A stretch of DNA of 64,000 nt from Stigmatella ashevillena (GTDB taxonomy: Bacteria > Myxococcota > Myxococcia > Myxococcales > Myxococcaceae). The notes under the pieces were generated by a model. It saw only the letters and a list, made by a program, of their open reading frames with translations. It had not been told where the DNA came from and searched no databases. Shown here in pieces: positions 1-64,000 of this stretch. Positions within the stretch are counted from its first letter, which is position 1. Each line of letters opens with the position of its first letter. Made by a program: the position numbers and the translations under genes. The stretch spans positions 2,304,007 through 2,368,006 of the forward strand of contig NZ_JAQNDM010000002.1 in assembly GCF_028368975.1 (NCBI RefSeq), read 5' to 3'.

Positions 1-337
1 TGGTGACCTCCCAGCACTCGCGGCTCACCACCTCGCGGATGGAGCGGGCGTTGTCCCGGGCCGAGAAGAGGATGTTCACCAGGCTGGAGAAGTTGCCCTC
101 TTCCCAGGTGAGGAAGTTCTGCACGGCCTCCCCGTCCGATTCCGCCTGCTCGCCATACCGCGCGGAGAAGGCGGGGCGCTCGCCGAAAATGGCCAGGGCC
201 GGCATCCAGCACTGCTCCGGGGGAAGCTCCGCGTCCAGGGCGAGCTGGCCGGTCATCTGGAGCACGCGCGCGGTGCTCTCCGCCCGTTCCAGGTAGCGCC
301 CCAGCCAGAAACAGTGCTCGGCGATCCGGGCAATCAT
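1..337 (-). CDS. Alpha-E domain protein, partial (runs off window start)
   Basis: The reading frame starts at an ATG whose bases overlap the stop of the ATP-grasp gene (ATGA at 337-334) and continues past base 1, so only about 112 N-terminal residues are visible. The start MIARIAEHCFWLGRYLERAE and the following helical pattern match the alpha-E family (DUF403). These all-helical proteins of unknown reaction are almost always encoded next to circularly permuted ATP-grasp proteins and often a transglutaminase-like protein. The overlap implies translational coupling with the upstream gene. The function is inferred only from family and context: the trio is thought to make or modify a small peptide-like bond product. 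Confidence 0.85.
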   Translation of the reverse strand, partial: MIARIAEHCFWLGRYLERAESTARVLQMTGQLALDAELPPEQCWMPALAIFGERPAFSARYGEQAESDGEAVQNFLTWEEGNFSSLVNILFSARDNARSIREVVSRECWEVT

Positions 338-1806
338 GCCGTCTCCTTCTGCACCCAGGTATCCTTGGAACCACCGCCCTGGCTGGAGTTGACGACGTAG
401 GAGCCGGCGCGCAGGGCCACCCGGCTCAACCCTCCCGGGAGCACCCAGGAACCCTGGGGACTGGTGAGGATGTAGGGCCGCAGATCCACCCGACGCGACA
501 CCACCTGGCGCGTGGCCCCGTCCCAGGTCGGACAGGTGGACAGCTCGATGCGAGGCTGGGCGATGTAGCGCCGGGGCTCGGCGAGGATGCGCTGGCGGAA
601 GTCCTCGCGCTCCTCCCGGGTGGACTGGGGGCCCATCAGCATCCCGTACCCTCCGGCCTCATCCACTGTCTTCACCACCAGCTCTTCCAGGTGCTCGAGC
701 ACATAGCGGCGATCTTCCTCGCGGGCGCACACATAGGTGGGCACCTGCGCCAGCACGGGCTCTTCGCCCAGGTAGTACCGGATGAAATCCGGCACGAAGG
801 CATACACGGCTTTGTCGTCCGCCACCCCGTTGCCCGGAGCGTTCGCCAAAGTCACGTTGCCCGCGGCCCAGGCCTTCATCAGCCCCCGGACGCCCAGCAA
901 GCTGTCCGGGCGGAAGACGTCCGGATCCAGGAAGGCATCGTCAATGCGCCGGTAGATGACGTGCACCCGGCGCGGCCCGCGCGTGGTTCTCACGAAGACC
1001 CGCGCATCCTCCACATAGAGGTCCGCGGCATGCACCAGCTCCACGCCCATGGTGCGCGCCAGGAAGCTGTGCTCGAAGTAGGCGGAGTTGTACGGCCCCG
1101 GGGTGAGCACGACGACGGTGGAGCGCTCTGGATCCTCCGGCGAGGTGGCCCGCAGCGTCTCCGCCAGCTTGGCCGGATAATGGTCCACGCGGCGCACCCG
1201 CGCCTGCTCCAACACCTCGGGCAGGACGCGCTTGGAGAGGATGCGGCTCTCCATGACGTAGGAAACGCCCGAGGGAGTGCGCAGGTTGTCCTCCAGCACC
1301 TGGAAGGTGCCCTGGCCGTCGCGGATCAGATCGATGCCCGCGATGTGGATGCGCACGCCCCCGGGAGGCCGCACACCACGCAGGTGCGGCAGGTAGAGAG
1401 AGGTACCGAGAATGATGTCTCTCAGCTCGGGCCGCTCGGCCAGCAGCCGCTGCTCACCATAGATGTCATCCAGGAACGCGCTCAGCGCCCGGACGCGCTG
1501 CTCCAGGCCGCGCTCCAGGTGCGCCCAGTCCCGGGCAGAGACGAGACGGGGGATGAGGCAGAAGGGGAAGATCCGCTCCGTGCCACGCCGGTCCGAGTAC
1601 ACGGAGAAGGTAACCCCCTGGTTCAGCAGGGCCCGCTCCGCCAACGCCTGGATGCGGGTGAACTCGTCAGGAGACCGGGAGCCCAACAGTTCGAGCAGTC
1701 GGAGGAAATCGGGCCGGGGCACTCCTTGGGGGCTGATCAGCTCATCGAAGGCCCCAGGAATGATGCTGTATCCTTTGAAGAGCCCAGCGTCCTCTGATTG
1801 CCTCAT
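334..1806 (-). CDS. Circularly permuted ATP-grasp protein (DUF404/DUF407 type)
   Basis: This 490-residue protein starts MRQSEDAGLFKGYSIIPGAFDEL and matches the circularly permuted ATP-grasp type 2 family (about 480 residues). Family marks visible include GVSYVMESR, RRIDDAFLDPD, GVADDKAVYAFVPD and VVKTVDEAGGYGM. ATP-grasp enzymes join a carboxylate to an amine or thiol through an acyl phosphate, but the substrate of this subfamily is unknown. I chose the ATG at 1806 over a longer in-frame start at 1869. The conserved N-terminus begins there, a GAAGG-type ribosome site lies about 9 bases upstream, and the extra 21 residues look non-coding. The gene is coupled to the alpha-E gene by a 4-base overlap. 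Confidence 0.9.
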   Translation of the reverse strand: MRQSEDAGLFKGYSIIPGAFDELISPQGVPRPDFLRLLELLGSRSPDEFTRIQALAERALLNQGVTFSVYSDRRGTERIFPFCLIPRLVSARDWAHLERGLEQRVRALSAFLDDIYGEQRLLAERPELRDIILGTSLYLPHLRGVRPPGGVRIHIAGIDLIRDGQGTFQVLEDNLRTPSGVSYVMESRILSKRVLPEVLEQARVRRVDHYPAKLAETLRATSPEDPERSTVVVLTPGPYNSAYFEHSFLARTMGVELVHAADLYVEDARVFVRTTRGPRRVHVIYRRIDDAFLDPDVFRPDSLLGVRGLMKAWAAGNVTLANAPGNGVADDKAVYAFVPDFIRYYLGEEPVLAQVPTYVCAREEDRRYVLEHLEELVVKTVDEAGGYGMLMGPQSTREEREDFRQRILAEPRRYIAQPRIELSTCPTWDGATRQVVSRRVDLRPYILTSPQGSWVLPGGLSRVALRAGSYVVNSSQGGGSKDTWVQKETA

Positions 1807-1965
1807 CGATGCCTGCCTTCTCTGCCTGGGACACCCAGCACCCCAGGGACATGCGACGCCATGCGTCAAGCCTGAGTGTATCGGCGCTCTCGCATCAGGT
1901 ACAGGGAAGAGCAGCGGCGAAGCCGTCCTGCCCGGAAGCCGACCACCGGGGGAAAGGCTGCGTCC

Positions 1966-3954
1966 TCAAGGCCTGGGCTCTGGCGGTATCTGGCGCGCGA
2001 GGAAGGCGAGCGCCGTGTGGCGCACATCTCCATTCGGATCGTTCTGGCCTGCCCAGGAGAGCAGAGGACCGGCTCCGGGCAGGGTCAGGAGGTTCGAGCC
2101 CAGCAAGCGCACCACTTCGATGCGCACCGAGCCCACGGTGTCGGTGCGCAGCGTCCGCTCCAGGGCGGGCATCAGGGGCACCAGGGGCCGGAAGCTGCTC
2201 GCGAAGATGGCCGCGCGGCGCACCTCGGGAGTGGGGTCCTCCAACATGCTCGCGGAGAGCATCTGGTCGGCGGCGGGATCCGGAATGAGGCGCAGCGCCT
2301 CCACGGCGGCCTCGCGCACCACGGGCGAGGGGTCTCTCAACGCCTCCCGAATGGTGGGCAGCGCCAGCGGGTGCGCGCTGTTGGCCAGGGCCCGGAGCTG
2401 GAGGGCGCGCGCCTCGGGGGTGGGCGCGGCGGCCACGGCATCCGTCAGCTCGCGCAGCAGCGTGGGTGCCGAGGAGTCTTTCTGTGCTTCCAGGTTCCGC
2501 GCGGCATTGCCCAGAGCGAGCGTGGCCGTGTTGCGCAGGTCCTCCTCGCTGCTCTGGGTGAGCTGACGCAGCGCCGAGACGCCCTCCTGCGTGGGCTTCT
2601 CCACCACGCCCAGCCCCGCCGCGGCGTCCACCCGCACCGCCACGGGCATCTGGTCATCGGTGACCACTTGCCCGAGGGCTCGCACGGCTTCCGGCGTACT
2701 CGCGGCGGAGAGCGAGCCGATGAGGCTGCTGTACGTGTTGCGGTCCTTCTCGCCCCGCAGGAGCGCGGGTACCCGGGCAGCCTCCTCGGGGTCCAACGAG
2801 AAGAGCGCGCGCAGCCGGTTCATGAGCTGAGAGGTCGCGGGCCCCCGCTCCTTCTCGTCCTGAGGCAGCTTGCGCAGGCTCCCGACGAGGTCCGCCAGGC
2901 GCGCCCCCGCGACAATCCGCCGAAGCTCCGCCTTGGGATCCTCGGGCGCGAACACCGGCGTGGCCAGTGACGCGGTGACCAGTTGCTGCCGCCGCGCATC
3001 CAGCGAGCCAATGAGCAACGGCACACTGCGCACCGCGGTCCGGGTGAGCTGCACCTGCCCCTCTCCGCGCACCGTGGGCATCCCCTCGCCGGAGCTGACC
3101 GACACCTGCTCGCGGCTCGACACCGACTCGGGCCACCCCTCTGCGCCCAGAAGGAAAGAGGCCGTGGAGTCCAAGGTGATGTGCACGCTGGGATCCAACG
3201 GCTGCAGGCCGCTGGGCGACGTCATCTTGAGATAGCGCTCCTTGGACTTCTCGTACTTCCGCGAGCCCGGCACCTGGCGGTACTGCGCGGCGTACAGGCC
3301 GGTGACATCCAGCTCCTGCGCCGGCCACGTCTCCTTGGGCACGGTGGGCATGACGAACTGGGTGGAGGCCACCAACGTGCGCAAGAAGTTCTGCGTCACC
3401 GGATCGAGCTCCCGCTCGAAGTGCGCCAGCAGGGCCGCTCCCTGCCGGTTGAACGTCACATAGAAGGGAGCCTGAAGGTGGGCCAACATCTCCGGACGCG
3501 ACTTCTCATCGAGCGCGTCCCGTCCATCCGCCTCGAAGGTGAGCCGGTGCGAGCGAATCTGGAACTGCGCATCCAGGCGGTCGCCCTGGCCGCCGACCAC
3601 CGCCATGGACACCTCGCCCTGGAGGGACAGGTACAGGGAGGGAGACGCGCTCGCGCCTGGCTGTCCAAAGGTGACCGACTGCTCGGCGGCCAGCGTGTAG
3701 ACAAACTGGGTGCCCGTGGACCAGGTGCGCGTGCGCCGCTCACTGGGGACACGCTCAGCCCCCTGCCCCGCCTGCACGGGCGTGGGAACATTCACTGCGG
3801 CCGGAGCAACGGACTCTCCCACGGGAGCAGGCGCGGACTTCTCTGCCAAAGCCCAGTAGGCAGCCCCGGAGCCCAGGAGAACAACAGCGGCGATGGAGCT
3901 CACAAGCCAGCGGTGGGACACAGAGAGACCTCGGAACTGCGAGAAGAAGGCCAC
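1966..3954 (-). CDS. HEAT-repeat protein with N-terminal membrane anchor, vitellogenin-like organisation
   Basis: This protein of about 662 residues starts at GTG 3954, 9 bases after GGAAGG. The frame is open further upstream only because it reads through the GCC-repeat tract of the neighbour. One hydrophobic segment (about residues 13-33) suggests a signal anchor. Residues 60-330 form a beta-rich region (RTRTWSTGTQFVYTL and following) that reminds me of the vitellogenin/lipid-transport N-terminal sheet. From about 400 to the end there are HEAT-type helical repeats (for example DPSPVVREAAVEALRLIPD). It lies 40 bases downstream of the polyglycine protein gene on the same strand, so the two probably form an operon and may act together at the cell surface. 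The lipid-transfer-like role is inference. Confidence 0.75.
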   Translation of the reverse strand: MAFFSQFRGLSVSHRWLVSSIAAVVLLGSGAAYWALAEKSAPAPVGESVAPAAVNVPTPVQAGQGAERVPSERRTRTWSTGTQFVYTLAAEQSVTFGQPGASASPSLYLSLQGEVSMAVVGGQGDRLDAQFQIRSHRLTFEADGRDALDEKSRPEMLAHLQAPFYVTFNRQGAALLAHFERELDPVTQNFLRTLVASTQFVMPTVPKETWPAQELDVTGLYAAQYRQVPGSRKYEKSKERYLKMTSPSGLQPLDPSVHITLDSTASFLLGAEGWPESVSSREQVSVSSGEGMPTVRGEGQVQLTRTAVRSVPLLIGSLDARRQQLVTASLATPVFAPEDPKAELRRIVAGARLADLVGSLRKLPQDEKERGPATSQLMNRLRALFSLDPEEAARVPALLRGEKDRNTYSSLIGSLSAASTPEAVRALGQVVTDDQMPVAVRVDAAAGLGVVEKPTQEGVSALRQLTQSSEEDLRNTATLALGNAARNLEAQKDSSAPTLLRELTDAVAAAPTPEARALQLRALANSAHPLALPTIREALRDPSPVVREAAVEALRLIPDPAADQMLSASMLEDPTPEVRRAAIFASSFRPLVPLMPALERTLRTDTVGSVRIEVVRLLGSNLLTLPGAGPLLSWAGQNDPNGDVRHTALAFLARQIPPEPRP

Positions 3955-3994
3955 GATGGAGGAGCCTTCCCCCCCATCGTGGCAGCCAACACGT

Positions 3995-5323
3995 CTACTC
4001 GACCTGGCAGGAGGGCAACTGGTAGAGGCTGTCCACGTGAGAGGCCGTGGGGGCCTGCAAGCAGCTACCGCCACCGCCGCCGCCACCACCGCCGCCGCCG
4101 CCACCACCGCCGCCGCCGCCGCCACCACCGCCGCCGCCGCCACCACCGCCGCCGCCACCACCGCTACCGCCCGTGCCATCCAACGCCCCCGTGCCACCGA
4201 CCGGCACTCCGGCCGAGCAGGTGAAGTTGAGCGGAACCGAGCCGGTGTTGTTGTAGAGCGTCCAGCTCTTCGTCAGGCCGCTCCACTTGGCGATGGTGAG
4301 CGAGATCTTCTTCTTGATGAACAGGAACTTGATCTTGATGAACGCCTTCAAGCTGCCCGACAGGGTGTTGACGGTGAAGTCCGACTTGAGGTTCCAGTCC
4401 ATGGTGCTGCACCCGGTGGACACCAGTTGCGCGGTGACCGGCAAGCTCGCGCCGATGAGCGTCAGGTTGCCCTCCACGCCCAGGCTCGCCACCGAGATGC
4501 CCACCGCCGCGCTCGCGGACACGTAGACGTTCCCCTTGGGGGTCGCGATCAGCTTGGCCACGGTGGGTGCCATGGAGCCCGTCACCTTGATGCCCGCGTT
4601 GCCATTGAGCGACGCCGTCACCGTCACTGGGATGAACATGATGGGGAAGCTCTTGCTCGCGGACTTGAACGTCCGGTTGAAGAGCTGATCCTCATACAAC
4701 GTGCCCGAGAGCAGATCCTTCGAGTAGATCTGCGAGCCCATCACGTACACGTTGACCTTCGCGCCAGCAAAGGCGTTCTGCTGGCCGGTGCCCGTGGCCC
4801 GGGCGCGCAGCAGCTCGGTCTGGGTAGAGCTGAACACCTTGCCCCACACCTTGCCCTCGGCGATTGCCTCGAGCTTCGCACCCGCGCTGGAGGTGGCCGG
4901 AAGGCCGTTGAGCGACGCATCGATGACGTAGCCAGCCCCGAAGGTGTTGTTGCCGAAGCTGTCATCCTTGTGGAACGCCTTGCTGAAAGGCTGGTTCGCG
5001 GGATTGCTCGCATTGGGGTCCACTTGGACGCCCGGAGGCTCCGTGCCAAGCGATGCATCCGGCGTCTGTCCCTCATCGTTGAAGACGTGCGGGTCTGGGT
5101 CTCCGTATTCCATGCCCGTGGTGCAGACACCCGTGCAGTCTTGGTACATCGCCTGGTTGATCTCGTTGTGGATCTGCACCACCGTGGACGGATCCCCGTA
5201 CACGCTGGTGCCATCATCCAGAATGAGTTCTCGTTCATGGGCGATGAGCGCGTGCGCAGAGCCAGACAGTCCCAGCGATGCCATCGTTCCGATCAATGCG
5301 ACCTTGGGGGATAGACGCGACAT
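3995..5323 (-). CDS. Secreted protein with long polyglycine tract, unknown function
   Basis: This 442-residue protein begins MSRLSPKVALIGTMASLGL with a Sec signal peptide (cleavage near SAHA-LIAHE). The middle 350 residues are beta-rich with many Ala/Thr/Val strands (for example VTVTASLNGNAGIKVTGSM) and few cysteines. Near residues 375-420 there is an almost pure glycine tract, followed by a short tail with two cysteines (SCLQAPTASHVDSLYQLPSC). I recognise no catalytic motif. It precedes the HEAT-repeat gene by 40 bases, suggesting a secreted protein and its anchored partner. The N-terminal half mentions of dates of motifs such as VQIHNEINQAMYQDC do not place it in a family I can name. Confidence 0.7.
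   Translation of the reverse strand: MSRLSPKVALIGTMASLGLSGSAHALIAHERELILDDGTSVYGDPSTVVQIHNEINQAMYQDCTGVCTTGMEYGDPDPHVFNDEGQTPDASLGTEPPGVQVDPNASNPANQPFSKAFHKDDSFGNNTFGAGYVIDASLNGLPATSSAGAKLEAIAEGKVWGKVFSSTQTELLRARATGTGQQNAFAGAKVNVYVMGSQIYSKDLLSGTLYEDQLFNRTFKSASKSFPIMFIPVTVTASLNGNAGIKVTGSMAPTVAKLIATPKGNVYVSASAAVGISVASLGVEGNLTLIGASLPVTAQLVSTGCSTMDWNLKSDFTVNTLSGSLKAFIKIKFLFIKKKISLTIAKWSGLTKSWTLYNNTGSVPLNFTCSAGVPVGGTGALDGTGGSGGGGGGGGGGGGGGGGGGGGGGGGGGGGGGGGSCLQAPTASHVDSLYQLPSCQVE
4068..4172. repeat. Imperfect GCC/ACC triplet tract encoding polyglycine
   Basis: About 105 bases consist almost only of ccg, cca and gcc triplets on the plus strand. Read on the minus strand they encode an uninterrupted run of roughly 35 glycines in the secreted protein. 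The unit is three bases, so slippage would change glycine number without breaking the frame. In the other frames the tract reads as polyproline, polyalanine or polyarginine, which explains several long false reading frames here. Confidence 0.95.
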
Positions 5324-5631
5324 GGGGTGGGGGACCCTCCTTGGGTGGTTTCCTGGGGCAGTATGTGGGTGTGGGTATCCCCTGATGCGGGGGGCCTCAG
5401 GACCGTCCCAGAAGCGTATGAAACCCCAGAATTACAAAAATAAGCAACATTTCTATAAATGCTGCACTGCCCCATCCCTCGCGCAACACAGAAGCACACT
5501 TAAACATACATGATCGTCCCGGGTGCTTCCGGCCGACTCCTGCTCGGAATCCGACACCCCTCGACCCAGGCGCCCAGGAGCCTGAATCCCGTGGGCAATG
5601 CTCCCGCCCAGAAAGAGAGAGAGCTTCCTGC
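5324..5631. promoter_or_regulatory. Divergent intergenic region with AT-rich core
   Basis: These 308 bases separate the polyglycine-protein operon (minus) from the sugar-dehydrogenase pair (plus), so promoters for both should lie here. The core around 5425-5520 is clearly richer in A/T than the flanks (aattacaaaaataagcaac, then ttctataaatg), which fits promoter DNA in a high-GC genome. I could not assign a convincing -35/-10 pair to either gene, and no gene is visible in it. Confidence 0.45.
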
Positions 5632-6939
5632 ATGACACAGAAGACCTTGTTCGTTGTCTCGGTGGCCGTCTGCCTGACGGCCTGTGCCCACGCGCCTTCG
5701 CCCTCCCCCGCCCCTACCGAGCCGCCCGCTACCACCGCGCCCCAACTGCCCGCTCCCGATACGAGCCATGACATCCAGCGGTACAGCAAGGTCATCGGCT
5801 GGCGGGAAGACCAGACGCCGGTGGCCCCCGAGGGCTTTCAGGTCACCCGCTTCGCGAGCGGCCTGCGCAATCCGCGTTGGATCTACGTCCTGCCCAACAA
5901 AGACATCCTCGTCGCGGAGGCGAGTTCCGAATTCAAGGACGCCAAGGACAAAGAAGAGGCGCAACGGACCGGCAAGACCGTATCCCAGAACATGGGCAAC
6001 AGCGCGAATCAAATCACACTCTTCCGAGACGCGGACGGCGACGGGACACCCGAGGTGCGAGAAGTCTTCCTCTCACGGCTCCAGCAGCCCCTGGGCATGT
6101 TGCTCTTGAAGGACCAGTTCTATGTCGCCCATACGAACGGCCTCTGGCGCTATCCCTACCAGACAGGCCAGACCACCCTGCAAGCCCGCGGGGAGAAAAT
6201 CCTGGACCTGCCCGCCGGCGGCTATAACAACCACTGGACGCGCAACCTGCTGGCCAATGCGGATGGCTCGCGAATCTACGTCTCCGTGGGCTCGGCCAGC
6301 AACATCGGCGAGCACGGGATGGACGAGGAGAAACGCCGCGCGAACATCCTGGAGATACGCCCGGACGGCAGCCAGGAGCGCATCTACGCCAGCGGCCTGC
6401 GAAACCCCGTGGGCATGGGCTGGGCGCCTGGAACCCAGACCCTGTGGACCGTGGTCAATGAGCGCGACAACCTGGGCGACAACCTGGTCCCGGACTACCT
6501 GACCCACGTTCAAGAGGGAGGCTTCTACGGCTGGCCCTACGCGTACTTCGGCCCCCACGAGGATCCCCGGCTCGCCGGCCAACAGCCAGACCTGGTGAAG
6601 AAGACCCTGGTGCCCGATGTTCCGCTCGGCGCTCACACCGCCTCGCTCGGCCTGGCCTTCTATGACCAGAAGGCATTCCCCGCGAAGTATCAAGGCGGTG
6701 CCTTCATCGGCCAGCATGGCTCCTGGAATCGCTCCGAGCTCTCGGGATACAAGGTTGTCTTTGTCCCCTTTCAGAACGGCAAGCCCAGCGGCCCGCCCGA
6801 AGACTTCCTGACAGGGTTCATTTCGAACCTCGAGAAGGCCGAGGTGCACGGCCGACCGGTGGGAATCGCCGTGCTGCCCGATGGCGCATTGCTGGTGGCG
6901 GACGATGCAAGCAACACCCTCTGGCGGGTGGCCCCATGA
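5632..6939 (+). CDS. PQQ-dependent sugar (sorbosone-type) dehydrogenase lipoprotein
   Basis: This 435-residue protein has a lipoprotein signal (SVAVCLTAC, lipobox LTAC near residue 19) followed by a proline-rich linker. From about residue 65 on it is a six-bladed beta-propeller of the soluble PQQ glucose/L-sorbosone dehydrogenase type. Visible marks are GFQVTRFASGLRNPRWI, LPAGGYNNHWTRNLL, YASGLRNPVGMGW, GGFYGWPYAYFG, AFIGQHGSWNRS and a closing VLPDGALLVADD. Enzymes of this family oxidise aldoses or sorbosone with PQQ. Most lipoprotein members are uncharacterised, so the substrate is unknown. Its stop overlaps the start of the next gene (ATGA), implying co-translation with the LVIVD lipoprotein. 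Confidence 0.85.
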   Translation: MTQKTLFVVSVAVCLTACAHAPSPSPAPTEPPATTAPQLPAPDTSHDIQRYSKVIGWREDQTPVAPEGFQVTRFASGLRNPRWIYVLPNKDILVAEASSEFKDAKDKEEAQRTGKTVSQNMGNSANQITLFRDADGDGTPEVREVFLSRLQQPLGMLLLKDQFYVAHTNGLWRYPYQTGQTTLQARGEKILDLPAGGYNNHWTRNLLANADGSRIYVSVGSASNIGEHGMDEEKRRANILEIRPDGSQERIYASGLRNPVGMGWAPGTQTLWTVVNERDNLGDNLVPDYLTHVQEGGFYGWPYAYFGPHEDPRLAGQQPDLVKKTLVPDVPLGAHTASLGLAFYDQKAFPAKYQGGAFIGQHGSWNRSELSGYKVVFVPFQNGKPSGPPEDFLTGFISNLEKAEVHGRPVGIAVLPDGALLVADDASNTLWRVAP

Positions 6940-8546
6940 CGACGATGACCTGGAACCGCGTGATTGGATATCTGCTCGTGGGCACATTCTGGCTGACCGG
7001 ATGCTCGGAGGATTCAAAGCCCACGGATACTCCAGACGCCGCCTCCCCTGAGAGGGATGCCGGTACCGATGGGGGCAGCGAATGGGATGGCACCTTCGTG
7101 CCGCTCGAAGAGCATGGCAACCGGGTGGACACCGGCCGCTATGCCGCCTGCCATCTCATCGCGGGTGCGGAGCCCTGCGGAGACTTTAACAGCTTTGATC
7201 TGTCCGAGTGTGACGGGGCATCCCTCGCGCAAGCGGGACAGGAAGGCACCTACGCGCTGGCCATGCGCCAGGAGGACAGCACGGGCGCCCGCGTCCACGA
7301 ATTTCCCACCGTCCTGACCCTGGGCGTGGATGGAGGCCCCACGCTGTTCAATGGCAAGCCCACGACAGAACAGCGCCAAGGAAATGCCCGTCTCTTCTCC
7401 ACCTTCACGTCCTCCTCGGATGGCGGCACGCGCCGCGTGTCACTCGCCACCTGCGAATCGCCGCAGGCTCCCGAGTTCACCGGGTGCTACCTGGTCTGTT
7501 CCAACGGACGGCTCACCACCCGGGCCACCTTTCAGTCCGAACGCCTGACATGGGCCCGCGGCGAGTCCGAAGCCTCGGGTTTGGAGCAGGTCTCCGAGCG
7601 TTTCGTGAACCTGGCCATGCCAGCGGATGTGTATGTGACCCAGAACCATGCCTACGTCGTGGGCCTCTCCCGGGACGGCCAGCCTGGAGGACTCAGCGTC
7701 TTCGACGTGAGCGACAAGGCGGCTCCGGTGCACGTGAAGACCTTCCAGTTCCCGGGCGACACGGAATGGAATGGGGTGTGGGCGAAGGACGGCGCACTCT
7801 ACGTGGCGAGTGCCCACCGGGGGGTGCTCCTCTTTGACATCCGCCATCCGGCTGACCCGCAGTTCCTGCGCAGCCTGTCCACCGGCAACGACAGCGTGCA
7901 CACCGTCTTCGTCGAGGGCAATCGCCTCTACGCCACGGACCTCGCGGGGGTGATTCTCTACGACGTCTCCAACGCCCTGGAGCCCATCGAACTCAACCGC
8001 TACGCGCCCTATCCTGGCGTCGACCCGCACGACATGTTCGCCATCGGTGACCGGCTCTATGTCAACTACACTTCAGAAGGCTTTACCGTCGCCGATGTGA
8101 GCGACCCGCAGAACCTCCGGACCCTGGGCGCGTACAACTTTCCCAACCACTACAGCCACGCGAACGCGGTGGGCACCTTCGGGGGCCGCACCATCGCTTT
8201 CACGGGAGGCGAGGGAGCATTCGAACACCTTCGCGTGCTCGACATCACCGAGCCCGCCCACATGGTGAAGATTGGGGTGTTTCAGCTCCGCCCCCTGGTC
8301 TCCATTCACAACATGGTCTTGGTGGGCAAGCGCCTCTATCTCTCCTGGTATCAGGAAGGCGTCCGGGTCCTGGACGTGTCCAATCCCACCCAACCCAGGC
8401 AGGTGGCGTACTTCAACACCTTCCGCGAGAGCTACCCGGGCCGCGGCGGCTACTTCGAGGGCGCCATCGGCATTCGAGTTCCAGGCGATGGGTATATTTA
8501 CACAGTGGACACACTGCGGGGCTTGCTGATCCTGCGAGAGAAGTGA
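6936..8546 (+). CDS. LVIVD-repeat lipoprotein
   Basis: This 536-residue protein starts MTTMTWNRVIGYLLVG and has a lipobox LTGC near residue 30, so it should be a lipoprotein on the cell envelope. The first 220 residues are an unassigned region with several cysteines. From about 230 on there are repeated blades of the LVIVD type, such as GGLSVFDVSDKAAPVHVK, GVLLFDIRHPADPQFLRSL and GVRVLDVSNPTQPRQVAYF, which build a beta-propeller. LVIVD proteins are surface proteins of unknown role. It begins inside the stop codon of the sugar dehydrogenase gene, so the two products are probably made in equal amounts and may act together. Confidence 0.85.
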   Translation: MTTMTWNRVIGYLLVGTFWLTGCSEDSKPTDTPDAASPERDAGTDGGSEWDGTFVPLEEHGNRVDTGRYAACHLIAGAEPCGDFNSFDLSECDGASLAQAGQEGTYALAMRQEDSTGARVHEFPTVLTLGVDGGPTLFNGKPTTEQRQGNARLFSTFTSSSDGGTRRVSLATCESPQAPEFTGCYLVCSNGRLTTRATFQSERLTWARGESEASGLEQVSERFVNLAMPADVYVTQNHAYVVGLSRDGQPGGLSVFDVSDKAAPVHVKTFQFPGDTEWNGVWAKDGALYVASAHRGVLLFDIRHPADPQFLRSLSTGNDSVHTVFVEGNRLYATDLAGVILYDVSNALEPIELNRYAPYPGVDPHDMFAIGDRLYVNYTSEGFTVADVSDPQNLRTLGAYNFPNHYSHANAVGTFGGRTIAFTGGEGAFEHLRVLDITEPAHMVKIGVFQLRPLVSIHNMVLVGKRLYLSWYQEGVRVLDVSNPTQPRQVAYFNTFRESYPGRGGYFEGAIGIRVPGDGYIYTVDTLRGLLILREK

Positions 8547-8560
8547 TCCACGGGGTGACA

Positions 8561-8581
8561 GCCATCACCAGGGGTGATGGC
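8561..8581 (+). terminator. Hairpin after the LVIVD lipoprotein gene
   Basis: A perfect 9-base stem (gccatcacc / ggtgatggc) with a 3-base loop lies 15 bases after the stop codon. There is no run of T after it, so it may be a rho-assisted terminator or an mRNA-stabilising hairpin rather than a classic intrinsic terminator. The rest of the space to 8734 shows no gene. Confidence 0.4.
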
Positions 8582-8734
8582 GGGAGTCACCAGGAGCACA
8601 GGACAGTTATTTCGCTAAAACCATGAAATCATGCTATCCTGGGAGAAGCTGAAATCGGCACGCCAATTGCTTCCGGCGGACCGCGAGGAGGGTGGGCTCA
8701 TCCACCTCATCAGCCAATCTCTAGGAGATCATCA

Positions 8735-9901
8735 ATGTCGCGAATGAAGCTGTTCAGTGGTCTGACCCTTTTGGGTGCTCTGAGTGGGTGCGGTGTCACG
8801 GATTCGAAGACCGCGGAAGAGAGCGGGCAGATCCAGAGCGAAGCCATCGTGTCGAGCATCACGGAGGGGGACTATGTCATCCGCTCCGTCATGACCAACA
8901 AGTGTATCGACGTCGCCTCGTCCAGCACCGCGGACGGCGCCAAGGTACAGCAGTGGGACTGTAACGGCACCAACGCGCAGAAGTTCCGCATCTCCCCGAC
9001 GTCAGGGGGGTATTGGAAGATCATCAACGTCAACAGCGGCAAGGGCCTCGATATCGCTGAAAACAGCACCGCGCAGAACGCCAAGGTCCACCAATGGTCT
9101 TACACCGGTGGAAACAACCAACAGTTCAAGTTCGTGTCCCGGGCCGCCAACCAGTTCAGCATCCAGGTCCGCCACACAGACATGGCCCTTGATCTGTACT
9201 GGGGCTCGGCGAACAACGGCACGGAGTACGTTCAGTACCCGTACACCGGCGCCGCCAACCAGCTCTACACCTTCGACAAGGTGAGCGGCGACTCCGGCGG
9301 CGACACGGGCCGTGGATGCGCCGTCGCCAACGACGGGAAGACCACCCTGCGCTTCATCAACCGGTGCTCCACCGAGATCAACTTCGCCGGCAACAACATC
9401 ACGGGCGGGGCGCTGGGCACGGGCCAGGAAGCGTGCCGGACCATTGGCTCCACCACGGAGATGATGCTGACGAAGCGGTACTGGGGCTTCCGCAAGGGAG
9501 AGGATCCGGGCTTCGAGCACCACTCGCTGGCGGAGTTTGGCTTCAACGAGACGTTCTATTCCTACAACAGCTGGGACTGGTTCAACCTCAGCCACGTGGA
9601 TGCCCACAACCTTCCCCTGAAGATCATTCCCTATGATCTGGCGGGGGCCACGACCTGCACGGGGCAGACGCGGAGCTGCCCCATGGACTTGATCGCCAAC
9701 TGCCCCGCCGAGGGCCAGTGGCGCAACGCCGCCGGCAAGGTCATCTCCTGCGTGAGCCGTGACCGCGACAATCCCAACAGCGTGGTGGCCCGGTACTTCG
9801 ACGCGGCCTGCTCGCAGTCCTACTCGTGGTCCGGCGATGACTCGGTGATGGCGGCGTGCAACGCCGAGGACTTCGACATCGTCTTCTGCCCTGCGAACTG
9901 A
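8735..9901 (+). CDS. Lipoprotein with ricin-type lectin and thaumatin-like domains
   Basis: This 388-residue protein starts after an AGGAGAT site with signal sequence LFSGLTLLGALSGC (lipobox LSGC), so it is probably lipid-anchored. Residues 45-185 are a ricin B-type beta-trefoil, with repeats such as NKCIDVASSSTADGAKVQQW and GKGLDIAENSTAQNAKVHQW (the QxW mark). Residues 195-388 fit the thaumatin-like fold: TLRFINRCSTEINFAG, a DWFNLSHVDAHNLPLKI block, the CPMDLIANCPAE block, and the end DFDIVFCPAN, with many paired cysteines. Thaumatin-like proteins bind or cut beta-1,3-glucans and are mostly known from plants, animals and fungi. A role in binding fungal or polysaccharide prey is inferred from the two sugar-binding folds. 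Confidence 0.8.
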   Translation: MSRMKLFSGLTLLGALSGCGVTDSKTAEESGQIQSEAIVSSITEGDYVIRSVMTNKCIDVASSSTADGAKVQQWDCNGTNAQKFRISPTSGGYWKIINVNSGKGLDIAENSTAQNAKVHQWSYTGGNNQQFKFVSRAANQFSIQVRHTDMALDLYWGSANNGTEYVQYPYTGAANQLYTFDKVSGDSGGDTGRGCAVANDGKTTLRFINRCSTEINFAGNNITGGALGTGQEACRTIGSTTEMMLTKRYWGFRKGEDPGFEHHSLAEFGFNETFYSYNSWDWFNLSHVDAHNLPLKIIPYDLAGATTCTGQTRSCPMDLIANCPAEGQWRNAAGKVISCVSRDRDNPNSVVARYFDAACSQSYSWSGDDSVMAACNAEDFDIVFCPAN

Positions 9902-9914
9902 GCCGTTTCCGGAA

Positions 9915-9940
9915 GGGGGGCCGGGCCCTCTCGGCCCCCC
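9915..9940 (+). terminator. Strong GC hairpin after the ricin-thaumatin gene
   Basis: A 9-base perfect stem (ggggggccg / cggcccccc) closes an 8-base loop, 14 bases after the stop codon. No T-run follows, so this is a terminator-like hairpin only. The remaining sequence to about 10120 shows no gene. Confidence 0.5.
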
Positions 9941-10144
9941 TGGGGCCCTGCTCGAGCGGGGCCTCTCCCTTCGCCCGCATCGGCGCTTGCCTGGCCGCAC
10001 GCTCTCCGAGATCCGTGACAGCCCACCGCCACCCTGCTCTGCCACACGAGGAATATGGCGTTCGCGAGCGGCCTTTCTAGCAGGCTCATTTGAGCCCTCT
10101 CCCCGTCCCAGGGCGAGGCGGTGCGCGGAGGGAGACGACTCGTG

Positions 10145-11875
10145 ATGCAGCAGGTTGGCAAGTATCAGCTCATCCGCAAGCTCGCCATGGGAGGCATGGC
10201 TGAGGTGCACCTCGCGAAGGCCGCAGGGCCGCGAGGGTTCGAGAAGACGCTGGTGGTCAAATGCATCCTGCCGCATCTGGCCCAGGAGCCCTCCTTCGTG
10301 GAGATGTTCCTCTCCGAGGCGATGCTGGCGGCCCAGCTCACCCATACCCACATCGTTCAGATCTTCGACTTCGGCGAGGCCGACGGCGCCTACTTCCTGG
10401 CCATGGAGTACATCGACGGGCCGAGCCTGCGCACGCTCATCAAGCGAGCCTCGGCCCAGGATCTGCCTTTGTCACCCACGGTGTGTGCCCGGCTCGTCTC
10501 CCAGGCCTGTGAGGGACTGGCCTTTGCCCACGACTTCGCGGATCCGGTGACGGAACAGCCCTTGGGGCTCATCCACCGGGACGTCAGTCCGGACAACATC
10601 CTGTTGTCACGCCAGGGGTCCGTGAAGGTGGTGGACTTTGGCATCGCCAAGGCGGCGGGCCAGACCCACAAGACGCAGAGTGGGGTCATCAAAGGCAAGC
10701 TCGCGTACATGCCGCCCGAGCAGCTACGGGGCAAGAGCCTGGACCGGCGCGTGGATGTCTATGCGCTCGGGGTGGTCCTCTACGAGTTGCTCACGTTCCG
10801 CAAACCGTACAGCGCGACCTCCGATGCGGCGCTGATGCACGCCATCATCTATGAGGCCCCCACGCCCGCGGTGCACCACCGGCCAGACTTACCCGTGGCC
10901 TTGCAGCGCATCCTCGCTCGGGCCATCACCAAGGACCGGGATCAGCGGTATCCCGACTGCCACGCCTTTCAATCGGATTTGGAGGACTTCATCCTCTCCG
11001 AGGGCCGCTCCGTGACGGCGCAGCAGGTGGCCCATCTCATCCAGCGGGCCACCTCGGGCGCGGGCCTCCCCGCGGTGAACCTCGCCCCCGCTGCGTCTCC
11101 CAGTCCTTCCCCGGCGTTCGTGCCACCTCTGGAGGCCTCCGCCCCTTCCAAGGGCAGGACAGGCTTGGACACGTTCTCCGAGATGGTCCCCCTTCCAGGC
11201 GGTGAAGAGGCCTCGGAAGAGCGCACGACATTCCCCGAGTACAGCGCGGCGACCCAGGAATTGTCCCTCACCCTCCCGCCGTCTGTTTCAGGGTTGGTGG
11301 AGCCGCATCAACCGGCGCGGACCCGCTTGCACAGCGCCTTCTCCGGGTGGAAACGGCATGTCCTCGTGGGCGGAGTGCTGCTCGCTGCGGGGGGGGGATT
11401 CGCGCGTTGCCAGCAGGCCCCTCGTGAAGAGCCTTTGAACCCTCTGGCCATCGCATCCGCCGCGGCGCCGCCCGCTGCTGCTCTTCCTCCACGGCTGGAG
11501 CCACCGCCTCTGGCCGTGGCCCCGCTCATCGAGGAACCGGCCGCCACCCCTGAACCCCCTCCTCTCCCAGTTGCCGAGACCCTAACGCCACAGGCCACCG
11601 AGCCTGCTCCCGTCGCCCGTAAACGCACCGCGCGCCCCTCCAAGACCAAACGCGCAACCCCTGTCGCCATGGGCACTTTGGATGTCCGCTCGCAGCCCTA
11701 TGCCATCGTCTACGTGGACGGAGAGGAACGCGGAAAGACTCCCTTGGACAATGTGGTGGAACTGTCGGCCGGTTTCCACACCCTGAAACTGGTCATCCCG
11801 GATCTACCGAAAACAGTGACCCAGCAGGTCGAAGTGAAACCCGGCAAGCTCTCCCGCATTAATTTCTCGCCGTAG
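10145..11875 (+). CDS. Ser/Thr protein kinase with transmembrane segment and C-terminal PEGA domain
   Basis: From the ATG at 10145 this is 576 residues; GTG 10142 is an equally possible start, both behind GGAGGGAG. The kinase domain covers about residues 5-285. It has glycine loop MGGMAEV, Lys39, Glu58, catalytic loop HRDVSPDN (Asp146), DFG at 164-166 and MPPEQ. It is therefore complete and probably active. A low-complexity Pro/Ser linker follows, then one transmembrane segment ([15 protein letters not shown]). A Pro/Ala-rich extracytoplasmic stretch leads to a PEGA domain at the end ([19 protein letters not shown]). Such PEGA-tailed kinases are typical of myxobacterial development and stress signalling. 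The target is unknown. It is convergent with the RCC1 gene. Confidence 0.92.
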
Positions 11876-11916
11876 CCTCTGAGGCTCCGGCCGCGGCCCC
11901 CAAGAGCCTGTCCGAG

Positions 11917-13134
11917 TTAGTTCAAACAGAACGACAAGACAGGCGCGGGGACAGGGATGATGCCCAGCGGCAAATTCGGCATTTCCGGAATCAAGAGGCG
12001 AACCCATTCCGTGCGCACACCGAGCCGTTCGTTCTTGTTTGCACCCCAGGCAAACAGGCAGCCATTGCTCAATACGGCCAGCGAATGCGCGTGACCCGCG
12101 GAGATGGACAGGGCGCTGGTCACGGAGGGGGCGACCGCCACGGGCCGCAGTTGCTCCTGGGGCTCCACGTCATCGCCCAGTTGCCCCGCTGAATCGGCCC
12201 CCCAGGCCATGACTTCATTGTCCCTGTTCAAGGCCAAGGAATGAAAGGTGCCCGCAGCCAGCGCCGTGATTCCTTCCAAACCTTGGACCTGTATTGGAAG
12301 CGCTCGCGAACTGCTCTTGGTACCATCGCCCAATTGGCCCGCTTCATTGGCCCCCCAGGCCCAGACCCCGCCCTGCATGTCCAGCGCAAGCGAATGATTG
12401 AAACCAGCGGCAATGGACTTGATCTCCGGTAGTCCCTCCACCCTCACAGGCGTGACGCTGACCTCCAGGTTGTCCTTGCCCAACTGGCGCATGCTGTTGT
12501 CTCCCCATGCCCAGACCGCGCCTTTGTCATCCAAGGCCAGAAGGTGCGCGCCGCCAGCAGCAATGGCATCAATTTGCGGCAGCCCCTTCATGATACTCGG
12601 CTTGTCACTTTCCTGCTTCGCACTATCGACTCCCCAGACCCAGACCGAACCCGACTGGTGCAGTGCCAGCGACTGAAGATTGCCCGCGGCGACGGCAATG
12701 ATGTCACTCAACTCCGGAACTTCCGTGGGCGTCATCCGGATCTCACCCGATCCGATTTGTCCCCATCTCCAGACTTTCCCACCCCCCATCGCGAGCGAGT
12801 GGCCATAACCCGCGGCCACGGACTTGATACCACTCAGGCCCTTCAGCTTCGTGGGCCTTGCGCGATCCTGGAGCGTTCCATCTCCCAGTTGAGCCGTGGT
12901 GTTTTGTCCCCATGCCCAGACCGAACCATCGTTTCCGATGGCCAGGATGTGCTGCTCTCGAGAGGAAACCTGATCAATACCAGTCGGCTCGTCACCAGAT
13001 GTATCAGGCTCCTTCTGGCACGTCTCAGCATGGCGCTGACAGTAATCGTCCTGCGCCTTGTTGAAGTCCGCGCACCCCCATGCAGCGGCGATGGCGCCAG
13101 CCCATGCGAGCCACACAGCCTGTTTCACGGCCAC
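11917..13134 (-). CDS. RCC1-repeat lipoprotein
   Basis: This 405-residue protein has a signal ending in AAAWGC, a plausible lipobox. The rest is made of seven RCC1-type blades, each with the pattern VWAWGxN...GQLGDG (for example WAWGQNTTAQLGDGTLQDRA and GVWAWGANEAGQLGDGT). It should fold as a seven-bladed beta-propeller on the cell surface. Bacterial RCC1 lipoproteins have no known reaction and probably bind partners. Its start overlaps the end of the upstream gene by 10 bases, which points to co-translation with that protein. It converges on the kinase gene with only 41 bases between them. Confidence 0.88.
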   Translation of the reverse strand: MAVKQAVWLAWAGAIAAAWGCADFNKAQDDYCQRHAETCQKEPDTSGDEPTGIDQVSSREQHILAIGNDGSVWAWGQNTTAQLGDGTLQDRARPTKLKGLSGIKSVAAGYGHSLAMGGGKVWRWGQIGSGEIRMTPTEVPELSDIIAVAAGNLQSLALHQSGSVWVWGVDSAKQESDKPSIMKGLPQIDAIAAGGAHLLALDDKGAVWAWGDNSMRQLGKDNLEVSVTPVRVEGLPEIKSIAAGFNHSLALDMQGGVWAWGANEAGQLGDGTKSSSRALPIQVQGLEGITALAAGTFHSLALNRDNEVMAWGADSAGQLGDDVEPQEQLRPVAVAPSVTSALSISAGHAHSLAVLSNGCLFAWGANKNERLGVRTEWVRLLIPEMPNLPLGIIPVPAPVLSFCLN

Positions 13135-13958
13135 CTCCCATAGATGAATGCCGACGTCCCATTCGTGCTCACCCCCACGGAAGGGGCCGGGCTGCCGGAA
13201 TCACCCAACAAATACATCCCGGCCGCCGTGACGAGGCCCGCAGCGCCCACGCCCAGCAGGCTGACCCCTACGGTCTGCAGGGTCCGACCGCGATTGCCGG
13301 CCCCTTGCACATCCTCCGGAGTATCGATGCTTGGATCGTCATTTTTCAGTTTGTTCAATTCGCCCCGGGAGATGCCCCAGGTGATGCCCCCCGCCACGGC
13401 GAAGGCCCCTCCCGCGATGGCGGGAATCAGCGCGTACCGGCGAAGCCCAGAGGGCGAGGTTCTTTCGGGCGACATGCTCTCACTCACGGAGTTCGTCAGT
13501 GCAGGGCTTGTGGATGAGGCGATCTTGGGTGCACTCGGTTCCTCAGGCGGGGGGGGCGGCGCGGGCATCGCTTTCAGCTCAGCCACCGCCTGCTGGCGAA
13601 GGGCGTTGACGTCCTCCTGGATCTTGGGCGACACCGGCACTGGCAGTTCCGCCTGGGGCCTGAGCAAGAACGCCCTGCGGAATGCTGCCTTCCCCTCGTC
13701 CTTCCGGCGAAGTTCGTACAGCAGGATCCCTTCATAGAGCGAGAGCGTGACGTCCTCGTCCGTCCCATGGCGCTCCTGGCGCGCGACCTGGACTTGATCG
13801 AGCGCCCGCTCGTAATCGGTGTTGACCAACAGTTGCTGGATCAACAAGAGGTGGCTGCGGATGTTGTCCTTCGCGGCGAGCGCTTGGAGCGGGAGCGCCA
13901 TCATCAGGAGCAACACCACCGTCCGGGGACCGGCTGCACGTATCCGTTGGCATCTCAC
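13125..13958 (-). CDS. Secreted TPR-like protein with two C-terminal hydrophobic segments
   Basis: A 277-residue product starts at GTG 13958. It has a signal peptide (TVVLLLMMALPLQALAA) and a short helical repeat region like a single tetratricopeptide unit (about residues 30-110, DYERALDQVQVARQE). A Pro-rich linker follows, then two hydrophobic glycine-rich helices (IPAIAGGAFAVAGGITWG and LGVGAAGLVTAAGMYLLG). This layout is common among uncharacterised myxobacterial envelope proteins often found beside PEGA kinases or lipoproteins. The gene overlaps the RCC1 lipoprotein gene, so both belong to one operon. Function unknown. Confidence 0.75.
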   Translation of the reverse strand: MRCQRIRAAGPRTVVLLLMMALPLQALAAKDNIRSHLLLIQQLLVNTDYERALDQVQVARQERHGTDEDVTLSLYEGILLYELRRKDEGKAAFRRAFLLRPQAELPVPVSPKIQEDVNALRQQAVAELKAMPAPPPPPEEPSAPKIASSTSPALTNSVSESMSPERTSPSGLRRYALIPAIAGGAFAVAGGITWGISRGELNKLKNDDPSIDTPEDVQGAGNRGRTLQTVGVSLLGVGAAGLVTAAGMYLLGDSGSPAPSVGVSTNGTSAFIYGRWP

Positions 13959-14148
13959 GTCAGGAACACCCCATGCACGGGGATCGCCACAGCCGCACCC
14001 GCGCTTCAGTGAGAACGAAGATGTTGTCCCGGAGTGCGAGGGGCCACTGCCCTGGGTCTTAGATCCGTTCAGGACACGACGGCCCTCCGAGACAGACTGT
14101 TGAGCAGCGCGCTATGGTCCGGGCGGGTCATTCCAGCACCCTCTCTCC

Positions 14149-14736
14149 ATGAACTCTGAACCCGGCATTCCCCGTTGCACGTGGGCCGAAAGCAGCCCCC
14201 TGATGTGCGCCTACCACGATCACGAGTGGGGCCTCCCCGTCCGCGACGGGCGGGAACTCTGGGAAACCCTGATGCTGGAGGGATTTCAGGCCGGGCTCTC
14301 CTGGTCGGTCATCCTCCGCAGGCGCGAGACCTTTCGGGAGGCCTTCCAAGGTTTCATCCCTGAACGCGTTGCACGCTTCACCGAGGCGGACATCGCGCGC
14401 CTCGTCGTCAATCCCGGCATCATCCGCTCACGGGCCAAGATCGAAGCAACGATTGGCGGAGCCCGCGCCTACCTGGCGATGCAGAAAGCAGGCGAGGATT
14501 TCTCGGCCTTCGCCTGGTCTTTCGTCGATGGCAAACCCCTCCAGAACAAGACAGGAACAGTCCAGGCAAAGACCCCGCTCTCCGAGAAGCTCTCGGCCGC
14601 CCTCAAAAAGCGCGGCTTCAAGTTCGTGGGTCCCGTGATTGTCTATGCCTGGATGCAGGCGGTGGGTCTCGTCGACGACCACATGACCGGCTGTTTCAAG
14701 CACGTTTCAGCCACCCCTCTCAACACCCAGCGCTGA
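14149..14736 (+). CDS. tag: DNA-3-methyladenine glycosylase I
   Basis: This 195-residue protein has the usual length of Tag. It removes 3-methyladenine from alkylated DNA in base excision repair. The zinc-binding N-terminus is present (CTWAESSPLMCAYHDHEWG, with Cys and His ligands), and the C-terminal HMTGCF supplies the remaining ligands. The signature LMLEGFQAGLSWSVILRRR and the helix-hairpin-helix part (LVVNPGIIRSRAKIEAT) fit the family. The next gene, ilvD, starts only 12 bases after its stop, so foreign-looking ilvD would depend on the tag promoter. Confidence 0.93.
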   Translation: MNSEPGIPRCTWAESSPLMCAYHDHEWGLPVRDGRELWETLMLEGFQAGLSWSVILRRRETFREAFQGFIPERVARFTEADIARLVVNPGIIRSRAKIEATIGGARAYLAMQKAGEDFSAFAWSFVDGKPLQNKTGTVQAKTPLSEKLSAALKKRGFKFVGPVIVYAWMQAVGLVDDHMTGCFKHVSATPLNTQR

Positions 14737-14748
14737 GGACCACGGACC

Positions 14749-16602
14749 ATGCCCCCTTATCGTTCACGCACCAGCACCCATGGACGCAACATGGCGGGCG
14801 CGCGCGGCCTCTGGCGCGCCACCGGCATGAAGGACGAGGATTTCGGCAAGCCGATCATCGCGATCGCCAACTCCTTCACCCAGTTCGTGCCGGGCCACGT
14901 CCACCTCAAGGACCTCGGCCAACTGGTCGCGCGGGAAATCGAAGCGGCGGGCGGCGTCGCCAAGGAGTTCAACAGCATCGCGGTCGATGACGGCATCGCC
15001 ATGGGCCATGATGGCATGCTCTATTCGCTGCCCAGCCGCGACCTGATCGCCGACAGCGTGGAATACATGGTCAACGCCCACTGCGCTGACGCCCTGCTGT
15101 GCATCTCCAACTGCGACAAGATCACGCCGGGCATGCTGATGGCCGCGATGCGCCTCAACATCCCGGCCATCTTCGTCTCCGGAGGACCGATGGAAGCGGG
15201 CAAGGCGAACCTGCGCGGCCAGACCGTCGCGCTCGATCTCGTCGACGCCATGGTCGTGGCGGCCGACGACCGCTATACCGACGAGGAGGTGAAGGTCATC
15301 GAGCGGTCGGCCTGCCCGACCTGCGGTTCCTGCTCGGGCATGTTCACCGCCAACAGCATGAACTGCCTGACCGAAGCCCTCGGCCTTTCGCTGCCCGGCA
15401 ACGGCTCCGTGCTGGCCACCCATGCCGACCGCGAGAAGCTGTTCCGCGAGGCGGGCCACACCATCGTCGCCCTCACCAAGCGCTGGTACGAGCAGGAGGA
15501 CGCCTCCGCCCTGCCCCGCAGCATCGCCAGCTTCGCCGCGTTCGAGAATGCGATGAGCCTCGACATCGCCATGGGCGGGTCGACCAACACGGTGCTCCAC
15601 CTGCTCGCCGCCGCCTATGAGGGCGATGTGCATTTCACCATGGCCGACATCGACCGGCTGTCGCGCCGCGTCCCCTGCCTGTGCAAGGTCGCGCCCGCCA
15701 AGCAGGACGTGCACATGGAGGACGTCCACCGCGCGGGCGGCATCATGGCGATCCTGGGCCAGCTCGACAAGGCAGGCCTGATCAACGCCAGCCTGCCGAC
15801 CGTCCATGCCAGGACGATGGGCGAGGCACTCGACCGCTGGGACATCAGCCGCACCGAGAGCGAGAGCGTGCGCGAGTTCTACAAGGCCGCGCCCGGCGGC
15901 GTGCGCACGACGGTCGCTTTCAGCCAGAGCAACCGCTGGAAGGAGTTGGACCTCGACCGCACGTCCGGAGTGATCCGCAATGCGGACAACCCCTTCTCAC
16001 GGGATGGCGGCCTCGCCGTGCTGTTCGGCAATCTCGCGCCGGAGGGCTGCATCGTGAAGACGGCGGGTGTGGACGAGTCCATCCTCACCTTCCACGGCAC
16101 CGCCCGCGTCTATGAGAGCCAGGACGCGGCCGTCGCGGGCATCCTGATCAATGAGGTGAAAAAAGGCGACGTGGTCGTCATCCGCTATGAAGGGCCGAAG
16201 GGCGGGCCGGGCATGCAGGAAATGCTCTATCCGACCAGCTATCTGAAATCGAAGGGGCTGGGCAAGGCGTGCGCGCTCATCACCGACGGGCGCTTCTCCG
16301 GCGGCACTTCGGGCCTCTCCATCGGCCATGTTTCACCCGAAGCGGCCGAGGGTGGCCTGATCGCGCTGGTCAACACCGGCGACCCGATCCTGATCGACAT
16401 CCCCCACCGCGTCATCAAGCTGGACGTGGACGATGCCGAACTGGCCAGGCGCCATGAGGAGATGGTCGAACGCGGCAAGAAGGCGTGGAAGCCCTTCAGC
16501 CGCAAGCGCACCGTCTCCCCGGCGCTGCGCGCCTATGCCGCGCTGACCACCAACGCCTCGCGCGGCGCCGTGCGAGACGTGAGCCAGATCGAGAAGGACT
16601 GA
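14749..16602 (+). CDS. ilvD: Dihydroxy-acid dehydratase
   Basis: This 617-residue protein is full-length for IlvD, which dehydrates 2,3-dihydroxy-isovalerate and the isoleucine counterpart in branched-chain amino acid synthesis using an Fe-S cluster and Mg. Cluster and family motifs are intact: [31 protein letters not shown], and [19 protein letters not shown]. Base use differs from neighbours: many TAT, CTG and GGC-rich codons and phrases typical of sphingomonads and other alphaproteobacteria. It ends in a cccctccc/gggagggg hairpin of the kind common between sphingomonad genes. I infer acquisition by transfer. Whether the host has another ilvD cannot be seen here. Confidence 0.95.
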
Positions 16603-16610
16603 ACGCTCAT

Positions 16611-16634
16611 TCCCCTCCCGACCGTGGGAGGGGA
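16611..16634 (+). terminator. Hairpin behind ilvD
   Basis: tcccctccc pairs with gggagggga across a 6-base loop, 8 bases after the ilvD stop. There is no T-run. The sequence resembles the short C/G palindromes that punctuate sphingomonad genomes, so it may have travelled with ilvD. From here to 16859 I see no gene. Confidence 0.5.
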
Positions 16635-16859
16635 TGAGGACATGGCCTCATGAAAATCGCCATGACCGCAGGTCCACCGATAGCGGCCACGGACATCCTC
16701 CCCGTCGAACCACCCATTGCGCCTCACGGCCCATTTGGGGCGGCAAGGTGTACCGCGAGGGCCCCGCTGCGGCTCTGGCGCTTTAGGGGGCGTGCTGCAA
16801 AACTCGGGCGTGCTCCGAGCATCCTCTCTTTCGAGCGAGCGTGATCGGCAGAAATCCCT

Positions 16860-17522
16860 ATGGAAAAGGCTCTGCCCGGCTTGCGCCTGGAGTGGGAGGT
16901 CTCCAAAGAAGGACGGCCCATCGCGTTGCCGCATCGTGATGCGTGGCTCGCTGATGCAGCAAAGCGCGGAAGTTCCCTCTCGTATGCAATGGCGACGAGA
17001 GCTACCCCGTGACGATCGCCGGGTTGCAAAGACCCGCGAGTTTGATCCCGGGTGGCCAGCCGCAGCTTCAGGTCCATGCGAAGCTGCCGCTCGATGCGAC
17101 CGTTATCGCGGCAGCGGCGGAGATGCTGGAGTGCGTAGCAGAGGGCGCACGCGCATTCTGGGGGCATGCGTCGCCGAAGGGCTTCGGCTCGGAAGTCGCG
17201 CAGCAGATGCGCAGTTCAGCTCATGGACCGGAGCTTTCTCTCCGTGGGCTTCCCATGCTCAACACCCCAGAGGAGATCCGCTCACCCGAGATTCCGCACT
17301 ACCTGGGATGGTTGAACTATTGGTCTGCCGCTACCGCACAAGTCATCGGGTTCCCAGATCCTGCTCGCGCTGCCGAGATGCTCACGCGAGCGCGCCGCAC
17401 GCCGTCAGGCGGGTGGGTCATGCAGCTCAGCGCCGCTCGATCTCGACAACCCCGCTCACCTGGACGTGATTAAGCAGGCCTACGAGCGGTTCCCGGAGAT
17501 CGGCGGGCGCGCGGCACCATGA
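16860..17522 (+). pseudogene. Broken myxobacterial hypothetical gene (probably DUF5953 family), two frameshifts
   Basis: Three pieces of one protein lie in order. Frame 1 reads MEKALPGLRLEWEVSKEGRP from 16860. A second frame carries CNGDESYPVTIAGLQ through GWLNYWSAATAQVIGFPDP to about 17425. The first frame then resumes with PLDLDNPAHLDVIKQAYERF and stops at 17522. The pieces resemble a family of myxobacterial proteins of unknown function that I believe is DUF5953. The two shifts compensate each other, but the early one creates a TGA at 17010, so no full product is made. The normal N-terminus is also missing. An IS1182 end remnant starts 10 bases later. Confidence 0.65.
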
Positions 17523-17531
17523 CCCCCTCAG

Positions 17532-17562
17532 TACTGGAGCTGGAAACCGATCCGTATCCTAG
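17532..17562. repeat. Solo IS1182-type terminal sequence
   Basis: The 31 bases match, with few differences, the outer end of the IS1182 copy whose end lies at 26564-26594. The match runs from tactggagct through aaccgatccg to the terminal CTAG. No transposase or second end is nearby, so this is a relic left by deletion or imprecise loss of an element. The stretch to 17618 holds nothing else recognisable. Confidence 0.75.
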
Positions 17563-17618
17563 TGGGTGCTCTAGTAAGTTGAGTGGTGGCGGAGGAGCGT
17601 CTCGTCTTGCGCGGGCAC

Positions 17619-18083
17619 CTATTGCGCGCAGTCGGGCCTCGGTGCATCAGGCGATCCTCCAACCGATGCCCTGAATCGCGTCCAAAAGCGGAACAAGAGC
17701 ATGCCCGCCAACATGGACAAGGCGAACATCAGCACGTCCTGTTCGCCTGTGGCCAGCGCGACGAACGCGGGGCCCGGGCAGTAGCCCACGAGTCCCCAGC
17801 CCACGCCGAACAGTGCGGCCCCTGTGACGAGTGAGCCGTCTACCCGTGAATGGGACGGGGAGGCAAACCGGGCGGCCAACACGGGGGCCTTCCAACGCCG
17901 ACTCCATCGAAGGAAGAGGGCATGCACGCCCAACGCCCCGCCCATGACCAGGGCCAACGACGGATCCCACCTGCCCATGACGTCCAGGAAACCCAGCACC
18001 TTCTCAGGGTGTGTCATCCCTCCCAGCCCAAGGCCGAGTGCAAAGAGGACACCCACAAGCCCCGCGCTCACGATGGCCTTCAT
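17619..18083 (-). CDS. YeeE/YedE-type sulfur-compound transporter, second half (DUF6691-like)
   Basis: A 154-residue protein with four hydrophobic helices starts at ATG 18083, which overlaps the stop of the preceding gene (ATGA). It carries [27 protein letters not shown] and the conserved pore motif [16 protein letters not shown] with its cysteine. Two-gene YeeE systems split the two inverted halves of the channel between two small proteins. Members import thiosulfate or related reduced sulfur. The pair often sits beside rhodanese or sulfide-oxidising genes, but none is visible here, so the substrate is uncertain. Confidence 0.88.
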
Positions 18084-18505
18084 CCCGCACTTCCCAGCAC
18101 GTGGCGAACGAAGAAGACCGTCAGAGCCCCCGTGGCCATGAACGTCAGCGTGGCGACGAACGACCGCCTCGAGCCCCTTGCAAGGCCGCACACTCCATGA
18201 CCGCTGGTGCAGCCATTTCCCAGCCGCGTGCCCACGCCTACCAGCAACCCAGCGGCCACCAGCCATCCTGACCCGGGGGCATGGGACGTCCCCAGCGTCT
18301 CGGGCCACACGACGCGCAGGAGCAGCCCTCCGCCGACCAGTCCCCCCAGGAAGGCCAGGCGCCAGCCTCGCTCTCCCTTCATCCCTCCGAAGAGCCCTCC
18401 CGCGATACCACTGATTCCCGCGATGCGTCCGTTGAACAGCAGCAGGAGCGAAGCGCTCAACCCGATGAGAGCGCCGCCCAGGAGTGGAAGAAGCAAAGAG
18501 GACAT
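18080..18505 (-). CDS. YeeE/YedE-type sulfur-compound transporter, first half
   Basis: This 141-residue membrane protein starts [20 protein letters not shown] and has about four transmembrane helices. It carries the family motif [20 protein letters not shown], whose cysteine is the expected sulfur-contacting residue. It is the first half of a split YeeE transporter, and its stop overlaps the start of the partner gene. It is read away from the Ig-repeat protein gene, with 119 bases between the two starts that must hold both promoters. Confidence 0.9.
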
Positions 18506-18624
18506 AAGGCCTTCGGATGGGGTTGAGCGCGGGATCTTTGCGTCTCGTCGCTACAAGCAAGGATCCAGTTTGTTCGGATTCCTTCAATACCATGGGAAAG
18601 CTCTTTGATCCCGAAGGAGGACAC

Positions 18625-21189
18625 ATGCGGCCCCTGGTAGCGCTGCTCGTGGCAGGACTGGTGCTCATTTCCTGTGAAGCCTTGGCTGACACAGCGACCC
18701 CGACCCTCACCCTCTACCTGCCCAACCAGGGTCCGAGCAGTCCGACAGTCACCGGAACGGTGACGATCCGAGTCACAGGCACCAACCTCACCCAGATGAC
18801 CCAGTACGAGGTCTTCCTGGATGGTCACCGGCTCACGGACGGTTATCTCTCCTACCCCTACGACTCCCGTGAGTCCTCCTGGAACACGAGGACCGTGGCG
18901 AATGGCTCCCACACGCTGCTCGGACAGCTCAAGGACTCCTCCGGCAACGTCATCTCCTCCACGGTGATGAACGTGACGATCGATCAGGATCTCATAGCGC
19001 CCACGGTCTCCGTGCTTACTCCCGCGGACGGCGTGACAGTCCATGAGACCGTGAACGTGCAGGGCACCGCATCGGACGACCGGGGCGTCTCCATGGTGCG
19101 GGCCCTCGTGGATGGGGTGGTGCTCAACGTTGACTTCAGTGCGCCGTACTCGTTCGACTCGCTGTACGTCAAATCCCTCTCCAATGGCCCGCATACGCTG
19201 ACCCTGGAGGCGTGGGACTTCTCGCAGAATGTAACTGTCTCGGCGCCGATCACTCTCTTCCTGGACAATGACAACACCGTGCCGAACGTGGTGCTCACCG
19301 CGCCCGCCAGCGGCACGGTCGTGCCAGGAGGGCCGGTTTCTCTCACGGCAGACGCCTCGGATGACCGGGGGATAAAACGGGTCGCCTTCTTCTTGAACAG
19401 CGCGCTGATCGCGGAAGACACGACGGCACCCTACGGCGTGGAGTGGATCAGCGACTTCGTGCTCAGCGGGGATTACACCCTGACCGCCAAGGCCTACGAT
19501 CTGGCGGGCAACGTGACCGAGAGCGCTCCGGTCGCGATCACCGTGTTCAAGCCCGGCACCGCCGTGTTCGACCCCGTGCTCCGTGCTCCCGTTTGCGACA
19601 CGGTGGGCAGCTTCTGCGACACCGCGAAGCTGGTGGAGGGCCGGAACACCTCGGAGGTGCACGCGCCGAACACGATCGACGGCTGCCTCGATGCATCGGG
19701 CCTCGACCAGGTCTATTCCGAGAGGATCCAGCGCATCACCGTGACGCGCGTCGGAGGCGAGTTCCTGGCCGGGAACCGTCGCGCCCGGATCGATGTCCTC
19801 GTCTACGGCGACACGGTCGCTACGGACGCGCTCGATCTGTATTCCGCGAGTGACGCCACACGCCCCTCGTGGACCTACCTGACCACGGTTCCGGCGGCCA
19901 TCTATGGGGCGCATTGGCTCTCGGCGGAGGTCGTCCTGCCCGCGGGCAACCTGCAAGCGGTGCGTGCCCAGTTCCGGGTGGGGAGCGCCAACAGTTCGGC
20001 GTCGCCGTGTAGCGTCGGCGCGCGTGACGACCACGATGATCTGGTCTTCGCGGTGGGCCCACCGACGGATGCCTTCCCGCCGACGGTCAAGCTCCTCACG
20101 CCCCACGACAACGCGCCCTATAGCCACGCGCTGGTGGGAGGCCAGGTTCGGGTGTCGGCGTCGGCCGAGGACGACCTGGCGGTGGAGCGAGTCGAGTTCT
20201 TTGCGGACGGGACGCTGATTGGCACCGATACCAGTGAGCCTTACGAGGTGCTCTGGAACAGCTCCGCCGTGGCGGATGGCTCCCACTCGCTCACCGCGAA
20301 GGCCTTTGATCCCGCGGGCCGCTCTACCACCTCCCATGCGGTCGTGGTCACCACCGACAACACCGGGCCGAGCGCGACGCTCCTCTCACCCACCCACGGA
20401 GCACTCCTTCGGGGCAATGTCGTGCTCGACGCCACGGCCAGCGATCCCAACGACGTCACGAGGGTCGATTACTACTCTGGCCAGTCGCTGCTCGGCGCGT
20501 ACCCTGTCTCGCCTCAGACGTCCCATGCGGCGACCTGGTACACCTGGTCCGTACCGGACGGGGTCCATCGGCTCACGGCGAGAGCCAGGGACAGCCTCGG
20601 CAACGTGGGCATCTCCGCCGAGGTGGTGGTGACGATCGACAACACGCCGCCCTCGGCGGAGTTCACCGCCCCGCAGGCGTACGCCACGCTTCGGGGAATC
20701 CTTCCGGTCAGCGCCACGGCCCAGGATGCCAACGGCGTGGCCAAGGTCGAGTTCTACGCGGGCGATCAGCTGATGGGGACAGCCACCACGGCCCCCTACA
20801 CGGTGAGCTGGGATTCGAGGGCCGGGCCCAATGGCCACATCTCGCTTACGACGCGGGCCTATGACACTGCGGGCAACGTCCAGGTGTCCTCCAGCCATCC
20901 TGTCTCGGTGGACAACAGCGCGCCGACCGTGGCCCTCACCTCTCCGTCCAATGGGGCATCGCTGTTCCTGAGCACCACCCTCCAGGCGAGCGCGGCGGAC
21001 AACGTCGGAGTCACCCAGGTGGTGTTCTATGACGGGGCCACGGTGATCGGCACGGACACCTCGGCGCCCTACAGCGTGAGCTGGAGCCTGCTGTTCGTGC
21101 CAAAGGGGACGCACACTCTGACGGCCAAGGCCTTTGACGCCGTTGGCAACGTCACGTCATCGGCCCCCGTCACGGTGAAGGTGAACTGA
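18625..21189 (+). CDS. Secreted protein with tandem bacterial Ig-like domains
   Basis: Starting at ATG 18625, 5 bases after GAAGGAGG, the product is 854 residues with signal peptide MRPLVALLVAGLVLISCEALA (the cysteine might be a lipobox). An in-frame start at 18517 lacks such a site. There are seven or more Ig-like repeats of about 95 residues with the pattern PTVxLxxPxxG...ASDDxGVxxVxFFxDG...GTDTxAPYxVxW...HTLTAKAxDxAGN. Between the second and third lies a different domain of about 150 residues with four cysteines (CDTVGSFCDTAKLVEG onwards) that looks like a jelly-roll. The role is probably adhesive or as a scaffold at the surface. It precedes the alginate lyase gene by 63 bases. Confidence 0.85.
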   Translation: MRPLVALLVAGLVLISCEALADTATPTLTLYLPNQGPSSPTVTGTVTIRVTGTNLTQMTQYEVFLDGHRLTDGYLSYPYDSRESSWNTRTVANGSHTLLGQLKDSSGNVISSTVMNVTIDQDLIAPTVSVLTPADGVTVHETVNVQGTASDDRGVSMVRALVDGVVLNVDFSAPYSFDSLYVKSLSNGPHTLTLEAWDFSQNVTVSAPITLFLDNDNTVPNVVLTAPASGTVVPGGPVSLTADASDDRGIKRVAFFLNSALIAEDTTAPYGVEWISDFVLSGDYTLTAKAYDLAGNVTESAPVAITVFKPGTAVFDPVLRAPVCDTVGSFCDTAKLVEGRNTSEVHAPNTIDGCLDASGLDQVYSERIQRITVTRVGGEFLAGNRRARIDVLVYGDTVATDALDLYSASDATRPSWTYLTTVPAAIYGAHWLSAEVVLPAGNLQAVRAQFRVGSANSSASPCSVGARDDHDDLVFAVGPPTDAFPPTVKLLTPHDNAPYSHALVGGQVRVSASAEDDLAVERVEFFADGTLIGTDTSEPYEVLWNSSAVADGSHSLTAKAFDPAGRSTTSHAVVVTTDNTGPSATLLSPTHGALLRGNVVLDATASDPNDVTRVDYYSGQSLLGAYPVSPQTSHAATWYTWSVPDGVHRLTARARDSLGNVGISAEVVVTIDNTPPSAEFTAPQAYATLRGILPVSATAQDANGVAKVEFYAGDQLMGTATTAPYTVSWDSRAGPNGHISLTTRAYDTAGNVQVSSSHPVSVDNSAPTVALTSPSNGASLFLSTTLQASAADNVGVTQVVFYDGATVIGTDTSAPYSVSWSLLFVPKGTHTLTAKAFDAVGNVTSSAPVTVKVN

Positions 21190-21252
21190 TCACTTCGCTG
21201 GGCTACGGCCTGACGCTCACCCAGATCGCTGGAATTCCAGTATAAATCGGAT

Positions 21253-22791
21253 ATGAAACTTAAACGCGTATTGCTCCTGCTTCCCCTCTCGCTCCTCGCA
21301 GCCGCCGAGGCCTCTGCCCAGCAGGCCTCGAAACTCTCCATTCCGGGCGCTGCGGTCACCGCCAGCACCTATGACGTGACGAACAACGCCGTCCCCGCCC
21401 ATGCGGTCGATGAAGATTTGTCCACGCGCTGGGCAGGCAAGGACGATGGGGCGCACATCACCTTCGATCTCGGCACCACGCAGAGCGTTCACTTCATCAA
21501 GATCGCCTGGTACCAGGGCAACAACCGCACGACGGTCTTCGACGTGCTCTCCAGTGCCTCGACCAGTGGCCCTTGGACGACTTTGCTCAACCGCCGCACC
21601 AGCAGCGGAACCACCCTCCAGCTCGAAACCTATGACTTCGCCGATACCAACGCCCGCTACATCCGGATCGTGGGACACGGCAACAGCTCCGGAAACGGTT
21701 GGAACAGCATCACCGAAACCGAGCTGTGGGGCCAGACCGGCACGGTGAACCCGGTAGCGGCGCCCACCTTCAGCCCTGCGCCCGGCACCTACTCCAGCGC
21801 GCAGACCGTCACCCTCGGCTCCGCCACCGCCGGAGCCTCGATCCGGTACACCACCGATGGCAGCACACCCACTGCCACCACCGGCACTCTCTACACCGGC
21901 CCCTTCACACTCCGCACGACGGCCACGCTGAAGGCCATCGCATACCAGAGTGGGTGGTCTCCCAGTCCGGTGCAAACTGGCACGTATACCATTGGAGCGG
22001 GGAGTCTCGATCCTTCAGCGCCTCCGAGTGGCAACTTCGATCTCTCGCGCTGGAAGATCACGCTTCCGGACGCCAGCGAGGTCAGTGCCTCCACGCTGAG
22101 CCGCGGCTACGAACTGGAGGACACGTTCTACACGGACCCGGTGACGGGAGGCATGGTCTTCCGCTGCCCCAACATCGCCGACACGACCAGCAACTCCAAC
22201 TACTCCCGGACAGAGCTGCGCGAAATGCTCGCTCCGGCAGGAAGCGCGAGCGCGCCTGCCAACAATTGGGTGATGTCGACGTCCTCGTCGTCCGCCCGGG
22301 CCGCCGCGGGCGGCGTGGATGGAACGCTCAGGGCCACGCTCACGGTGGACCGTGTCTCCACCACGGGGGACAGCGGAAAAGTCGGCCGGGTGATCGTCGG
22401 TCAGATCCATGGTCCGGACAGCGAGCCCATCCGGCTGTATTTCCACAAGCGCCCTTCCGACACGCGGGGGGCGATCTACTTCGCCCACGACACCCCATCG
22501 AACAGCACCACCTACTTTCCCATCATTGGAGATCCGGACCAGTTGAACCCCTCGAACGGGGTGCTGCTCGGCGAGACCTGGAGCTATGAAATCAAGGTCG
22601 TTGGACAATCCATGACGGTCAAGGTAACACCGCAAGGCCGCGCGGCCGTCACCAAGACCTTCACGCTGGAGTCCGGTTACAACAACCTGAGCATGTATTT
22701 CAAAGCAGGGGTCTACAATCAAAACAACACCGGCTCTGCGTCTGATTATGTGCAGGCTACGTTCTACAGCGTGACCCATACCCATCCTTGA
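21253..22791 (+). CDS. Alginate lyase, polysaccharide lyase family 7, with CBM32-like and CHB_HEX-type modules
   Basis: This 512-residue secreted enzyme has a signal peptide ending SAQQA. Residues 30-160 are an F5/8C (CBM32-like) sugar-binding domain (DEDLSTRWAGKDDGAHITFDL). Residues 168-250 are a chitobiase-C-terminal-like module (AGASIRYTTDGSTPT). Residues 265-512 are a PL7 beta-jelly-roll with all three catalytic blocks: RTELRE near 319, QIHG near 384 and YFKAGVYNQ near 482. It should cut alginate or a related polyuronate by beta-elimination outside the cell. Such an enzyme is unusual for a soil predator and fits acquisition together with the other polysaccharide-directed genes in this region. 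Confidence 0.92.
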   Translation: MKLKRVLLLLPLSLLAAAEASAQQASKLSIPGAAVTASTYDVTNNAVPAHAVDEDLSTRWAGKDDGAHITFDLGTTQSVHFIKIAWYQGNNRTTVFDVLSSASTSGPWTTLLNRRTSSGTTLQLETYDFADTNARYIRIVGHGNSSGNGWNSITETELWGQTGTVNPVAAPTFSPAPGTYSSAQTVTLGSATAGASIRYTTDGSTPTATTGTLYTGPFTLRTTATLKAIAYQSGWSPSPVQTGTYTIGAGSLDPSAPPSGNFDLSRWKITLPDASEVSASTLSRGYELEDTFYTDPVTGGMVFRCPNIADTTSNSNYSRTELREMLAPAGSASAPANNWVMSTSSSSARAAAGGVDGTLRATLTVDRVSTTGDSGKVGRVIVGQIHGPDSEPIRLYFHKRPSDTRGAIYFAHDTPSNSTTYFPIIGDPDQLNPSNGVLLGETWSYEIKVVGQSMTVKVTPQGRAAVTKTFTLESGYNNLSMYFKAGVYNQNNTGSASDYVQATFYSVTHTHP

Positions 22792-22945
22792 GCACTGCGT
22801 GAGCGCTCCCCGGCCCAGCGAGACGAAGTCCGCCTCGCCGCGCTGGAGAATCCCGGCGGCCTGCGGACCCGAGTGAAGCTCCCTCGCCTATCGTCCCGCC
22901 GGGTACTCCAGCGCAGAGACGACAAAGACAGAAGAGCCAGGGTGG

Positions 22946-23296
22946 TTGGCAGCAGCCCGGCAACCGAGGTGGACCCCGGAAATAGCAGCCAAGGTGGTAC
23001 GAGCATGGCAGGAGGAAGGAGGCCCGCAGAGCACCTTCATGCGCAAGCACAGGTTACCCCGAGAGAGGCTGCGCTTCTGGTCGAGGAGGCGAGGAGAGTG
23101 GGAGCAGAAAGAGAAGCCTGTCATGGGCTTCGTGCCGGTGGAGGTAGCTCCAGCGGCAACGAGTCAAAGGGAGCAGGTGGGTGGAGGGGCGGTGGTGGTG
23201 GAAGTGAAAGGAGTGAGGATGAGGGTGGAGGGGGGAGCCAGCCAGGAGTTGGTGGAGCGAGTGCTGCGGGCCCTCCAGCAGGTGCAGGGATGCTGA
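22946..23296 (+). CDS. tnpA: IS66 family accessory protein TnpA
   Basis: About 116 residues read from a TTG at 22946 (an upstream start is possible): AAARQPRWTPEIAAKVVRAW, then the helix-turn-helix part GPQSTFMRKHRLPRERLRFW. This is the small DNA-binding OrfA/TnpA of IS66 elements. Its stop overlaps the ATG of the tnpB fragment, as in intact elements. The large transposase TnpC is absent downstream, so this is an element relic and cannot move by itself. Confidence 0.75.
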   Translation: MAAARQPRWTPEIAAKVVRAWQEEGGPQSTFMRKHRLPRERLRFWSRRRGEWEQKEKPVMGFVPVEVAPAATSQREQVGGGAVVVEVKGVRMRVEGGASQELVERVLRALQQVQGC

Positions 23297-23520
23297 GGCT
23301 GCCGGAGGGAGTGAAAATCTGGGTGGCGCCGGCGCCGTGCGACATGCGAAAGCAGGCCGACGGATATTGCACGGTGAGCAAGCGACTGGAAGCGGGACGC
23401 TTCCGGGTACCTGAGCCCGTGGAGGGCCAAGCGGCGGTGCATCTGGAGGCGGGGCAGCTGGCCGAGGTGCTGTCGCTGGTAGAGACAGGGAGCGTGGTGC
23501 GCCAGGGACCGGTGCACTGA
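23290..23520 (+). pseudogene. tnpB: IS66 TnpB with in-frame internal deletion
   Basis: 76 residues instead of the usual 110-120. The start MLRLPEGVKIWVAPAPCDMR is the normal TnpB N-terminus and KRLEAGRFRVPEPVEG is the normal C-terminal part. The conserved middle (expected as HLFCF...WYDGDG) is gone, with the join at ADG/YC. The frame stays open, so it looks like a gene but lacks the core. Nothing of TnpC follows. The 230 bases after it show no feature I can name until the repeat array at 23751. Confidence 0.7.
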
Positions 23521-23750
23521 GTCTTCAGTTGCGCACCCTACCTGAGACGTAGCATACCCGGGGGCATGAGGAGGTCCACGACAGTCCAGGAGCAATCGGT
23601 CATCACAGAAAGCGCCGGGTGCCGTGGGACGGAACGAGGCTGTCCCCAGGTTCTCAGCTAGGCAGTCCCGTAGAGAGGGAGCCGCCAACTACCGGCCTAC
23701 ATTCACCGGTCCCTCTCCGCATTCAGACGGGGCACGGCGAACGGATACCA

Positions 23751-23940
23751 CAGCTCGGCCCCTGTGGCGCGCGGCGGATGGCGCTCCAGCTCGGCCCCGG
23801 TGCTGCGCACGCGGTGGACAGCTCCAACTCGGCCCCGGTGGCGCGGCCGATGGCGCTCCAGCCCGGCGCTGCGCGCGCGTCGGACAGCTTCCACTCGGGC
23901 GCCTCGCACGGGTCCACCTCGGCACGGTGGGACTGTGATG
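23751..23940. repeat. Degenerate ~35-bp tandem repeat array, copy 1
   Basis: Six units start near 23751, 23787, 23825, 23859, 23892 and 23915, each opening with a version of cagctcggccccggtg and ending gcg(t)cggacagctc. Spacing is 33-38 bases except for the last, shorter one. The units drift, so they are old. The same unit recurs in the same orientation at 25154, beyond the toxin/immunity-like gene pair. No CRISPR-like spacing of unique spacers is present. Confidence 0.8.
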
Positions 23941-24052
23941 GCATGGGACGTGTTAGGTCCTAAAATCTCGTCTGACGTGTTGGTGCGTGCGCAACCTATC
24001 CCGGGGGATTTGCGATAACTCCGATCAATCGGGCTCTTCCCGGGAGGCCCCC

Positions 24053-24625
24053 GTGTTTCAGCACGCCAACTCGTGGCGCCTTCGCTGTGCTCTCCTGTCC
24101 TGCGCCAACCTGTTAGCGAGTGTGGGCTGTAGTTCGACGCAAGCTGCCCATGAGGGTTCCGGCGCATCGGGCTCTGCGGATAGGGCCGCCGCACGTGGGC
24201 AGGGATCAGCTCAGCGCGGGGATGCCATCGCGCAGGCCGCCCCCGCCCAATGCGGCCCGTTTGACAGCACCGTTTCCTGCTGCCTTAAGCAGCACCGGGG
24301 CGAGTTCGAACGCTGCGGGGCTATAGACCCTGGGAAGGCACCCACGCGGGCCTCCAAGCAGGCGCCCCGGACGGATCCGAATCCGTACCCGCCCCCCACT
24401 ACGGATCCGTACCCGACGCCCCCCACAGATACAGCCCCTCCCGGCAAACGGAAGAGGGATCAGCAATGCCTCGAATATTACGTTCAGTGCATAGCGCTTG
24501 GGGGCGAGTACGAGAAGCGCGGGCAGCATGGCCGGACCATCTGCGCGTCCTGCTACGACAAGTGCACTGGTCTGGGCTACTGGCCCAAAGAGGTCAACGA
24601 CTTTGAATGCCTCGGAGGCTCCTAG
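24053..24625 (+). CDS. Small Cys-rich lipoprotein; candidate SitA-like exchangeable toxin
   Basis: The product is 190 residues from GTG 24053 (GGGAGG five bases before). The signal LLSCANLLASVGC gives lipobox ASVGC. A variable Ala/Gly-rich stretch leads to CGPFDSTVSCCLKQHRGEF and a proline linker. The C-terminal domain of about 55 residues has six cysteines (CLEYYVQC, CASCYDKC, a late FECLGGS) and GYWP. This C-terminus resembles domains at the ends of myxobacterial polymorphic toxins. In Myxococcus, SitA lipoprotein toxins pass to siblings by TraA-dependent outer-membrane exchange and are followed by their immunity gene. Here an unrelated gene starts two bases after the stop. The toxin role is inference; no catalytic residues are identified. 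Confidence 0.6.
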   Translation: MFQHANSWRLRCALLSCANLLASVGCSSTQAAHEGSGASGSADRAAARGQGSAQRGDAIAQAAPAQCGPFDSTVSCCLKQHRGEFERCGAIDPGKAPTRASKQAPRTDPNPYPPPTTDPYPTPPTDTAPPGKRKRDQQCLEYYVQCIALGGEYEKRGQHGRTICASCYDKCTGLGYWPKEVNDFECLGGS

Positions 24626-24627
24626 CC

Positions 24628-25128
24628 GTGGCCCGCCTTCGTTGGGAATGGTGGAACAAGGTTGCCGAGGAACGCCAGTGGCTCACCCTCGGAATGATTT
24701 TCGCAGAAGTGCCTTTTGACGCCTACGTGGCCGCGCTCAAGGATCTAGAGCGACAGTTTGCACGAGAGGCGCGAACTCCTGGCGAACGCCTGCACCTCAA
24801 GCGCCTGACGGCAGAGGATGCATTGAACGCGGCATTCAGGATGGATCGCCCATGGAAAGATTTTGGCCCGTGGCTTCGCAGGCTCAAACGACTGGGCTTC
24901 CCAAATCTCTGGAGCCGCTACCACATCTCGACGATCTATGTGCAGTCCTTGCACAACTTCCCGGAGCAAGCCCGAAACGCTTTTGAGATGTTGGCGGACG
25001 CAAAGCGCAGGGTCTTGAGGCGCCGCAAGGATCGCTCTTCGCGCCAACAGATGCTTGACGGGATCGAGCACGCCCGACGCGAGGCAGCACGATACGGCAT
25101 CCAGCCGCCCGCGAAATTGAAGCGGTAG
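24628..25128 (+). CDS. Basic alpha-helical protein; candidate immunity partner
   Basis: The product is 166 residues from GTG 24628, with GGAGG nine bases upstream inside the previous gene. The start codon lies two bases after the preceding stop, so translation is coupled. It has no signal peptide and should be cytoplasmic. The sequence is helix-rich and Arg/Lys/Trp-rich (for example VAALKDLERQFAREARTPGE and RPWKDFGPWLRRLKRLGFPN). I recognise no named family. Its position right behind a lipoprotein with a toxin-like Cys domain, and the repeats on both sides, are why I suggest an immunity role. An unrelated housekeeping role cannot be excluded. Confidence 0.55.
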   Translation: MARLRWEWWNKVAEERQWLTLGMIFAEVPFDAYVAALKDLERQFAREARTPGERLHLKRLTAEDALNAAFRMDRPWKDFGPWLRRLKRLGFPNLWSRYHISTIYVQSLHNFPEQARNAFEMLADAKRRVLRRRKDRSSRQQMLDGIEHARREAARYGIQPPAKLKR

Positions 25129-25153
25129 GGCACGGGAAACGCCCGCACAATCC

Positions 25154-25250
25154 CAGCTCGGCCTGATGGTGCGCGCGTCGGACAGCTCCAGCTCGGCCCC
25201 GGTGGTGTGCGCGTCGGGCAGCTCCAGCTCGGCCCCGTGGAGCATGCCCG
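25154..25250. repeat. Degenerate ~35-bp tandem repeat array, copy 2
   Basis: Three units start at 25154, 25189 and 25225 (35 and 36 bases apart), each opening cagctcggcc and carrying gcgcgcgtcggacagctc. They are the same family and orientation as the array at 23751-23940, with the two-gene cassette between. They stop about 50 bases before the deleted IS1182 copy. Confidence 0.8.
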
Positions 25251-25302
25251 CAGCTTGGCAGTGCGGAAATCGGGCAAGAGAGCGCGCCCGGGGAGCACGG
25301 CG

Positions 25303-26594
25303 CTAGAACACCGACCGATTTAGGAGCCAGTCACCGGGCCGCCCTTCTGCTGACTGGGCGCTGAGAGCCGTTGCCACGACTCGATGTTTTGAAGGGCGGC
25401 AGCGCGACGCAAATCAAAGACGTTCTTGCGTACGCCGCGATAGCGGGCGCGATGTCCCTGCCTTCGCGACAGATGAGCCAATCGCACTTTTCTCTCAGCG
25501 GACAGCTCGCGCACTTCTGTGCCTCAAACTCCACCACCTGGCCCAGCGTAAATGATTGGCTCTGCCCAGCAGGGCACGTCACTGTCCGTCGGCTCATGTT
25601 CAACTGGAAAGCTGACTTGGCGAGCAGCTCTCCGTTCTGGCTGCTCCAAGCCTTGCAGACTACCTCTCCGCCTTTCTTCTGTACCTCCTCCACTACCGGA
25701 CTGTTGATATACCCTCTGTCTATATACAGCTCTTGAATCTGTAATCCCTGCCTCTCGATGTCCTTCTGCTTGTACAACTTCTGGAGCGCTCGGGCTTTTT
25801 GCTCTCGCTCGTTCCAGTCCACATCCAGCGCTTTCTTCACGCTCGACTCCAGCAGCACTGGGATGCCTGCTTCTTGGCACACCAAACTCATTGGAACTTC
25901 CAAGTGCTTGGCCACGCACATCACCACCTTGCGCGCCGCAGGCCCCAACAGGTTGATCGTATCCTCCACTCGCCCCGCTCCCTCCAACGGCTTCGAGTCC
26001 ATGGCCACTTTCAACAGGCTCTTGGTTTGGCACGCCTCCCAGCTCATCCGCTGGCGTGCCACCTCCACCGTTCTTTCCAACAGCCTCTGGTCCATGTGCT
26101 CTCGGATGAGACGGTGCCGGAAGTCGTAGAAGGCTCCCTGGCTGAAAGCAGGCTCTGTTTGTCCCAGGCAGTCCAGCACCATTTGCACTCTCAGGTCGAG
26201 CACTGTCAGTTCCACCATCGTGGCGTCCGAGGCTCCCAGGTAGCCCTGTAACAGGGTCGCCATTGCCATCAGTCCCGGCGGCACTGGCTCCTTTCCTGCT
26301 CCCGTGTCCCGATACATCCCTTCCAGTTCTTCCTGAAAGGCTTCATCCAACAGCTCGTGGCGATGTTGGCGCAGGAACGCAAACAGCTTTCCCTTTCTTC
26401 CCATCCTCTTCACGAACTGCTCTTCTTGCTCCGTCAATGGCTCGGGGGGCCTCCACCGCGTGATCCCCATGGTCACCTCTCTCGGATGTTACTTGCCAAG
26501 TAGGGTGGCCACCTGATCAAATCTGTGGGCTCTTGTCGATCCCCTCGTTAAACGCTTGATTTTACTGGAGCTGAAAACCGATCCGTGTCCTAGC
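25303..26594 (-). mobile_element. Internally deleted IS1182-family element
   Basis: The element runs from CTAG at 25303-25306 to CTAG at 26591-26594. Its ends are inverted versions of each other over about 18 bases (ctaggacacggatcggtt against ctagaacaccgaccgatt). It is about 1.29 kb, compared with 1.76 kb for the complete copy at 30831, and lies in the opposite orientation. Both ends survive, so it could still be moved in trans by the complete copy's transposase. Confidence 0.85.
25331..26476 (-). pseudogene. IS1182 transposase with two internal deletions
   Basis: 381 residues remain of about 540. Residues 1-230 match the intact copy closely (RWRPPEPLTEQEEQFVKRMG onward). A first deletion joins LYKQ directly to KDIERQG, losing about 120 residues in frame through a 3-base CAG overlap. 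A second deletion after CPLREKC removes about 60 residues and shifts the frame, so the tail DWLICREGRDIAPAIAAYA is nonsense. The DDE core is therefore broken and the product should be inactive. Confidence 0.9.
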
Positions 26595-26844
26595 CGCGGG
26601 CCGCCCCTGCTGGGCCTCGAAGCTACAACGGGGCCCGGCAAGCTCGGAGGAAGCCCCGCAGCACGGTTCTCCCTGTGGCTGCCCCTCTCCGCCGTGTTGA
26701 GAGGGAGCCGGGGCCGCTCGCTTGCCCATGCACAATCAAGCGCTGGGAGTCAGCAGATCCTCCACCTGGCGGTGTCTAGCCTGCTGACGCGTGGGATGGA
26801 CAATCTGACCAGAGGCATGCCTTCCCCGCCGGCCATTGCTTCTC
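26595..26844. other. Non-coding stretch between the deleted IS1182 and repeat A
   Basis: No reading frame here has a convincing start, ribosome site or recognisable motif. The stretch is GC-rich, with no clear hairpin or tandem repeat. I see nothing else in it. Confidence 0.5.
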
Positions 26845-26990
26845 GCCCATGTTGCGTCTACGTCGCGTGAGAGTGCGGAACGGGCTGCAACAGGGCGGGA
26901 CTACATGGGACGCGGCGGGATATCGACTCCGAAGCATTCCGAGTGGTTACGAGGTAAGGGCGCGATTCCGCTGCGAGTTTCGCACCGCCC
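26845..26990. repeat. 146-bp direct repeat, copy A
   Basis: This segment aligns without gaps to 27475-27620, exactly 630 bases further on, with about 18 differences (roughly 87% identity). Both copies contain gtgagagtgcggaacggg, gacgcggcgggatatcga and end at cgcaccgccc. Similarity stops sharply at that point in both. The solo EIIB gene lies between the copies. Confidence 0.85.
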
Positions 26991-27103
26991 CCAGTCCCGA
27001 AGCGATAACACCCTACTGGTTGCAGCGTTGAAGATAACCTGGAGCTTCCTCCCGCAGTAGGGTAACAAATCCACCCAATCCAGGACGGGAGGAAGAGGGG
27101 CCT

Positions 27104-27337
27104 ATGGCCAGCAAAGCGGAGAAGATAGTTGCGGGGCTTGGCGGAATCGACAATATCGAAGAGGTCGAGGGTTGCATCACGCGTTTGCGCGTAGAAGTGA
27201 AAGCCCCCGGCCTAGTGGATGATGTCGCACTGAAGGCCGCTGGCGCCCATGGTGTCGTCAAGATGGGCACCTCGGTCCAGGTTGTCATCGGCACTGACGC
27301 CGACCCCATCGCAGCGGAAATCGAAGACATGATGTAG
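27104..27337 (+). CDS. Stand-alone PTS EIIB domain protein (glucose/GlcNAc family)
   Basis: 77 residues, starting MASKAEKIVAGLGGIDNIEE behind gaagagggg. It carries the EIIB phosphorylation motif CITRLR and the following KAAGAHGVVKMGTSVQVVIG, so it is a complete EIIB domain of the glucose/N-acetylglucosamine family. Normally the cysteine passes phosphate from EIIA to a sugar bound by EIIC. No EIIC or EIIA is in the window. The sequence is strikingly like the small free EIIB proteins of Streptomyces, which suggests transfer from an actinomycete. Without partners it may be cryptic or act as a phosphate carrier for another protein. Confidence 0.85.
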   Translation: MASKAEKIVAGLGGIDNIEEVEGCITRLRVEVKAPGLVDDVALKAAGAHGVVKMGTSVQVVIGTDADPIAAEIEDMM

Positions 27338-27474
27338 CGGCGACCGTCGTCACGCTGCTCGCGTGCCCCTGTACGCTCAAACTCTGGGAGGCGCAGGGGC
27401 CGCGCACCGTCACCCTTGGGAACGTCCGCTCCCCGAGGGGCCGAAGACAGCGCGTTGAGCGCGCCCGGAGGCCT

Positions 27475-27620
27475 CGCCATGTTGCATCTATGTCGCGTGA
27501 GAGTGCGGAACGGGTTGGAACGGGGCGGGACGGCAAGGGACGCGGCGGGATATCGAATCCAAGTCGTTCCGGGCGGTTACGAGGCAAGGGCGCGATACCG
27601 CTGGGAGTTTCGCACCGCCC
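27475..27620. repeat. 146-bp direct repeat, copy B
   Basis: Partner of the repeat at 26845-26990, same orientation. Here the repeat ends exactly where a tRNA- or tmRNA-like 3' end begins (27621). The space from the EIIB stop (27337) to the repeat shows no gene. Confidence 0.85.
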
Positions 27621-27648
27621 GGCGCGGGTTCGATTCCCGCCGCTTCCA
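27621..27648 (+). other. tRNA/tmRNA-like 3' end (T-arm plus acceptor strand); possible attachment site
   Basis: gcggg-ttcgatt-cccgc forms a perfect T-arm (27624-27640) with the standard TTCGATT loop, followed by seven bases cgcttcc and A, as in the 3' acceptor strand of a tRNA or tmRNA. No matching anticodon arm, D-arm or 5' acceptor strand is visible upstream, so no whole RNA gene is present. Integrating elements commonly leave just such 3' fragments as attachment sites. The exact parent RNA cannot be named. Confidence 0.5.
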
Positions 27649-27685
27649 AGTAGAGCAACCCGCCGCTTTCAAGGCGCCACTCTCT

Positions 27686-27700
27686 GAGAATCGGATTCTC
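27686..27700. promoter_or_regulatory. Perfect palindrome upstream of the DUF4265-fusion gene
   Basis: gagaatcggattctc is a perfect 15-base palindrome with a single central base, 70 bases before the ATG at 27771. It could be an operator for a dimeric repressor or part of a promoter. No other copy was noticed nearby. Confidence 0.35.
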
Positions 27701-27770
27701 TGCACCTGCACACCACAGGCGGGCCTCGGCACGCTGGAGGACCGATGGGGATATCGACGAGACTGCACCC

Positions 27771-28463
27771 ATGAAGCTTCTCTGCCTTTTTCTCTCAGCC
27801 CTCGTAGCCTCTATTCCAGCAGGGGTAGGCCCTCCTGTATCAACTCCCATCGAACCAGCAGCTTCGTCTGCCGAGGCTCCTGGGTCTGTCAGGCAGCAAG
27901 CCGTCGCTGGTGGGGCCAGAGCGGGAAAGGCCTTCACGAAGAAACAGAAGCAAGTCACCAAGGAGAAGAATGCACAGAAGAACGACGGCACGACTCGCTG
28001 CGAGAACTGCGATACCGAGACCGTTCCGGGCAAAATCAAGGTCGTCGTCAAGTTGGAGAAGGACGAGGACGATTACCCACCTGCGAACTACGAGGGCTTG
28101 TGGGCCCGCCCTCTGGGAGAGGGGCTATTCCAAGTCGACAACATCCCCTTCTTCGCGAAGGGAATTGCATATGGAGACATCGTTTCGGCTGTGACCGAGC
28201 TACAGGAGCTCCGGTTTCGAGAGGTCGTGCGTCCCTCGGGCCACGGCACACTGCGCCTCATCATTTATGACCAGAAGGAGGTCTCCACCGTCAGCGCGCT
28301 CCTGGAGAAGATGGGGTGTGCGGTCGAGAGGAGCCACATTCCGGGTCTCATCTCCGTGGATGTCCCGCCCGCTGTTTCTCTGGCTGTGTTGAAGCCAATC
28401 CTGGATGAAGGTGAGACACAGGAGCGCTGGGGCTACGAGGAGGCGTGTCTTCCCTCGACATGA
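27771..28463 (+). CDS. Exported protein: nuclease-toxin-like N-terminus fused to a DUF4265 domain
   Basis: 230 residues with a signal peptide (MKLLCLFLSALVASIPAG). Residues 48-88 (RAGKAFTKKQKQVTKEKNAQ, then CENCDTETVPGK) look like the beginning of the HNH-type nuclease domains of polymorphic toxins, with the first CxxC but not the later His-Asn-His core. From about residue 90 the sequence changes to DUF4265: EGLWARPLGEGLFQVDNIPF, GHGTLRLIIYD, IPGLISVDVPP and an RWGYEEACL end. DUF4265 proteins often sit beside such toxins and may be immunity proteins. I infer a deletion that joined a toxin's 5' part to the following immunity gene. A genuine exported immunity protein is an alternative. Confidence 0.65.
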   Translation: MKLLCLFLSALVASIPAGVGPPVSTPIEPAASSAEAPGSVRQQAVAGGARAGKAFTKKQKQVTKEKNAQKNDGTTRCENCDTETVPGKIKVVVKLEKDEDDYPPANYEGLWARPLGEGLFQVDNIPFFAKGIAYGDIVSAVTELQELRFREVVRPSGHGTLRLIIYDQKEVSTVSALLEKMGCAVERSHIPGLISVDVPPAVSLAVLKPILDEGETQERWGYEEACLPST

Positions 28464-28660
28464 AGGTAGATCTTACCCGACGACGAAGTCTGACCGGTGA
28501 CAGTCTATTCCTCCACGAGCCCGGTTGGTGTATAACGTGCCATTCGACCTGCCCCGGCGGCAGGCATAAGCGCCTTGAGCGACGGTCAGGCTGGCCAATC
28601 GCTGGCGGCGCACACAAGCACGGTGGCTGCACCGGCGCGCAACAACATGGAGGGAATGTC

Positions 28661-29839
28661 ATGCGAAGGATCATGAACGAGGTGATCAGGCGAATGGGGA
28701 TTCAGCGCGGTTTCGCCCGCGCACTCGGCCGTGTGACGAGGCTGGCGGCGGGGCTGATGCTGATCGGCATGACGGGCACCGCCGCGCAGGCGGAAACGCT
28801 GCTCACCACCTATGCCAAATATCCGCGCATCCGCCTGTTGCCGAGCGGTGAGCTGATCGCGTCGGTCCTCGCGTTCGACGGCAGGGTCGAGAAGGTGAAG
28901 ATCTTCTCTAGCACCAACAACGGCGCTTCTTTCACCCATGTCGGCACGATCAACGACGCGAATTTCACCGCGCTCGGATCGAGCAGCCCCAGCCTGTTCT
29001 ACGTGCCGCAGCAGGTGGGCGCCGCGCTGCCGGAGGGGACGCTGATCCTGGGGATCGTGGTCGACAAGACGGAATGCCCTTCATGTCGCGCCAGGATCAA
29101 TATCTACAAGAGCACCGACACGGGCCGGAGCTGGACCTTCCTGAGCGAAGCGGTTCGCTCCGCCACCTCCGGTGGCCTGTGGGAGCCCGATTTCTCGATG
29201 GCCGAAGACGGGTCCATCGTGATGCATTACGCAGACGAGAGCAGCCCCTGCTGCGACCAGAAGCTGGTGCGGCGGCGCACCTATAATGGCGTCGACTGGG
29301 TGGGCCACAGCAATACGGTCGCCCTCGGCACATCGCCCAAGGATTATCGGCGGCCCGGCATGCCGGTGGTGTCGAAGCTGAACAACGGCAACTACCTCCT
29401 GACCTACGAGATCTGCGGCGCGGGTCACAACTGCGACCATTACTACAAGATCTCTGCCGACGGCTGGAACTATGGCGCGACCGACACCGAAGGCACACGG
29501 ATGCAGGATGCGCTCGGGCGCTATTTCACCAACACGCCCGTGAACAAGGTGCTGCCGGGGGGAGCACTCCTGTGGGTCGGACAGTATCTTCGGGTGCAGA
29601 ATGGCAACGCCTCCAACAATAACGGGCTGACCATCTTCAAGAGCGCGAACGGCAATCCCAACGGGCCCTGGACGGAAATTCCGGCGCCGGTCACGCTGCC
29701 CAATCCCGTCACCGACGGTTGCGAGGGCTTCACGCCGGGGCTGCAATGGGTGAATGGCGGCGCCACCCTGGTGCAGCTGCAAACCCGCGCCGAGAACGGC
29801 ACCTGCAACGTCTATTTCGGCACCGGCCCCACCCACTGA
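28661..29839 (+). CDS. Exported BNR/Asp-box (sialidase-like) beta-propeller protein
   Basis: 392 residues from ATG 28661, six bases after GGAGGG. The signal peptide ends in TAAQAETLL. Asp-box repeats are visible (FSSTNNGASFTHVG and KSTDTGRSWTFLSE), typical of six-bladed sialidase-like propellers, along with YDRPGM-like DYRRPGMPVVSKLNNGNYLL. The arginine triad of true sialidases cannot be confirmed by eye, so the substrate is open. Related proteins include polysaccharide-binding or -cleaving enzymes. Codon use (TAT, CTG, GGC; gcgcaggcggaaacg) and the tcgacctgccccggcgg leader look like sphingomonads, not the host, so transfer is likely. The 197-base leader has a tgtataac box that could be a -10. 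Confidence 0.75.
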   Translation: MRRIMNEVIRRMGIQRGFARALGRVTRLAAGLMLIGMTGTAAQAETLLTTYAKYPRIRLLPSGELIASVLAFDGRVEKVKIFSSTNNGASFTHVGTINDANFTALGSSSPSLFYVPQQVGAALPEGTLILGIVVDKTECPSCRARINIYKSTDTGRSWTFLSEAVRSATSGGLWEPDFSMAEDGSIVMHYADESSPCCDQKLVRRRTYNGVDWVGHSNTVALGTSPKDYRRPGMPVVSKLNNGNYLLTYEICGAGHNCDHYYKISADGWNYGATDTEGTRMQDALGRYFTNTPVNKVLPGGALLWVGQYLRVQNGNASNNNGLTIFKSANGNPNGPWTEIPAPVTLPNPVTDGCEGFTPGLQWVNGGATLVQLQTRAENGTCNVYFGTGPTH

Positions 29840-30029
29840 GGGCGCTCACCACCGGTGAATCGGCATCGGCAGGCAATGGGAACAGGGCGGGAGGCCGGGA
29901 CAACGGCTTCGGCTTCGCCATCATCGGTGGAGGAGCCCCGAGCGAGACACCACCTCGTGCTTCTTTTTAAAACCTGGTAAATTAGGACAGTCAGGAATTC
30001 TATTCTTCCGGCCCGTCCCCCCAGAAGGA

Positions 30030-30833
30030 AGCACGCATGCCCCTCACTTCGAGCACCCGGCGCCTTTCGCCCATTCCCGTTATGTCAGCATCGACGGTGG
30101 CGCCGAAGCCAGCTACCCCGGTGCCACCGGGACAATCAACCTGACGCCCACCGCGTTGGCCTCGGGACGCCACACCCTGCGGGTCGCCGCCCGGGAGCAG
30201 GATCTCATTCAGTTCCAGGGGTTGGTGCTCGACAGCGGCGCGAGCACCCTGGCGCCCGTCCCCCGCGCGAAGCGGCTCGAGTTCATCGGAGACTCCATCA
30301 CCGCGGGGTGCTGCGCATTGAGCCAGGGCGCGTTGAGTGATTACGCCTGGCTGGTGGGCGAGTTTCTCAACGCGGACCACACCCGCGTCGCCTATTCCGG
30401 CATCTGCTTGCAGGATGGCTCCGTCTGTTCCAAGGACATCGGGATGAGCCGGCAATACTTCAAACTCCAGACGGTGGAATACCCGTCCTCTCCCGACTGG
30501 AACTTCAGCCAGTACCAGCCCGACGCGGTGGTGATCAATCTCGGCACCAATGACCAGCACTTCGGGGTCTCCGATGCCGCGTTCCAGAGCACCTACACCT
30601 CGTTCCTCCAGAACGTCCGGGCCCGCAATCCCAATGCCTTCATCTTCGTGCTGCGCACCTTTGGTGGCTTCAAGGCCGCGCCCACCCAGGCGGCGGTGAG
30701 CGCCCGGGTCGCCGCGGGGGATAAGAAGCTGTACTACGTGGACACGGAGGGCTGGGTGACGGTAGGCACCTCGGATTACTCCGACACGGTGCACCCCTCC
30801 AACAGTGGCCACCTGAAGATCGCCCGCTTCCTA
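30030..30833 (+). pseudogene. GDSL/SGNH carbohydrate esterase, N-terminal half, split by IS1182
   Basis: The open frame carries a beta-sandwich N-terminal part (YVSIDGGAEASYPGATGTIN) and then a full SGNH catalytic domain: FIGDSITAGC (nucleophile Ser), INLGTNDQHF, and SDTVHPSNSGH with the Asp/His pair. It resembles CE2-type acetyl esterases that remove acetyl groups from xylan and similar polymers. No start codon or signal peptide is found, so the 5' end is lost, apparently where foreign sequence ends. At KIARFL the frame enters IS1182 and runs into 34 meaningless residues. The C-terminal half resumes at 32584. Confidence 0.8.
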
Positions 30834-32587
30834 GGACACGGATCGGTTTCCAGCCCCAGTAAATTCGAGCATTTAGCGAGAGGATCGACAAGAGCCCTCA
30901 GATTTGATCAGGTGGCCACCCTACTTGGCAAGTAACATCCGAGAGAGGTGACCATGGGGATCATGCGGTGGAGGCCGCCGGAGCCATTGAGCGAGCAAGA
31001 AGAGCAGTTCGTGAAGAGGATGGGGAGGAAGGGAAAGCTGTTTGCGTTCCTGCGCCAACATCGCCACGAGCTGTTGGATGAAGCCTTTCAGGAAGAACTG
31101 GAAGGGATGTACCGAGACACGGGAGCGGGAAAGACGCCAGTGCCGCCAGGACTGATGGCGATGGCGACACTGTTGCAAGGCTACCTGGGAGCCTCGGACG
31201 CAACGATGGTGGAACTGACAGTGTTCGACCTGCGAGTGCAGATGGTGCTGGATTGCCTGGGACAAACAGAGCCTGCCTTCAGCCAGGGAGCCTTCTACGA
31301 CTTTCGGCATCGTCTGATTCGAGAGCAGATGGACCAGAGGCTGTTGGAAAAGACGGTGGAGGTGGCGCGCCAGCGGATGAGGTGGGAGGCGCGCCAGACC
31401 AAGAGCCTGCTGAAAGTGGCCATCGACTCGAAGCCGTTGGAGGGAGCGGGGCGAGTGGAGGACACGATCAACCTGTTGGGCCATGCGGCGCGCAAGGTGG
31501 TGATGTGTGTGGCCAAGCACTTGGAAATTTCAATGAGTTTGGTGTGCCAAGAGGCAGGCATCCCCGTGTTGCTGGAATCGAGCGTGAAGAAGGGGCTGGA
31601 TGTGGACTGGAACGAGCGTGAGCAAAAAGCCCGAGCGCTCCAGAAGTTGTACAAGCAGGTAGAGTCCTTGAAGAAGTGGCTGAAAAAGAACCTACCTGAG
31701 TACGTGACGCAGGCCCCGTTATCCGAGCACCTGAAGACGCTGGAGCAGGTGAGCCGCCAGAATCTGGAGCCCGACCCCAACGGAGGAGGAGTGCGAATCC
31801 GCCGGGGAGTGGCCGAAGACAGGCGAGTGTCCATTGAAGATGGGCAAATGCGCCACGGCCGCAAGAGTCAGAGCAAGCGTTTCAACGGCTACAAGCAGCA
31901 CATCGCCACGGAGTTGGAGGGGGACCTCATCCTTGCGTGTGAAGTGACGCCCGCGAATCGTCCCGAGCAGGAGGCAGCGCAAGCGCTCCAGAAGGACATC
32001 GAGCGGCAGGGCTTACAGATTGCAGAATTGTATATAGATAGAGGGTATATCAACAGCCCAGTAGTGGAGGAGGTACAGAAGAAGGGCGGCGAGGTGGTCT
32101 GCAAGGCTTGGGGCAGCCAGAACGGAGAGTTGTTCGCCAAGTCCGCTTTCCATCTGAACATGAGCCGACGGACGGTGACGTGCCCTGCTGGGCAGAGCCA
32201 GTCCTTCACATTGGGCAGCGTGGTGGAGTTTGAGGCACAGAAGTGCGCGAGCTGTCCGCTTCGAGAGAAGTGCACAAGCGCTGCCCCTGGCAAAGGCAGG
32301 ACGGTGTCCATCGCTGAGAACGAGTCTCTTCAGCACCAGTTGCGCAAGCTGACGAAGAGCCCTGCTGGGCGAGCGCGCTTGCGCCAGCGCGTCAGCGTTG
32401 AACACCGATTGGCTCATCTGTCGCGAAGGCAGGGGCATCGCGCTCGGTATCGAGGTATTCGCAAGAACGTCTTTGATTTGCGTCGCGCTGCCGCCCTTCA
32501 GAACATCGAGTCATGGCAACGCCAATCAGCACCTGCTCAGCAGCATGGGGAACCGATGACGGGCTCATAAACCGGTCGGTGTTCTAG
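30831..32587 (+). mobile_element. Complete IS1182-family insertion sequence with CTAG at both ends
   Basis: 1,757 bases from CTAG at 30831-30834 to CTAG at 32584-32587. Terminal inverted repeats of about 18 bases (ctaggacacggatcggtt and aaccggtcggtgttctag) match at 15 positions. Keeping one CTAG and removing the rest joins the esterase frame perfectly (ttc cta gcg ccc ttc), which shows that CTAG is a 4-base target duplication. The 120-base leader before the transposase is shared with the deleted copy. Confidence 0.93.
30954..32570 (+). CDS. IS1182-family transposase
   Basis: 538 residues from ATG 30954 (AGAGAGG just before; GTG 30948 also possible). The N-terminal region KLFAFLRQHRHELLDEAFQE and the DDE core are intact. 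Likely acidic residues lie in VAIDSKPLEGAGRVEDT and in the ELYIDRGYINSPVVEE region. A zinc-like CPAGQ...CASCPLREKC cluster and the terminal arginine-rich HLSRRQGHRARYRG are present. The length is normal for the family, and no frameshift is seen, so it is probably active and could act on the deleted copy too. Confidence 0.92.
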   Translation: MGIMRWRPPEPLSEQEEQFVKRMGRKGKLFAFLRQHRHELLDEAFQEELEGMYRDTGAGKTPVPPGLMAMATLLQGYLGASDATMVELTVFDLRVQMVLDCLGQTEPAFSQGAFYDFRHRLIREQMDQRLLEKTVEVARQRMRWEARQTKSLLKVAIDSKPLEGAGRVEDTINLLGHAARKVVMCVAKHLEISMSLVCQEAGIPVLLESSVKKGLDVDWNEREQKARALQKLYKQVESLKKWLKKNLPEYVTQAPLSEHLKTLEQVSRQNLEPDPNGGGVRIRRGVAEDRRVSIEDGQMRHGRKSQSKRFNGYKQHIATELEGDLILACEVTPANRPEQEAAQALQKDIERQGLQIAELYIDRGYINSPVVEEVQKKGGEVVCKAWGSQNGELFAKSAFHLNMSRRTVTCPAGQSQSFTLGSVVEFEAQKCASCPLREKCTSAAPGKGRTVSIAENESLQHQLRKLTKSPAGRARLRQRVSVEHRLAHLSRRQGHRARYRGIRKNVFDLRRAAALQNIESWQRQSAPAQQHGEPMTGS

Positions 32588-33525
32588 CGCCCTTCATTTC
32601 CAAGACCGCTCGCTGGGAGAGCCCCTTCGCGGATGACTTCAATGATGGCAACGCCACGGGCTGGCAGGCCTATGGAGGAGCCTGGTCCGTCGTCAATGGA
32701 CAGCTCGCCGTCGGGGCCGATGCGGGCGCCAAGGCTCTCGCGTCCGGCTCCCTGTTCTCCAACTTCACGTACGACGCCGACATCACTCCCGGCCCGTCCG
32801 GCAACCCCGGGCTGCTGTTCCGCGCCAGCCGTCCGACCACGGGGGTGGATTCCTATCAGGGCTACTACGTGGGCATCGATGGCAACCAGGTGCTCCTGGG
32901 CAAGGCCCACAGTGGCGCGTGGACGCAGCTCGCGGTCGCGGCCCTTCCGTCCATGACGGGCACGTCCCGGCACCTGCGCGTCGTAGCCGTGGGCTCCTTG
33001 CTCGAGGTCTATGTCGACGACCTCGCGACCCCCAAGCTCTCGGTGACGGATGGCTCCTATGTGTCCGGTGCCATCGGCGTCCGGACCTACCAGTCCCAGG
33101 CGAGGTTCGACAACCTGTCGGTCCGCGCCTTCTCCCGCTTCGAGTCCCTGATCCAGGGCTCCTTCATACGGCATCGTAAAGCGCGGGGACGCATCGATCA
33201 CAGCCTCCTCACGGCAGAGGACGCGGAGTGGAGGGTCCTCCCCGGACTGGCGAACGCCTCGGCCTTGTCGCTGGAGTCCACCAACTTCCCGGGCTACTTC
33301 CTGCGGCATCGCAACGGCGAGGTGTGGCTGGACCTCGATGATGGCTCCAGCCTGTTCAAGGCGGATGCGACCTGGTGGAGACGGGCGGGACAGGCCAACA
33401 GCGCGCTCATCTCCTTCGAGTCCTTCAACTTCCCGGGCTACTTCCTGCGTCACCGCGATGGTCTGCTCTACCTGAATGGGCTTTCCACGAGCACGGATCG
33501 GAGCGACGCGACCTTCCGTGAGTGA
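32584..33525 (+). pseudogene. GDSL esterase gene, C-terminal half: concanavalin-like and AbfB domains
   Basis: The frame resumes LAPFISKTARWESPFADDFN at the far CTAG of the element. Residues then form a domain like the DUF1080/LamG beta-sandwich (DDFNDGNATGWQAYGGAWSV to RFDNLSVRAF). A complete AbfB (CBM42, arabinofuran-binding) domain follows: SFIRHRKARGRIDHS, ESTNFPGYFLRHRNGEVW and FNFPGYFLRHRDG. Together with the N-terminal half this was a multi-domain enzyme for acetylated plant or microbial polysaccharide. With no start of its own this half should not be made. Confidence 0.85.
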
Positions 33526-33599
33526 ATGGGCTTCCATCACATACCGACGGGCGGACACACGGGGGTAAGGAGCCGCGCAGAAATAAAGTTTCAGTTTGG

Positions 33600-33840
33600 C
33601 CGAAGGGTGTAGTTCCACTCGCCGTGGACGTTGGAGCGCTCGAGGTGGAAGGCTGCCATCTGCTCGCGGCGGCTCGCAAGCTGGCGGTCCTCATGCACCG
33701 CCTGTGGGTGGCCGAGAGGAGTACGAACCTGTCGGCTACAAACCCAAGCGTGCCGCAGCATCGCAGGCTGGCAGAAAGGCCTTTGAGAAGGGACGAAGAG
33801 CGACTGCGGCGCTGAGCAGGCACCGAGCGCCTGATTCGAG
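33600..33840 (+). pseudogene. IS110-family transposase fragment, frameshifted
   Basis: Two overlapping frames give the C-terminal end of an IS110 transposase: [16 protein letters not shown] in one frame and then [20 protein letters not shown] in another, with the shift near 33712. Intact family members read ...VAVARKLAVLLHRLW...YEPL in one frame. The rest of the element is missing. From 33841 to 34185 I see no gene or repeat I can name; GC content stays high. Confidence 0.6.
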
Positions 33841-34185
33841 AAACCACGAACCGCCCCGTTCGGGCGACTGCGCGAGTGGACTGGAGCTTCCAATTGCCAT
33901 GCAGGGCCCGGACTTGACTTTGAGCGGCCTCCTCATGGAAGTCCAAACGGGGTGTGCGCTCCTTTCTCGGCTCCTCCACCGTCGCGGCCAAGGCGGGGCT
34001 CTCCTCCGTAAGCCCCGGCTCCGCCCCTGCTTGAGGGAACAGGACAGCTCGCTCCCGCGCTGGCGCAACCATGTTCGTGAACGTCGTTGCGTCGAGCTTG
34101 GACCATGGCTTTTGCCCGCAGGGTGGACGGCGAGACTGCGATGAGCAGTCGACATTCTCGCGATCGCGCCGTCCCCTGGTATCCG

Positions 34186-34833
34186 TTAGCTTTTCGGCAC
34201 GGGCGTATTGAGCAGCTGCTGCTCCCACAGGAATGCGATGCCGCTACCCGCCATATGGTCCTTGAGCACTTCGACGAAGCCGGCAGCGTGCTCTGTCCGC
34301 GCGTGGTCGCGGTGCCATTCAGACGCAAGTGCCAGCCAGGTCATCACGTTCGCGCCGGCCGCGATCATGCGCTGGATGGCCACCTGATGAGCCTCTACCG
34401 AAACCGCTCCGCACGCATCGGTGATGACAGTCACATCCCAGCCTTCGCCGAGGGCATGGATCACCGGCATTGCGACACAGATCTCCGTATACAAGCCTGC
34501 GATGATCAGTTGCTTGCGGCCCGTCGCCTTCACCGCATCGACCACCTTCTTGTCCTGCCAGGTGTTGAGCAAGGTCCTGTCGATCACCTCCTGACCCGGG
34601 AAGACGTTGGTGATCTGCGGGAAGATAAGACCGCCGCGTTCGGCGATGACGCTGGTCAGAATGGTCGGGACGCCGAAGACCTTGGCGACCTTTGCCAAAG
34701 CTGCCGCATTATTGACCGCCATGTGCGGGTCGTGGCTGTTCAGGTTCGTGAGCTGGAAAGGCTGGTGGTCGATCAGAACGAGGACCGAATCTTCGGGACG
34801 AAGAAGCGACGCAAGGCCATTACGAAAGGTCAT
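34186..34833 (-). CDS. Isochorismatase-like cysteine hydrolase (YcaC type)
   Basis: 215 residues from ATG 34833, behind AGAGGA; the longer frame from 34887 has no ribosome site. The fold's marks are SVLVLIDHQPFQLTNL (catalytic Asp), a lysine in NTWQDKKVVDAVK, and GLYTEICVAMPVIHALGEGW with the nucleophilic cysteine. YcaC-type hydrolases act on unknown C-N bonds and often sit opposite a LysR regulator, as here. GC and codon use are lower than in the host genes and suggest transfer from a proteobacterium. Regulation by the divergent LysR protein is inferred from layout. Confidence 0.9.
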   Translation of the reverse strand: MTFRNGLASLLRPEDSVLVLIDHQPFQLTNLNSHDPHMAVNNAAALAKVAKVFGVPTILTSVIAERGGLIFPQITNVFPGQEVIDRTLLNTWQDKKVVDAVKATGRKQLIIAGLYTEICVAMPVIHALGEGWDVTVITDACGAVSVEAHQVAIQRMIAAGANVMTWLALASEWHRDHARTEHAAGFVEVLKDHMAGSGIAFLWEQQLLNTPVPKS

Positions 34834-34982
34834 GAATACATCCTCTGCTGCCGTTGTAAGTGAGGTGGGTCGGGGGACATGCGCCAACGGCGACGTTGCC
34901 TGAGGGGGTTATTGCCGTTCCTATCCGTGATGCGATAGTGCCCCTTCCTGCTAAGCTGTGTCGCGGAACGGGGAACGCCGAA
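34834..34982. promoter_or_regulatory. Divergent LysR/hydrolase control region
   Basis: 149 bases separate the two starts. It includes tgcgatagtgcccc and other T-N11-A candidates of LysR boxes, but none stands out. Location is the main evidence. Confidence 0.4.
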
Positions 34983-35876
34983 TTGGATATCGAAGAGCTC
35001 AGGACATTCGTGGAAGTGGCCGATGCAGGAGGCGTGTCGTCCGCCGCTCGACGGCTTGGCGTCTCCAAGTCAATCGTCAGCCGTCAGCTTGCCCGGCTCG
35101 AAGCGGAACTCGGCGTGCAGTTGCTCGCGCGCACCACGCGCGGCGCTGCACTCACGGAAGCCGGCGTCACGTTTCGCGATCATGCGGCGCGCGCCTGCGC
35201 CGAGATCGACGCAGCCCGAGAATTGATCCAGCCCGACGGTGAGCTTCGCGGGCGACTGCGCATTGCCGTGCCGCTGACCTTCGGGCCAACGCACCTGGCT
35301 CCGGTGCTTGCGGACATGGCGCGACGCCATCCGCAGCTCCACATCCACGCCTCCTATAACGATCGCTTCGTGGATCTCGTCGCGGAGGGGTTCGATTGCG
35401 CGATCCGGATTGGCTATCTGCAGGATTCAAACCTGATCGCGCGGCATGTTGGGCCCATCTATGGGAGACTTGTGGCGAGCCCCGATTACATCAAGGCGCA
35501 TGGGTCTCCGGAGACGCCAGATGAACTCGTCGTCCATCAGGTGCTGATGCAGGGCACCGAACCCTGGCATTTCACAGATGGTGACAAGATCATCACGATC
35601 CGTCCGCAGGGACGCTTCAAAGCCGATAACGGTACGGCGCTGATGGCAGCGGCTTTGGCAGGGCTCGGCATCGCCTGGCTTCCGGAGGGCATCACCCAAG
35701 ACCATGTCGCTTCCGGTGCGCTCGTTCCGGTCATGACACGTTATCCGCCGCCGCTGGCAGGCATCTATGTCGTTCGGCCGCCAAGTCCGCATCCGGCGCG
35801 AAAGGTGAGGGTGCTCACCGACATGCTGATCGCGTGTTTTGGAAAGGCCCCGAACCCGGTGAGCGTCGACCGCTGA
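34983..35876 (+). CDS. LysR-family transcription regulator
   Basis: 297 residues from TTG 34983, where the conserved N-terminus LDIEELRTFVEVADAGGVSS begins; ggggaacgcc provides a modest ribosome site. A longer frame from 34860 covers the promoter region and is unlikely. The helix-turn-helix is ARRLGVSKSIVSRQLARLEA, followed by a substrate-binding domain with FDCAIRIGYLQDSNLIARHV, as in the LysR group close to AaeR/DmlR-like proteins. It probably controls the divergent hydrolase gene in answer to that enzyme's substrate. Confidence 0.92.
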   Translation: MDIEELRTFVEVADAGGVSSAARRLGVSKSIVSRQLARLEAELGVQLLARTTRGAALTEAGVTFRDHAARACAEIDAARELIQPDGELRGRLRIAVPLTFGPTHLAPVLADMARRHPQLHIHASYNDRFVDLVAEGFDCAIRIGYLQDSNLIARHVGPIYGRLVASPDYIKAHGSPETPDELVVHQVLMQGTEPWHFTDGDKIITIRPQGRFKADNGTALMAAALAGLGIAWLPEGITQDHVASGALVPVMTRYPPPLAGIYVVRPPSPHPARKVRVLTDMLIACFGKAPNPVSVDR

Positions 35877-36092
35877 CGCCTAACCTGTGCGGATCGATAT
35901 TGGAAGCACGCGAAACACCAAAGGTCTGCGCGTCAAGGCACGCCTGGACAAGCGGCAATATCCAACTCCGTGGCCTGTACCTTTAGTTCGCCCGGCTTCG
36001 TGAGCTGGTGCGTCCACTGGCCCCCCAGGGGGCAGAACTATTGTCAGGAACTGACTGCCTACCTCGAGAACTCGATCCCCCGTGCCACACCT
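35877..36092. other. Junction between accessory region and rtc locus
   Basis: 216 bases with no gene. Base composition changes here from lower GC to the high GC of the host rtc genes, so this is a plausible right edge of the accessory region. No repeat matching the left side was found. Confidence 0.4.
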
Positions 36093-37109
36093 TTATCCCC
36101 GCACCTCCACTTCACAGACCTCTTTCGACACCGCGGCCACCTTCACCTTCACCTCTAGAAAGTGCGCGAATGTTTCGAGCTGGGTCTGTGAATGCCCATC
36201 CAACGGCAGGGTCCGGAACACACCTCCCTTGGCCAGCGCCAGCAGCAGCAGCAATTGGTCGCACAGGTGCTCGCCCACGGGCACTTCCGCGTCCAGGTAG
36301 CGCTTCGCCGCCTCCGCCGCCTTTCCCGCCACCTCCTCCGCGCGCACGCCCCGCTCTCCGAAGCCGGTGAACACTTCCGTCACGTGCTCGCTCTCCACCT
36401 CCAGCATCAGCGCGTTTCCGGGTCCCTGAGAGCGCTTCAGCTCTTCAATGCGCTGCTCGTCCGGCCTCCACCCCAGCACCTGCTCCACCGTGGCCAGTTC
36501 CCGCTGCGCCACGTTGAAAGGAAGCTGTGAGAAGAGCGCCGTTGCCTGCCGCCGCTTCACCACGCCTCGCTCCAGAAGCACCAGCGGCGCGAGCGGCGCC
36601 GGGAGGACATTCACCCGGAACTTCCCGCCCCCGGCCGGGAAAAAGCCGTGCCGCTCCAGCACCGCGTCCACCCGGGGCCCCATGCGGCGCACCAGCGGCA
36701 GGTAGGCCTTCTCCAGGAAGTCGAAGGGAGGCGCCGCCGGGTTGTGCGTTCCTCCCTCCAGCATCAGCGTGGAGGGGCCGCTCGCCACCATCAGCGCGGG
36801 CAGCACCGTTTGCAGCACCAGCGTCGCACTGCCCGCCGTGCCCACCGCGAAGTAGTAGTTGCCTGCCGACAAGGCCCTCGGCTTGAACGTCAATTCCAAC
36901 GAGCCCAGCTCGGCCCCCACCACCTCTGCCGCCCCTACTTCCGCGGCGGCCTTCACCGCCGTCAGGTGCTGGCGCAGCAGCCCCGGCTTGGAACGCTTCG
37001 CCCGCACGTTCACCATCTGGAACGGCGTCCCCGTCACCAGCGACAACGCCAGCGAGGTGCGCAGCACCTGCCCTCCCCCTTCCCCCTTCGAACCATCTAT
37101 CCGAATCAT
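36093..37109 (-). CDS. rtcA: RNA 3'-terminal phosphate cyclase
   Basis: 338 residues from ATG 37109 (AGAGGGG upstream), the normal RtcA length. It turns RNA 3'-phosphates into 2',3'-cyclic phosphates using ATP and an AMP-histidine intermediate. Motifs: IRIDGSKGEGGGQVLRTSLA at the N-terminus, LEGGTHNPAAPPFDFLEKAY, and HLCDQLLLLLALAKGG, which holds the catalytic His. It follows rtcB in the same direction with 120 bases between, the usual rtcBA order, and should be expressed from the sigma-54 promoter before rtcB. Confidence 0.95.
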   Translation of the reverse strand: MIRIDGSKGEGGGQVLRTSLALSLVTGTPFQMVNVRAKRSKPGLLRQHLTAVKAAAEVGAAEVVGAELGSLELTFKPRALSAGNYYFAVGTAGSATLVLQTVLPALMVASGPSTLMLEGGTHNPAAPPFDFLEKAYLPLVRRMGPRVDAVLERHGFFPAGGGKFRVNVLPAPLAPLVLLERGVVKRRQATALFSQLPFNVAQRELATVEQVLGWRPDEQRIEELKRSQGPGNALMLEVESEHVTEVFTGFGERGVRAEEVAGKAAEAAKRYLDAEVPVGEHLCDQLLLLLALAKGGVFRTLPLDGHSQTQLETFAHFLEVKVKVAAVSKEVCEVEVRG

Positions 37110-37229
37110 CGGAGCACCCCTCTCACAACGTAGCGGCGCCTGCTCCCCCATCCTAGCGACCGAAGTCTCGGGGGGAGCAGGCACCTCGAATGTCGTCATC
37201 CCGGCATGGTCACCTCGCGCACCTTCGGG

Positions 37230-38456
37230 TCATCCCTTCACACACACCACCTGCCGCAGCGTGTGCACCACCTCCACCAAGTCCGCCTGCGCCGCCATCA
37301 CCGCGTCGATGGGCTTGTAGGCACCCGGCGTCTCGTCGATGACGTCCACGTCCTTACGGCACTCGATGCCTTCCGTCGCCCGCGCGTGGTCCTCCACCGA
37401 GAAGCGCCGCTTCGCCGCCTCCCGGGACATCACCCGCCCCGCCCCATGGCTGCACGAGTGGAAGCTCTCCGGGTTTCCCTTTCCCCGGACGATGAAGGAC
37501 CGCGCCCCCATGCTCCCCGGGATGATGCCGAGATCCCCCTCCCGCGCCCGCACCGCGCCCTTGCGCGTCACGAAGCAGTTGCGCCCGTAGTGGTGCTCAC
37601 GCGCCACGTAGTTGTGGTGGCAGTTCACCGCCGCGTCCGTCAGGCCGAAGACAGGCAGGAGCCCCGAGTCCCCCAGGGCCTGCACCACCGCGTCCATCAT
37701 CAGCTGCCGGTTGGTGGCCGCGTACTCCTGCGCCCATTCCACCGCCTGCACGTAGTCCTGGAAGTGCACCGTCCCCTCCGGCAGGTACGCCAGGTCCGCG
37801 TCCGGCAGGTGGACGAAGAAGCGGTTCATCTCCTCCTTCGCCAGCGCGATGAAGTGGCTTCCGATCCGGTTTCCCACGCCCCGCGATCCGCTGTGCAGCA
37901 TCACCCACACGGCATCGGCCTCATCCAGGCACAGCTCAATGAAGTGGTTTCCCGTCCCGAGCGTTCCCAGGTGCCCCAGCTCCGGCCCTCGGCCGAGGCG
38001 CGGGTGCTTCGCCACGATGGCGTCATAGCCGGGCTTCAGGCGCGCCCAGGCCTCGCGGTGGGCCAAAGGTGCCTCCTGCCAAGCCCCTCGGTCATTGCGG
38101 CCCCCGTTGTCGGTCCGGCCATGCGGCACCGTGCACTCGATGGCCGAGCGCACCGCGGACAGGGAGTCCGGGAGTTGCTCCGCGCGCAGCGTGGTGCGCA
38201 CGGCGATCATCCCACAGCCGATGTCCACCCCCACCGCCGCCGGGATGACCGCGCCCACCGTGGGCACCACGGAGCCCACCGTCGCCCCGAACCCGCGGTG
38301 CACATCCGGCATCGCGGCCACCCACTTGTGGATGAAGGGCAGGCCCGCGAGGTTCTTCAACTGCTGCTTCGCCTCCTCCTCGAAGGGCACGCCCACCGTC
38401 CACGCCTTGATGGGGTTCTTCCCGTTCTCCGACAACACCTCGTAGCTGCGGTTCAT
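37230..38456 (-). CDS. rtcB: RNA-splicing ligase RtcB
   Basis: 408 residues from ATG 38456, seven bases after GGAAGG. RtcB joins RNA 2',3'-cyclic phosphate or 3'-phosphate ends to 5'-OH ends using GTP and Mn. Metal ligands are visible in VGVDIGCGM, GTGNHFIEL, MLHSGSRGVGN and CHHNYVAREHH; the guanylated His lies in SCSHGAGRVMSR. A longer open frame to 39002 is antisense to rtcR and is rejected. Its promoter lies 56-72 bases upstream of the start and is of sigma-54 type, so expression should depend on RtcR. Confidence 0.95.
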   Translation of the reverse strand: MNRSYEVLSENGKNPIKAWTVGVPFEEEAKQQLKNLAGLPFIHKWVAAMPDVHRGFGATVGSVVPTVGAVIPAAVGVDIGCGMIAVRTTLRAEQLPDSLSAVRSAIECTVPHGRTDNGGRNDRGAWQEAPLAHREAWARLKPGYDAIVAKHPRLGRGPELGHLGTLGTGNHFIELCLDEADAVWVMLHSGSRGVGNRIGSHFIALAKEEMNRFFVHLPDADLAYLPEGTVHFQDYVQAVEWAQEYAATNRQLMMDAVVQALGDSGLLPVFGLTDAAVNCHHNYVAREHHYGRNCFVTRKGAVRAREGDLGIIPGSMGARSFIVRGKGNPESFHSCSHGAGRVMSREAAKRRFSVEDHARATEGIECRKDVDVIDETPGAYKPIDAVMAAQADLVEVVHTLRQVVCVKG

Positions 38457-38512
38457 GGTCTTGCCTTCCGGATGTTCGCCCGCGCCAGAAGGCGGGCACG
38501 GGAGGACGTAAA

Positions 38513-38528
38513 GCAGCCACCGTGCCAA
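38513..38528 (-). promoter_or_regulatory. Sigma-54 promoter of rtcBA
   Basis: Read on the minus strand the site is ttggcacggtggctgc. It keeps the invariant GG and GC with exactly ten bases between, as in the TGGCAC-N5-TTGC consensus. It lies 57 bases before the rtcB start and within the rtcR/rtcB divergent space, where RtcR would bind further upstream. Confidence 0.75.
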
Positions 38529-38597
38529 CCCTCTTTCCGAGGGGGCCCCCGGGCCCACCGCCCTTTTTTCTATCCTCCAGGATAAAGTCGTATCCCC

Positions 38598-40232
38598 ATG
38601 GCGAAGACACAGGCGCGCAAGACGGTGGTCCTCGGGATGCTCGGGACGATGCTCGACGGGGGCCAAGGGCCCCGGCGGTGGGAGCGGTGGCGCCCCACCG
38701 TGGCGCTGTGCCAGCAGGACGATCTGCTCGTGGACCGGCTGGAGCTCCTCTATTCCCCCAACGCCACGGTGCTCGCCGCCACGGTGACGGAGGACATCCA
38801 TCAGGTCTCCGCGGACACGCAGGTGCGCGGCGTGGGGGTGGACATCCAGGACCCCTGGGATTTGGAAGAGGTGTACGGGGCCTTGCTCGACTACGCCCGG
38901 AGCTACCCCTTCCAACCCGAGCAGGAGGACTACCTCGTCCACATCACCACGGGGACGCACATCGTGCAGATCTGCATGTTCCTGCTGGTGGAGAGCCGGC
39001 ACATCCCCGCGCGGCTGGTCCAGACAGCTCCCCCTTCAGGCCGGGACCGGGGCCCCGGCAAGTACAGCATCATCGACCTGGATCTCTCCAAGCATGACCG
39101 GCTGGCCACACGCTTCCAGCAGGAGCAGCGCGAGGGGCTGTCCTTCCTCAAGGCGGGCATCGACACGCGCAATGCCGCGTTCAACCAGCTCATCGAGCGC
39201 ATCGAACAGGTGGCCATCCGCTCCCGCGCACCGCTGCTCATCACCGGCCCCACCGGAGCGGGCAAGTCACAGCTCGCGCGGCGCATCTACGCCCTGAAGA
39301 AGGCCCGGCGGCAGGTGAGTGGCCCCTTCGTGGACCTCAACTGCGCCACGCTCCGGGGGGATGCCGCCATGTCCGCGCTCTTCGGCCACGTGAAGGGCGC
39401 TTTCACCGGAGCCCTGAGCGACCGGCCCGGGCTGCTGCGCCAGGCGAACGGGGGCGTGCTGTTCCTGGATGAGATTGGCGAGTTGGGCGCGGACGAGCAG
39501 GCCATGCTGCTGCGGGCCGTGGAGGACAAACACTTCCTGCCCGTGGGCTCGGACAAGGAGGTGGAGAGTGACTTCCAGCTCATCGCCGGAACGAACCGAG
39601 ATCTGCAAGCCGAGGTGGCCCAGGGGGCTTTCCGGGAGGATCTGCTGGCGCGCATCAACCTGTGGACGTTCCGGCTGCCGGCCCTGCGCGAGCGCCCCGA
39701 GGACATTCCCCCCAACCTGCTCTACGAGTTGGATCAAGCCTCCCAGACCCTGGACACCCGGGTGACGATGAACCGGGAGGCCCAGGAGCACTTCCTGCGC
39801 TTCGCCACGTCCCCCGCGGCGCGGTGGAGCGGCAACTTCCGCGATCTGAACGCGGCGGTGCTGCGCATGGCCACCCTGGCGCCGGGGGGACGCATCACCC
39901 GGGAGAACGTGGACGAGGAACTGGAACGGCTCCGGGCCCAGTGGCGCCAGGGCCCCGCACCAGCCCCAGGAGCGGCAGAGGATCTCGTCCAGGAAGTGCT
40001 CGGGGCTGGGCTCGCGGCGGAGTTGGACCGGTTCGACCGGGTACAGCTCGCGGATGTGCTCGCCGTGTGCCGACAGTCCCGCTCGCTGTCGGAGGCGGGA
40101 CGGGGCTTGTTCGCGCGCTCCCGTGAGCGCAAGCAGAGCCCCAATGACGCGGACCGCCTTCGCAAGTACCTCGCCCGCTTCGGGTTGGGCTGGGGGGATG
40201 TGAGCCGTGGAGGCCTCCCGGAGGCCCCCTGA
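38598..40232 (+). CDS. rtcR: Sigma-54-dependent regulator of the rtc operon
   Basis: 544 residues. Residues 1-180 are the RtcR N-terminal (CARF-like) ligand domain, with TTGTHIVQICMFLLVESRHI. Residues 185-430 are the AAA+ domain: Walker A GPTGAGKS, the sigma-54 contact loop GAFTGA, Walker B GGVLFLDEIGELG and arginine-finger region DLLARINLWTFRLPALRERP. The C-terminal helix-turn-helix is less clear but present. It is divergent from rtcB, and the sigma-54 site upstream of rtcB is its obvious target. In other bacteria RtcR is thought to sense RNA end products from damaged RNA. Confidence 0.95.
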   Translation: MAKTQARKTVVLGMLGTMLDGGQGPRRWERWRPTVALCQQDDLLVDRLELLYSPNATVLAATVTEDIHQVSADTQVRGVGVDIQDPWDLEEVYGALLDYARSYPFQPEQEDYLVHITTGTHIVQICMFLLVESRHIPARLVQTAPPSGRDRGPGKYSIIDLDLSKHDRLATRFQQEQREGLSFLKAGIDTRNAAFNQLIERIEQVAIRSRAPLLITGPTGAGKSQLARRIYALKKARRQVSGPFVDLNCATLRGDAAMSALFGHVKGAFTGALSDRPGLLRQANGGVLFLDEIGELGADEQAMLLRAVEDKHFLPVGSDKEVESDFQLIAGTNRDLQAEVAQGAFREDLLARINLWTFRLPALRERPEDIPPNLLYELDQASQTLDTRVTMNREAQEHFLRFATSPAARWSGNFRDLNAAVLRMATLAPGGRITRENVDEELERLRAQWRQGPAPAPGAAEDLVQEVLGAGLAAELDRFDRVQLADVLAVCRQSRSLSEAGRGLFARSRERKQSPNDADRLRKYLARFGLGWGDVSRGGLPEAP

Positions 40233-40233
40233 G

Positions 40234-40734
40234 TCACGCCACGGACAACTGAGCCGCCATCGAGGTGAGGGCGCGCGCCAACTGGTGCAACTCGTGGCTC
40301 TTGAAGGGCTTTTTCAGCTCCATCAATGGCGGTGTCTCCTCCGCGAAGTTCCGGACCAACTCCTCCCAGGAATAGTCGGAGTACGCCGAGCAGAGCACGA
40401 CCGGCAGCGACGGAGCCACCTCGCGCAGGTGCCGCAGCGTCTCGAAACCGTTCCACCCCGGGGGCATGCGGTAGTCCAGGAAGGCCAGGACATACGGGTT
40501 GCCCGCGGCCAGGGCCTCCTTCACCTTGGCGACCCCTTCCTTGCCCTGGTATGCCGAATCGACTTCGAATTGATCCGCCTCGGCCTGGGGGCTCTCGGTG
40601 GAGGGACCAAAGAGCGTGGCCTCCATCTGGGCCAGCTCATCCCAGCACTCCGCCGGCTCTGGGCAAAGGATGCGCTGGAAGTCCTTGTGGATGCTCTCTG
40701 AGTCGTCGATGACGAGAATCCGCTTCTTAGGCAT
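40234..40734 (-). CDS. Response regulator receiver domain protein
   Basis: 166 residues from ATG 40734. A single receiver domain with the acidic pair IDDSE, the phosphorylated Asp in LAFLDYRMPPGWNGFET, a Ser in VVLCSAYSDYSWEEL and the conserved Lys in MELKKPFKSHEL. An insertion of about 30 residues after the first helix (AECWDELAQMEATLFGPS) makes it longer than usual. There is no output domain. Its start overlaps the end of the kinase gene by eight bases, so the two form a coupled pair. Its stop is two bases from the rtcR stop (convergent). Confidence 0.9.
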   Translation of the reverse strand: MPKKRILVIDDSESIHKDFQRILCPEPAECWDELAQMEATLFGPSTESPQAEADQFEVDSAYQGKEGVAKVKEALAAGNPYVLAFLDYRMPPGWNGFETLRHLREVAPSLPVVLCSAYSDYSWEELVRNFAEETPPLMELKKPFKSHELHQLARALTSMAAQLSVA

Positions 40735-43000
40735 GTGATTGTCCCCCCTGCTGCTCGGTACCCACCGGGAGCTCCAGTATGAAGGAGGCCCCCTGTCCCG
40801 GTCCATCGCTATGGACCTTCAGAGATCCTCCCAGCTCCTGCGCCGCCAGGGCACTGGAGTGCAGCCCAAAGCCGTGTCCCTCCTGCCGCGTGGTGAAGCC
40901 ATGCTGGAAGATGCGCGTGAGCAACTCCGGCGCGATGCCCATGCCGTTGTCCTTCACCTCGATGTGGATGAAGTCCTCGGAGAGCGGCCGCTCCATCTTC
41001 ACACACAGCCGCCGTTCCGCCTCCGGCATCACATCCAAGGCGTACTTGGCGTTGCTGATCAGGTTGACGAGGATCAACAGCACCTTGTGCTTCTCGGTCA
41101 GGACCGAGGGAATGTCCGCGAGCAGCCGCTCCACCTTCACGGAGTGCCGACCGAGCGCCGCCTGGTTGATGCGCAGCGCGTCCTCCACCAGGGCCCGGAG
41201 ATCCACCAGCTCATTCAGGTGATGGGACGTGCGGGCATAGCGCTGCTGCAGGTTGACGATGGCGCCAATGTGCTCGGTGTGTCGGCTGACGTCGTTGAGC
41301 AACAGCAGGATTTCCCTGCGCTCGCTCTGGAGGTTCCTGCCCAGCTGGACCAAGAAGGGAAGCGTGGTCTGTCCCCGCTTGTCTCCTTGGACGAAGGCCG
41401 ACAGATCCTCCCGGTGCGCCTCGAGCAGGGCCGCCACCCGCTCCACATTGTCGAGCTTCAGCCCCGACAGCCGCTCCTTGGCCAGCATCGCCGAGATGAG
41501 GACGCTGCTCAGCACGTTGCCGACATTGTGCAGGACGTTGGTGGCGATCTCGGCCCGGCCGACCTGGAGCGCGGACTCCACGAGCTGCCGGTGCGCGTCC
41601 TTCAACTCCTGGGTGCGCTCCTCGACCCGCTGCTCGAGCCCTTCGTTGGCCTGTCGCAGGGCTTCTTCGCGGCGCTGAATCTCTCCGGCCATCTGGTGGA
41701 AGGCATGGGCGAGCTGTCCCAGCTCGTCCTCGCGCCAGATGTCCAGGGAGACATTGAAGTCACCGGCCTCCAACTTGCCCGTGGCCTTGGTGAAGTCCAG
41801 CAGCGGCCGGGTGATCTGCTGTTTCAACACCCAGTACATGATGGCCAGTTCGACGAGCAGCGACAACAGACCGAACAACAGCACGTAGCGCGAGGCCTGG
41901 ATGGCAGCGGAGGACACTACGTTCTCGGGCAGGACCGTGACAAAGGTCCACCCGGGGCCCTTCAGCCGCTCCATGGCCATGTATTCACCAAACTCCGGCA
42001 GTTCCAGCACCCGCTGCCCCGGTGCCCGGGCCTGCAGCTTCTCGAAGATGTCGCTGAGGTGGGCCCGCTGCTCGGGGGTCCCCTCTTTCGAGGCCGTCGC
42101 CTCGGGCATGCCCAGGACCTTCGGGATGGTGTAGGGCCCCTCGCCACTCTCCATCTTAATGGTGGGGTGCGCAATCAGCTGGCCATCGTCCCGGACCAGG
42201 AAGTTGTAGGCCCCCGGCAGGTGGTCTTGGATGGTCCGGCGCATCAGCTCCACCAGCAGCACATCGTGGGTGATGGTCGCGACATGGCGGCCGTCCACGT
42301 CCAAGGGCGTGGCGAGGCTGACCATCCAGGTCTTGCTGGGAACGTCCTCGAAAATTCCCGTCCACGCGGGGGCCCGCCGGGGGTTGTTCTCTGGCAGGGA
42401 GAGGGTCAGGTACTCCATGGGGAGAAACGAGAAGGTGGCCTCGACATCCTGAAACCACGTGGCCCCCTCGGGCCAGTAGCCCACCAACACCCCCTCCGGC
42501 AGGAGGACGCCGGTGTTGGTGAACCGGACGTGGAAGGCAGGCCCGTACTGGGAGACCACCTCGTAGGCGGCGAGGATCCTGCGGCGCAGGTCTTCATCGA
42601 GCGCCACGCCCTTGGGAACGATGACCCCGGGCATCTTCTTGCCATCGAACCCTTGGGGGATGTTGCGGGTGCTTCCATCGGGCAGGTGCACGAACAAGCC
42701 CTCGAAGCGAGGCGAGGGGTCCTGCGTGCGCCAGAACCGGATCCGCTCTTCCAGGGCCGTCTTGAGAGCCGCGTGGTTCTCCTCCGCCAGCACGAAGATG
42801 GACTGTTCGCGCTGGCTGCGCTCCACCACGCTCTGCTCCATCTGCACCAGGGCTTCGGTGCGGAAGGAGTTGAAGATGTGGAGGTAGCTGAACAGGGTGG
42901 CCAGGGACATGATGACCGCGATGCGCACCCCCATCCGGATGAGCGTCGTGCGCGCCAGGGATGTGCGGTCAGGGAGAGGGAAGACACGCGGCATGGCCAT
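40727..43000 (-). CDS. Hybrid-free sensor histidine kinase with periplasmic dCache-like domain
   Basis: 757 residues. A first transmembrane helix near residues 22-42 is followed by a periplasmic sensor of about 320 residues (dCache-like, containing WMVSLATPLDVDGRHVATIT). A second helix (YVLLFGLLSLLVELAIMYWV) and a HAMP domain come next, then a coiled coil with ALRQANEGLEQRVEERTQEL. The phosphoacceptor region is EIATNVLHNVGNVLSSVLIS, and the ATPase domain has NLISNAKYALD, DNGMGIAPE and HGFGLHSSALAAQELGG. It probably phosphorylates the overlapping response regulator. The signal is unknown, possibly linked to the redox protein encoded just upstream. Confidence 0.93.
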   Translation of the reverse strand: MAMPRVFPLPDRTSLARTTLIRMGVRIAVIMSLATLFSYLHIFNSFRTEALVQMEQSVVERSQREQSIFVLAEENHAALKTALEERIRFWRTQDPSPRFEGLFVHLPDGSTRNIPQGFDGKKMPGVIVPKGVALDEDLRRRILAAYEVVSQYGPAFHVRFTNTGVLLPEGVLVGYWPEGATWFQDVEATFSFLPMEYLTLSLPENNPRRAPAWTGIFEDVPSKTWMVSLATPLDVDGRHVATITHDVLLVELMRRTIQDHLPGAYNFLVRDDGQLIAHPTIKMESGEGPYTIPKVLGMPEATASKEGTPEQRAHLSDIFEKLQARAPGQRVLELPEFGEYMAMERLKGPGWTFVTVLPENVVSSAAIQASRYVLLFGLLSLLVELAIMYWVLKQQITRPLLDFTKATGKLEAGDFNVSLDIWREDELGQLAHAFHQMAGEIQRREEALRQANEGLEQRVEERTQELKDAHRQLVESALQVGRAEIATNVLHNVGNVLSSVLISAMLAKERLSGLKLDNVERVAALLEAHREDLSAFVQGDKRGQTTLPFLVQLGRNLQSERREILLLLNDVSRHTEHIGAIVNLQQRYARTSHHLNELVDLRALVEDALRINQAALGRHSVKVERLLADIPSVLTEKHKVLLILVNLISNAKYALDVMPEAERRLCVKMERPLSEDFIHIEVKDNGMGIAPELLTRIFQHGFTTRQEGHGFGLHSSALAAQELGGSLKVHSDGPGQGASFILELPVGTEQQGGQSHA

Positions 43001-43020
43001 GATTGTATCTGGGGACCCCC

Positions 43021-45810
43021 TCAGGGGGGACTGCTGGGATCCGCGGGGTTGCTTCCAGACCTCCGTTCATCACCATCGAGGAACCCGTCGAGGTCACGAT
43101 CAATGCCGAGGCGCTGGCCGGAACCGGGAGGCGTGCAAGTATAGGTCAGGACGCCTCCTCCCGCGGTCACGAGCAGTTGGAGGGCCTCGCCTGAGATCGA
43201 GGGCAGGACCGCCCGGTCGCCCTTGAACTGGCCCGCCCCCAGGTAGACGAAGCCCACGTCGAGCTGCGCCACTTGCCCCTTGACCACCAAGTCACACTCT
43301 CCCACGTCCGCCCGGGCCCTCAAGAGCTGAATGCGCGAGAGCACGCCGAACGGGCCGAAGGCCGTGTGAGTCACCTGCTGGCCCACGATGGGCGCCATGT
43401 TGCTTTCGAAGGCCAGCATGTATTGCTCCATGTTCCGCTTGGCGGCGATGCCCTCGGGTGAGTCCGGGATCCCCACGGGGTTCTCGGGAATCACGTCGAA
43501 GCCGCTGTTGAACCGGAACATATCGGGAATGGCCCCATCGCTGTTGAAGCCGAACCCCCGAACCTGCTCTCCCAGAAAGGGGTCGGGAGGTTGGAGCCCC
43601 GAGGTAAAGCCCGCGCCAAACATGCCCACCTTTTGATACATGTTACGCAGGTGTGGAACCTTGGGAAAAAGGGGCTCCGCGTCGAAGGATGAGCGGCCAT
43701 CCGTCCCGAAGAAGCCCTTGAAGGGCCCCTCCCCGGGGTTGGCGTTGGGATCAAGCCGGTGGCAGGACCCGCACGGCCCATGGAAGAAGCTGGTGGTGTT
43801 GAAGAAGAAATCCCGCCCCGCCTCCTGCACCGGGGTGAGCGAGTTGTCGAGGTTGCGGACTGGGTTGGGCGGATACGTCACCTGGAGGATGAAGGCGGCG
43901 AACTGCTGCATCTGCGCCTCGGTGAGCTGCGCGGGGCGCCCCAACAGGTCCACGAACGCCGGATTGAACTGCCTGAACGCCTCGACCTCGTTGAACGCTC
44001 CTTGGTTGGGCTGGACACTCGGCGCGGTGTACGCGCCCGTCCGGTCTCCGCGCCAGTGCATCGGGCCGTGGTTGGCCATGCCACGCAGGCTCTGGGTGGC
44101 CAGGGGGCCCTTAAGCGGGTGGAAATCGGTGTTCTGGCCGAAGGTGGGATCGGTTCCGAAATCCGGGATCACCGGAACCACGGGGCTGGGGTTTGCCCTC
44201 ACCTGGCCGTCCGGATTGCCGAGATCCCACGAGAGGCTGTCGAAGTCTCCGAAGACATGACAGCTCGCGCAGGATGAATCGCCGTGGCTTGAGCTCTTGC
44301 GCGCGTCGTACAGGAAGGCCCGGCCCTGCACCACGCTCTGCGGCTCGGGGCTGTACATCGGCAGGTGGGCGATCTCCTGCTTCGTGGCGGTGTTGATGAT
44401 GGAGATGGCATTGTCGAAGCGCGTCAGGACGTACATGCGCTGGGCCACCTCATCCAACACCATTCCGGTGGGCCCGCCCCCACTCACGGAGATCTGGTTC
44501 GCCGTGCTCGGCACGAAGGTATTGGCCTCGAGCGCGGCGGTGGGAAAGACGCCGATCTTCGAGGAGCCGAACGCGGCCACGTACAAGGTGGCGCCATTGG
44601 AGGTCACCGCCATGCCGAGCGGCTGCGCGAGGCTCTTCTCGTTCTCGGCATTGGGCAGCGGGGCACAGCAGACGCCGTAGTTGATGTGCTTGTTGAGGTG
44701 CCTGGGCGCGACGCCCGCCGGGCTCAGCACGGTGATGCGGCTCTCGTGCAGGTGGCCTTGGAGGCTGGGCCGCGTGGGCGTGGCCGGTCCCTCGAAGCGC
44801 AGATCATTCCGGGCCTCGGTATTGCTGACGTAGACCTTTCCACTCACCGGGTTGACGGCCATGTTGAACAGGATGGTGCCCACCCCCTTGAAGAAGCCTG
44901 GCGAGCCCGCGAGTTGCCTGGGCGGGTTTGCGAGCGCGTCCAGGACGAACACGTCCTTGTCCGGCAAGGTGAAGCGCACCTTGTCGGTCCACGGGCGGTT
45001 GAGGACATCGAACCAGTTCTGGCCGTCGAACCGGACCAGGACGCTGACCTCGGTGCCGGGGACGCCATCGACGGTGTTGGGACCGGGAACGCCTCCCGCC
45101 GCTTGGCCCCCGTTGGGAACCAGGAACTCATGCACCACGGAGGAGCGATTGCCCGAGTGGAAGGCGGCCGCATAGACGCGCGCGCCATCCGGCGTCACCG
45201 CGAGCGCGCGAGGGGTATCGCTGAAGAGGCTGACGATGTTCAGCGGCGTGCCGCCCAGCGAGTAGCCCAGGTTGTTGGCATCGAAGACCCAGACATCCGC
45301 GCGGCCGATGCCCGGCGTGGTGAACTGCGGATCAAAGGGAGCGTTCTGCCCCCGGTGCGCTGCCGTGATGAAGGCCCGGCTCCGCCCAGGGCCGGCGAAG
45401 ACAATGTCTCGCGGTTCATCCCCGACAAGCAGGGTCCGCACCACGGTGCCACTGCCCCCATCCGAGGCCAGCCGCACGACGCTGACACTGTCTGACAGGT
45501 GGTTGACGACCCAGACCTCCTCGTTGCTCCGGACGGCGACCGCCACAGGCTCGAGCCCCACGGGCACCGAAGTGAGGTGGGTGAGCCCCTGAGGCTTGAC
45601 CTGGAAGACCTCCAAGCGGCTGTCCGGGGTGTTGACCGCGAAAAGAAGACGCCCATTGGGCGAGAGGGCCAGGGGCCGGACCTGACCACTTTCAAAGAGG
45701 GTATAGGGCGCGGCGGAGGCCTCGCGGTCTCCCAACATCCCTGCAAGAAAAAACGCGACGAGGACACCCCGGAGTATCTCTCGGAACAACACCCTTCGCT
45801 CGGCGCTCAT
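43021..45810 (-). CDS. Secreted beta-propeller fused to di-haem cytochrome c domain
   Basis: 929 residues from ATG 45810 (GGGAGGGG before it). A signal peptide is followed by a YVTN/YncE-type propeller (LALSPNGRLLFAVNTPDSRL, PVAVAVRSNEEVWVVNHLSD). The C-terminal third carries two haem sites, CASCHVFGDF and CGSCHRLDPN, in a context like MauG/cytochrome c peroxidases (PLKGPLATQSLRGMANHGPM, HWRGDR). It should work in the periplasm or on the surface in electron transfer or oxidation of a substrate held by the propeller. Followed after 20 bases by the sensor kinase gene, it may be part of one operon with the two-component pair. Confidence 0.85.
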   Translation of the reverse strand: MSAERRVLFREILRGVLVAFFLAGMLGDREASAAPYTLFESGQVRPLALSPNGRLLFAVNTPDSRLEVFQVKPQGLTHLTSVPVGLEPVAVAVRSNEEVWVVNHLSDSVSVVRLASDGGSGTVVRTLLVGDEPRDIVFAGPGRSRAFITAAHRGQNAPFDPQFTTPGIGRADVWVFDANNLGYSLGGTPLNIVSLFSDTPRALAVTPDGARVYAAAFHSGNRSSVVHEFLVPNGGQAAGGVPGPNTVDGVPGTEVSVLVRFDGQNWFDVLNRPWTDKVRFTLPDKDVFVLDALANPPRQLAGSPGFFKGVGTILFNMAVNPVSGKVYVSNTEARNDLRFEGPATPTRPSLQGHLHESRITVLSPAGVAPRHLNKHINYGVCCAPLPNAENEKSLAQPLGMAVTSNGATLYVAAFGSSKIGVFPTAALEANTFVPSTANQISVSGGGPTGMVLDEVAQRMYVLTRFDNAISIINTATKQEIAHLPMYSPEPQSVVQGRAFLYDARKSSSHGDSSCASCHVFGDFDSLSWDLGNPDGQVRANPSPVVPVIPDFGTDPTFGQNTDFHPLKGPLATQSLRGMANHGPMHWRGDRTGAYTAPSVQPNQGAFNEVEAFRQFNPAFVDLLGRPAQLTEAQMQQFAAFILQVTYPPNPVRNLDNSLTPVQEAGRDFFFNTTSFFHGPCGSCHRLDPNANPGEGPFKGFFGTDGRSSFDAEPLFPKVPHLRNMYQKVGMFGAGFTSGLQPPDPFLGEQVRGFGFNSDGAIPDMFRFNSGFDVIPENPVGIPDSPEGIAAKRNMEQYMLAFESNMAPIVGQQVTHTAFGPFGVLSRIQLLRARADVGECDLVVKGQVAQLDVGFVYLGAGQFKGDRAVLPSISGEALQLLVTAGGGVLTYTCTPPGSGQRLGIDRDLDGFLDGDERRSGSNPADPSSPP

Positions 45811-46286
45811 GACCCCTCCCAGTGAGGCGGTCACCCATACCATGAAACACTGTATCGTCACGACGGACTGAGCCATGTAACACATGACTCAGTCAGGGTC
45901 GCGCTGGACACCCGACGGGCGATTTTCCGGGCCTGCGCGGCTCACCGAGTGCCCGGGATGATTCTTTTCACAGCTCGAATCAAAAACTTGCATCCCTTTG
46001 AGGAATGACGCGGCAGGTCTGACAGGGATTGGGCTGACATTCTTTCCTGTCTTCATGGCTTGCATGTCATTGAATGAAAGGCTGTCAGGGATTGCGACGC
46101 CCTGTGTTGTCTCTTTCCCCCGCGCCCGGCGCGGACAGCCGGGCCACACGGCACTTGCAACCACCTGCACTCACATGGGCCCCGGGCCAGTTACGGGCAC
46201 TTCCTGAATCTCGCAGCTCGCCGATTACACGTGTCCAGGGGGGGCCATTCTTGGTAAGACGTCGGTCCGATCCCTCTGCCCGCCGT
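45811..46286. other. Divergent intergenic region
   Basis: 476 bases between the cytochrome gene (minus) and the gene at 46287 (plus); promoters for both are expected. The part 45950-46080 is richer in A/T. Two near-direct repeats are seen: tctgacagggattg near 46018 and gctgtcagggattg near 46081. No convincing gene, RNA or terminator was found. Confidence 0.4.
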
Positions 46287-46844
46287 ATGCCCACGCCTGC
46301 CGACAGCCGCGACTATCGCGTCCTCTTTTTCTGCCCTGCCTCCCTTGCCCGAGTGGAGCGCATCGAGGCGCCCGTGGGCCGGCTGCTGTCCCGCCTCCAG
46401 GCACCGCCCGCGGAGCTGACCCCGCTCGAAGCGGCGGGAACGCTGAGCGAAGCAGGCTGGAAGGTCTACATGGTGCGCTCGCTCTCGGAGCGCTCCGCGG
46501 CCCAGGCCCTGGCCGCCTACGTGAGCGAGGCGACCTGTACGCTCGCGGCGGAGCTGGAGGCCGAGGTGCTCGGCCTCTACGTGGATGTCTCTGGGGATTC
46601 GGCGCGCGTGTGCCGGTGTGAGCCCGCGCAAGGCCCGGAGACCTTCGCGGGCCGCCGCCACGTGGCGCTGAGCCGAACCGCCGAATGGCTCGAGGTGGCC
46701 CCGGCCACCCTCGCGGCGCTCTTCCAGCTCGAAACACCGGATGACTATGAGCCGGATGCCGAGGACCGCTTCGTCGAGGAGAAGCTCCAGGAGGCCCGGG
46801 CGTTGATGGAGCAGTACCGGCGCCACGCCAAAATGAGCACATGA
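46287..46844 (+). CDS. Hypothetical protein upstream of DTW-domain gene
   Basis: 185 residues from ATG 46287; the frame is open further upstream, but the sequence there is not protein-like. It starts MPTPADSRDYRVLFFCPASL and has no signal peptide, a central helical part with two cysteines (SARVCRCEPAQ) and an acidic, helical C-terminus (DDYEPDAEDRFVEEKLQEAR). I recognise no family. Its stop overlaps the start of the DTW gene (ATGA), so the two proteins are co-made and this one may assist RNA modification. Confidence 0.7.
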   Translation: MPTPADSRDYRVLFFCPASLARVERIEAPVGRLLSRLQAPPAELTPLEAAGTLSEAGWKVYMVRSLSERSAAQALAAYVSEATCTLAAELEAEVLGLYVDVSGDSARVCRCEPAQGPETFAGRRHVALSRTAEWLEVAPATLAALFQLETPDDYEPDAEDRFVEEKLQEARALMEQYRRHAKMST

Positions 46845-47470
46845 GGTCTCGCACCCCGGAGGATCTCTCGGGCCGCTGTCCTCGCTGCTACCTGCCCACC
46901 CGGCTGTGTCTGTGCGCGCACGTGCCCCGCATCGACACGCGCACCGAGTTCATCGTCATCCGCCACAACAAGGAGAAGGAGAAGTCCACCAACACGGCGC
47001 GCATGGCGGCGCTCGCGCTGTCCCGCTGCCAGGTGCTCACCTATGGCGCGCCAGGCCCGCCGTTCGATGCGTCGGTGCTGGAGGCGCCCGAGACCTGGTT
47101 GTTGTTTCCGGATGCCAGCCCCCCTGCCCCGGACGCGCCGCCGCCCCAGCGGCTGGTGGTGCTCGATGGCAACTGGAGCCAAGCCCGCCGCATGATGCAG
47201 CGCGTGCCCGCCCTGCGCCGACTTCCAGGGCTGGTCTTGCCCGCCCCCCCCGTCCATGCGCGCCGCTTGCGCCGCCCCCCTCACCCCGAGGGCATGTCCA
47301 CGCTGGAGGCCATGGCGGGCGCGCTGGCGGTGCTCGAGGGCGAGGCGCAGGCCCACCGCCTCTATGCGCTGCACGAGCTGATGATCGACCGGGTCCTGGA
47401 GAGCCGCGGACGGCTCGGAGCGGACGCGCGATGCTCAGCGGACCTTCTTGAGCTCGGAGACGAACGGTGA
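46841..47470 (+). CDS. DTW-domain protein (tRNA-uridine aminocarboxypropyltransferase family)
   Basis: 209 residues. An N-terminal zinc-binding cluster (CPRCYLPTRLCLC) is followed by the SPOUT-like fold with the DTW-type motif, here LDGNWSQARRMM, and STLEAMAGALAVLEGE near the end. Characterised family members (TapT and relatives) add the 3-amino-3-carboxypropyl group of S-adenosylmethionine to tRNA uridine. The DTW Thr is replaced by Asn, which some subgroups share. The end overlaps the dsbD-like gene on the opposite strand by 36 bases. Confidence 0.87.
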   Translation: MRSRTPEDLSGRCPRCYLPTRLCLCAHVPRIDTRTEFIVIRHNKEKEKSTNTARMAALALSRCQVLTYGAPGPPFDASVLEAPETWLLFPDASPPAPDAPPPQRLVVLDGNWSQARRMMQRVPALRRLPGLVLPAPPVHARRLRRPPHPEGMSTLEAMAGALAVLEGEAQAHRLYALHELMIDRVLESRGRLGADARCSADLLELGDER

Positions 47471-48844
47471 GGGCGGCAGGAAGCCGGTGACGCGGGGTGC
47501 CGTGAGGGGCTCTCCGTTGGAGGCGATGAAGACCACGGTGGGCAGCCCCTCCACGCCAAAGCGCTCCATCAACGCATCCAACTCATCCTCGCTGTTCGTC
47601 GCGTCGATCTTGATGTTGAGGAACCGCGAGGACTCCGCGATGACCTCGGCGGAGGGATACGTCTCCCGGTCCAATTCCTTGCACGCCGCGCACCAGTCCG
47701 CGAAGAAGTCGAGCATCACCGGGCGCCCCTCGGCCCGGGCGCGGGTGAGCACTTCCTCGAGCGCGGCTGGGGAGAAGGCGGCCTGCTTGGCGGGCATCAC
47801 GTGGTGCCATTGAAAGGAGGGCGCCTGGACAGGCTCGGCCCAGCCGAGGTTGACCCACAAGGCCCCCGCGGGCCCCCCGTCCAGAGCGCCCACGCGCCCC
47901 ACGAGGGCCAGCACCACCAGCGCCACGCCCAGCCCCTTGAGGGCGAACTCCCGCGCGGACGACTTGAACGAGCGGTGGACGGCACCGAGAAGGATCCCCG
48001 CCACCGCGAGCACCGCGGCGATGAGGGCGCCCGGAATGCTCCCGAACTGCACGGCCACCGCCTTCACCGCCGCCCCCAGCCCCGGAAACGCGTCCTTCAA
48101 GTAGCTGAAGGCCAACGCCACCAACACGATGCCCAGCACACTCTTCACCCACTCCATCCACACGCCGCCCCGAGGCAGCCGCACGGTGAAGACCCCGATG
48201 AGGAAGAAGGGCACGCCGATTCCCAATGCGTAGATGAAGAGCAGCCCCGCTCCCAAGGTGGTGTTGGCCGTCTTCGCCACGAACGCCAGCAGGCCCGTGA
48301 GCACGGGCCCCGTGCACGGGGCCGCCAGAAAGCCCGAGACGCTCCCCATGAGGAAGGCGCCCGCGATGCCCGCCCCGCCTACCGTGCTGAGCCGCTGCTG
48401 CACGCTGGAGGGCAGCTCCAGCTCGAAGGCACCAAACATGGAGGTCGCCAGCGCCACCAGGAACGCGGCCAGCCCGAGCACCACCCCGGGATGGCCCAGC
48501 AATGCGCCGAAGGCCTGCCCCGTCTTGGCCGCCAGAACCCCCAGCAGGCTGAACACCACCCCCATCCCGATGATGTAGGAGGATGTCAGAAGAAGGGCCT
48601 TGCCGCGGCCCTCGGCCTGCCGGGCCCCGAAGATGGAGACGGTGATGGGGATGAGCGGGTAGACGCACGGGGTCATCGCCGTGAGCAGTCCTCCCGCGAA
48701 GACGATGGCCGCCCCCATGGCGAGGCTGCCTGTCTCCAGGAATTGAGCGGCATCCAGCCCGGTGCTGGGCCCCGTGGGCAGCAGCCAGGGGATGAAGACC
48801 ACGGCGATGCCGCACACCACGGCGAGAATCCCGACCTTCTTCAA
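47435..48844 (-). CDS. DsbD-like thiol:disulfide interchange protein lacking the N-terminal periplasmic domain
   Basis: 469 residues. A first helix is followed by the eight-helix DsbD/CcdA core with both membrane cysteines (LTAMTPCVYPLIPITVSIFG and LAAPCTGPVLTG). The C-terminal thioredoxin domain has active site FFADWCAACKELD. E. coli DsbD is about 565 residues and starts with an alpha domain that is absent here. The protein should carry electrons from cytoplasmic thioredoxin across the membrane to periplasmic partners such as cytochrome c maturation factors. That fits the cytochrome c proteins of this genome. Confidence 0.92.
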   Translation of the reverse strand: MKKVGILAVVCGIAVVFIPWLLPTGPSTGLDAAQFLETGSLAMGAAIVFAGGLLTAMTPCVYPLIPITVSIFGARQAEGRGKALLLTSSYIIGMGVVFSLLGVLAAKTGQAFGALLGHPGVVLGLAAFLVALATSMFGAFELELPSSVQQRLSTVGGAGIAGAFLMGSVSGFLAAPCTGPVLTGLLAFVAKTANTTLGAGLLFIYALGIGVPFFLIGVFTVRLPRGGVWMEWVKSVLGIVLVALAFSYLKDAFPGLGAAVKAVAVQFGSIPGALIAAVLAVAGILLGAVHRSFKSSAREFALKGLGVALVVLALVGRVGALDGGPAGALWVNLGWAEPVQAPSFQWHHVMPAKQAAFSPAALEEVLTRARAEGRPVMLDFFADWCAACKELDRETYPSAEVIAESSRFLNIKIDATNSEDELDALMERFGVEGLPTVVFIASNGEPLTAPRVTGFLPPSPFVSELKKVR

Positions 48845-48898
48845 CGGACGACCTCCTGTGCTCCCGGCCCTCCTTATATACGCCAGCGCCGGAACGGG

Positions 48899-50488
48899 TT
48901 ACCTCGACTCCGGGGGAGGCAGGGGCAGTTTCAGGCCCGCAGAACGCGCGAGCCCCATCACCCCTTCCACCGCCGCAGCGATGTACCCAAATGGATTGGC
49001 GCCCTCCACCGCCGTGACATGGACCTCGCCCATCTTCTGCTGGAAGGCGGCGGCCACCTGGGGCAGTTGCTGCGCCAGCGCCAGCTGGATGACTTCCGGG
49101 CTGAGCGTGTTTTCAATCTCCCGCATCGCCCGGGCCCGGCCCAACTCCTGCTCCTGAAGGGCGTTCACCCGGCGGGCTTCCAGCCCGGCGAGGGCCAGCT
49201 CCGCCTCCGCGATGGCGAGGCGTGCCTGGGCCACCTGCGCCTGGGCCTTGAGGCGCTCGGCCTCCTGCATGGCCGCCGCCAGCTGGGTTTCGTGCCGGGC
49301 GGCCGCGGCCTCCCACTCCTGGCGAAGGCGCTCCAGCTCGGCCGCGGCCCGCGCGGCGGCCAGGGTGCGCTCATGGGCCCATTCTGTCTCGGCCATGGCC
49401 CGCTCGTGGGCCAGCCGGGCCTCCGTCACCCTCGCCTCGGTGGCCAACTGCTCCAGCCGCGCGGTCTCCTCTGACTGCTGCTTGCGCTGACGGACTTCGA
49501 TGTCCGCGTTCAACCGGGCCAGCGTCACCTCCCGCTCGGTAGCCGCCTGCCCTTGCTGAAGGGCCAGCTCCTGGGCCAGCCGCGCCTCCGCCACCCGGGC
49601 CTCGGAGGCCAGCTTCTCCAGCCGGGCCTGCTCCTCGGTGGCCTGACGCTTCTGACGCACCTCCTCGTCCGCGGCCAGCTTCGTCAGGGCGATGATGCGC
49701 TCGGCCTCGGCCTCCTCGCGCCGCAGGAACCGCTCCTTGGCCAGCTCCGCCTCTCGCGCCTGCCGCTCCTGCTCCCGGCGGTAGCGCGCCTGCATGTTCT
49801 CGAACACGGTGGCGCTCAGCACCCGGACGTCCTGGATCTCGATGGTGTCGAGGACGACGCCCCACCCCGTCTCCGTCTGGTCATCCAGCCTGCCCCGGCC
49901 CGACACCACCGGGGCAATCTCCCGCATCAGCTCCCCCGCGATGCCCTCCTTGCGCCGGGTGAGGCACTCCTCCACGGAGAGGTTGGCCACCAGGCGCCGC
50001 GCCGCGCCTGCGAACATGTCCCGCAGCAGATCCTGCAACTTCTCCGAGGCCTGCTCCGGGAAGGAGAAGTTGAGCATCCGGAAGGCCACCAGCGGGTCCA
50101 CGATGCGGTACACCGCCAGCCCCGTCACCGCCACGCCCACCTTCTCGCTCGTCACCTGATCCGCGGAGAACTGGAGCCGCTGCACGCTGGTGGGGATGAT
50201 GGCCACCGCGTCTCCCGGCAGCTTGAAGCAGCTGGCCCCCTGCCCTGACACCTCGCGGACCCGGCCCCGCCGCATGTGGATCAAAAACTCGCTGGGTCGG
50301 GCGGTGATGAGCCCCCAGGGCTTCATTTTCTCAGGATCCTCCTCGGGCTTGCCCGCCCGCCACCCGGACTCATAGCGCTGGCGCTCGAGTCCTCTCTCGG
50401 CGCCTTCGCTCCGGACGAGCTGCACCCGGGATTCCGAGCCATTGACTGCCTGTGCGGCGGTGCGGACCTGCTTCTCGCTGGCGCTCAT
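48899..50488 (-). CDS. SPFH/band-7 domain protein with long coiled coil
   Basis: 529 residues from ATG 50488, five bases after GGAGG. Residues 75-260 are an SPFH/band-7 domain (DAVAIIPTSVQRLQFSADQV to DTIEIQDVRVLSATVFENMQ). From about 265 to 490 lies a long Glu/Ala/Arg-rich coiled coil built of imperfect repeats (for example RLAQELALQQGQAATEREVT). There is no clear transmembrane segment at the N-terminus, unlike flotillins, so it may bind membranes from the side or assemble into rings in the cytoplasm. Function unknown; related proteins organise membrane microdomains. Confidence 0.85.
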   Translation of the reverse strand: MSASEKQVRTAAQAVNGSESRVQLVRSEGAERGLERQRYESGWRAGKPEEDPEKMKPWGLITARPSEFLIHMRRGRVREVSGQGASCFKLPGDAVAIIPTSVQRLQFSADQVTSEKVGVAVTGLAVYRIVDPLVAFRMLNFSFPEQASEKLQDLLRDMFAGAARRLVANLSVEECLTRRKEGIAGELMREIAPVVSGRGRLDDQTETGWGVVLDTIEIQDVRVLSATVFENMQARYRREQERQAREAELAKERFLRREEAEAERIIALTKLAADEEVRQKRQATEEQARLEKLASEARVAEARLAQELALQQGQAATEREVTLARLNADIEVRQRKQQSEETARLEQLATEARVTEARLAHERAMAETEWAHERTLAAARAAAELERLRQEWEAAAARHETQLAAAMQEAERLKAQAQVAQARLAIAEAELALAGLEARRVNALQEQELGRARAMREIENTLSPEVIQLALAQQLPQVAAAFQQKMGEVHVTAVEGANPFGYIAAAVEGVMGLARSAGLKLPLPPPESR

Positions 50489-50673
50489 GCGTGCCTCCGA
50501 ACACAGGCCTTGCAGCAAAGCCGCCAAGCCCTCTTTCAAGGCATTTCAGGCACTTGCGCGGTAGGGGTGCCCCATTTCGGGGCGGGTGCGCCGAGATGAT
50601 CCCCGGCCACTGCCCCGATAAGGTGCGATACCAGGGAAACAGGCCTTCGAGAGGCCGTGGCCCTTATGTGCCC

Positions 50674-50720
50674 TTGACCAGCAGGGACCCAATTTTATAA
50701 TTGACCATCTTGGTCCACAT
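50674..50720 (+). promoter_or_regulatory. Isc operon promoter with Rrf2/IscR-like dyad
   Basis: A -35 box ttgacc at 50674-50679 and a -10 box tataat at 50696-50701 are separated by 16 bases. The -10 runs into ataattgaccatcttggtcc, in which gacca and tggtc form a dyad (50703-50715) over the expected transcription start. IscR type 1 sites have the same ATA-TTGAC...AGTC layout. An Fe-S-sensing repressor binding here is inferred; no iscR is in the window. The leader to 50804 shows no other gene. Confidence 0.6.
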
Positions 50721-50804
50721 TGATGCCTCCACCCGCTGTCCCACCCCGGATTCCGGGATGCAGGACATCCGACGCTCCGGGTGGGCGCCAGAAGGTTCGA
50801 CGAG

Positions 50805-52169
50805 ATGCTGAAGCTGCCGATCTACATGGACAACCACGCCACCACGCCGCTCGATCCGCGCGTGCTGGAGGCGATGCTGCCGTACCTGCGCGAGGACTTC
50901 GGCAACGCCGCGTCCCGCAATCACGCCTTCGGCTGGAAGGCGGAGGCCGCGGTGGAGCAGGCCCGCAAGCAGGTGGCGGCGCTGATTGGCGCGTCCGACA
51001 AAGAGATCGTCTTCACCTCGGGTGCCACCGAGTCCGACAACCTGGCCATCAAGGGCGTGCTCGAGTTCTACAAGGCCAAGGGCGACCACATCATCACCCT
51101 GAAGACAGAGCACAAGGCCGTCCTGGACAGCTGCAAGCGCCTGGAGCGCATCCGCCAGGAGCGCCTGGACGAGCTGAAGCTGCTCCGGCTGTCGCAGCTG
51201 GCCGAGACGGACGTCACCGCCGACAACCTGTCGGAGCTGTCGGCGAAGCACCGCATCGACGAGGACGCGACCTACCAGAAGTGGGCGGCGCTCCCCACCG
51301 GCGGCGCGCGCGTCACCTACCTGGACGTGGAAGCGGACGGCCGGGTGAGCCTGGAGAAGCTGGCGGCGGCCATCACGGACAAGACGGTGCTGGTGTCGGT
51401 GATGTTCGCCAACAACGAGATTGGTGTGGTGCAGCCCATCGCGGAGATCGGCAAGCTGTGCCGTGAGCGCGGGGTGCTGTTCCACTGCGACGCGGTCCAG
51501 GGCATCGGCAAGCTGCCCTTCAACGTCGAGGAGATGAAGGCGGACCTGGTGTCCATCACCGCGCACAAGATGTACGGCCCCAAGGGCGTCGGCGCGCTCT
51601 ATGTGCGCCGCAAGCCCCGCGTGCGCATCGCCCCGCTCGTGGATGGCGGCGGACACGAGCGCGGCATGCGCTCTGGCACGCTGAACGTGGCGGCCATCGT
51701 GGGCTTCGGCAAGGCGGCGGAGCTGGCCCGGCAGGAGCTGCCCGACGAGGCGGCCCGCCTCCTGCGCCTGCGCGAGCGGCTGCGCACCGGCATCATGGGC
51801 CAACTGGACATGTTGAAGATCAACGGATCGCTGGAGCACCGGCTGCCGGGCAACCTCAACCTCTCCTTCTCCTATGTGGAGGGCGAGGCCCTGATGATGT
51901 CCATCAAGGACGTGGCGGTGTCCTCTGGCTCCGCGTGCACCTCGGCCTCGCTCGAGCCCTCGTACGTCCTGCGGGCGTGCGGTGTGGAGGAGGACCTGGC
52001 CCACAGTTCCATCCGCTTCGGCATCGGCCGGTTCAATACCGAGGAAGAAGTGGATTTCGTCATCCGGCTGGTAGTGGACAAGGTCCGGAAGTTGCGAGAC
52101 ATGAGCCCCCTGTACGAGATGGCCAAGGAAGGCATTGACCTGAAGAGCATCGAGTGGACGGCACACTAG
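50805..52169 (+). CDS. iscS: Cysteine desulfurase
   Basis: 454 residues from ATG 50805, the position matching the conserved start ([17 protein letters not shown]); GTG 50781 is an alternative. IscS takes sulfur from cysteine with PLP and hands it to IscU. PLP Lys in [11 protein letters not shown] and the catalytic Cys loop [19 protein letters not shown] are intact, and the C-terminus [10 protein letters not shown] matches the IscU-docking end. About 48 extra residues after KRLER ([20 protein letters not shown] and more) are absent in E. coli IscS (404 residues) and lie near the cofactor-facing surface. First gene of the isc operon. Confidence 0.95.
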
Positions 52170-52272
52170 GGCCCTGACGGGCCGCCTGGGCATCGGGAGA
52201 CGAACAGAGGCACTTGCCCCGGGCTGTTGCCGGAACACCCAGCAGGTTAAAAACGTTTGAGAAGGAGCACCC

Positions 52273-52677
52273 ATGGCTTACAGCGAGAAGGTCATCGAGC
52301 ACTACGAGAACCCCCGCAACGTCGGGACCCTGGACAAGGCGGATCCGAACGTGGGCACCGGCCTGGTGGGGGCGCCGGCCTGCGGCGACGTGATGCGTCT
52401 GCAGCTGCGCATCACCGATGAGGGCGTCATCGAGGATGCCAAGTTCAAGACCTTCGGCTGTGGCTCGGCCATCGCGTCCAGCTCGCTGGTGACCGAGTGG
52501 GTGAAGGGCAAGACGGTGGATCAGGCCATGACCATCTCGAACAAGGATGTCGCCCGCGAGCTGTCGCTGCCTCCGGTGAAGATCCACTGCTCGGTGCTGG
52601 CCGAGGACGCCATCAAGGCCGCCATCGAGGACTTCAAGAAGAAGCGCCAGGAGCGCTCCCCCAAGCAGAGCGCGTAG
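52273..52677 (+). CDS. iscU: Iron-sulfur cluster scaffold IscU
   Basis: 134 residues behind a GAAGGAG site. The three cluster-binding cysteines are at 37, 63 and 106, with Asp39 beside the first. The chaperone recognition motif LPPVK directly precedes Cys106, which shows it uses the HscA/HscB system encoded downstream. Clusters are built here from IscS sulfur and then passed on. The space from iscS (103 bases) holds no gene. Confidence 0.96.
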   Translation: MAYSEKVIEHYENPRNVGTLDKADPNVGTGLVGAPACGDVMRLQLRITDEGVIEDAKFKTFGCGSAIASSSLVTEWVKGKTVDQAMTISNKDVARELSLPPVKIHCSVLAEDAIKAAIEDFKKKRQERSPKQSA

Positions 52678-52692
52678 AAAAGGGCTTTGGCC

Positions 52693-53097
52693 ATGAGCGA
52701 GCAGGCGACGTCACAGATTCAGCCGTCCCAAGCGGTGCCCGCCCCGGGGCCCACCGGCAAGCCCGCGGGCAAGGGCATCCTTCTCAGCGACAGCGCCGTG
52801 CGCCGGCTGCGGCTCCTGCTGGACGAGCGGCAGACGCCCGAGGCGGGCCTGCGCCTCGCCGTGAAGGGCGGTGGCTGCTCCGGCCTTCAGTACGCGATGG
52901 AGTGGGCGGAGAAGCCCCGTGAGCGCGACAAGATCTTCGAGCGCGAAGGCGTGCGCGTCTTCGTGGACCCCAAGAGCTACCTGTATTTGATGGGGACGGA
53001 GCTGGTGTACGAGGAGACCATGATGGCCTCGGGCTTCAAGCTCCAGAACCCGAACGTGAAGGCCGCCTGTGGCTGTGGTGAGAGCTTCACGATCTGA
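52693..53097 (+). CDS. iscA: A-type Fe-S carrier (IscA family)
   Basis: 134 residues from ATG 52693, 15 bases after iscU. An unusual N-terminal tail of about 27 residues (Gln/Pro-rich) precedes the normal IscA fold of about 107 residues. The three conserved cysteines are Cys62 (GGGCSGLQY) and Cys126/Cys128 (ACGCGESF). It takes clusters from IscU to apo-proteins. ErpA-like function cannot be separated by eye. Confidence 0.93.
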   Translation: MSEQATSQIQPSQAVPAPGPTGKPAGKGILLSDSAVRRLRLLLDERQTPEAGLRLAVKGGGCSGLQYAMEWAEKPRERDKIFEREGVRVFVDPKSYLYLMGTELVYEETMMASGFKLQNPNVKAACGCGESFTI

Positions 53098-53105
53098 GCC
53101 AGAAC

Positions 53106-53126
53106 GCCTCTTCCCCGGGAAGAGGC
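53106..53126 (+). other. Hairpin between iscA and hscB
   Basis: gcctcttccc and gggaagaggc are perfect inverted repeats around one base, 9 bases after the iscA stop. No T-run follows. It may lower expression of the chaperone genes relative to iscSUA or mark an RNA processing site. Confidence 0.45.
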
Positions 53127-53199
53127 CGGAACGGGAAGCCCGTGGGGCTCGGCGCATCGGCCGGGCCCTTTTCATTTTCATCCACGAGGAGTGGAAACC

Positions 53200-53829
53200 G
53201 TGAAGTGCTGGAATTGCGACAAGGACACCGCCGGACGCCCCTTCTGTCCCGCCTGCGGGAAGATCGCCTCACGGACCCCGAGGGCGACCCTCTTCGACAT
53301 GTTCGAGCTGGCGCCCACCTATGACGTGGACGTGCCCAAGCTGGAGCGGCAGTTCCGCGACCTGTCCCTTCAGCTCCACCCGGACCGCTTCGCCCAGGCG
53401 GACCCCAAGGAGCGGCGCATCTCGCTGGAGCAGACCACGGCCCTCAACGAGGCCTACAAGACCCTCAAGGACCCGGCCCGCCGGGCCTTCTACCTGCTCA
53501 AGCTGCACGGCGTGGACATGGAGCGGGACGACGCCAATGCCCGGAAGCACATGCCCCAGGAGTTTCTCGAGGAAGTCCTGGAGCTGCGCGAGGAGCTGGA
53601 GGTGGCCGTGCAAGCCAGGGATCTGACACGGGCCCAGGCCATGGCAGTGGACGTGACGGCCCGGCAGCGCGAGGCCCAGGCCGAGGCGGCCGAGGCCCTC
53701 CGGGGCATGAAGAACAGCCCCGAGGATGACGCGCTGGTGAAAAAGGCATCGCATGCGCTGGGACGGGTGCGGTACTTCACGCGCTTTCTCGAAGAGGTCG
53801 AAGCGTTCGAGGAGGAGGTGTCGGCGTGA
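53200..53829 (+). CDS. hscB: Fe-S co-chaperone HscB with N-terminal zinc ribbon
   Basis: 209 residues from GTG 53200, ten bases after GAGGAG; GTG 53191 is also in frame. The N-terminus has two CxxC pairs (Cys3/Cys6 and Cys16/Cys19), a zinc-ribbon seen in mitochondrial HSCB and some bacteria but not in E. coli HscB. A J-domain with HPD at 60-62 and the C-terminal three-helix IscU-binding domain follow. It stimulates HscA and delivers IscU. The stop overlaps the hscA start (GTGA). Confidence 0.93.
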
Positions 53830-55673
53830 GCAAGAACGGCTACCTGCAGATCCATGATCCCCTCAAGCCCAAGGGGCATGCGGTGGGAATCGATCTGGGC
53901 ACCACCAACTCGCTGGTGGCCAGCGTGCTCCAGGGCAAGCCCCGGTGCCTGCCCGCGGACGAGGGCGATGCGATGCTGCTGCCCTCGGTGGTGCACTACG
54001 CGAAGGATGGCGGCGTGGTGGTGGGCTCCCGGGCGCGCAAGCTGGCTCCCGAGCACCCCACCGACACCCTCATCTCCGTGAAGCGCTTCATGGGCCGCAG
54101 CCCAGACGATCCGGAGACGCGCAAGCTGGGGCACTACAAGTTCGCCGAGGGCCCCGGCCGGGTGGTGCGCTTCGACGTGGCCGGAGGCCAGCCCGTCACG
54201 CCCATCGAGGTCTCCGGAGAGATCCTCCGCGCGCTCAAGCGGCGCGCCGAGTCCCACTTCGCCGGCAAGGTGGAGCAGGCCGTCATCACCGTGCCCGCCT
54301 ACTTCGACGAGGCCCAGCGGCAGGCCACCAAGGACGCGGGGCGGCTGGCGGGGCTGGAGGTGCTCCGGCTGCTCAACGAACCCACCGCAGCGGCGCTGGC
54401 CTATGGCCTGGACAAGGGCAGCCAGGGCACCTTCGCCGTGTATGATCTCGGCGGCGGCACCTTCGACGTCTCCATCCTCAAGCTGGTGGAGGGCATTTTC
54501 GAGGTGAAGTCCACCGGCGGAGACTCGGCACTCGGCGGTGACGACTTCGACCGGGCCATTGCCCAGAAAGTCTTCGAAGCCCAGGGACAGACCTCGCCTT
54601 CGCCCTCGCTCGTCGCGGAGATGCTCGCCGCGGCGCGCCGGACCAAGGAGGCCCTCACGGACGCCCCCGAGGCGGAGCTCGTCGTGGGCGGCCAACCCCA
54701 GCGCATCCGGCGCGAGGAGTTCGAGGCGTGGATCCAGCCGCTCGTCCAGAAGACGGGCGGGGTCTGTCGGCGGGCCCTCAAGGACGCGGGCGTGACGGCG
54801 GCGGAGCTGGACGGCGTGATTCTGGTGGGTGGGGCCACGCGCGTGCCCGCCGTGCGCCGCTATGTGGCGGAGCTCTTCGGCCGCGAGCCGCTGGGAGACA
54901 TCGACCCGGATCAGGTGGTGGCCCTGGGTGCGGCGGTGCAGGCGGATCTGCTCACCAACGAGGACCGCCAGGACGAGGTGCTGCTGCTGGACGTCATCCC
55001 CCTGTCCCTGGGGCTGGAGACGATGGGCGGCATCGTCGAGAAGCTCATTCCCCGCAACTCCACCATCCCCATCGCCGCCGCCCAGGTCTTCACCACCTTC
55101 AAGGATGGGCAGACGGGCCTGGACATCCACGTGCTCCAGGGCGAGCGCGAGGCGGTGGAGGACTGTCGCAGCCTCTCGCGCTTCCGGCTGGCGGGAATTC
55201 CCGCCCTGGCGGCAGGCATGGCCCGTGTGGAGGTCCGCTTCCAAGTAGATGCCGACGGCATCCTCTCCGTCACCGCCCAAGAGCAGAGCACCGGCATCAC
55301 CCAGTCCATCACCGTCAAGCCCAGCCACGGGCTCACGGATGAGGAGGTGGAGCAGATGCTGCTCGACTCCATCGATCACGCAGAGGGCGACATCCAGCTG
55401 CGCCAACTCCGCGAGCAGCGCGTGGAGGCCGAGCGCGTGCTCCAGGATGCCACCAAGCAGCTCACCGAGCATGGGGACCTTCTCGAGGCCGACGAGCGGG
55501 CCCTCATCGAGGCGGCCCTGGAGCGCGTCCGGGAACGGGCCCGGGGACAGGACTCCCACGCCCTGAAGGAGGCCATCCACGAGGCGGATGAGGCCTCCCG
55601 TTCGTTCGTGGAGCGGGTGATGAACCAGGCCATCCGCCAGGTCGTCGCCGGTCATTCCGTCGAGGAGTACTGA
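53826..55673 (+). CDS. hscA: Fe-S assembly Hsp70 chaperone HscA
   Basis: 615 residues, normal for HscA. Hsp70 signatures are intact: [26 protein letters not shown] and [17 protein letters not shown]. The substrate domain carries [17 protein letters not shown] and [19 protein letters not shown]. It lacks the long disordered tail of DnaK, as HscA does. It releases clusters from IscU by binding LPPVK with ATP. It starts in the hscB stop codon and is followed by fdx after one base, so all are translated together. Confidence 0.95.
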
Positions 55674-55674
55674 C

Positions 55675-56052
55675 GTGCCGAAGATTCACTTCAAGAGCCC
55701 CCTTCAGGAGCTCACCGTCGAGGTAAGGCCGGGGACAACCCTGTTGGATGCGGCCGAGCAGGGCGAGGCCCAGGTGGGCCACAGCTGCGGGGGGGTGTGC
55801 GGGTGCTCCACGTGCCATGTGTGGATCCGCAAGGGGCTGGACTCGCTCTCCGAGCAGGAGGACGCGGAGATGGACCGGTTGGACATGGGCTTCGACGTGC
55901 GGCCCTACTCCCGGCTGAGCTGCCAGACGGCGGTGGGCGTGGACGACGTCCTGGTGGAGATCACCGAGGAGTCCCTGACGGCCTTCATGGACGAGAACCC
56001 CGCCCTCCGGCACCAGTTGGAGGCAGAGGGGAAATGGCCGCTGAAGAAGTGA
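55675..56052 (+). CDS. fdx: ISC-type [2Fe-2S] ferredoxin
   Basis: 125 residues from GTG 55675, starting PKIHFKSPLQELTVEV. Cluster cysteines are at 38, 44, 47 and 83 (HSCGGVCGCSTCHVW and SRLSCQTAV), the adrenodoxin-like pattern of ISC ferredoxin. Cys42 is an extra cysteine as in E. coli Fdx. It gives electrons for cluster formation on IscU. It is the last gene of the isc run. The C-terminus MDENPALRHQLEAEGKW is a conserved tail. Confidence 0.93.
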   Translation: MPKIHFKSPLQELTVEVRPGTTLLDAAEQGEAQVGHSCGGVCGCSTCHVWIRKGLDSLSEQEDAEMDRLDMGFDVRPYSRLSCQTAVGVDDVLVEITEESLTAFMDENPALRHQLEAEGKWPLKK

Positions 56053-56073
56053 TGTTGCCGAAGTCGGTTGTGC

Positions 56074-56102
56074 TTGACGGAGGCGCGTCGGTTCCCTATA
56101 TG
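56074..56102 (+). promoter_or_regulatory. Sigma-70 promoter of tRNA-Leu
   Basis: ttgacg at 56074-56079 and tatatg at 56097-56102 with a 17-base spacer, 26 bases before the tRNA. It is the best sigma-70 match in this part of the window. Confidence 0.75.
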
Positions 56103-56128
56103 TCCGCCCCCACAGCGGCACCCCACCT

Positions 56129-56212
56129 GCCCAGGTGGTGGAATTGGTAGACACACTAGATTCAGGGTCTAGCGCCTGCAAGGGCATGGAGGTTCGAGTC
56201 CTCTCCTGGGCA
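56129..56212 (+). tRNA. tRNA-Leu, anticodon CAG
   Basis: 84 bases. Acceptor gcccagg pairs with cctgggc. The D-arm is gtggaattggtagacac, and the anticodon arm ctaga-ttCAGgg-tctag gives anticodon CAG (reads CUG, the main Leu codon of this genome). A long variable arm typical of class II tRNAs precedes the T-arm gagg-ttcgagt-cctc. The discriminator is A; CCA is not encoded. Confidence 0.95.
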
Positions 56213-56214
56213 CT

Positions 56215-56259
56215 GAAGAAGGGCCCCGGCTTTCACAGCCGGGGCCCTTCTTCTTTTCT
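56215..56259 (+). terminator. Intrinsic terminator behind tRNA-Leu
   Basis: gaagaagggccccggc pairs perfectly with gccggggcccttcttc over a 7-base loop, followed by ttttct. It serves the tRNA and, read the other way, stands at the end of the flippase-like gene. Confidence 0.9.
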
Positions 56260-56264
56260 GGCCC

Positions 56265-57374
56265 TCAGGGCGCTACGGGCTCCACGGCTTCGTGGGCCAC
56301 GTGCTGCGTGGCCTCCCGGGCCAGGCTGCCGCCCCGCCGCAAGTCCTTCAGGCGCAGCTTGCGCCGGTGGACGGAGAAGGCCCCCACGGAGGCTTGGCTC
56401 AGCACCGTGCCCAGGTGGGTGAGCGTGGAGAAAGCCGCGGCATCCGCCTCCGAGGCCCCCAGGCTGCGCGCCGCCCAGCTGGTCACGAAGTAGTAGATGC
56501 CCATGCCCGCGGGCACCCCCGGCAGCGACTGGCCCAGGGCAATGGCGCCCAGCACGACGGCCCCGGCGAACACGCCGCCGGGAATCTTCAGCCCCTGCAA
56601 GGCCAGTCCGTAGGCCAGCGCCGGGGCCAGGACGGGCCCCACGGAGAACACGAGCGCCACCGCCATGCCTCGGAAGCTGCGCGCCGTGCCCAGCCCATCC
56701 GCCACGTGCTGGAGGAGGTTCTGGACGCGCGGCAACCGGTGGCGGCGGTGCAGCCCCTGGGCGAGGGGCTGCGCATAGTGGGCCAGCAACACCACGAGTG
56801 CGACCAAGCCAATGCACAGGGAGACCGCCACCTTCAGGGCCTTCTCGAAGTGCACCATCGTCTCCGCGAAGGGCCCCAGGAAGGACAGGGCCACCAGGCC
56901 CATGAGCGCGGTGAACTCCAGCAGCTTGCACACCGCCACCGAGCCCAGGCACTGGAGGAAGGGCAACCGCTGGGTACGGGACATCAAGAAAGAGCGGATG
57001 AAGTCCCCCAGCTTCCCCGGCAGCGCGTTGTGCGTGAAGGCACCGATCGCCACCAAGTGGTAGCGCTCCGCGAAGGGCACCGGCTTCTGGAGCGTGCGCT
57101 GCCACTGGATCGCCCGCAGGGGGATGATGGAAGCGGACAGCAGCAGGAACGGAATGAGCCACGGCAGGTGGCCCGGCAGATCGCTGAAGAACTCCCGCAG
57201 GGGGAAGCGGGGCGTGAGCAACGGCCCCGGGGCTCTCAGGTGCCAATGGAAGAAGGCCGTGGAGATGAGGACGGCGGAGAGCACCAGGCCCACCACGCCC
57301 ATCAGCACCTTCAGGACGGTCCGGCCCCAGGAGGGCTTTGGCTTCACTGCCTCGTGTTGTTCCCGTTCAGGCAA
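56265..57374 (-). CDS. Flippase-like integral membrane protein (lysylphosphatidylglycerol synthase TM family)
   Basis: 369 residues with eight or so transmembrane helices (for example VLMGVVGLVLSAVLISTAF). The family marks AFTHNALPGKLGDFIRSFLM and the late GQSLPGVPAGMGIYYFVTSW match UPF0104, related to the membrane half of MprF and to glycolipid flippase-like proteins. The charged C-terminus is cytoplasmic. It overlaps the phosphodiesterase-like gene by eight bases, so the two are co-made. Its lipid substrate is unknown. Placement after the mevalonate genes makes an isoprenoid-linked lipid possible. Confidence 0.85.
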   Translation of the reverse strand: MPEREQHEAVKPKPSWGRTVLKVLMGVVGLVLSAVLISTAFFHWHLRAPGPLLTPRFPLREFFSDLPGHLPWLIPFLLLSASIIPLRAIQWQRTLQKPVPFAERYHLVAIGAFTHNALPGKLGDFIRSFLMSRTQRLPFLQCLGSVAVCKLLEFTALMGLVALSFLGPFAETMVHFEKALKVAVSLCIGLVALVVLLAHYAQPLAQGLHRRHRLPRVQNLLQHVADGLGTARSFRGMAVALVFSVGPVLAPALAYGLALQGLKIPGGVFAGAVVLGAIALGQSLPGVPAGMGIYYFVTSWAARSLGASEADAAAFSTLTHLGTVLSQASVGAFSVHRRKLRLKDLRRGGSLAREATQHVAHEAVEPVAP

Positions 57375-58959
57375 GGTAGGCCTCCGAGAGCCGTTGGTGC
57401 AGGTTCACGCAATGGGTCAGGCCCGAGAGATCCACGGGCCCCTCCCCCGGCCAGCACACCGTGCTGCACGTCTCCGTCCGCGTGAGCCCACCGTGAGAGC
57501 CAAACTCCCAGGCAAAGCCCACCGTGGCCCCGGGCCGCACAGCCTCACCGAAGAGGACCAAATCCCCCGCGGTGGGCATGAAGGGCAGTTCGTGCAGGTA
57601 GTTCGCGACGGCGTGGCGGCTGAACTCCTCCGCCAGGGGGGCCCTTTCAATCTCTTCCGCGCCATAGACTTTCCCCTTCACCAACGCCACCGCCGCGCTA
57701 CCGCGCCGCAGGGCCACCAGGCCGATGTCCGGATGGAGCGAGGCCCGCGCCAGCACGTCCCGGTGGTGCGCCAGCAGCTCCCGCGCCTCCAACGGCTGGC
57801 GGCGCCGCGTCAGATAGACGTGGGCGAAGTTGCCCGACTCGACCACCACCGGCGCCTCCGGGGGCATGCGCTCACCGGCCCCCAGCGGCGCACGTCCTTC
57901 CAACAACCCGCGGGCCACGGCCTCTGGCAAGGGTGCCGAGGGTCCTCTCAGCAGCATGTCTTCCAGGCGCCGCCCTTGGCGTTGCTCGAAGGGAAGGCTT
58001 TCCACATGGCCATGGTCGGTGAGGAAGATGAGATCGTACGGGCGCTCGACGGTGCGGGCCATCGCGTACAGCTCCGCGAGGTAGCCATCCACGCGCTCCA
58101 GCTCCGCGAGCGCCTGCTCCGAACGAGGCCCCCGACGGTGCGCCACTTCGTCGTAATTGCCGAACACGAGATAGAGGATGGGGACGCCGCGCACCATGTC
58201 CACCAGCGCTTTGGTGTGAGCAAAGCTCCACCCCAGCCGCTGCAACAACACACGGCTGATGAGAAAGCCCCCCTCGTGCCGGAAGTCCTGAAGCGCACTT
58301 CCCCAGCGCCAGACCTCGCCCAGCGCATGCACGGTGTCCTTTCCCAGCAAGCGCAGGTACCGCCAGGGGCTCATCGTGCGCGCCGCCAGGAGCCCCTCCA
58401 TCTCCGGGAACAGCGAGCGCGCCATCACCCTCAGGCTCGACAAGGTGCTCATGCACACCCGGTTGCCCGCCCCGCCCCGGAACAACGAAAAGTACGTGTG
58501 CCCCCCTTCCGAGAACAGGCGAGGGCGCCGCGTGTGCCCCAGCCGCTGTTCAATCTCCAGCGCGTCCCGGGGCGTGTTCATCTGCACCCGCCGCCCCAGC
58601 TCGCGATCGAACCACGAGTAGGCAGGGAGGTTCGGGTGTTCAATCCCGTAGAGGAGCCCCGCTTGAAAGCAGGGCGTGGAGGCAGGGGAGCCCCAGAAAG
58701 CATCCTCGAGGTGGTACGCCCCCGAGCGCACCAAGCGCGAGAAGAAGGGCATGCGCCCGGTCCGCACCGCCTCATCCAGCAGGTTTTTGGGAACCCCGTC
58801 CAGGTGGACGAGCACCAGGCGCCGCTGCCTCGTCGCAGCCACCTTCGGCACCGAACGGCCGATGCGCTGGGCAAGGCCACGCGCCCAGGCGTGCATGTCC
58901 GAGGTGAGTACCTTGCTCACGTTGATTGGCTCCCCGCTCCAGCGAGCGAAGGTGCGCAT
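57367..58959 (-). CDS. Alkaline-phosphatase-superfamily (phosphodiesterase-like) protein
   Basis: 530 residues. Metal-binding and nucleophile regions: LVLVHLDGVPKNLLDEAVRT, then AFWGSPASTPCFQAGLLYG with the likely Thr/Ser nucleophile, FGNYDEVAHRRGPRS, and LIFLTDHGHVESLPF. This is the pattern of the type I phosphodiesterase/nucleotide pyrophosphatase group. There is no signal peptide. Its start lies 74 bases after the mvaK2 stop in the same direction, so it may be read with the mevalonate operon. Hydrolysis of a phosphoester is likely, the substrate unknown. Confidence 0.85.
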   Translation of the reverse strand: MRTFARWSGEPINVSKVLTSDMHAWARGLAQRIGRSVPKVAATRQRRLVLVHLDGVPKNLLDEAVRTGRMPFFSRLVRSGAYHLEDAFWGSPASTPCFQAGLLYGIEHPNLPAYSWFDRELGRRVQMNTPRDALEIEQRLGHTRRPRLFSEGGHTYFSLFRGGAGNRVCMSTLSSLRVMARSLFPEMEGLLAARTMSPWRYLRLLGKDTVHALGEVWRWGSALQDFRHEGGFLISRVLLQRLGWSFAHTKALVDMVRGVPILYLVFGNYDEVAHRRGPRSEQALAELERVDGYLAELYAMARTVERPYDLIFLTDHGHVESLPFEQRQGRRLEDMLLRGPSAPLPEAVARGLLEGRAPLGAGERMPPEAPVVVESGNFAHVYLTRRRQPLEARELLAHHRDVLARASLHPDIGLVALRRGSAAVALVKGKVYGAEEIERAPLAEEFSRHAVANYLHELPFMPTAGDLVLFGEAVRPGATVGFAWEFGSHGGLTRTETCSTVCWPGEGPVDLSGLTHCVNLHQRLSEAYLA

Positions 58960-59033
58960 CCGGAGCCCAGGCAGCCATCAAGGCCCGCCGGCCTTCTTGC
59001 TGAGCAGGCAGGCGAGGGGCGGACAGCAAGGCG

Positions 59034-60113
59034 CTACGCGTGCGCGTCCAACCACGTCCGCAGGCGTGAATCCGGTTGAGCCTCTCCCCGAAGCCCTGGC
59101 TCCGCCTCGAGGGCCATCGTGTGGAAGCCCCGCGACTCCAGGCCCTTCATCAACTCAGCGCGGACGTCCACGCCCGGCGCAAAGAGGATGCACCCATCGC
59201 CTCCTCCCGCGCCGGACTGCTTTCCCGCGCACCCATACGAGGCGGCGATGGCCAACACCCGGCGCATGCTCTCCGTCTCGGTGGGCCCCAGTTCCTGCAA
59301 CAGCCGCTGCTGCGCCGTCACGGCCTCCGAGAACACCTGGAAGTCCCCGCCGCCCAGCCCTTCTTCGATGGCGTGCCCCAGCGCGTCCGAGCGCTCCACG
59401 AACGTCTGGCGCCCGGATTCGGCCAGCCGCGCTTCCACCTGGGAGATGAGCACACGCGTGGAGGCGCTCTCGCCCGTGAAGGCGTAGGCCATCGCCAACT
59501 TTGGCGCGGGCAGCCGCCACACATCCACAGAAGGCGCTTCCAGCAAGGCGGCCCGGAAGCCTCCCGCGCTGGAGGCCGCCAGGAGCGCCGAGGTGTCATA
59601 GCGCCGGTAGCGCAACAGGCCACCCGCGAAGCTCGCCGCCACGTCTCCGCCACTGCCCTTCCCACCCTGCCCCAGCGCATGCGCCACCAGGGACAGCTTC
59701 AACGTGTCGAAGCGCTCCTCCAGGATGAACCGCGCCGCGTCCGCGGCCAGCACCGTCGCGCACGCGCTCCCGCCCATGCCCAGCTTGAGCCCGCCCGGCC
59801 CCACCGCGGAAGGGGCGATCGCCAGCTCGAAGCCCACGCTCTGACGGCCGTGCGCTCGCAGCGCCTCGTCCAGCGTGCGCGCCACGAAGGAGAACCCCGG
59901 GGGCACTTCCCGCTCCCACCGGACGCCCTTGGGCGTCGCGCTGCCCGCCAACGTGCCCTCTTCCAGGCACACGTGGACCCGCGCATCCGGCCGCCTCCGC
60001 ACCAGCGCCGCCGTCCGAGGCGCCACCGCCGCCACCCGGGACATTCCGCCCCACAACACGGCGTACTCCCCGGAGACGAACAGCTTCCCCGGCGCGGAGA
60101 GGGCGCGTTCCAT
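59034..60113 (-). CDS. mvaK2: Phosphomevalonate kinase (GHMP family)
   Basis: 359 residues from ATG 60113, which overlaps the mvaD stop (TGATG). GHMP motifs: SAPGKLFVSGEYAVLWGG, KLGMGGSACATVLAADA (ATP loop) and GAGGGDGCILFAPG. It phosphorylates mevalonate-5-phosphate, and position next to mvaD and mvaK1 supports that. Compared with mevalonate kinase here it has the longer middle part usual in MvaK2. The ORF extends upstream to 60185 but only in antisense-like sequence. Confidence 0.88.
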   Translation of the reverse strand: MERALSAPGKLFVSGEYAVLWGGMSRVAAVAPRTAALVRRRPDARVHVCLEEGTLAGSATPKGVRWEREVPPGFSFVARTLDEALRAHGRQSVGFELAIAPSAVGPGGLKLGMGGSACATVLAADAARFILEERFDTLKLSLVAHALGQGGKGSGGDVAASFAGGLLRYRRYDTSALLAASSAGGFRAALLEAPSVDVWRLPAPKLAMAYAFTGESASTRVLISQVEARLAESGRQTFVERSDALGHAIEEGLGGGDFQVFSEAVTAQQRLLQELGPTETESMRRVLAIAASYGCAGKQSGAGGGDGCILFAPGVDVRAELMKGLESRGFHTMALEAEPGLRGEAQPDSRLRTWLDAHA

Positions 60114-61099
60114 CAGAAGAGGTGCTCGCTCTTCAGCACCGCATCCCCGCCCGGCACGCACCGCACCACGTCCACCGCGCCGCAAGCCCGCGCCAGCGCC
60201 TCGGCCGCCACCTCATGGGCCGCGTCCGTCAGCAGCACTGGGTTGGGCCCCGCGTCCAGCGTGAACCACACCGGCATGCCCTTCTTGCGCTGCTCACTCA
60301 GGTGCTCGATGAGCCCCAGCGTGCTCGGGTGCATGTAGCTGAGCGGCGGATCCGCCGCGAACGACGTGGCGTGCATGCGCCAGGCGTTGCGCTCGCTCAG
60401 CGCCCCCAGTCCTTGCAAGTCCTTGCGCTGGATGAGCTCCACGGCCCGGGGAATCTCGGCCTCCGCGTCCTTGGCCCACGCGGCGTAGTACGGGCTCGTC
60501 TCCACCGTGAGCTTCATCCCATCCCGCGACTTCACCGCCTTCTCCTCGCGGTTGAGGATGGCCACCACCATGCGCAGTTCCGGCCAGTGCCCCTCGGCGA
60601 AGCGCTGCACCGCGAAGCTGTCCGCGCCATCGTCGCGCTCTCCCCGCCGCCACTCGCAGAAGCCTCCCTGGATGCTGCGGCACGCCGAGCCACTGCCCAG
60701 CCGGGCCAGGAGGCTCGCCGCTTGAGGATCCGAAGGAAGTCCCGCCGCGGCCCGGGCCGCCACCGCCAGCGCCGCGAAGCCCGCCGCGCTGCTGGCCAGT
60801 CCCGCCGCCGCCGGAAAGTCCCCGCGCGACACCATCCGCGCGGGCCCCAGCGCGCCGCCCGCCTCCACCTTCACCGCCTCCAGCACCCGGAGGACCCGAT
60901 CCCGCTCACTGCCCTTGGCCGCATGGCCGTTGATCTCCACCTGATCCGTGCTGGCGCCAAACTCCACCGTCGTGGTGACGGACATGGGGGAGAGCGTCAG
61001 GGACAGGCTCGATTGATGGGGCAGGATGAGCGCGTCGTCCCGCTTTCCCCAATACTTCACCAAGGCGATGTTGGGATGCGCCAGGGCAGTCGCTTTCAT
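60113..61099 (-). CDS. mvaD: Diphosphomevalonate decarboxylase
   Basis: 328 residues from ATG 61099. Conserved parts are present: HPNIALVKYWGKRDDALILP, PHQSSLSLTLSPM, GDFPAAAGLASSAAGFAALA (ATP loop), SGSACRSIQGGFCEW and the catalytic Asp in WFTLDAGPNP. It makes isopentenyl diphosphate from mevalonate diphosphate with ATP. The stop overlaps the start of mvaK2; mvaK1 ends eight bases upstream. Confidence 0.95.
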   Translation of the reverse strand: MKATALAHPNIALVKYWGKRDDALILPHQSSLSLTLSPMSVTTTVEFGASTDQVEINGHAAKGSERDRVLRVLEAVKVEAGGALGPARMVSRGDFPAAAGLASSAAGFAALAVAARAAAGLPSDPQAASLLARLGSGSACRSIQGGFCEWRRGERDDGADSFAVQRFAEGHWPELRMVVAILNREEKAVKSRDGMKLTVETSPYYAAWAKDAEAEIPRAVELIQRKDLQGLGALSERNAWRMHATSFAADPPLSYMHPSTLGLIEHLSEQRKKGMPVWFTLDAGPNPVLLTDAAHEVAAEALARACGAVDVVRCVPGGDAVLKSEHLF

Positions 61100-61107
61100 G
61101 GAAGCCC

Positions 61108-62040
61108 TCACAGCGCCCGCGGTCCCGCGAGCTGGCTGGTGAAACACCGGACCCCCAGCTCCAGCAGCTTCGCCACCGCCGGCTCGGGCTCCAAGAAGAG
61201 GCCAATGACGGCGCCGCCGTCACCTCCAGCCCCCGTCAGCTTCGCGCCCAGGGCCCCCAGGCCCCGCAGCCGGTACACCATCTCCTCCAGCGGCGGCGAG
61301 GACAGCCCGAGCGCCGCCAGCAGTCCCTGGTTGACGTTCATCACGTCCCCCAGGGTCTCCAGATCGCCCTGCTCCACCGCCTTGGCCCCCTCGGAGGCCA
61401 GGGTGCCGATCTGCTTGAACAGCCGCGTGTACCGGTCCGGCCAGCGGGCCTGGCGCGCACGCAGGGCCGCCACCGTGTGCTTGGTGGGGCTGCGGTCCCC
61501 CACCAAGGCCACCAGCACCTTGAGCGGACGCGGGCTCTTCAGGATCCGCACCCGCCCCGTGGACTGGCCCGGGTGGCGCTTGTAGAGCAGCAGCTTCTGC
61601 TGAGCGCTCGTGGTGTGGTCCACACCCGAGGGCGTGCCGTGGAACTCCTGCTCCATCTCCAGGGCCAGCCGCGCCACCTCCTCAGGCGAGTCGTCCTGGC
61701 CCGCTGCCTTCAGCAGCACGCGGGTGCTGGCCACCGCGAGCGCCCCGGAGCTGCCCAGCCCCATGGACAGCGGCAGCTCGGACTCCAGCGTCACCTTCAC
61801 CGCCGGGCTCCCACACAGCGCGGCGGCGCGCTGGAAGGCCTGGGTGAGCAGGTTGCGCTGGGCACGGCTGAGCGTCCCCGGCAACGAGAGGTGACACCGC
61901 TTCGACGGCACTGCCCGCGCCGTCACGCCGTACGACAGGGGGCCGGCCAAGGCCGGATGCCCGTACACCACACTGTGTTCGCCCAGCAGAATGACCTTGC
62001 CGGCGCCAAAGCCCACCCACGGGGCCGCCCTTGAATTCAT
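61108..62040 (-). CDS. mvaK1: Mevalonate kinase
   Basis: 310 residues from ATG 62040. It has GAGKVILLGEHSVVYGHPAL (N-terminal GHMP motif), PLSMGLGSSGALAVAS (ATP loop), and KLTGAGGDGGAVIGLF. The catalytic Asp lies in TPSGVDHTTSAQQKL. Family length is about 310-330. The upstream extension to 62121 is rejected because the conserved start is at 62040. It lies 28 bases after mvaA. Confidence 0.94.
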   Translation of the reverse strand: MNSRAAPWVGFGAGKVILLGEHSVVYGHPALAGPLSYGVTARAVPSKRCHLSLPGTLSRAQRNLLTQAFQRAAALCGSPAVKVTLESELPLSMGLGSSGALAVASTRVLLKAAGQDDSPEEVARLALEMEQEFHGTPSGVDHTTSAQQKLLLYKRHPGQSTGRVRILKSPRPLKVLVALVGDRSPTKHTVAALRARQARWPDRYTRLFKQIGTLASEGAKAVEQGDLETLGDVMNVNQGLLAALGLSSPPLEEMVYRLRGLGALGAKLTGAGGDGGAVIGLFLEPEPAVAKLLELGVRCFTSQLAGPRAL

Positions 62041-62068
62041 AGCGTGTCGAGAGAGAGTGTCTGAGCGC

Positions 62069-63397
62069 CTAGCCCGCAGTCCCCGTGGCAGCGGCAGCCT
62101 CGTCAGGAGACAGCGCGGCAATGAGCTCGCGCGCCTTCTCTACCTTGATAGGACCCACCTTCACCAGTTCGTTGGCGATCTTCTCCACCCAGTCTCCCCG
62201 CGCGCCCGCCGTCACGGCCACGCACCGCGCGTGCATCGCCATGTGGCCCTTCTGGATGCCCACGCTGCCCAGCGCCCGCACCGCCGCGAAGTTCTGCGCC
62301 AGGCCCACCGCCGCGAACACCATGGACATCTCGCGCACGGTGTGCGCCTGCATCAGCTTGAGCGCCACCTGCACGCCCGGGTGAATCTTGATGGGGCCGC
62401 CCACCAGCCCCAGCGCCAGCGGCAGTTCGATGCGGCCCACCAAGTGGCCCTCTTCCAGGTGCCAGGTGGACAGCGGCCGGTACTGCCCATCGCGGCACGC
62501 GAAGGCATGCGCCCCCGCCTCGATGGCACGCCAGTCCTGGCCCGTGGCGATGGCCACCGCGTCGATGCCGTTCATCACGCCCTTGTTGTGCGTGGCCGCC
62601 CGGTACGGATCCGCCTGGGCGAAGCGGCTCGCCTGGGAGATGCCCTCGGCGATCAGCTCGCCGGGCAGCTCGAAGTCCGCCAGCGCCGCCACCGGAATGT
62701 GGCACATGGCGCGCGCCAGCCGGCGGTCCGCCAGGTTCGAGAGGATCCGCAGGTACACCTTGCCCCCGGTGATCTGCTCGATCAGCGGAGAGATGCCCTC
62801 GGCCATGGTGTTGATGAGGTTGGCGCCCATGGCCTCCTGCGTGTCGACGAGCAGGTGGACGATGAGCAAGGGCTCGCCGCGCGGGCCCTCGGGCGCAGGC
62901 AGCAGCCGAACCTCCACGTCCTTGGCCCCTCCGCCCCGGCGGATCATCGACGGGTGGAAGCTGTTGGCCAGCGCGAGCAATTGCTCCTTGTGATCCAGGA
63001 TCTTCCGCGTGGCCTCGGTCGGGTCTCCGTACCGGGTCAGCTGCACCTGGCCGATCATCATCGAGTCGTCGGCCTCGGCGGTGAAGCCGCCTGCCTCACG
63101 GACGATCTTCGCGGCGAAGGAGACGGCGGCCACCACGGAGGGCTCCTCGACGGCCATTGGCACGAGGTAGTCGCGCCCGTTGACCATCATGTTCAGCCCC
63201 AGCCCCAGCGGCAGCGAGAACGTGCCCACGGCGTTCTCGATCATCTGGTTGGCCAGGGCGGTGTGCAGACTCCCGTGGCCGCTCAACAGCTCCATCTCCT
63301 CCTTGGAAAGGCGGAACATCTGGGCGATCTGCGCGCGGCGCTCCTCGATCGGCAGCTTGTGGAACCCTGCGAGCCTAGACGTCACAAAGTCAGACAT
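62069..63397 (-). CDS. mvaA: Hydroxymethylglutaryl-CoA reductase, class II type
   Basis: 442 residues from ATG 63397 (AAGGAAT before). It starts MSDFVTSRLAGFHKLPIEER like class II enzymes. The core has ENAVGTFSLPLGLGLN, NHNKGV-like THNKGVMNGIDAVAIATGQD with the catalytic Lys/Asp, and a C-terminal His near IQKGHMAMHARCVAV. It reduces HMG-CoA to mevalonate. It follows fni by 33 bases. Confidence 0.95.
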   Translation of the reverse strand: MSDFVTSRLAGFHKLPIEERRAQIAQMFRLSKEEMELLSGHGSLHTALANQMIENAVGTFSLPLGLGLNMMVNGRDYLVPMAVEEPSVVAAVSFAAKIVREAGGFTAEADDSMMIGQVQLTRYGDPTEATRKILDHKEQLLALANSFHPSMIRRGGGAKDVEVRLLPAPEGPRGEPLLIVHLLVDTQEAMGANLINTMAEGISPLIEQITGGKVYLRILSNLADRRLARAMCHIPVAALADFELPGELIAEGISQASRFAQADPYRAATHNKGVMNGIDAVAIATGQDWRAIEAGAHAFACRDGQYRPLSTWHLEEGHLVGRIELPLALGLVGGPIKIHPGVQVALKLMQAHTVREMSMVFAAVGLAQNFAAVRALGSVGIQKGHMAMHARCVAVTAGARGDWVEKIANELVKVGPIKVEKARELIAALSPDEAAAATGTAG

Positions 63398-63430
63398 TAC
63401 CCATTCCTTCCAAAACCGTGAGGACACCCT

Positions 63431-64000
63431 CTACAGCGCTGCGAGCCAATCCTTCAGTTCACCCGTCTTGATCACCGGGCGGCGCCGCAGTTCGGCACAC
63501 CCTCTGCTTCCGGTCAGGAGCATGGCCTGACGCAGTCCTGCCAGGATGAGCTGGAGGGCCTTCTCCGCGCCCGCCAGTCCCCCTTCCTGCTGAGCCTTGA
63601 AGAGGGGCAGGGCCATGCCCGCCACGTCCGCGCCCAAGGCGAGCACTTTCGCCACGTCCAGGCCCGTGCGAATGCCTCCCGAGGCGACCAGCCGCACCTC
63701 CGGCCCCACTGCATGGCGCACGGAGGCAGCGGCCGCCGCGGTGGGAATCCCCCAACTGGAGAACTCGGCGCCCAGCTCCGCCAGGAGGCCCTTGGCCCGG
63801 AGCTGCTCCACCCGCACCCAGGAGGTGCCACCCAGTCCAGAGACATCGATGTTGCGCACCCCGAGTTCCTTCAGGCGGCGGGCCACATCCGGACCGATGC
63901 CGCAGCCGGTCTCCTTCACCAGCAGCCGCGCGCCGAAGGCTTTCACCAGCCCCTCCACCACCCCATAACCCCCGCGGAAGTCGCGATCGCCCTCGGGCTG
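63431..64000 (-). CDS. fni: Type 2 isopentenyl-diphosphate isomerase, partial (runs off window end)
   Basis: The last 189 codons are visible, from QPEGDRDFRGGYG at the window edge to the stop. FMN-binding motifs of the type 2 isomerase are present: VKETGCGIGPDVARRL, NIDVSGLGGTSWVRVE, VASGGIRTGLDVAKVLALGA and a closing GSRGCAELRRRPVI-type tail. It interconverts isopentenyl and dimethylallyl diphosphate using reduced FMN. It is the first visible gene of the mevalonate run; the promoter lies outside the window. Confidence 0.93.
   Translation of the reverse strand, partial: QPEGDRDFRGGYGVVEGLVKAFGARLLVKETGCGIGPDVARRLKELGVRNIDVSGLGGTSWVRVEQLRAKGLLAELGAEFSSWGIPTAAAAASVRHAVGPEVRLVASGGIRTGLDVAKVLALGADVAGMALPLFKAQQEGGLAGAEKALQLILAGLRQAMLLTGSRGCAELRRRPVIKTGELKDWLAAL

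Follow-up and report, generated by a model that had tools for sequence, protein, structure and literature searches.

The stretch of DNA analysed here (the window, 64 kb in full) encodes on its forward strand a 388-residue protein that joins a lipoprotein-type signal peptide, a ricin-type lectin and a thaumatin-like (TLP) domain. Its architecture, fold and conservation, and the cassette and motifs that it shares with other genes, were computed here. The gene and its control region contain the following features:

8554-8594, forward strand: enhancer-like repeats GGTGACA...TCACCAGG, similar to repeats 5' of the lectin-chitinase gene
8657-8671, forward strand: sigma-54-type (-24/-12) promoter element GGCACGCCAATTGCT, from a pattern match and the upstream regions of orthologs
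8735-9901, forward strand: coding sequence of the lectin-thaumatin lipoprotein, ATG start, 388 residues plus stop, full-length orthologs known
8735-8791, forward strand: signal peptide with lipobox L-S-G-C, from the sequence and the invariance of Cys19, which is presumably lipidated
8843-9289, forward strand: ricin-type beta-trefoil lectin, residues 37-185, three repeats (PF14200 and PF00652, signature residues, AlphaFold2)
9308-9898, forward strand: thaumatin-like domain, residues 192-388, 10 cysteines (PF00314, PDB sequence matches, AlphaFold2 model, fold comparison)

The first-pass annotation had read the open reading frame at 8735-9901 as a lipoprotein with a ricin-type lectin and a thaumatin-like domain, and the lipobox and the matches to PF14200 and PF00314 bore this out. 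The frame is a real gene and no chance open reading frame, since 13 of the 96 family genomes, its own included, carry a full-length ortholog (77-100% identical among the matches listed; one from Pyxidicoccus fallax) and dN/dS was 0.12-0.42 in seven ortholog comparisons. The signal peptide ends in ...LGALSGC, and its Cys19 is invariant in all 13 aligned proteins. Of the 13 orthologous genes, 12 gave a script match to the lipobox 5' of the lectin; the exception, at L011, reads ...GMSGC by eye, a form outside the regular expression. Cys19 would presumably carry the lipid that places the protein at the cell surface.

The lectin matched RicinB_lectin_2 (PF14200) in three stretches (159.7 bits, E 2.9e-47), and each of the three repeats carries a D...Q...N/Q signature, whose residues we take to be sugar contacts. 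D59/Q72/Q82, D106/Q120/N128/Q130 and D153/Q167/N175/Q176 are identical in 13 of 13 orthologs; N80 is kept in 12 (one N80T), and W74 is replaced by Tyr in three. An NCBIfam scan of four proteins returned lectin models only, below their cut-offs, in three of them and none in the fourth.

No conserved operon partner emerged from the surroundings: among 10 loci in other genomes, synteny was kept in two, each from the genus of the window, and an eleventh locus in the comparison was the TLP-only gene of the own genome. The neighbourhood was retained in two of three same-genus loci, the third (G037) sharing one neighbor, and in none of seven loci from other genera. On the reverse strand of the window, positions 3995-5323 encode a 442-residue protein with a long glycine run near its C-terminus, overlapped by misleading Ala/Val- and His/Arg-rich reading frames. 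Positions 11917-13134, also on the reverse strand, show RCC1-like repeats by eye and adjoin a protein kinase gene at 10121-11875.

The Pfam match to the Thaumatin family (PF00314, 52.2 bits, E 8.1e-14, cut-off 27.4) was confined to residues 263-386, and we therefore tested the fold by structure prediction. In a first AlphaFold model of the full-length protein, built with 13 close orthologs, the lectin was usable (pLDDT about 68-85 over residues 41-180) and the TLP part stayed under a pLDDT of 50. The AlphaFold2 model of residues 192-388 reached a mean pLDDT of 78.3 and a pTM of 0.81, with 50 of the 197 residues at pLDDT 50-70. The alignment behind it held 31 rows, comprising 16 close TLP domains, 11 remote TLPs from Myxococcota and four GH64-type modules. 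A good model needed the 15 remote TLP or GH64-type rows, 11 of which had been found with PF00314.

In VIA-align comparisons, the model matched osmotin, zeamatin, thaumatin, PR-5d, a Puccinia TLP and an Amycolatopsis TLP at Z 18.0-19.3, with an rmsd of 1.9-2.7 Å over 161-181 residues and model residues 10/12 to 195/197 aligned; GH64 glucanases followed at Z 9.6-11.4. Foldseek placed PDB 7p22, a TLP from Amycolatopsis rifamycinica, at the top, with an E-value of 2.9e-13. A phmmer search of the PDB with the window domain alone, a ranking independent of the 31-row alignment, also gave 7p22 first (E 4.5e-12), with zeamatin second (E 2.7e-8), and a second PDB sequence search again put 7p22 best (E 1.6e-13). 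The 31-row profile recovered 26 TLP and two GH64 chains at E-values up to 0.01, a result that is not independent, 11 of its rows having been found with PF00314. A thaumatin fold in residues 192-388 is close to certain. The first-pass annotation had staked its proposal on residues 195-388 matching this fold and had suggested osmotin for comparison; at a pTM of 0.81, the predicted structure did match, with a Z of about 19 against osmotin.

The domain is 197 residues long, and its 10 cysteines are invariant among the aligned orthologs. Small TLPs of about 150 residues and large plant TLPs with 16 cysteines are the forms described in the available text of PMC3048497. The window domain corresponds to neither: the large plant-type PR-5 form has 16 cysteines in eight disulfides, and the small form has 10 cysteines in about 150 residues with a large deletion. 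The description of the fold as complete with its cysteine-rich blocks thus stands for the thaumatin fold, which is full, and not for the cysteines, of which there are 10 rather than the 16 of large plant TLPs.

The proposed acidic (REDDD) cleft was found in part. In the sequence alignment, E84, D102 and the final DD pair of zeamatin correspond to E267, D289 and D368/D369 of the window protein. E267 and D289 are invariant in the 13 orthologs, and the cleft Glu (E267) is invariant across all 31 rows, GH64-type modules included. One Asp is lost: the position of zeamatin D97 is Asn284, with Asn in 13 of 13 orthologs. For the Arg, the alignments differ: one points to R248 and another to R253, a residue that one ortholog replaces by Ala.

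Among known proteins, 7p22 is the closest to the window domain by both PDB sequence match and Foldseek. The five cysteines of the domain's second half align one to one and the cysteine spacing is much alike, whereas identity is 28% over 181 residues and the solved chain, at 244 residues, is too short to hold a lectin as well. The two clefts also differ: in 7p22 the first Asp is present and the second is replaced by Asn, and the window protein shows the opposite arrangement. Plant PR-5 proteins (osmotin, zeamatin, PR-5d and thaumatin) share the fold at Z 18-19 and align at E84, D102 and the DD pair; they differ in having 16 cysteines to the window domain's 10, in zeamatin D97 where the window protein has Asn284, and in an identity of 21-28%, and the window domain is joined to a lectin in a predicted lipoprotein. 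The GH64 beta-1,3-glucanases of the GH64-TLP superfamily are structural kin, but the window protein lacks a Glyco_hydro_64 match.

A further parallel comes from two Streptomyces plasmid proteins in which a TLP is joined to a carbohydrate-active module, Glyco_hydro_cc (PF11790), which we take to be GH128, a family of beta-1,3-glucanases. Here the TLP comes first and the enzyme second, no lectin was matched, and identity is about 30%. Both proteins (L064:3605-5182 and L065:3662-5206) are annotated "glycosyl hydrolase", and their N-terminal thaumatin domains score 106 and 100 bits. Four of five plasmid records with a TLP match carry a glycosyl hydrolase annotation.

PF00314 matches occurred in 31 of 195 Myxococcota genomes and in none of 14 controls. 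Together with 7p22, they show that bacterial TLPs were already known and qualify the view of TLPs as mainly eukaryotic. A TLP-only protein (C2:9851955, 77% identity) that has a lipobox-like sequence at its N-terminus is also encoded in the window's own genome. Another genus of the family has very large, Cys-rich thaumatin proteins, with frames of 736-816 residues and long insertions in the fold (L034, L035, L036, L038, L041, L048, L052, L054, L055 and L057). A recent gene transfer from plants or fungi was not supported, the best sequence relatives being actinobacterial in the sets searched. A phage origin was set aside, with just one weak, lectin-only match among 50,697 phage records, and so was a plasmid origin, with distant TLP matches in two of 72,556 plasmid records, both from Streptomyces. 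None of 15 candidate stretches in viral contigs was confirmed.

The lectin recurs in front of other effector domains. In the window's own genome, the lectin of a GH19 chitinase lipoprotein is 82% identical to the window lectin (87% over the trimmed lectin) and that of a GH64-type lipoprotein is 78% identical; the next lectin is at 38%. The former protein is a class I chitinase (Glyco_hydro_19, PF00182, 152.9 bits), and the latter matches Glyco_hydro_64 (PF16483, 56.7 bits) and also PF00314 (30.7 bits). Counting strong lectin matches with a lectin at least 58% identical, this lipobox-lectin cassette occurs in at least 59 genes of at least 44 genomes among the 96 family genomes searched; these counts are lower bounds, as scoring in 14 of the 96 genomes was limited to 20 candidates. 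The effector is GH19 in at least 41 genes, a TLP in at least 13 and GH64-type in at least four, and one gene is truncated where its contig stops. The GH19 form accompanies the TLP form in at least 11 of 13 genomes, and all three forms are present in at least four, the window's own included. GH64-type domains were found in 14 of 195 genomes of the phylum in all, and N-terminal parts were classified for the four on the lectin cassette. The gene directly 5' of the lectin-chitinase gene (L079:55-1218; own genome C1, about 290 kb) encodes a ricin lectin together with a ThuA-like domain.

The lectin tree mixes effector types, the TLP label needing five changes over 59 rows and four over the 56 rows that remain when two G035 rows and the contig-end G027 row are left out. 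Well-supported branches force two TLP-label changes in the 59-lectin tree, one such pair including the long G035 row, and one change in the 56-row tree, where none of 200 bootstrap trees has a single change. In both trees the effector labels cluster far more strongly than after shuffling, and 18 forks are open in each. In G004 and G007, of the same genus, the TLP and chitinase lectins are about 94-95% identical in DNA. This likeness, together with the mixed tree, suggests lectin exchange or gene conversion between effector gene types, which the tree itself does not force. We withdrew exchange as a firm claim, since without the G035 and G027 rows the supported branches allow a single TLP origin.

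Upstream of the gene, the GGCAYRNNNNTTGCW pattern has its single match in the 64-kb window at 8657-8671, where 0.27 matches are expected and one or more turn up in 23 of 100 shuffles. We named the element on the GG-N10-GC (-24/-12) consensus, which we take to mark a sigma-54 promoter. A score of at least 11/12 was reached, at -71 to -82, in 9 of 13 lectin-TLP upstream regions (0.23% in shuffles) and in 6 of 41 GH19 upstream regions, all six from the window's genus. Below that score, and hence counted as lacking the element, were four of the 13 TLP and 35 of the 41 GH19 genes, as well as all four GH64-type and all three TLP-only upstream regions. A promoter and terminator scan of 8400-10200 returned no sigma-70-type or terminator-like sites. 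The sequence TGTCACC/GGTGACA occurs 18 times 5' of the 15 positive genes (0.6 in shuffles), being present in 11 of them and missing in exact form from four. The orthologs in these promoter and repeat counts are non-independent samples, and the motif was first seen by eye on the upstream regions and tested afterwards, which makes the test post hoc. From the promoter element, the lectin-TLP gene would be under sigma-54 control.

Genome-wide, the pattern TCACCAG-N45..75-GGCAYRNNNNWTGCW matched three places in the window's own 10.95-Mb genome, two of which are the lectin-chitinase and lectin-TLP genes; the reversed control gave no match in this genome. The third place (G000:C2:2893430), whose neighboring frames look LysR- and isochorismatase-like by eye, is probably a chance match. 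The repeat-plus-promoter scan marked three places in G037 (the lectin-chitinase, lectin-TLP and M4 protease genes), two in G038 (the chitinase and M4 protease genes) and none in G034. In the M4 gene of the own genome, the -12 box is one base off and the exact TCACCAG is absent. Looser patterns added a gene whose product has a TLP-like C-terminus free of cysteines and one for a 383-residue repeat-rich protein without a Pfam match. The reversed control had one match (G037) in one looser scan and none in all other scans. When the pattern included both palindrome arms, it matched in two of seven genomes of the genus, the own genome not among them. Three matches (L148, L160 and L166) have other or doubtful frames behind the motif.

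Several of the genes behind the motif encode proteins worth describing. The thermolysin-like M4 protease (L140:1656-3092 in G037, L139 in G038 and the own-genome ortholog at C2:3984297) has no evident classical signal peptide by eye, and the control motif lies 5' of it in G037 and G038. In the product of L149:1684-2682 (own genome C1:144658 onward; ortholog L163), the thaumatin-like C-terminus contains no cysteine; this protein likewise has no evident signal peptide, and its gene lies behind a repeat and a sigma-54-type element like those of the lectin-TLP gene. It scores 26.9 bits against PF00314, just under the cut-off of 27.4, and a 61%-identical homolog (L062) passes it at 29.4. A Gly/Ala-rich family of 383-400 residues (L154, L150, L155 and L167) also stands behind the lectin-TLP-type control motif; one member was scanned and had no Pfam match.

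We propose that the product is probably a surface lipoprotein that grips or attacks fungal walls by binding wall beta-glucan. The lipid anchor would hold the protein on the myxobacterium, probably at the outer membrane, or on its vesicles; the lectin would attach to glycans of the wall; and the thaumatin-like domain would bind, and possibly cut, beta-1,3-glucan in its acidic cleft. The protein would be one of three effector kinds built on the same cassette and would be deployed together with its sister chitinase, both genes lying under a like control region of the sigma-54 plus enhancer type. This reading draws support from the presence of the cassette on a class I chitinase and a GH64-type module, from the promoter and enhancer-like motifs held in common with the chitinase gene, and from the Streptomyces proteins that fuse a bacterial TLP with a glycosyl hydrolase domain. 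The lectin does not itself name the target, because ricin lectins bind many sugars. We infer the glycan specificity, the fungal target and binding rather than catalysis, and we hold the fungal target with moderate confidence. Asn284 in the cleft, the Arg without a fixed place and the absence of the promoter element from many cassette genes count against the proposal, as do the four positive genes without an exact repeat and the poorly kept gene neighbourhood.

According to the available text of a review (PMC10800785), myxobacteria use glucanases and chitinases in preying on fungi. The single functional anchor for our reading is a secretome study of Corallococcus silvisoli, in which only C25GH19A, the one of three GH19 enzymes that bears a CBM13 module, was chitin-induced (PMC10875029). 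By architecture and family, C25GH19A may be the ortholog of the lectin-GH19 proteins found here. These clade I chitinases resemble the window protein by architecture, in their plan of ricin lectin plus effector, and the lectin-GH19 proteins of the searched genomes have the very lipobox-lectin cassette of the window protein; the effector of C25GH19A, however, is GH19 and not a TLP. In the main text of PMC10875029 the word "lipoprotein" does not appear, and neither a TLP form nor a shared promoter is mentioned in the passages and sections consulted.

It is possible, though we think it unlikely, that the protein acts instead on bacterial prey or on the organism's own matrix, binding bacterial surface glycans, or exopolysaccharide during swarming or fruiting. 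Myxobacteria prey on bacteria too, sigma-54 control is common for their developmental genes, and the putative regulon includes products that are not fungus-specific, namely the M4 protease (in two related genomes) and the repeat-rich protein of no known Pfam family. The available text of PMC9098779 adds that a myxobacterial GH19 enzyme, C25GH19B, is a lysozyme. That enzyme, however, is a member of the other GH19 clade without an appended module, and in this strain it is the ricin-lectin enzyme of clade I that chitin induces (PMC10875029). The chitinase and GH64 families of the cassette, moreover, are described for chitin and beta-1,3-glucan, which are fungal-wall polymers.

Two further alternatives concern the TLP domain itself. 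It could be a working beta-1,3-glucanase rather than just a binder, with E267 and D289 as the GH64 acid pair; these residues stand at what we take to be the GH64 catalytic positions. Both are invariant in the 13 orthologs, the Glu also across the 31 rows with their GH64-type modules, and the model matches GH64 enzymes at Z 9.6-11.4. Yet Pfam gave no PF16483 match for the window protein at E-values up to 1, GH64 enzymes have a larger second domain, and most TLPs with this acid pair are regarded as inactive or weak enzymes; we consider catalysis quite improbable. An inhibitor of foreign hydrolases that shields the predator's own polysaccharides, in the manner of the wheat thaumatin-fold xylanase inhibitor TLXI, is the least credible of all. 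TLXI does appear in the fold list, at Z 11.1, a far poorer match than the full-size TLPs (about 19); in addition, three cleft acids are kept and the sister proteins on the same cassette bear hydrolase-type modules.

Bacterial TLPs and myxobacterial CBM13-GH19 chitinases are already known, the CBM13-GH19 plan having been in print since 2024 (PMC10875029). Our search of the open-licence literature found neither the lectin-TLP lipoprotein architecture, nor the three-way cassette, nor the shared control region; it found no paper on a thaumatin in myxobacteria by title, and none on 7p22. Returning to the proposed attack on fungal walls, we tentatively suggest, as a possibility short of an expectation, that large-genome myxobacteria hold a parallel of the plant PR arsenal, in which a lipid-anchored lectin label carries interchangeable fungal-wall modules. 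The plant counterparts would be PR-5 thaumatin, a PR-2-like glucanase and a PR-3-like class I chitinase; exchange between genes would keep the label uniform or swap it; and the TLP, the chitinase, the M4 protease and the cysteine-free TLP would answer to one sigma-54 activator reading GGTGACA...TGTCACC.

What had looked like an isolated oddity, a thaumatin in a bacterium, thereby becomes a testable system, in which one lectin cassette carries three wall-directed modules and the promoter has pointed to a candidate regulon. Its members are clear candidates for the recognition and attack of fungi by myxobacteria, and offer a lead for antifungal lectin fusions. The system may also be a case of bacteria combining protein folds that plants use against fungi.
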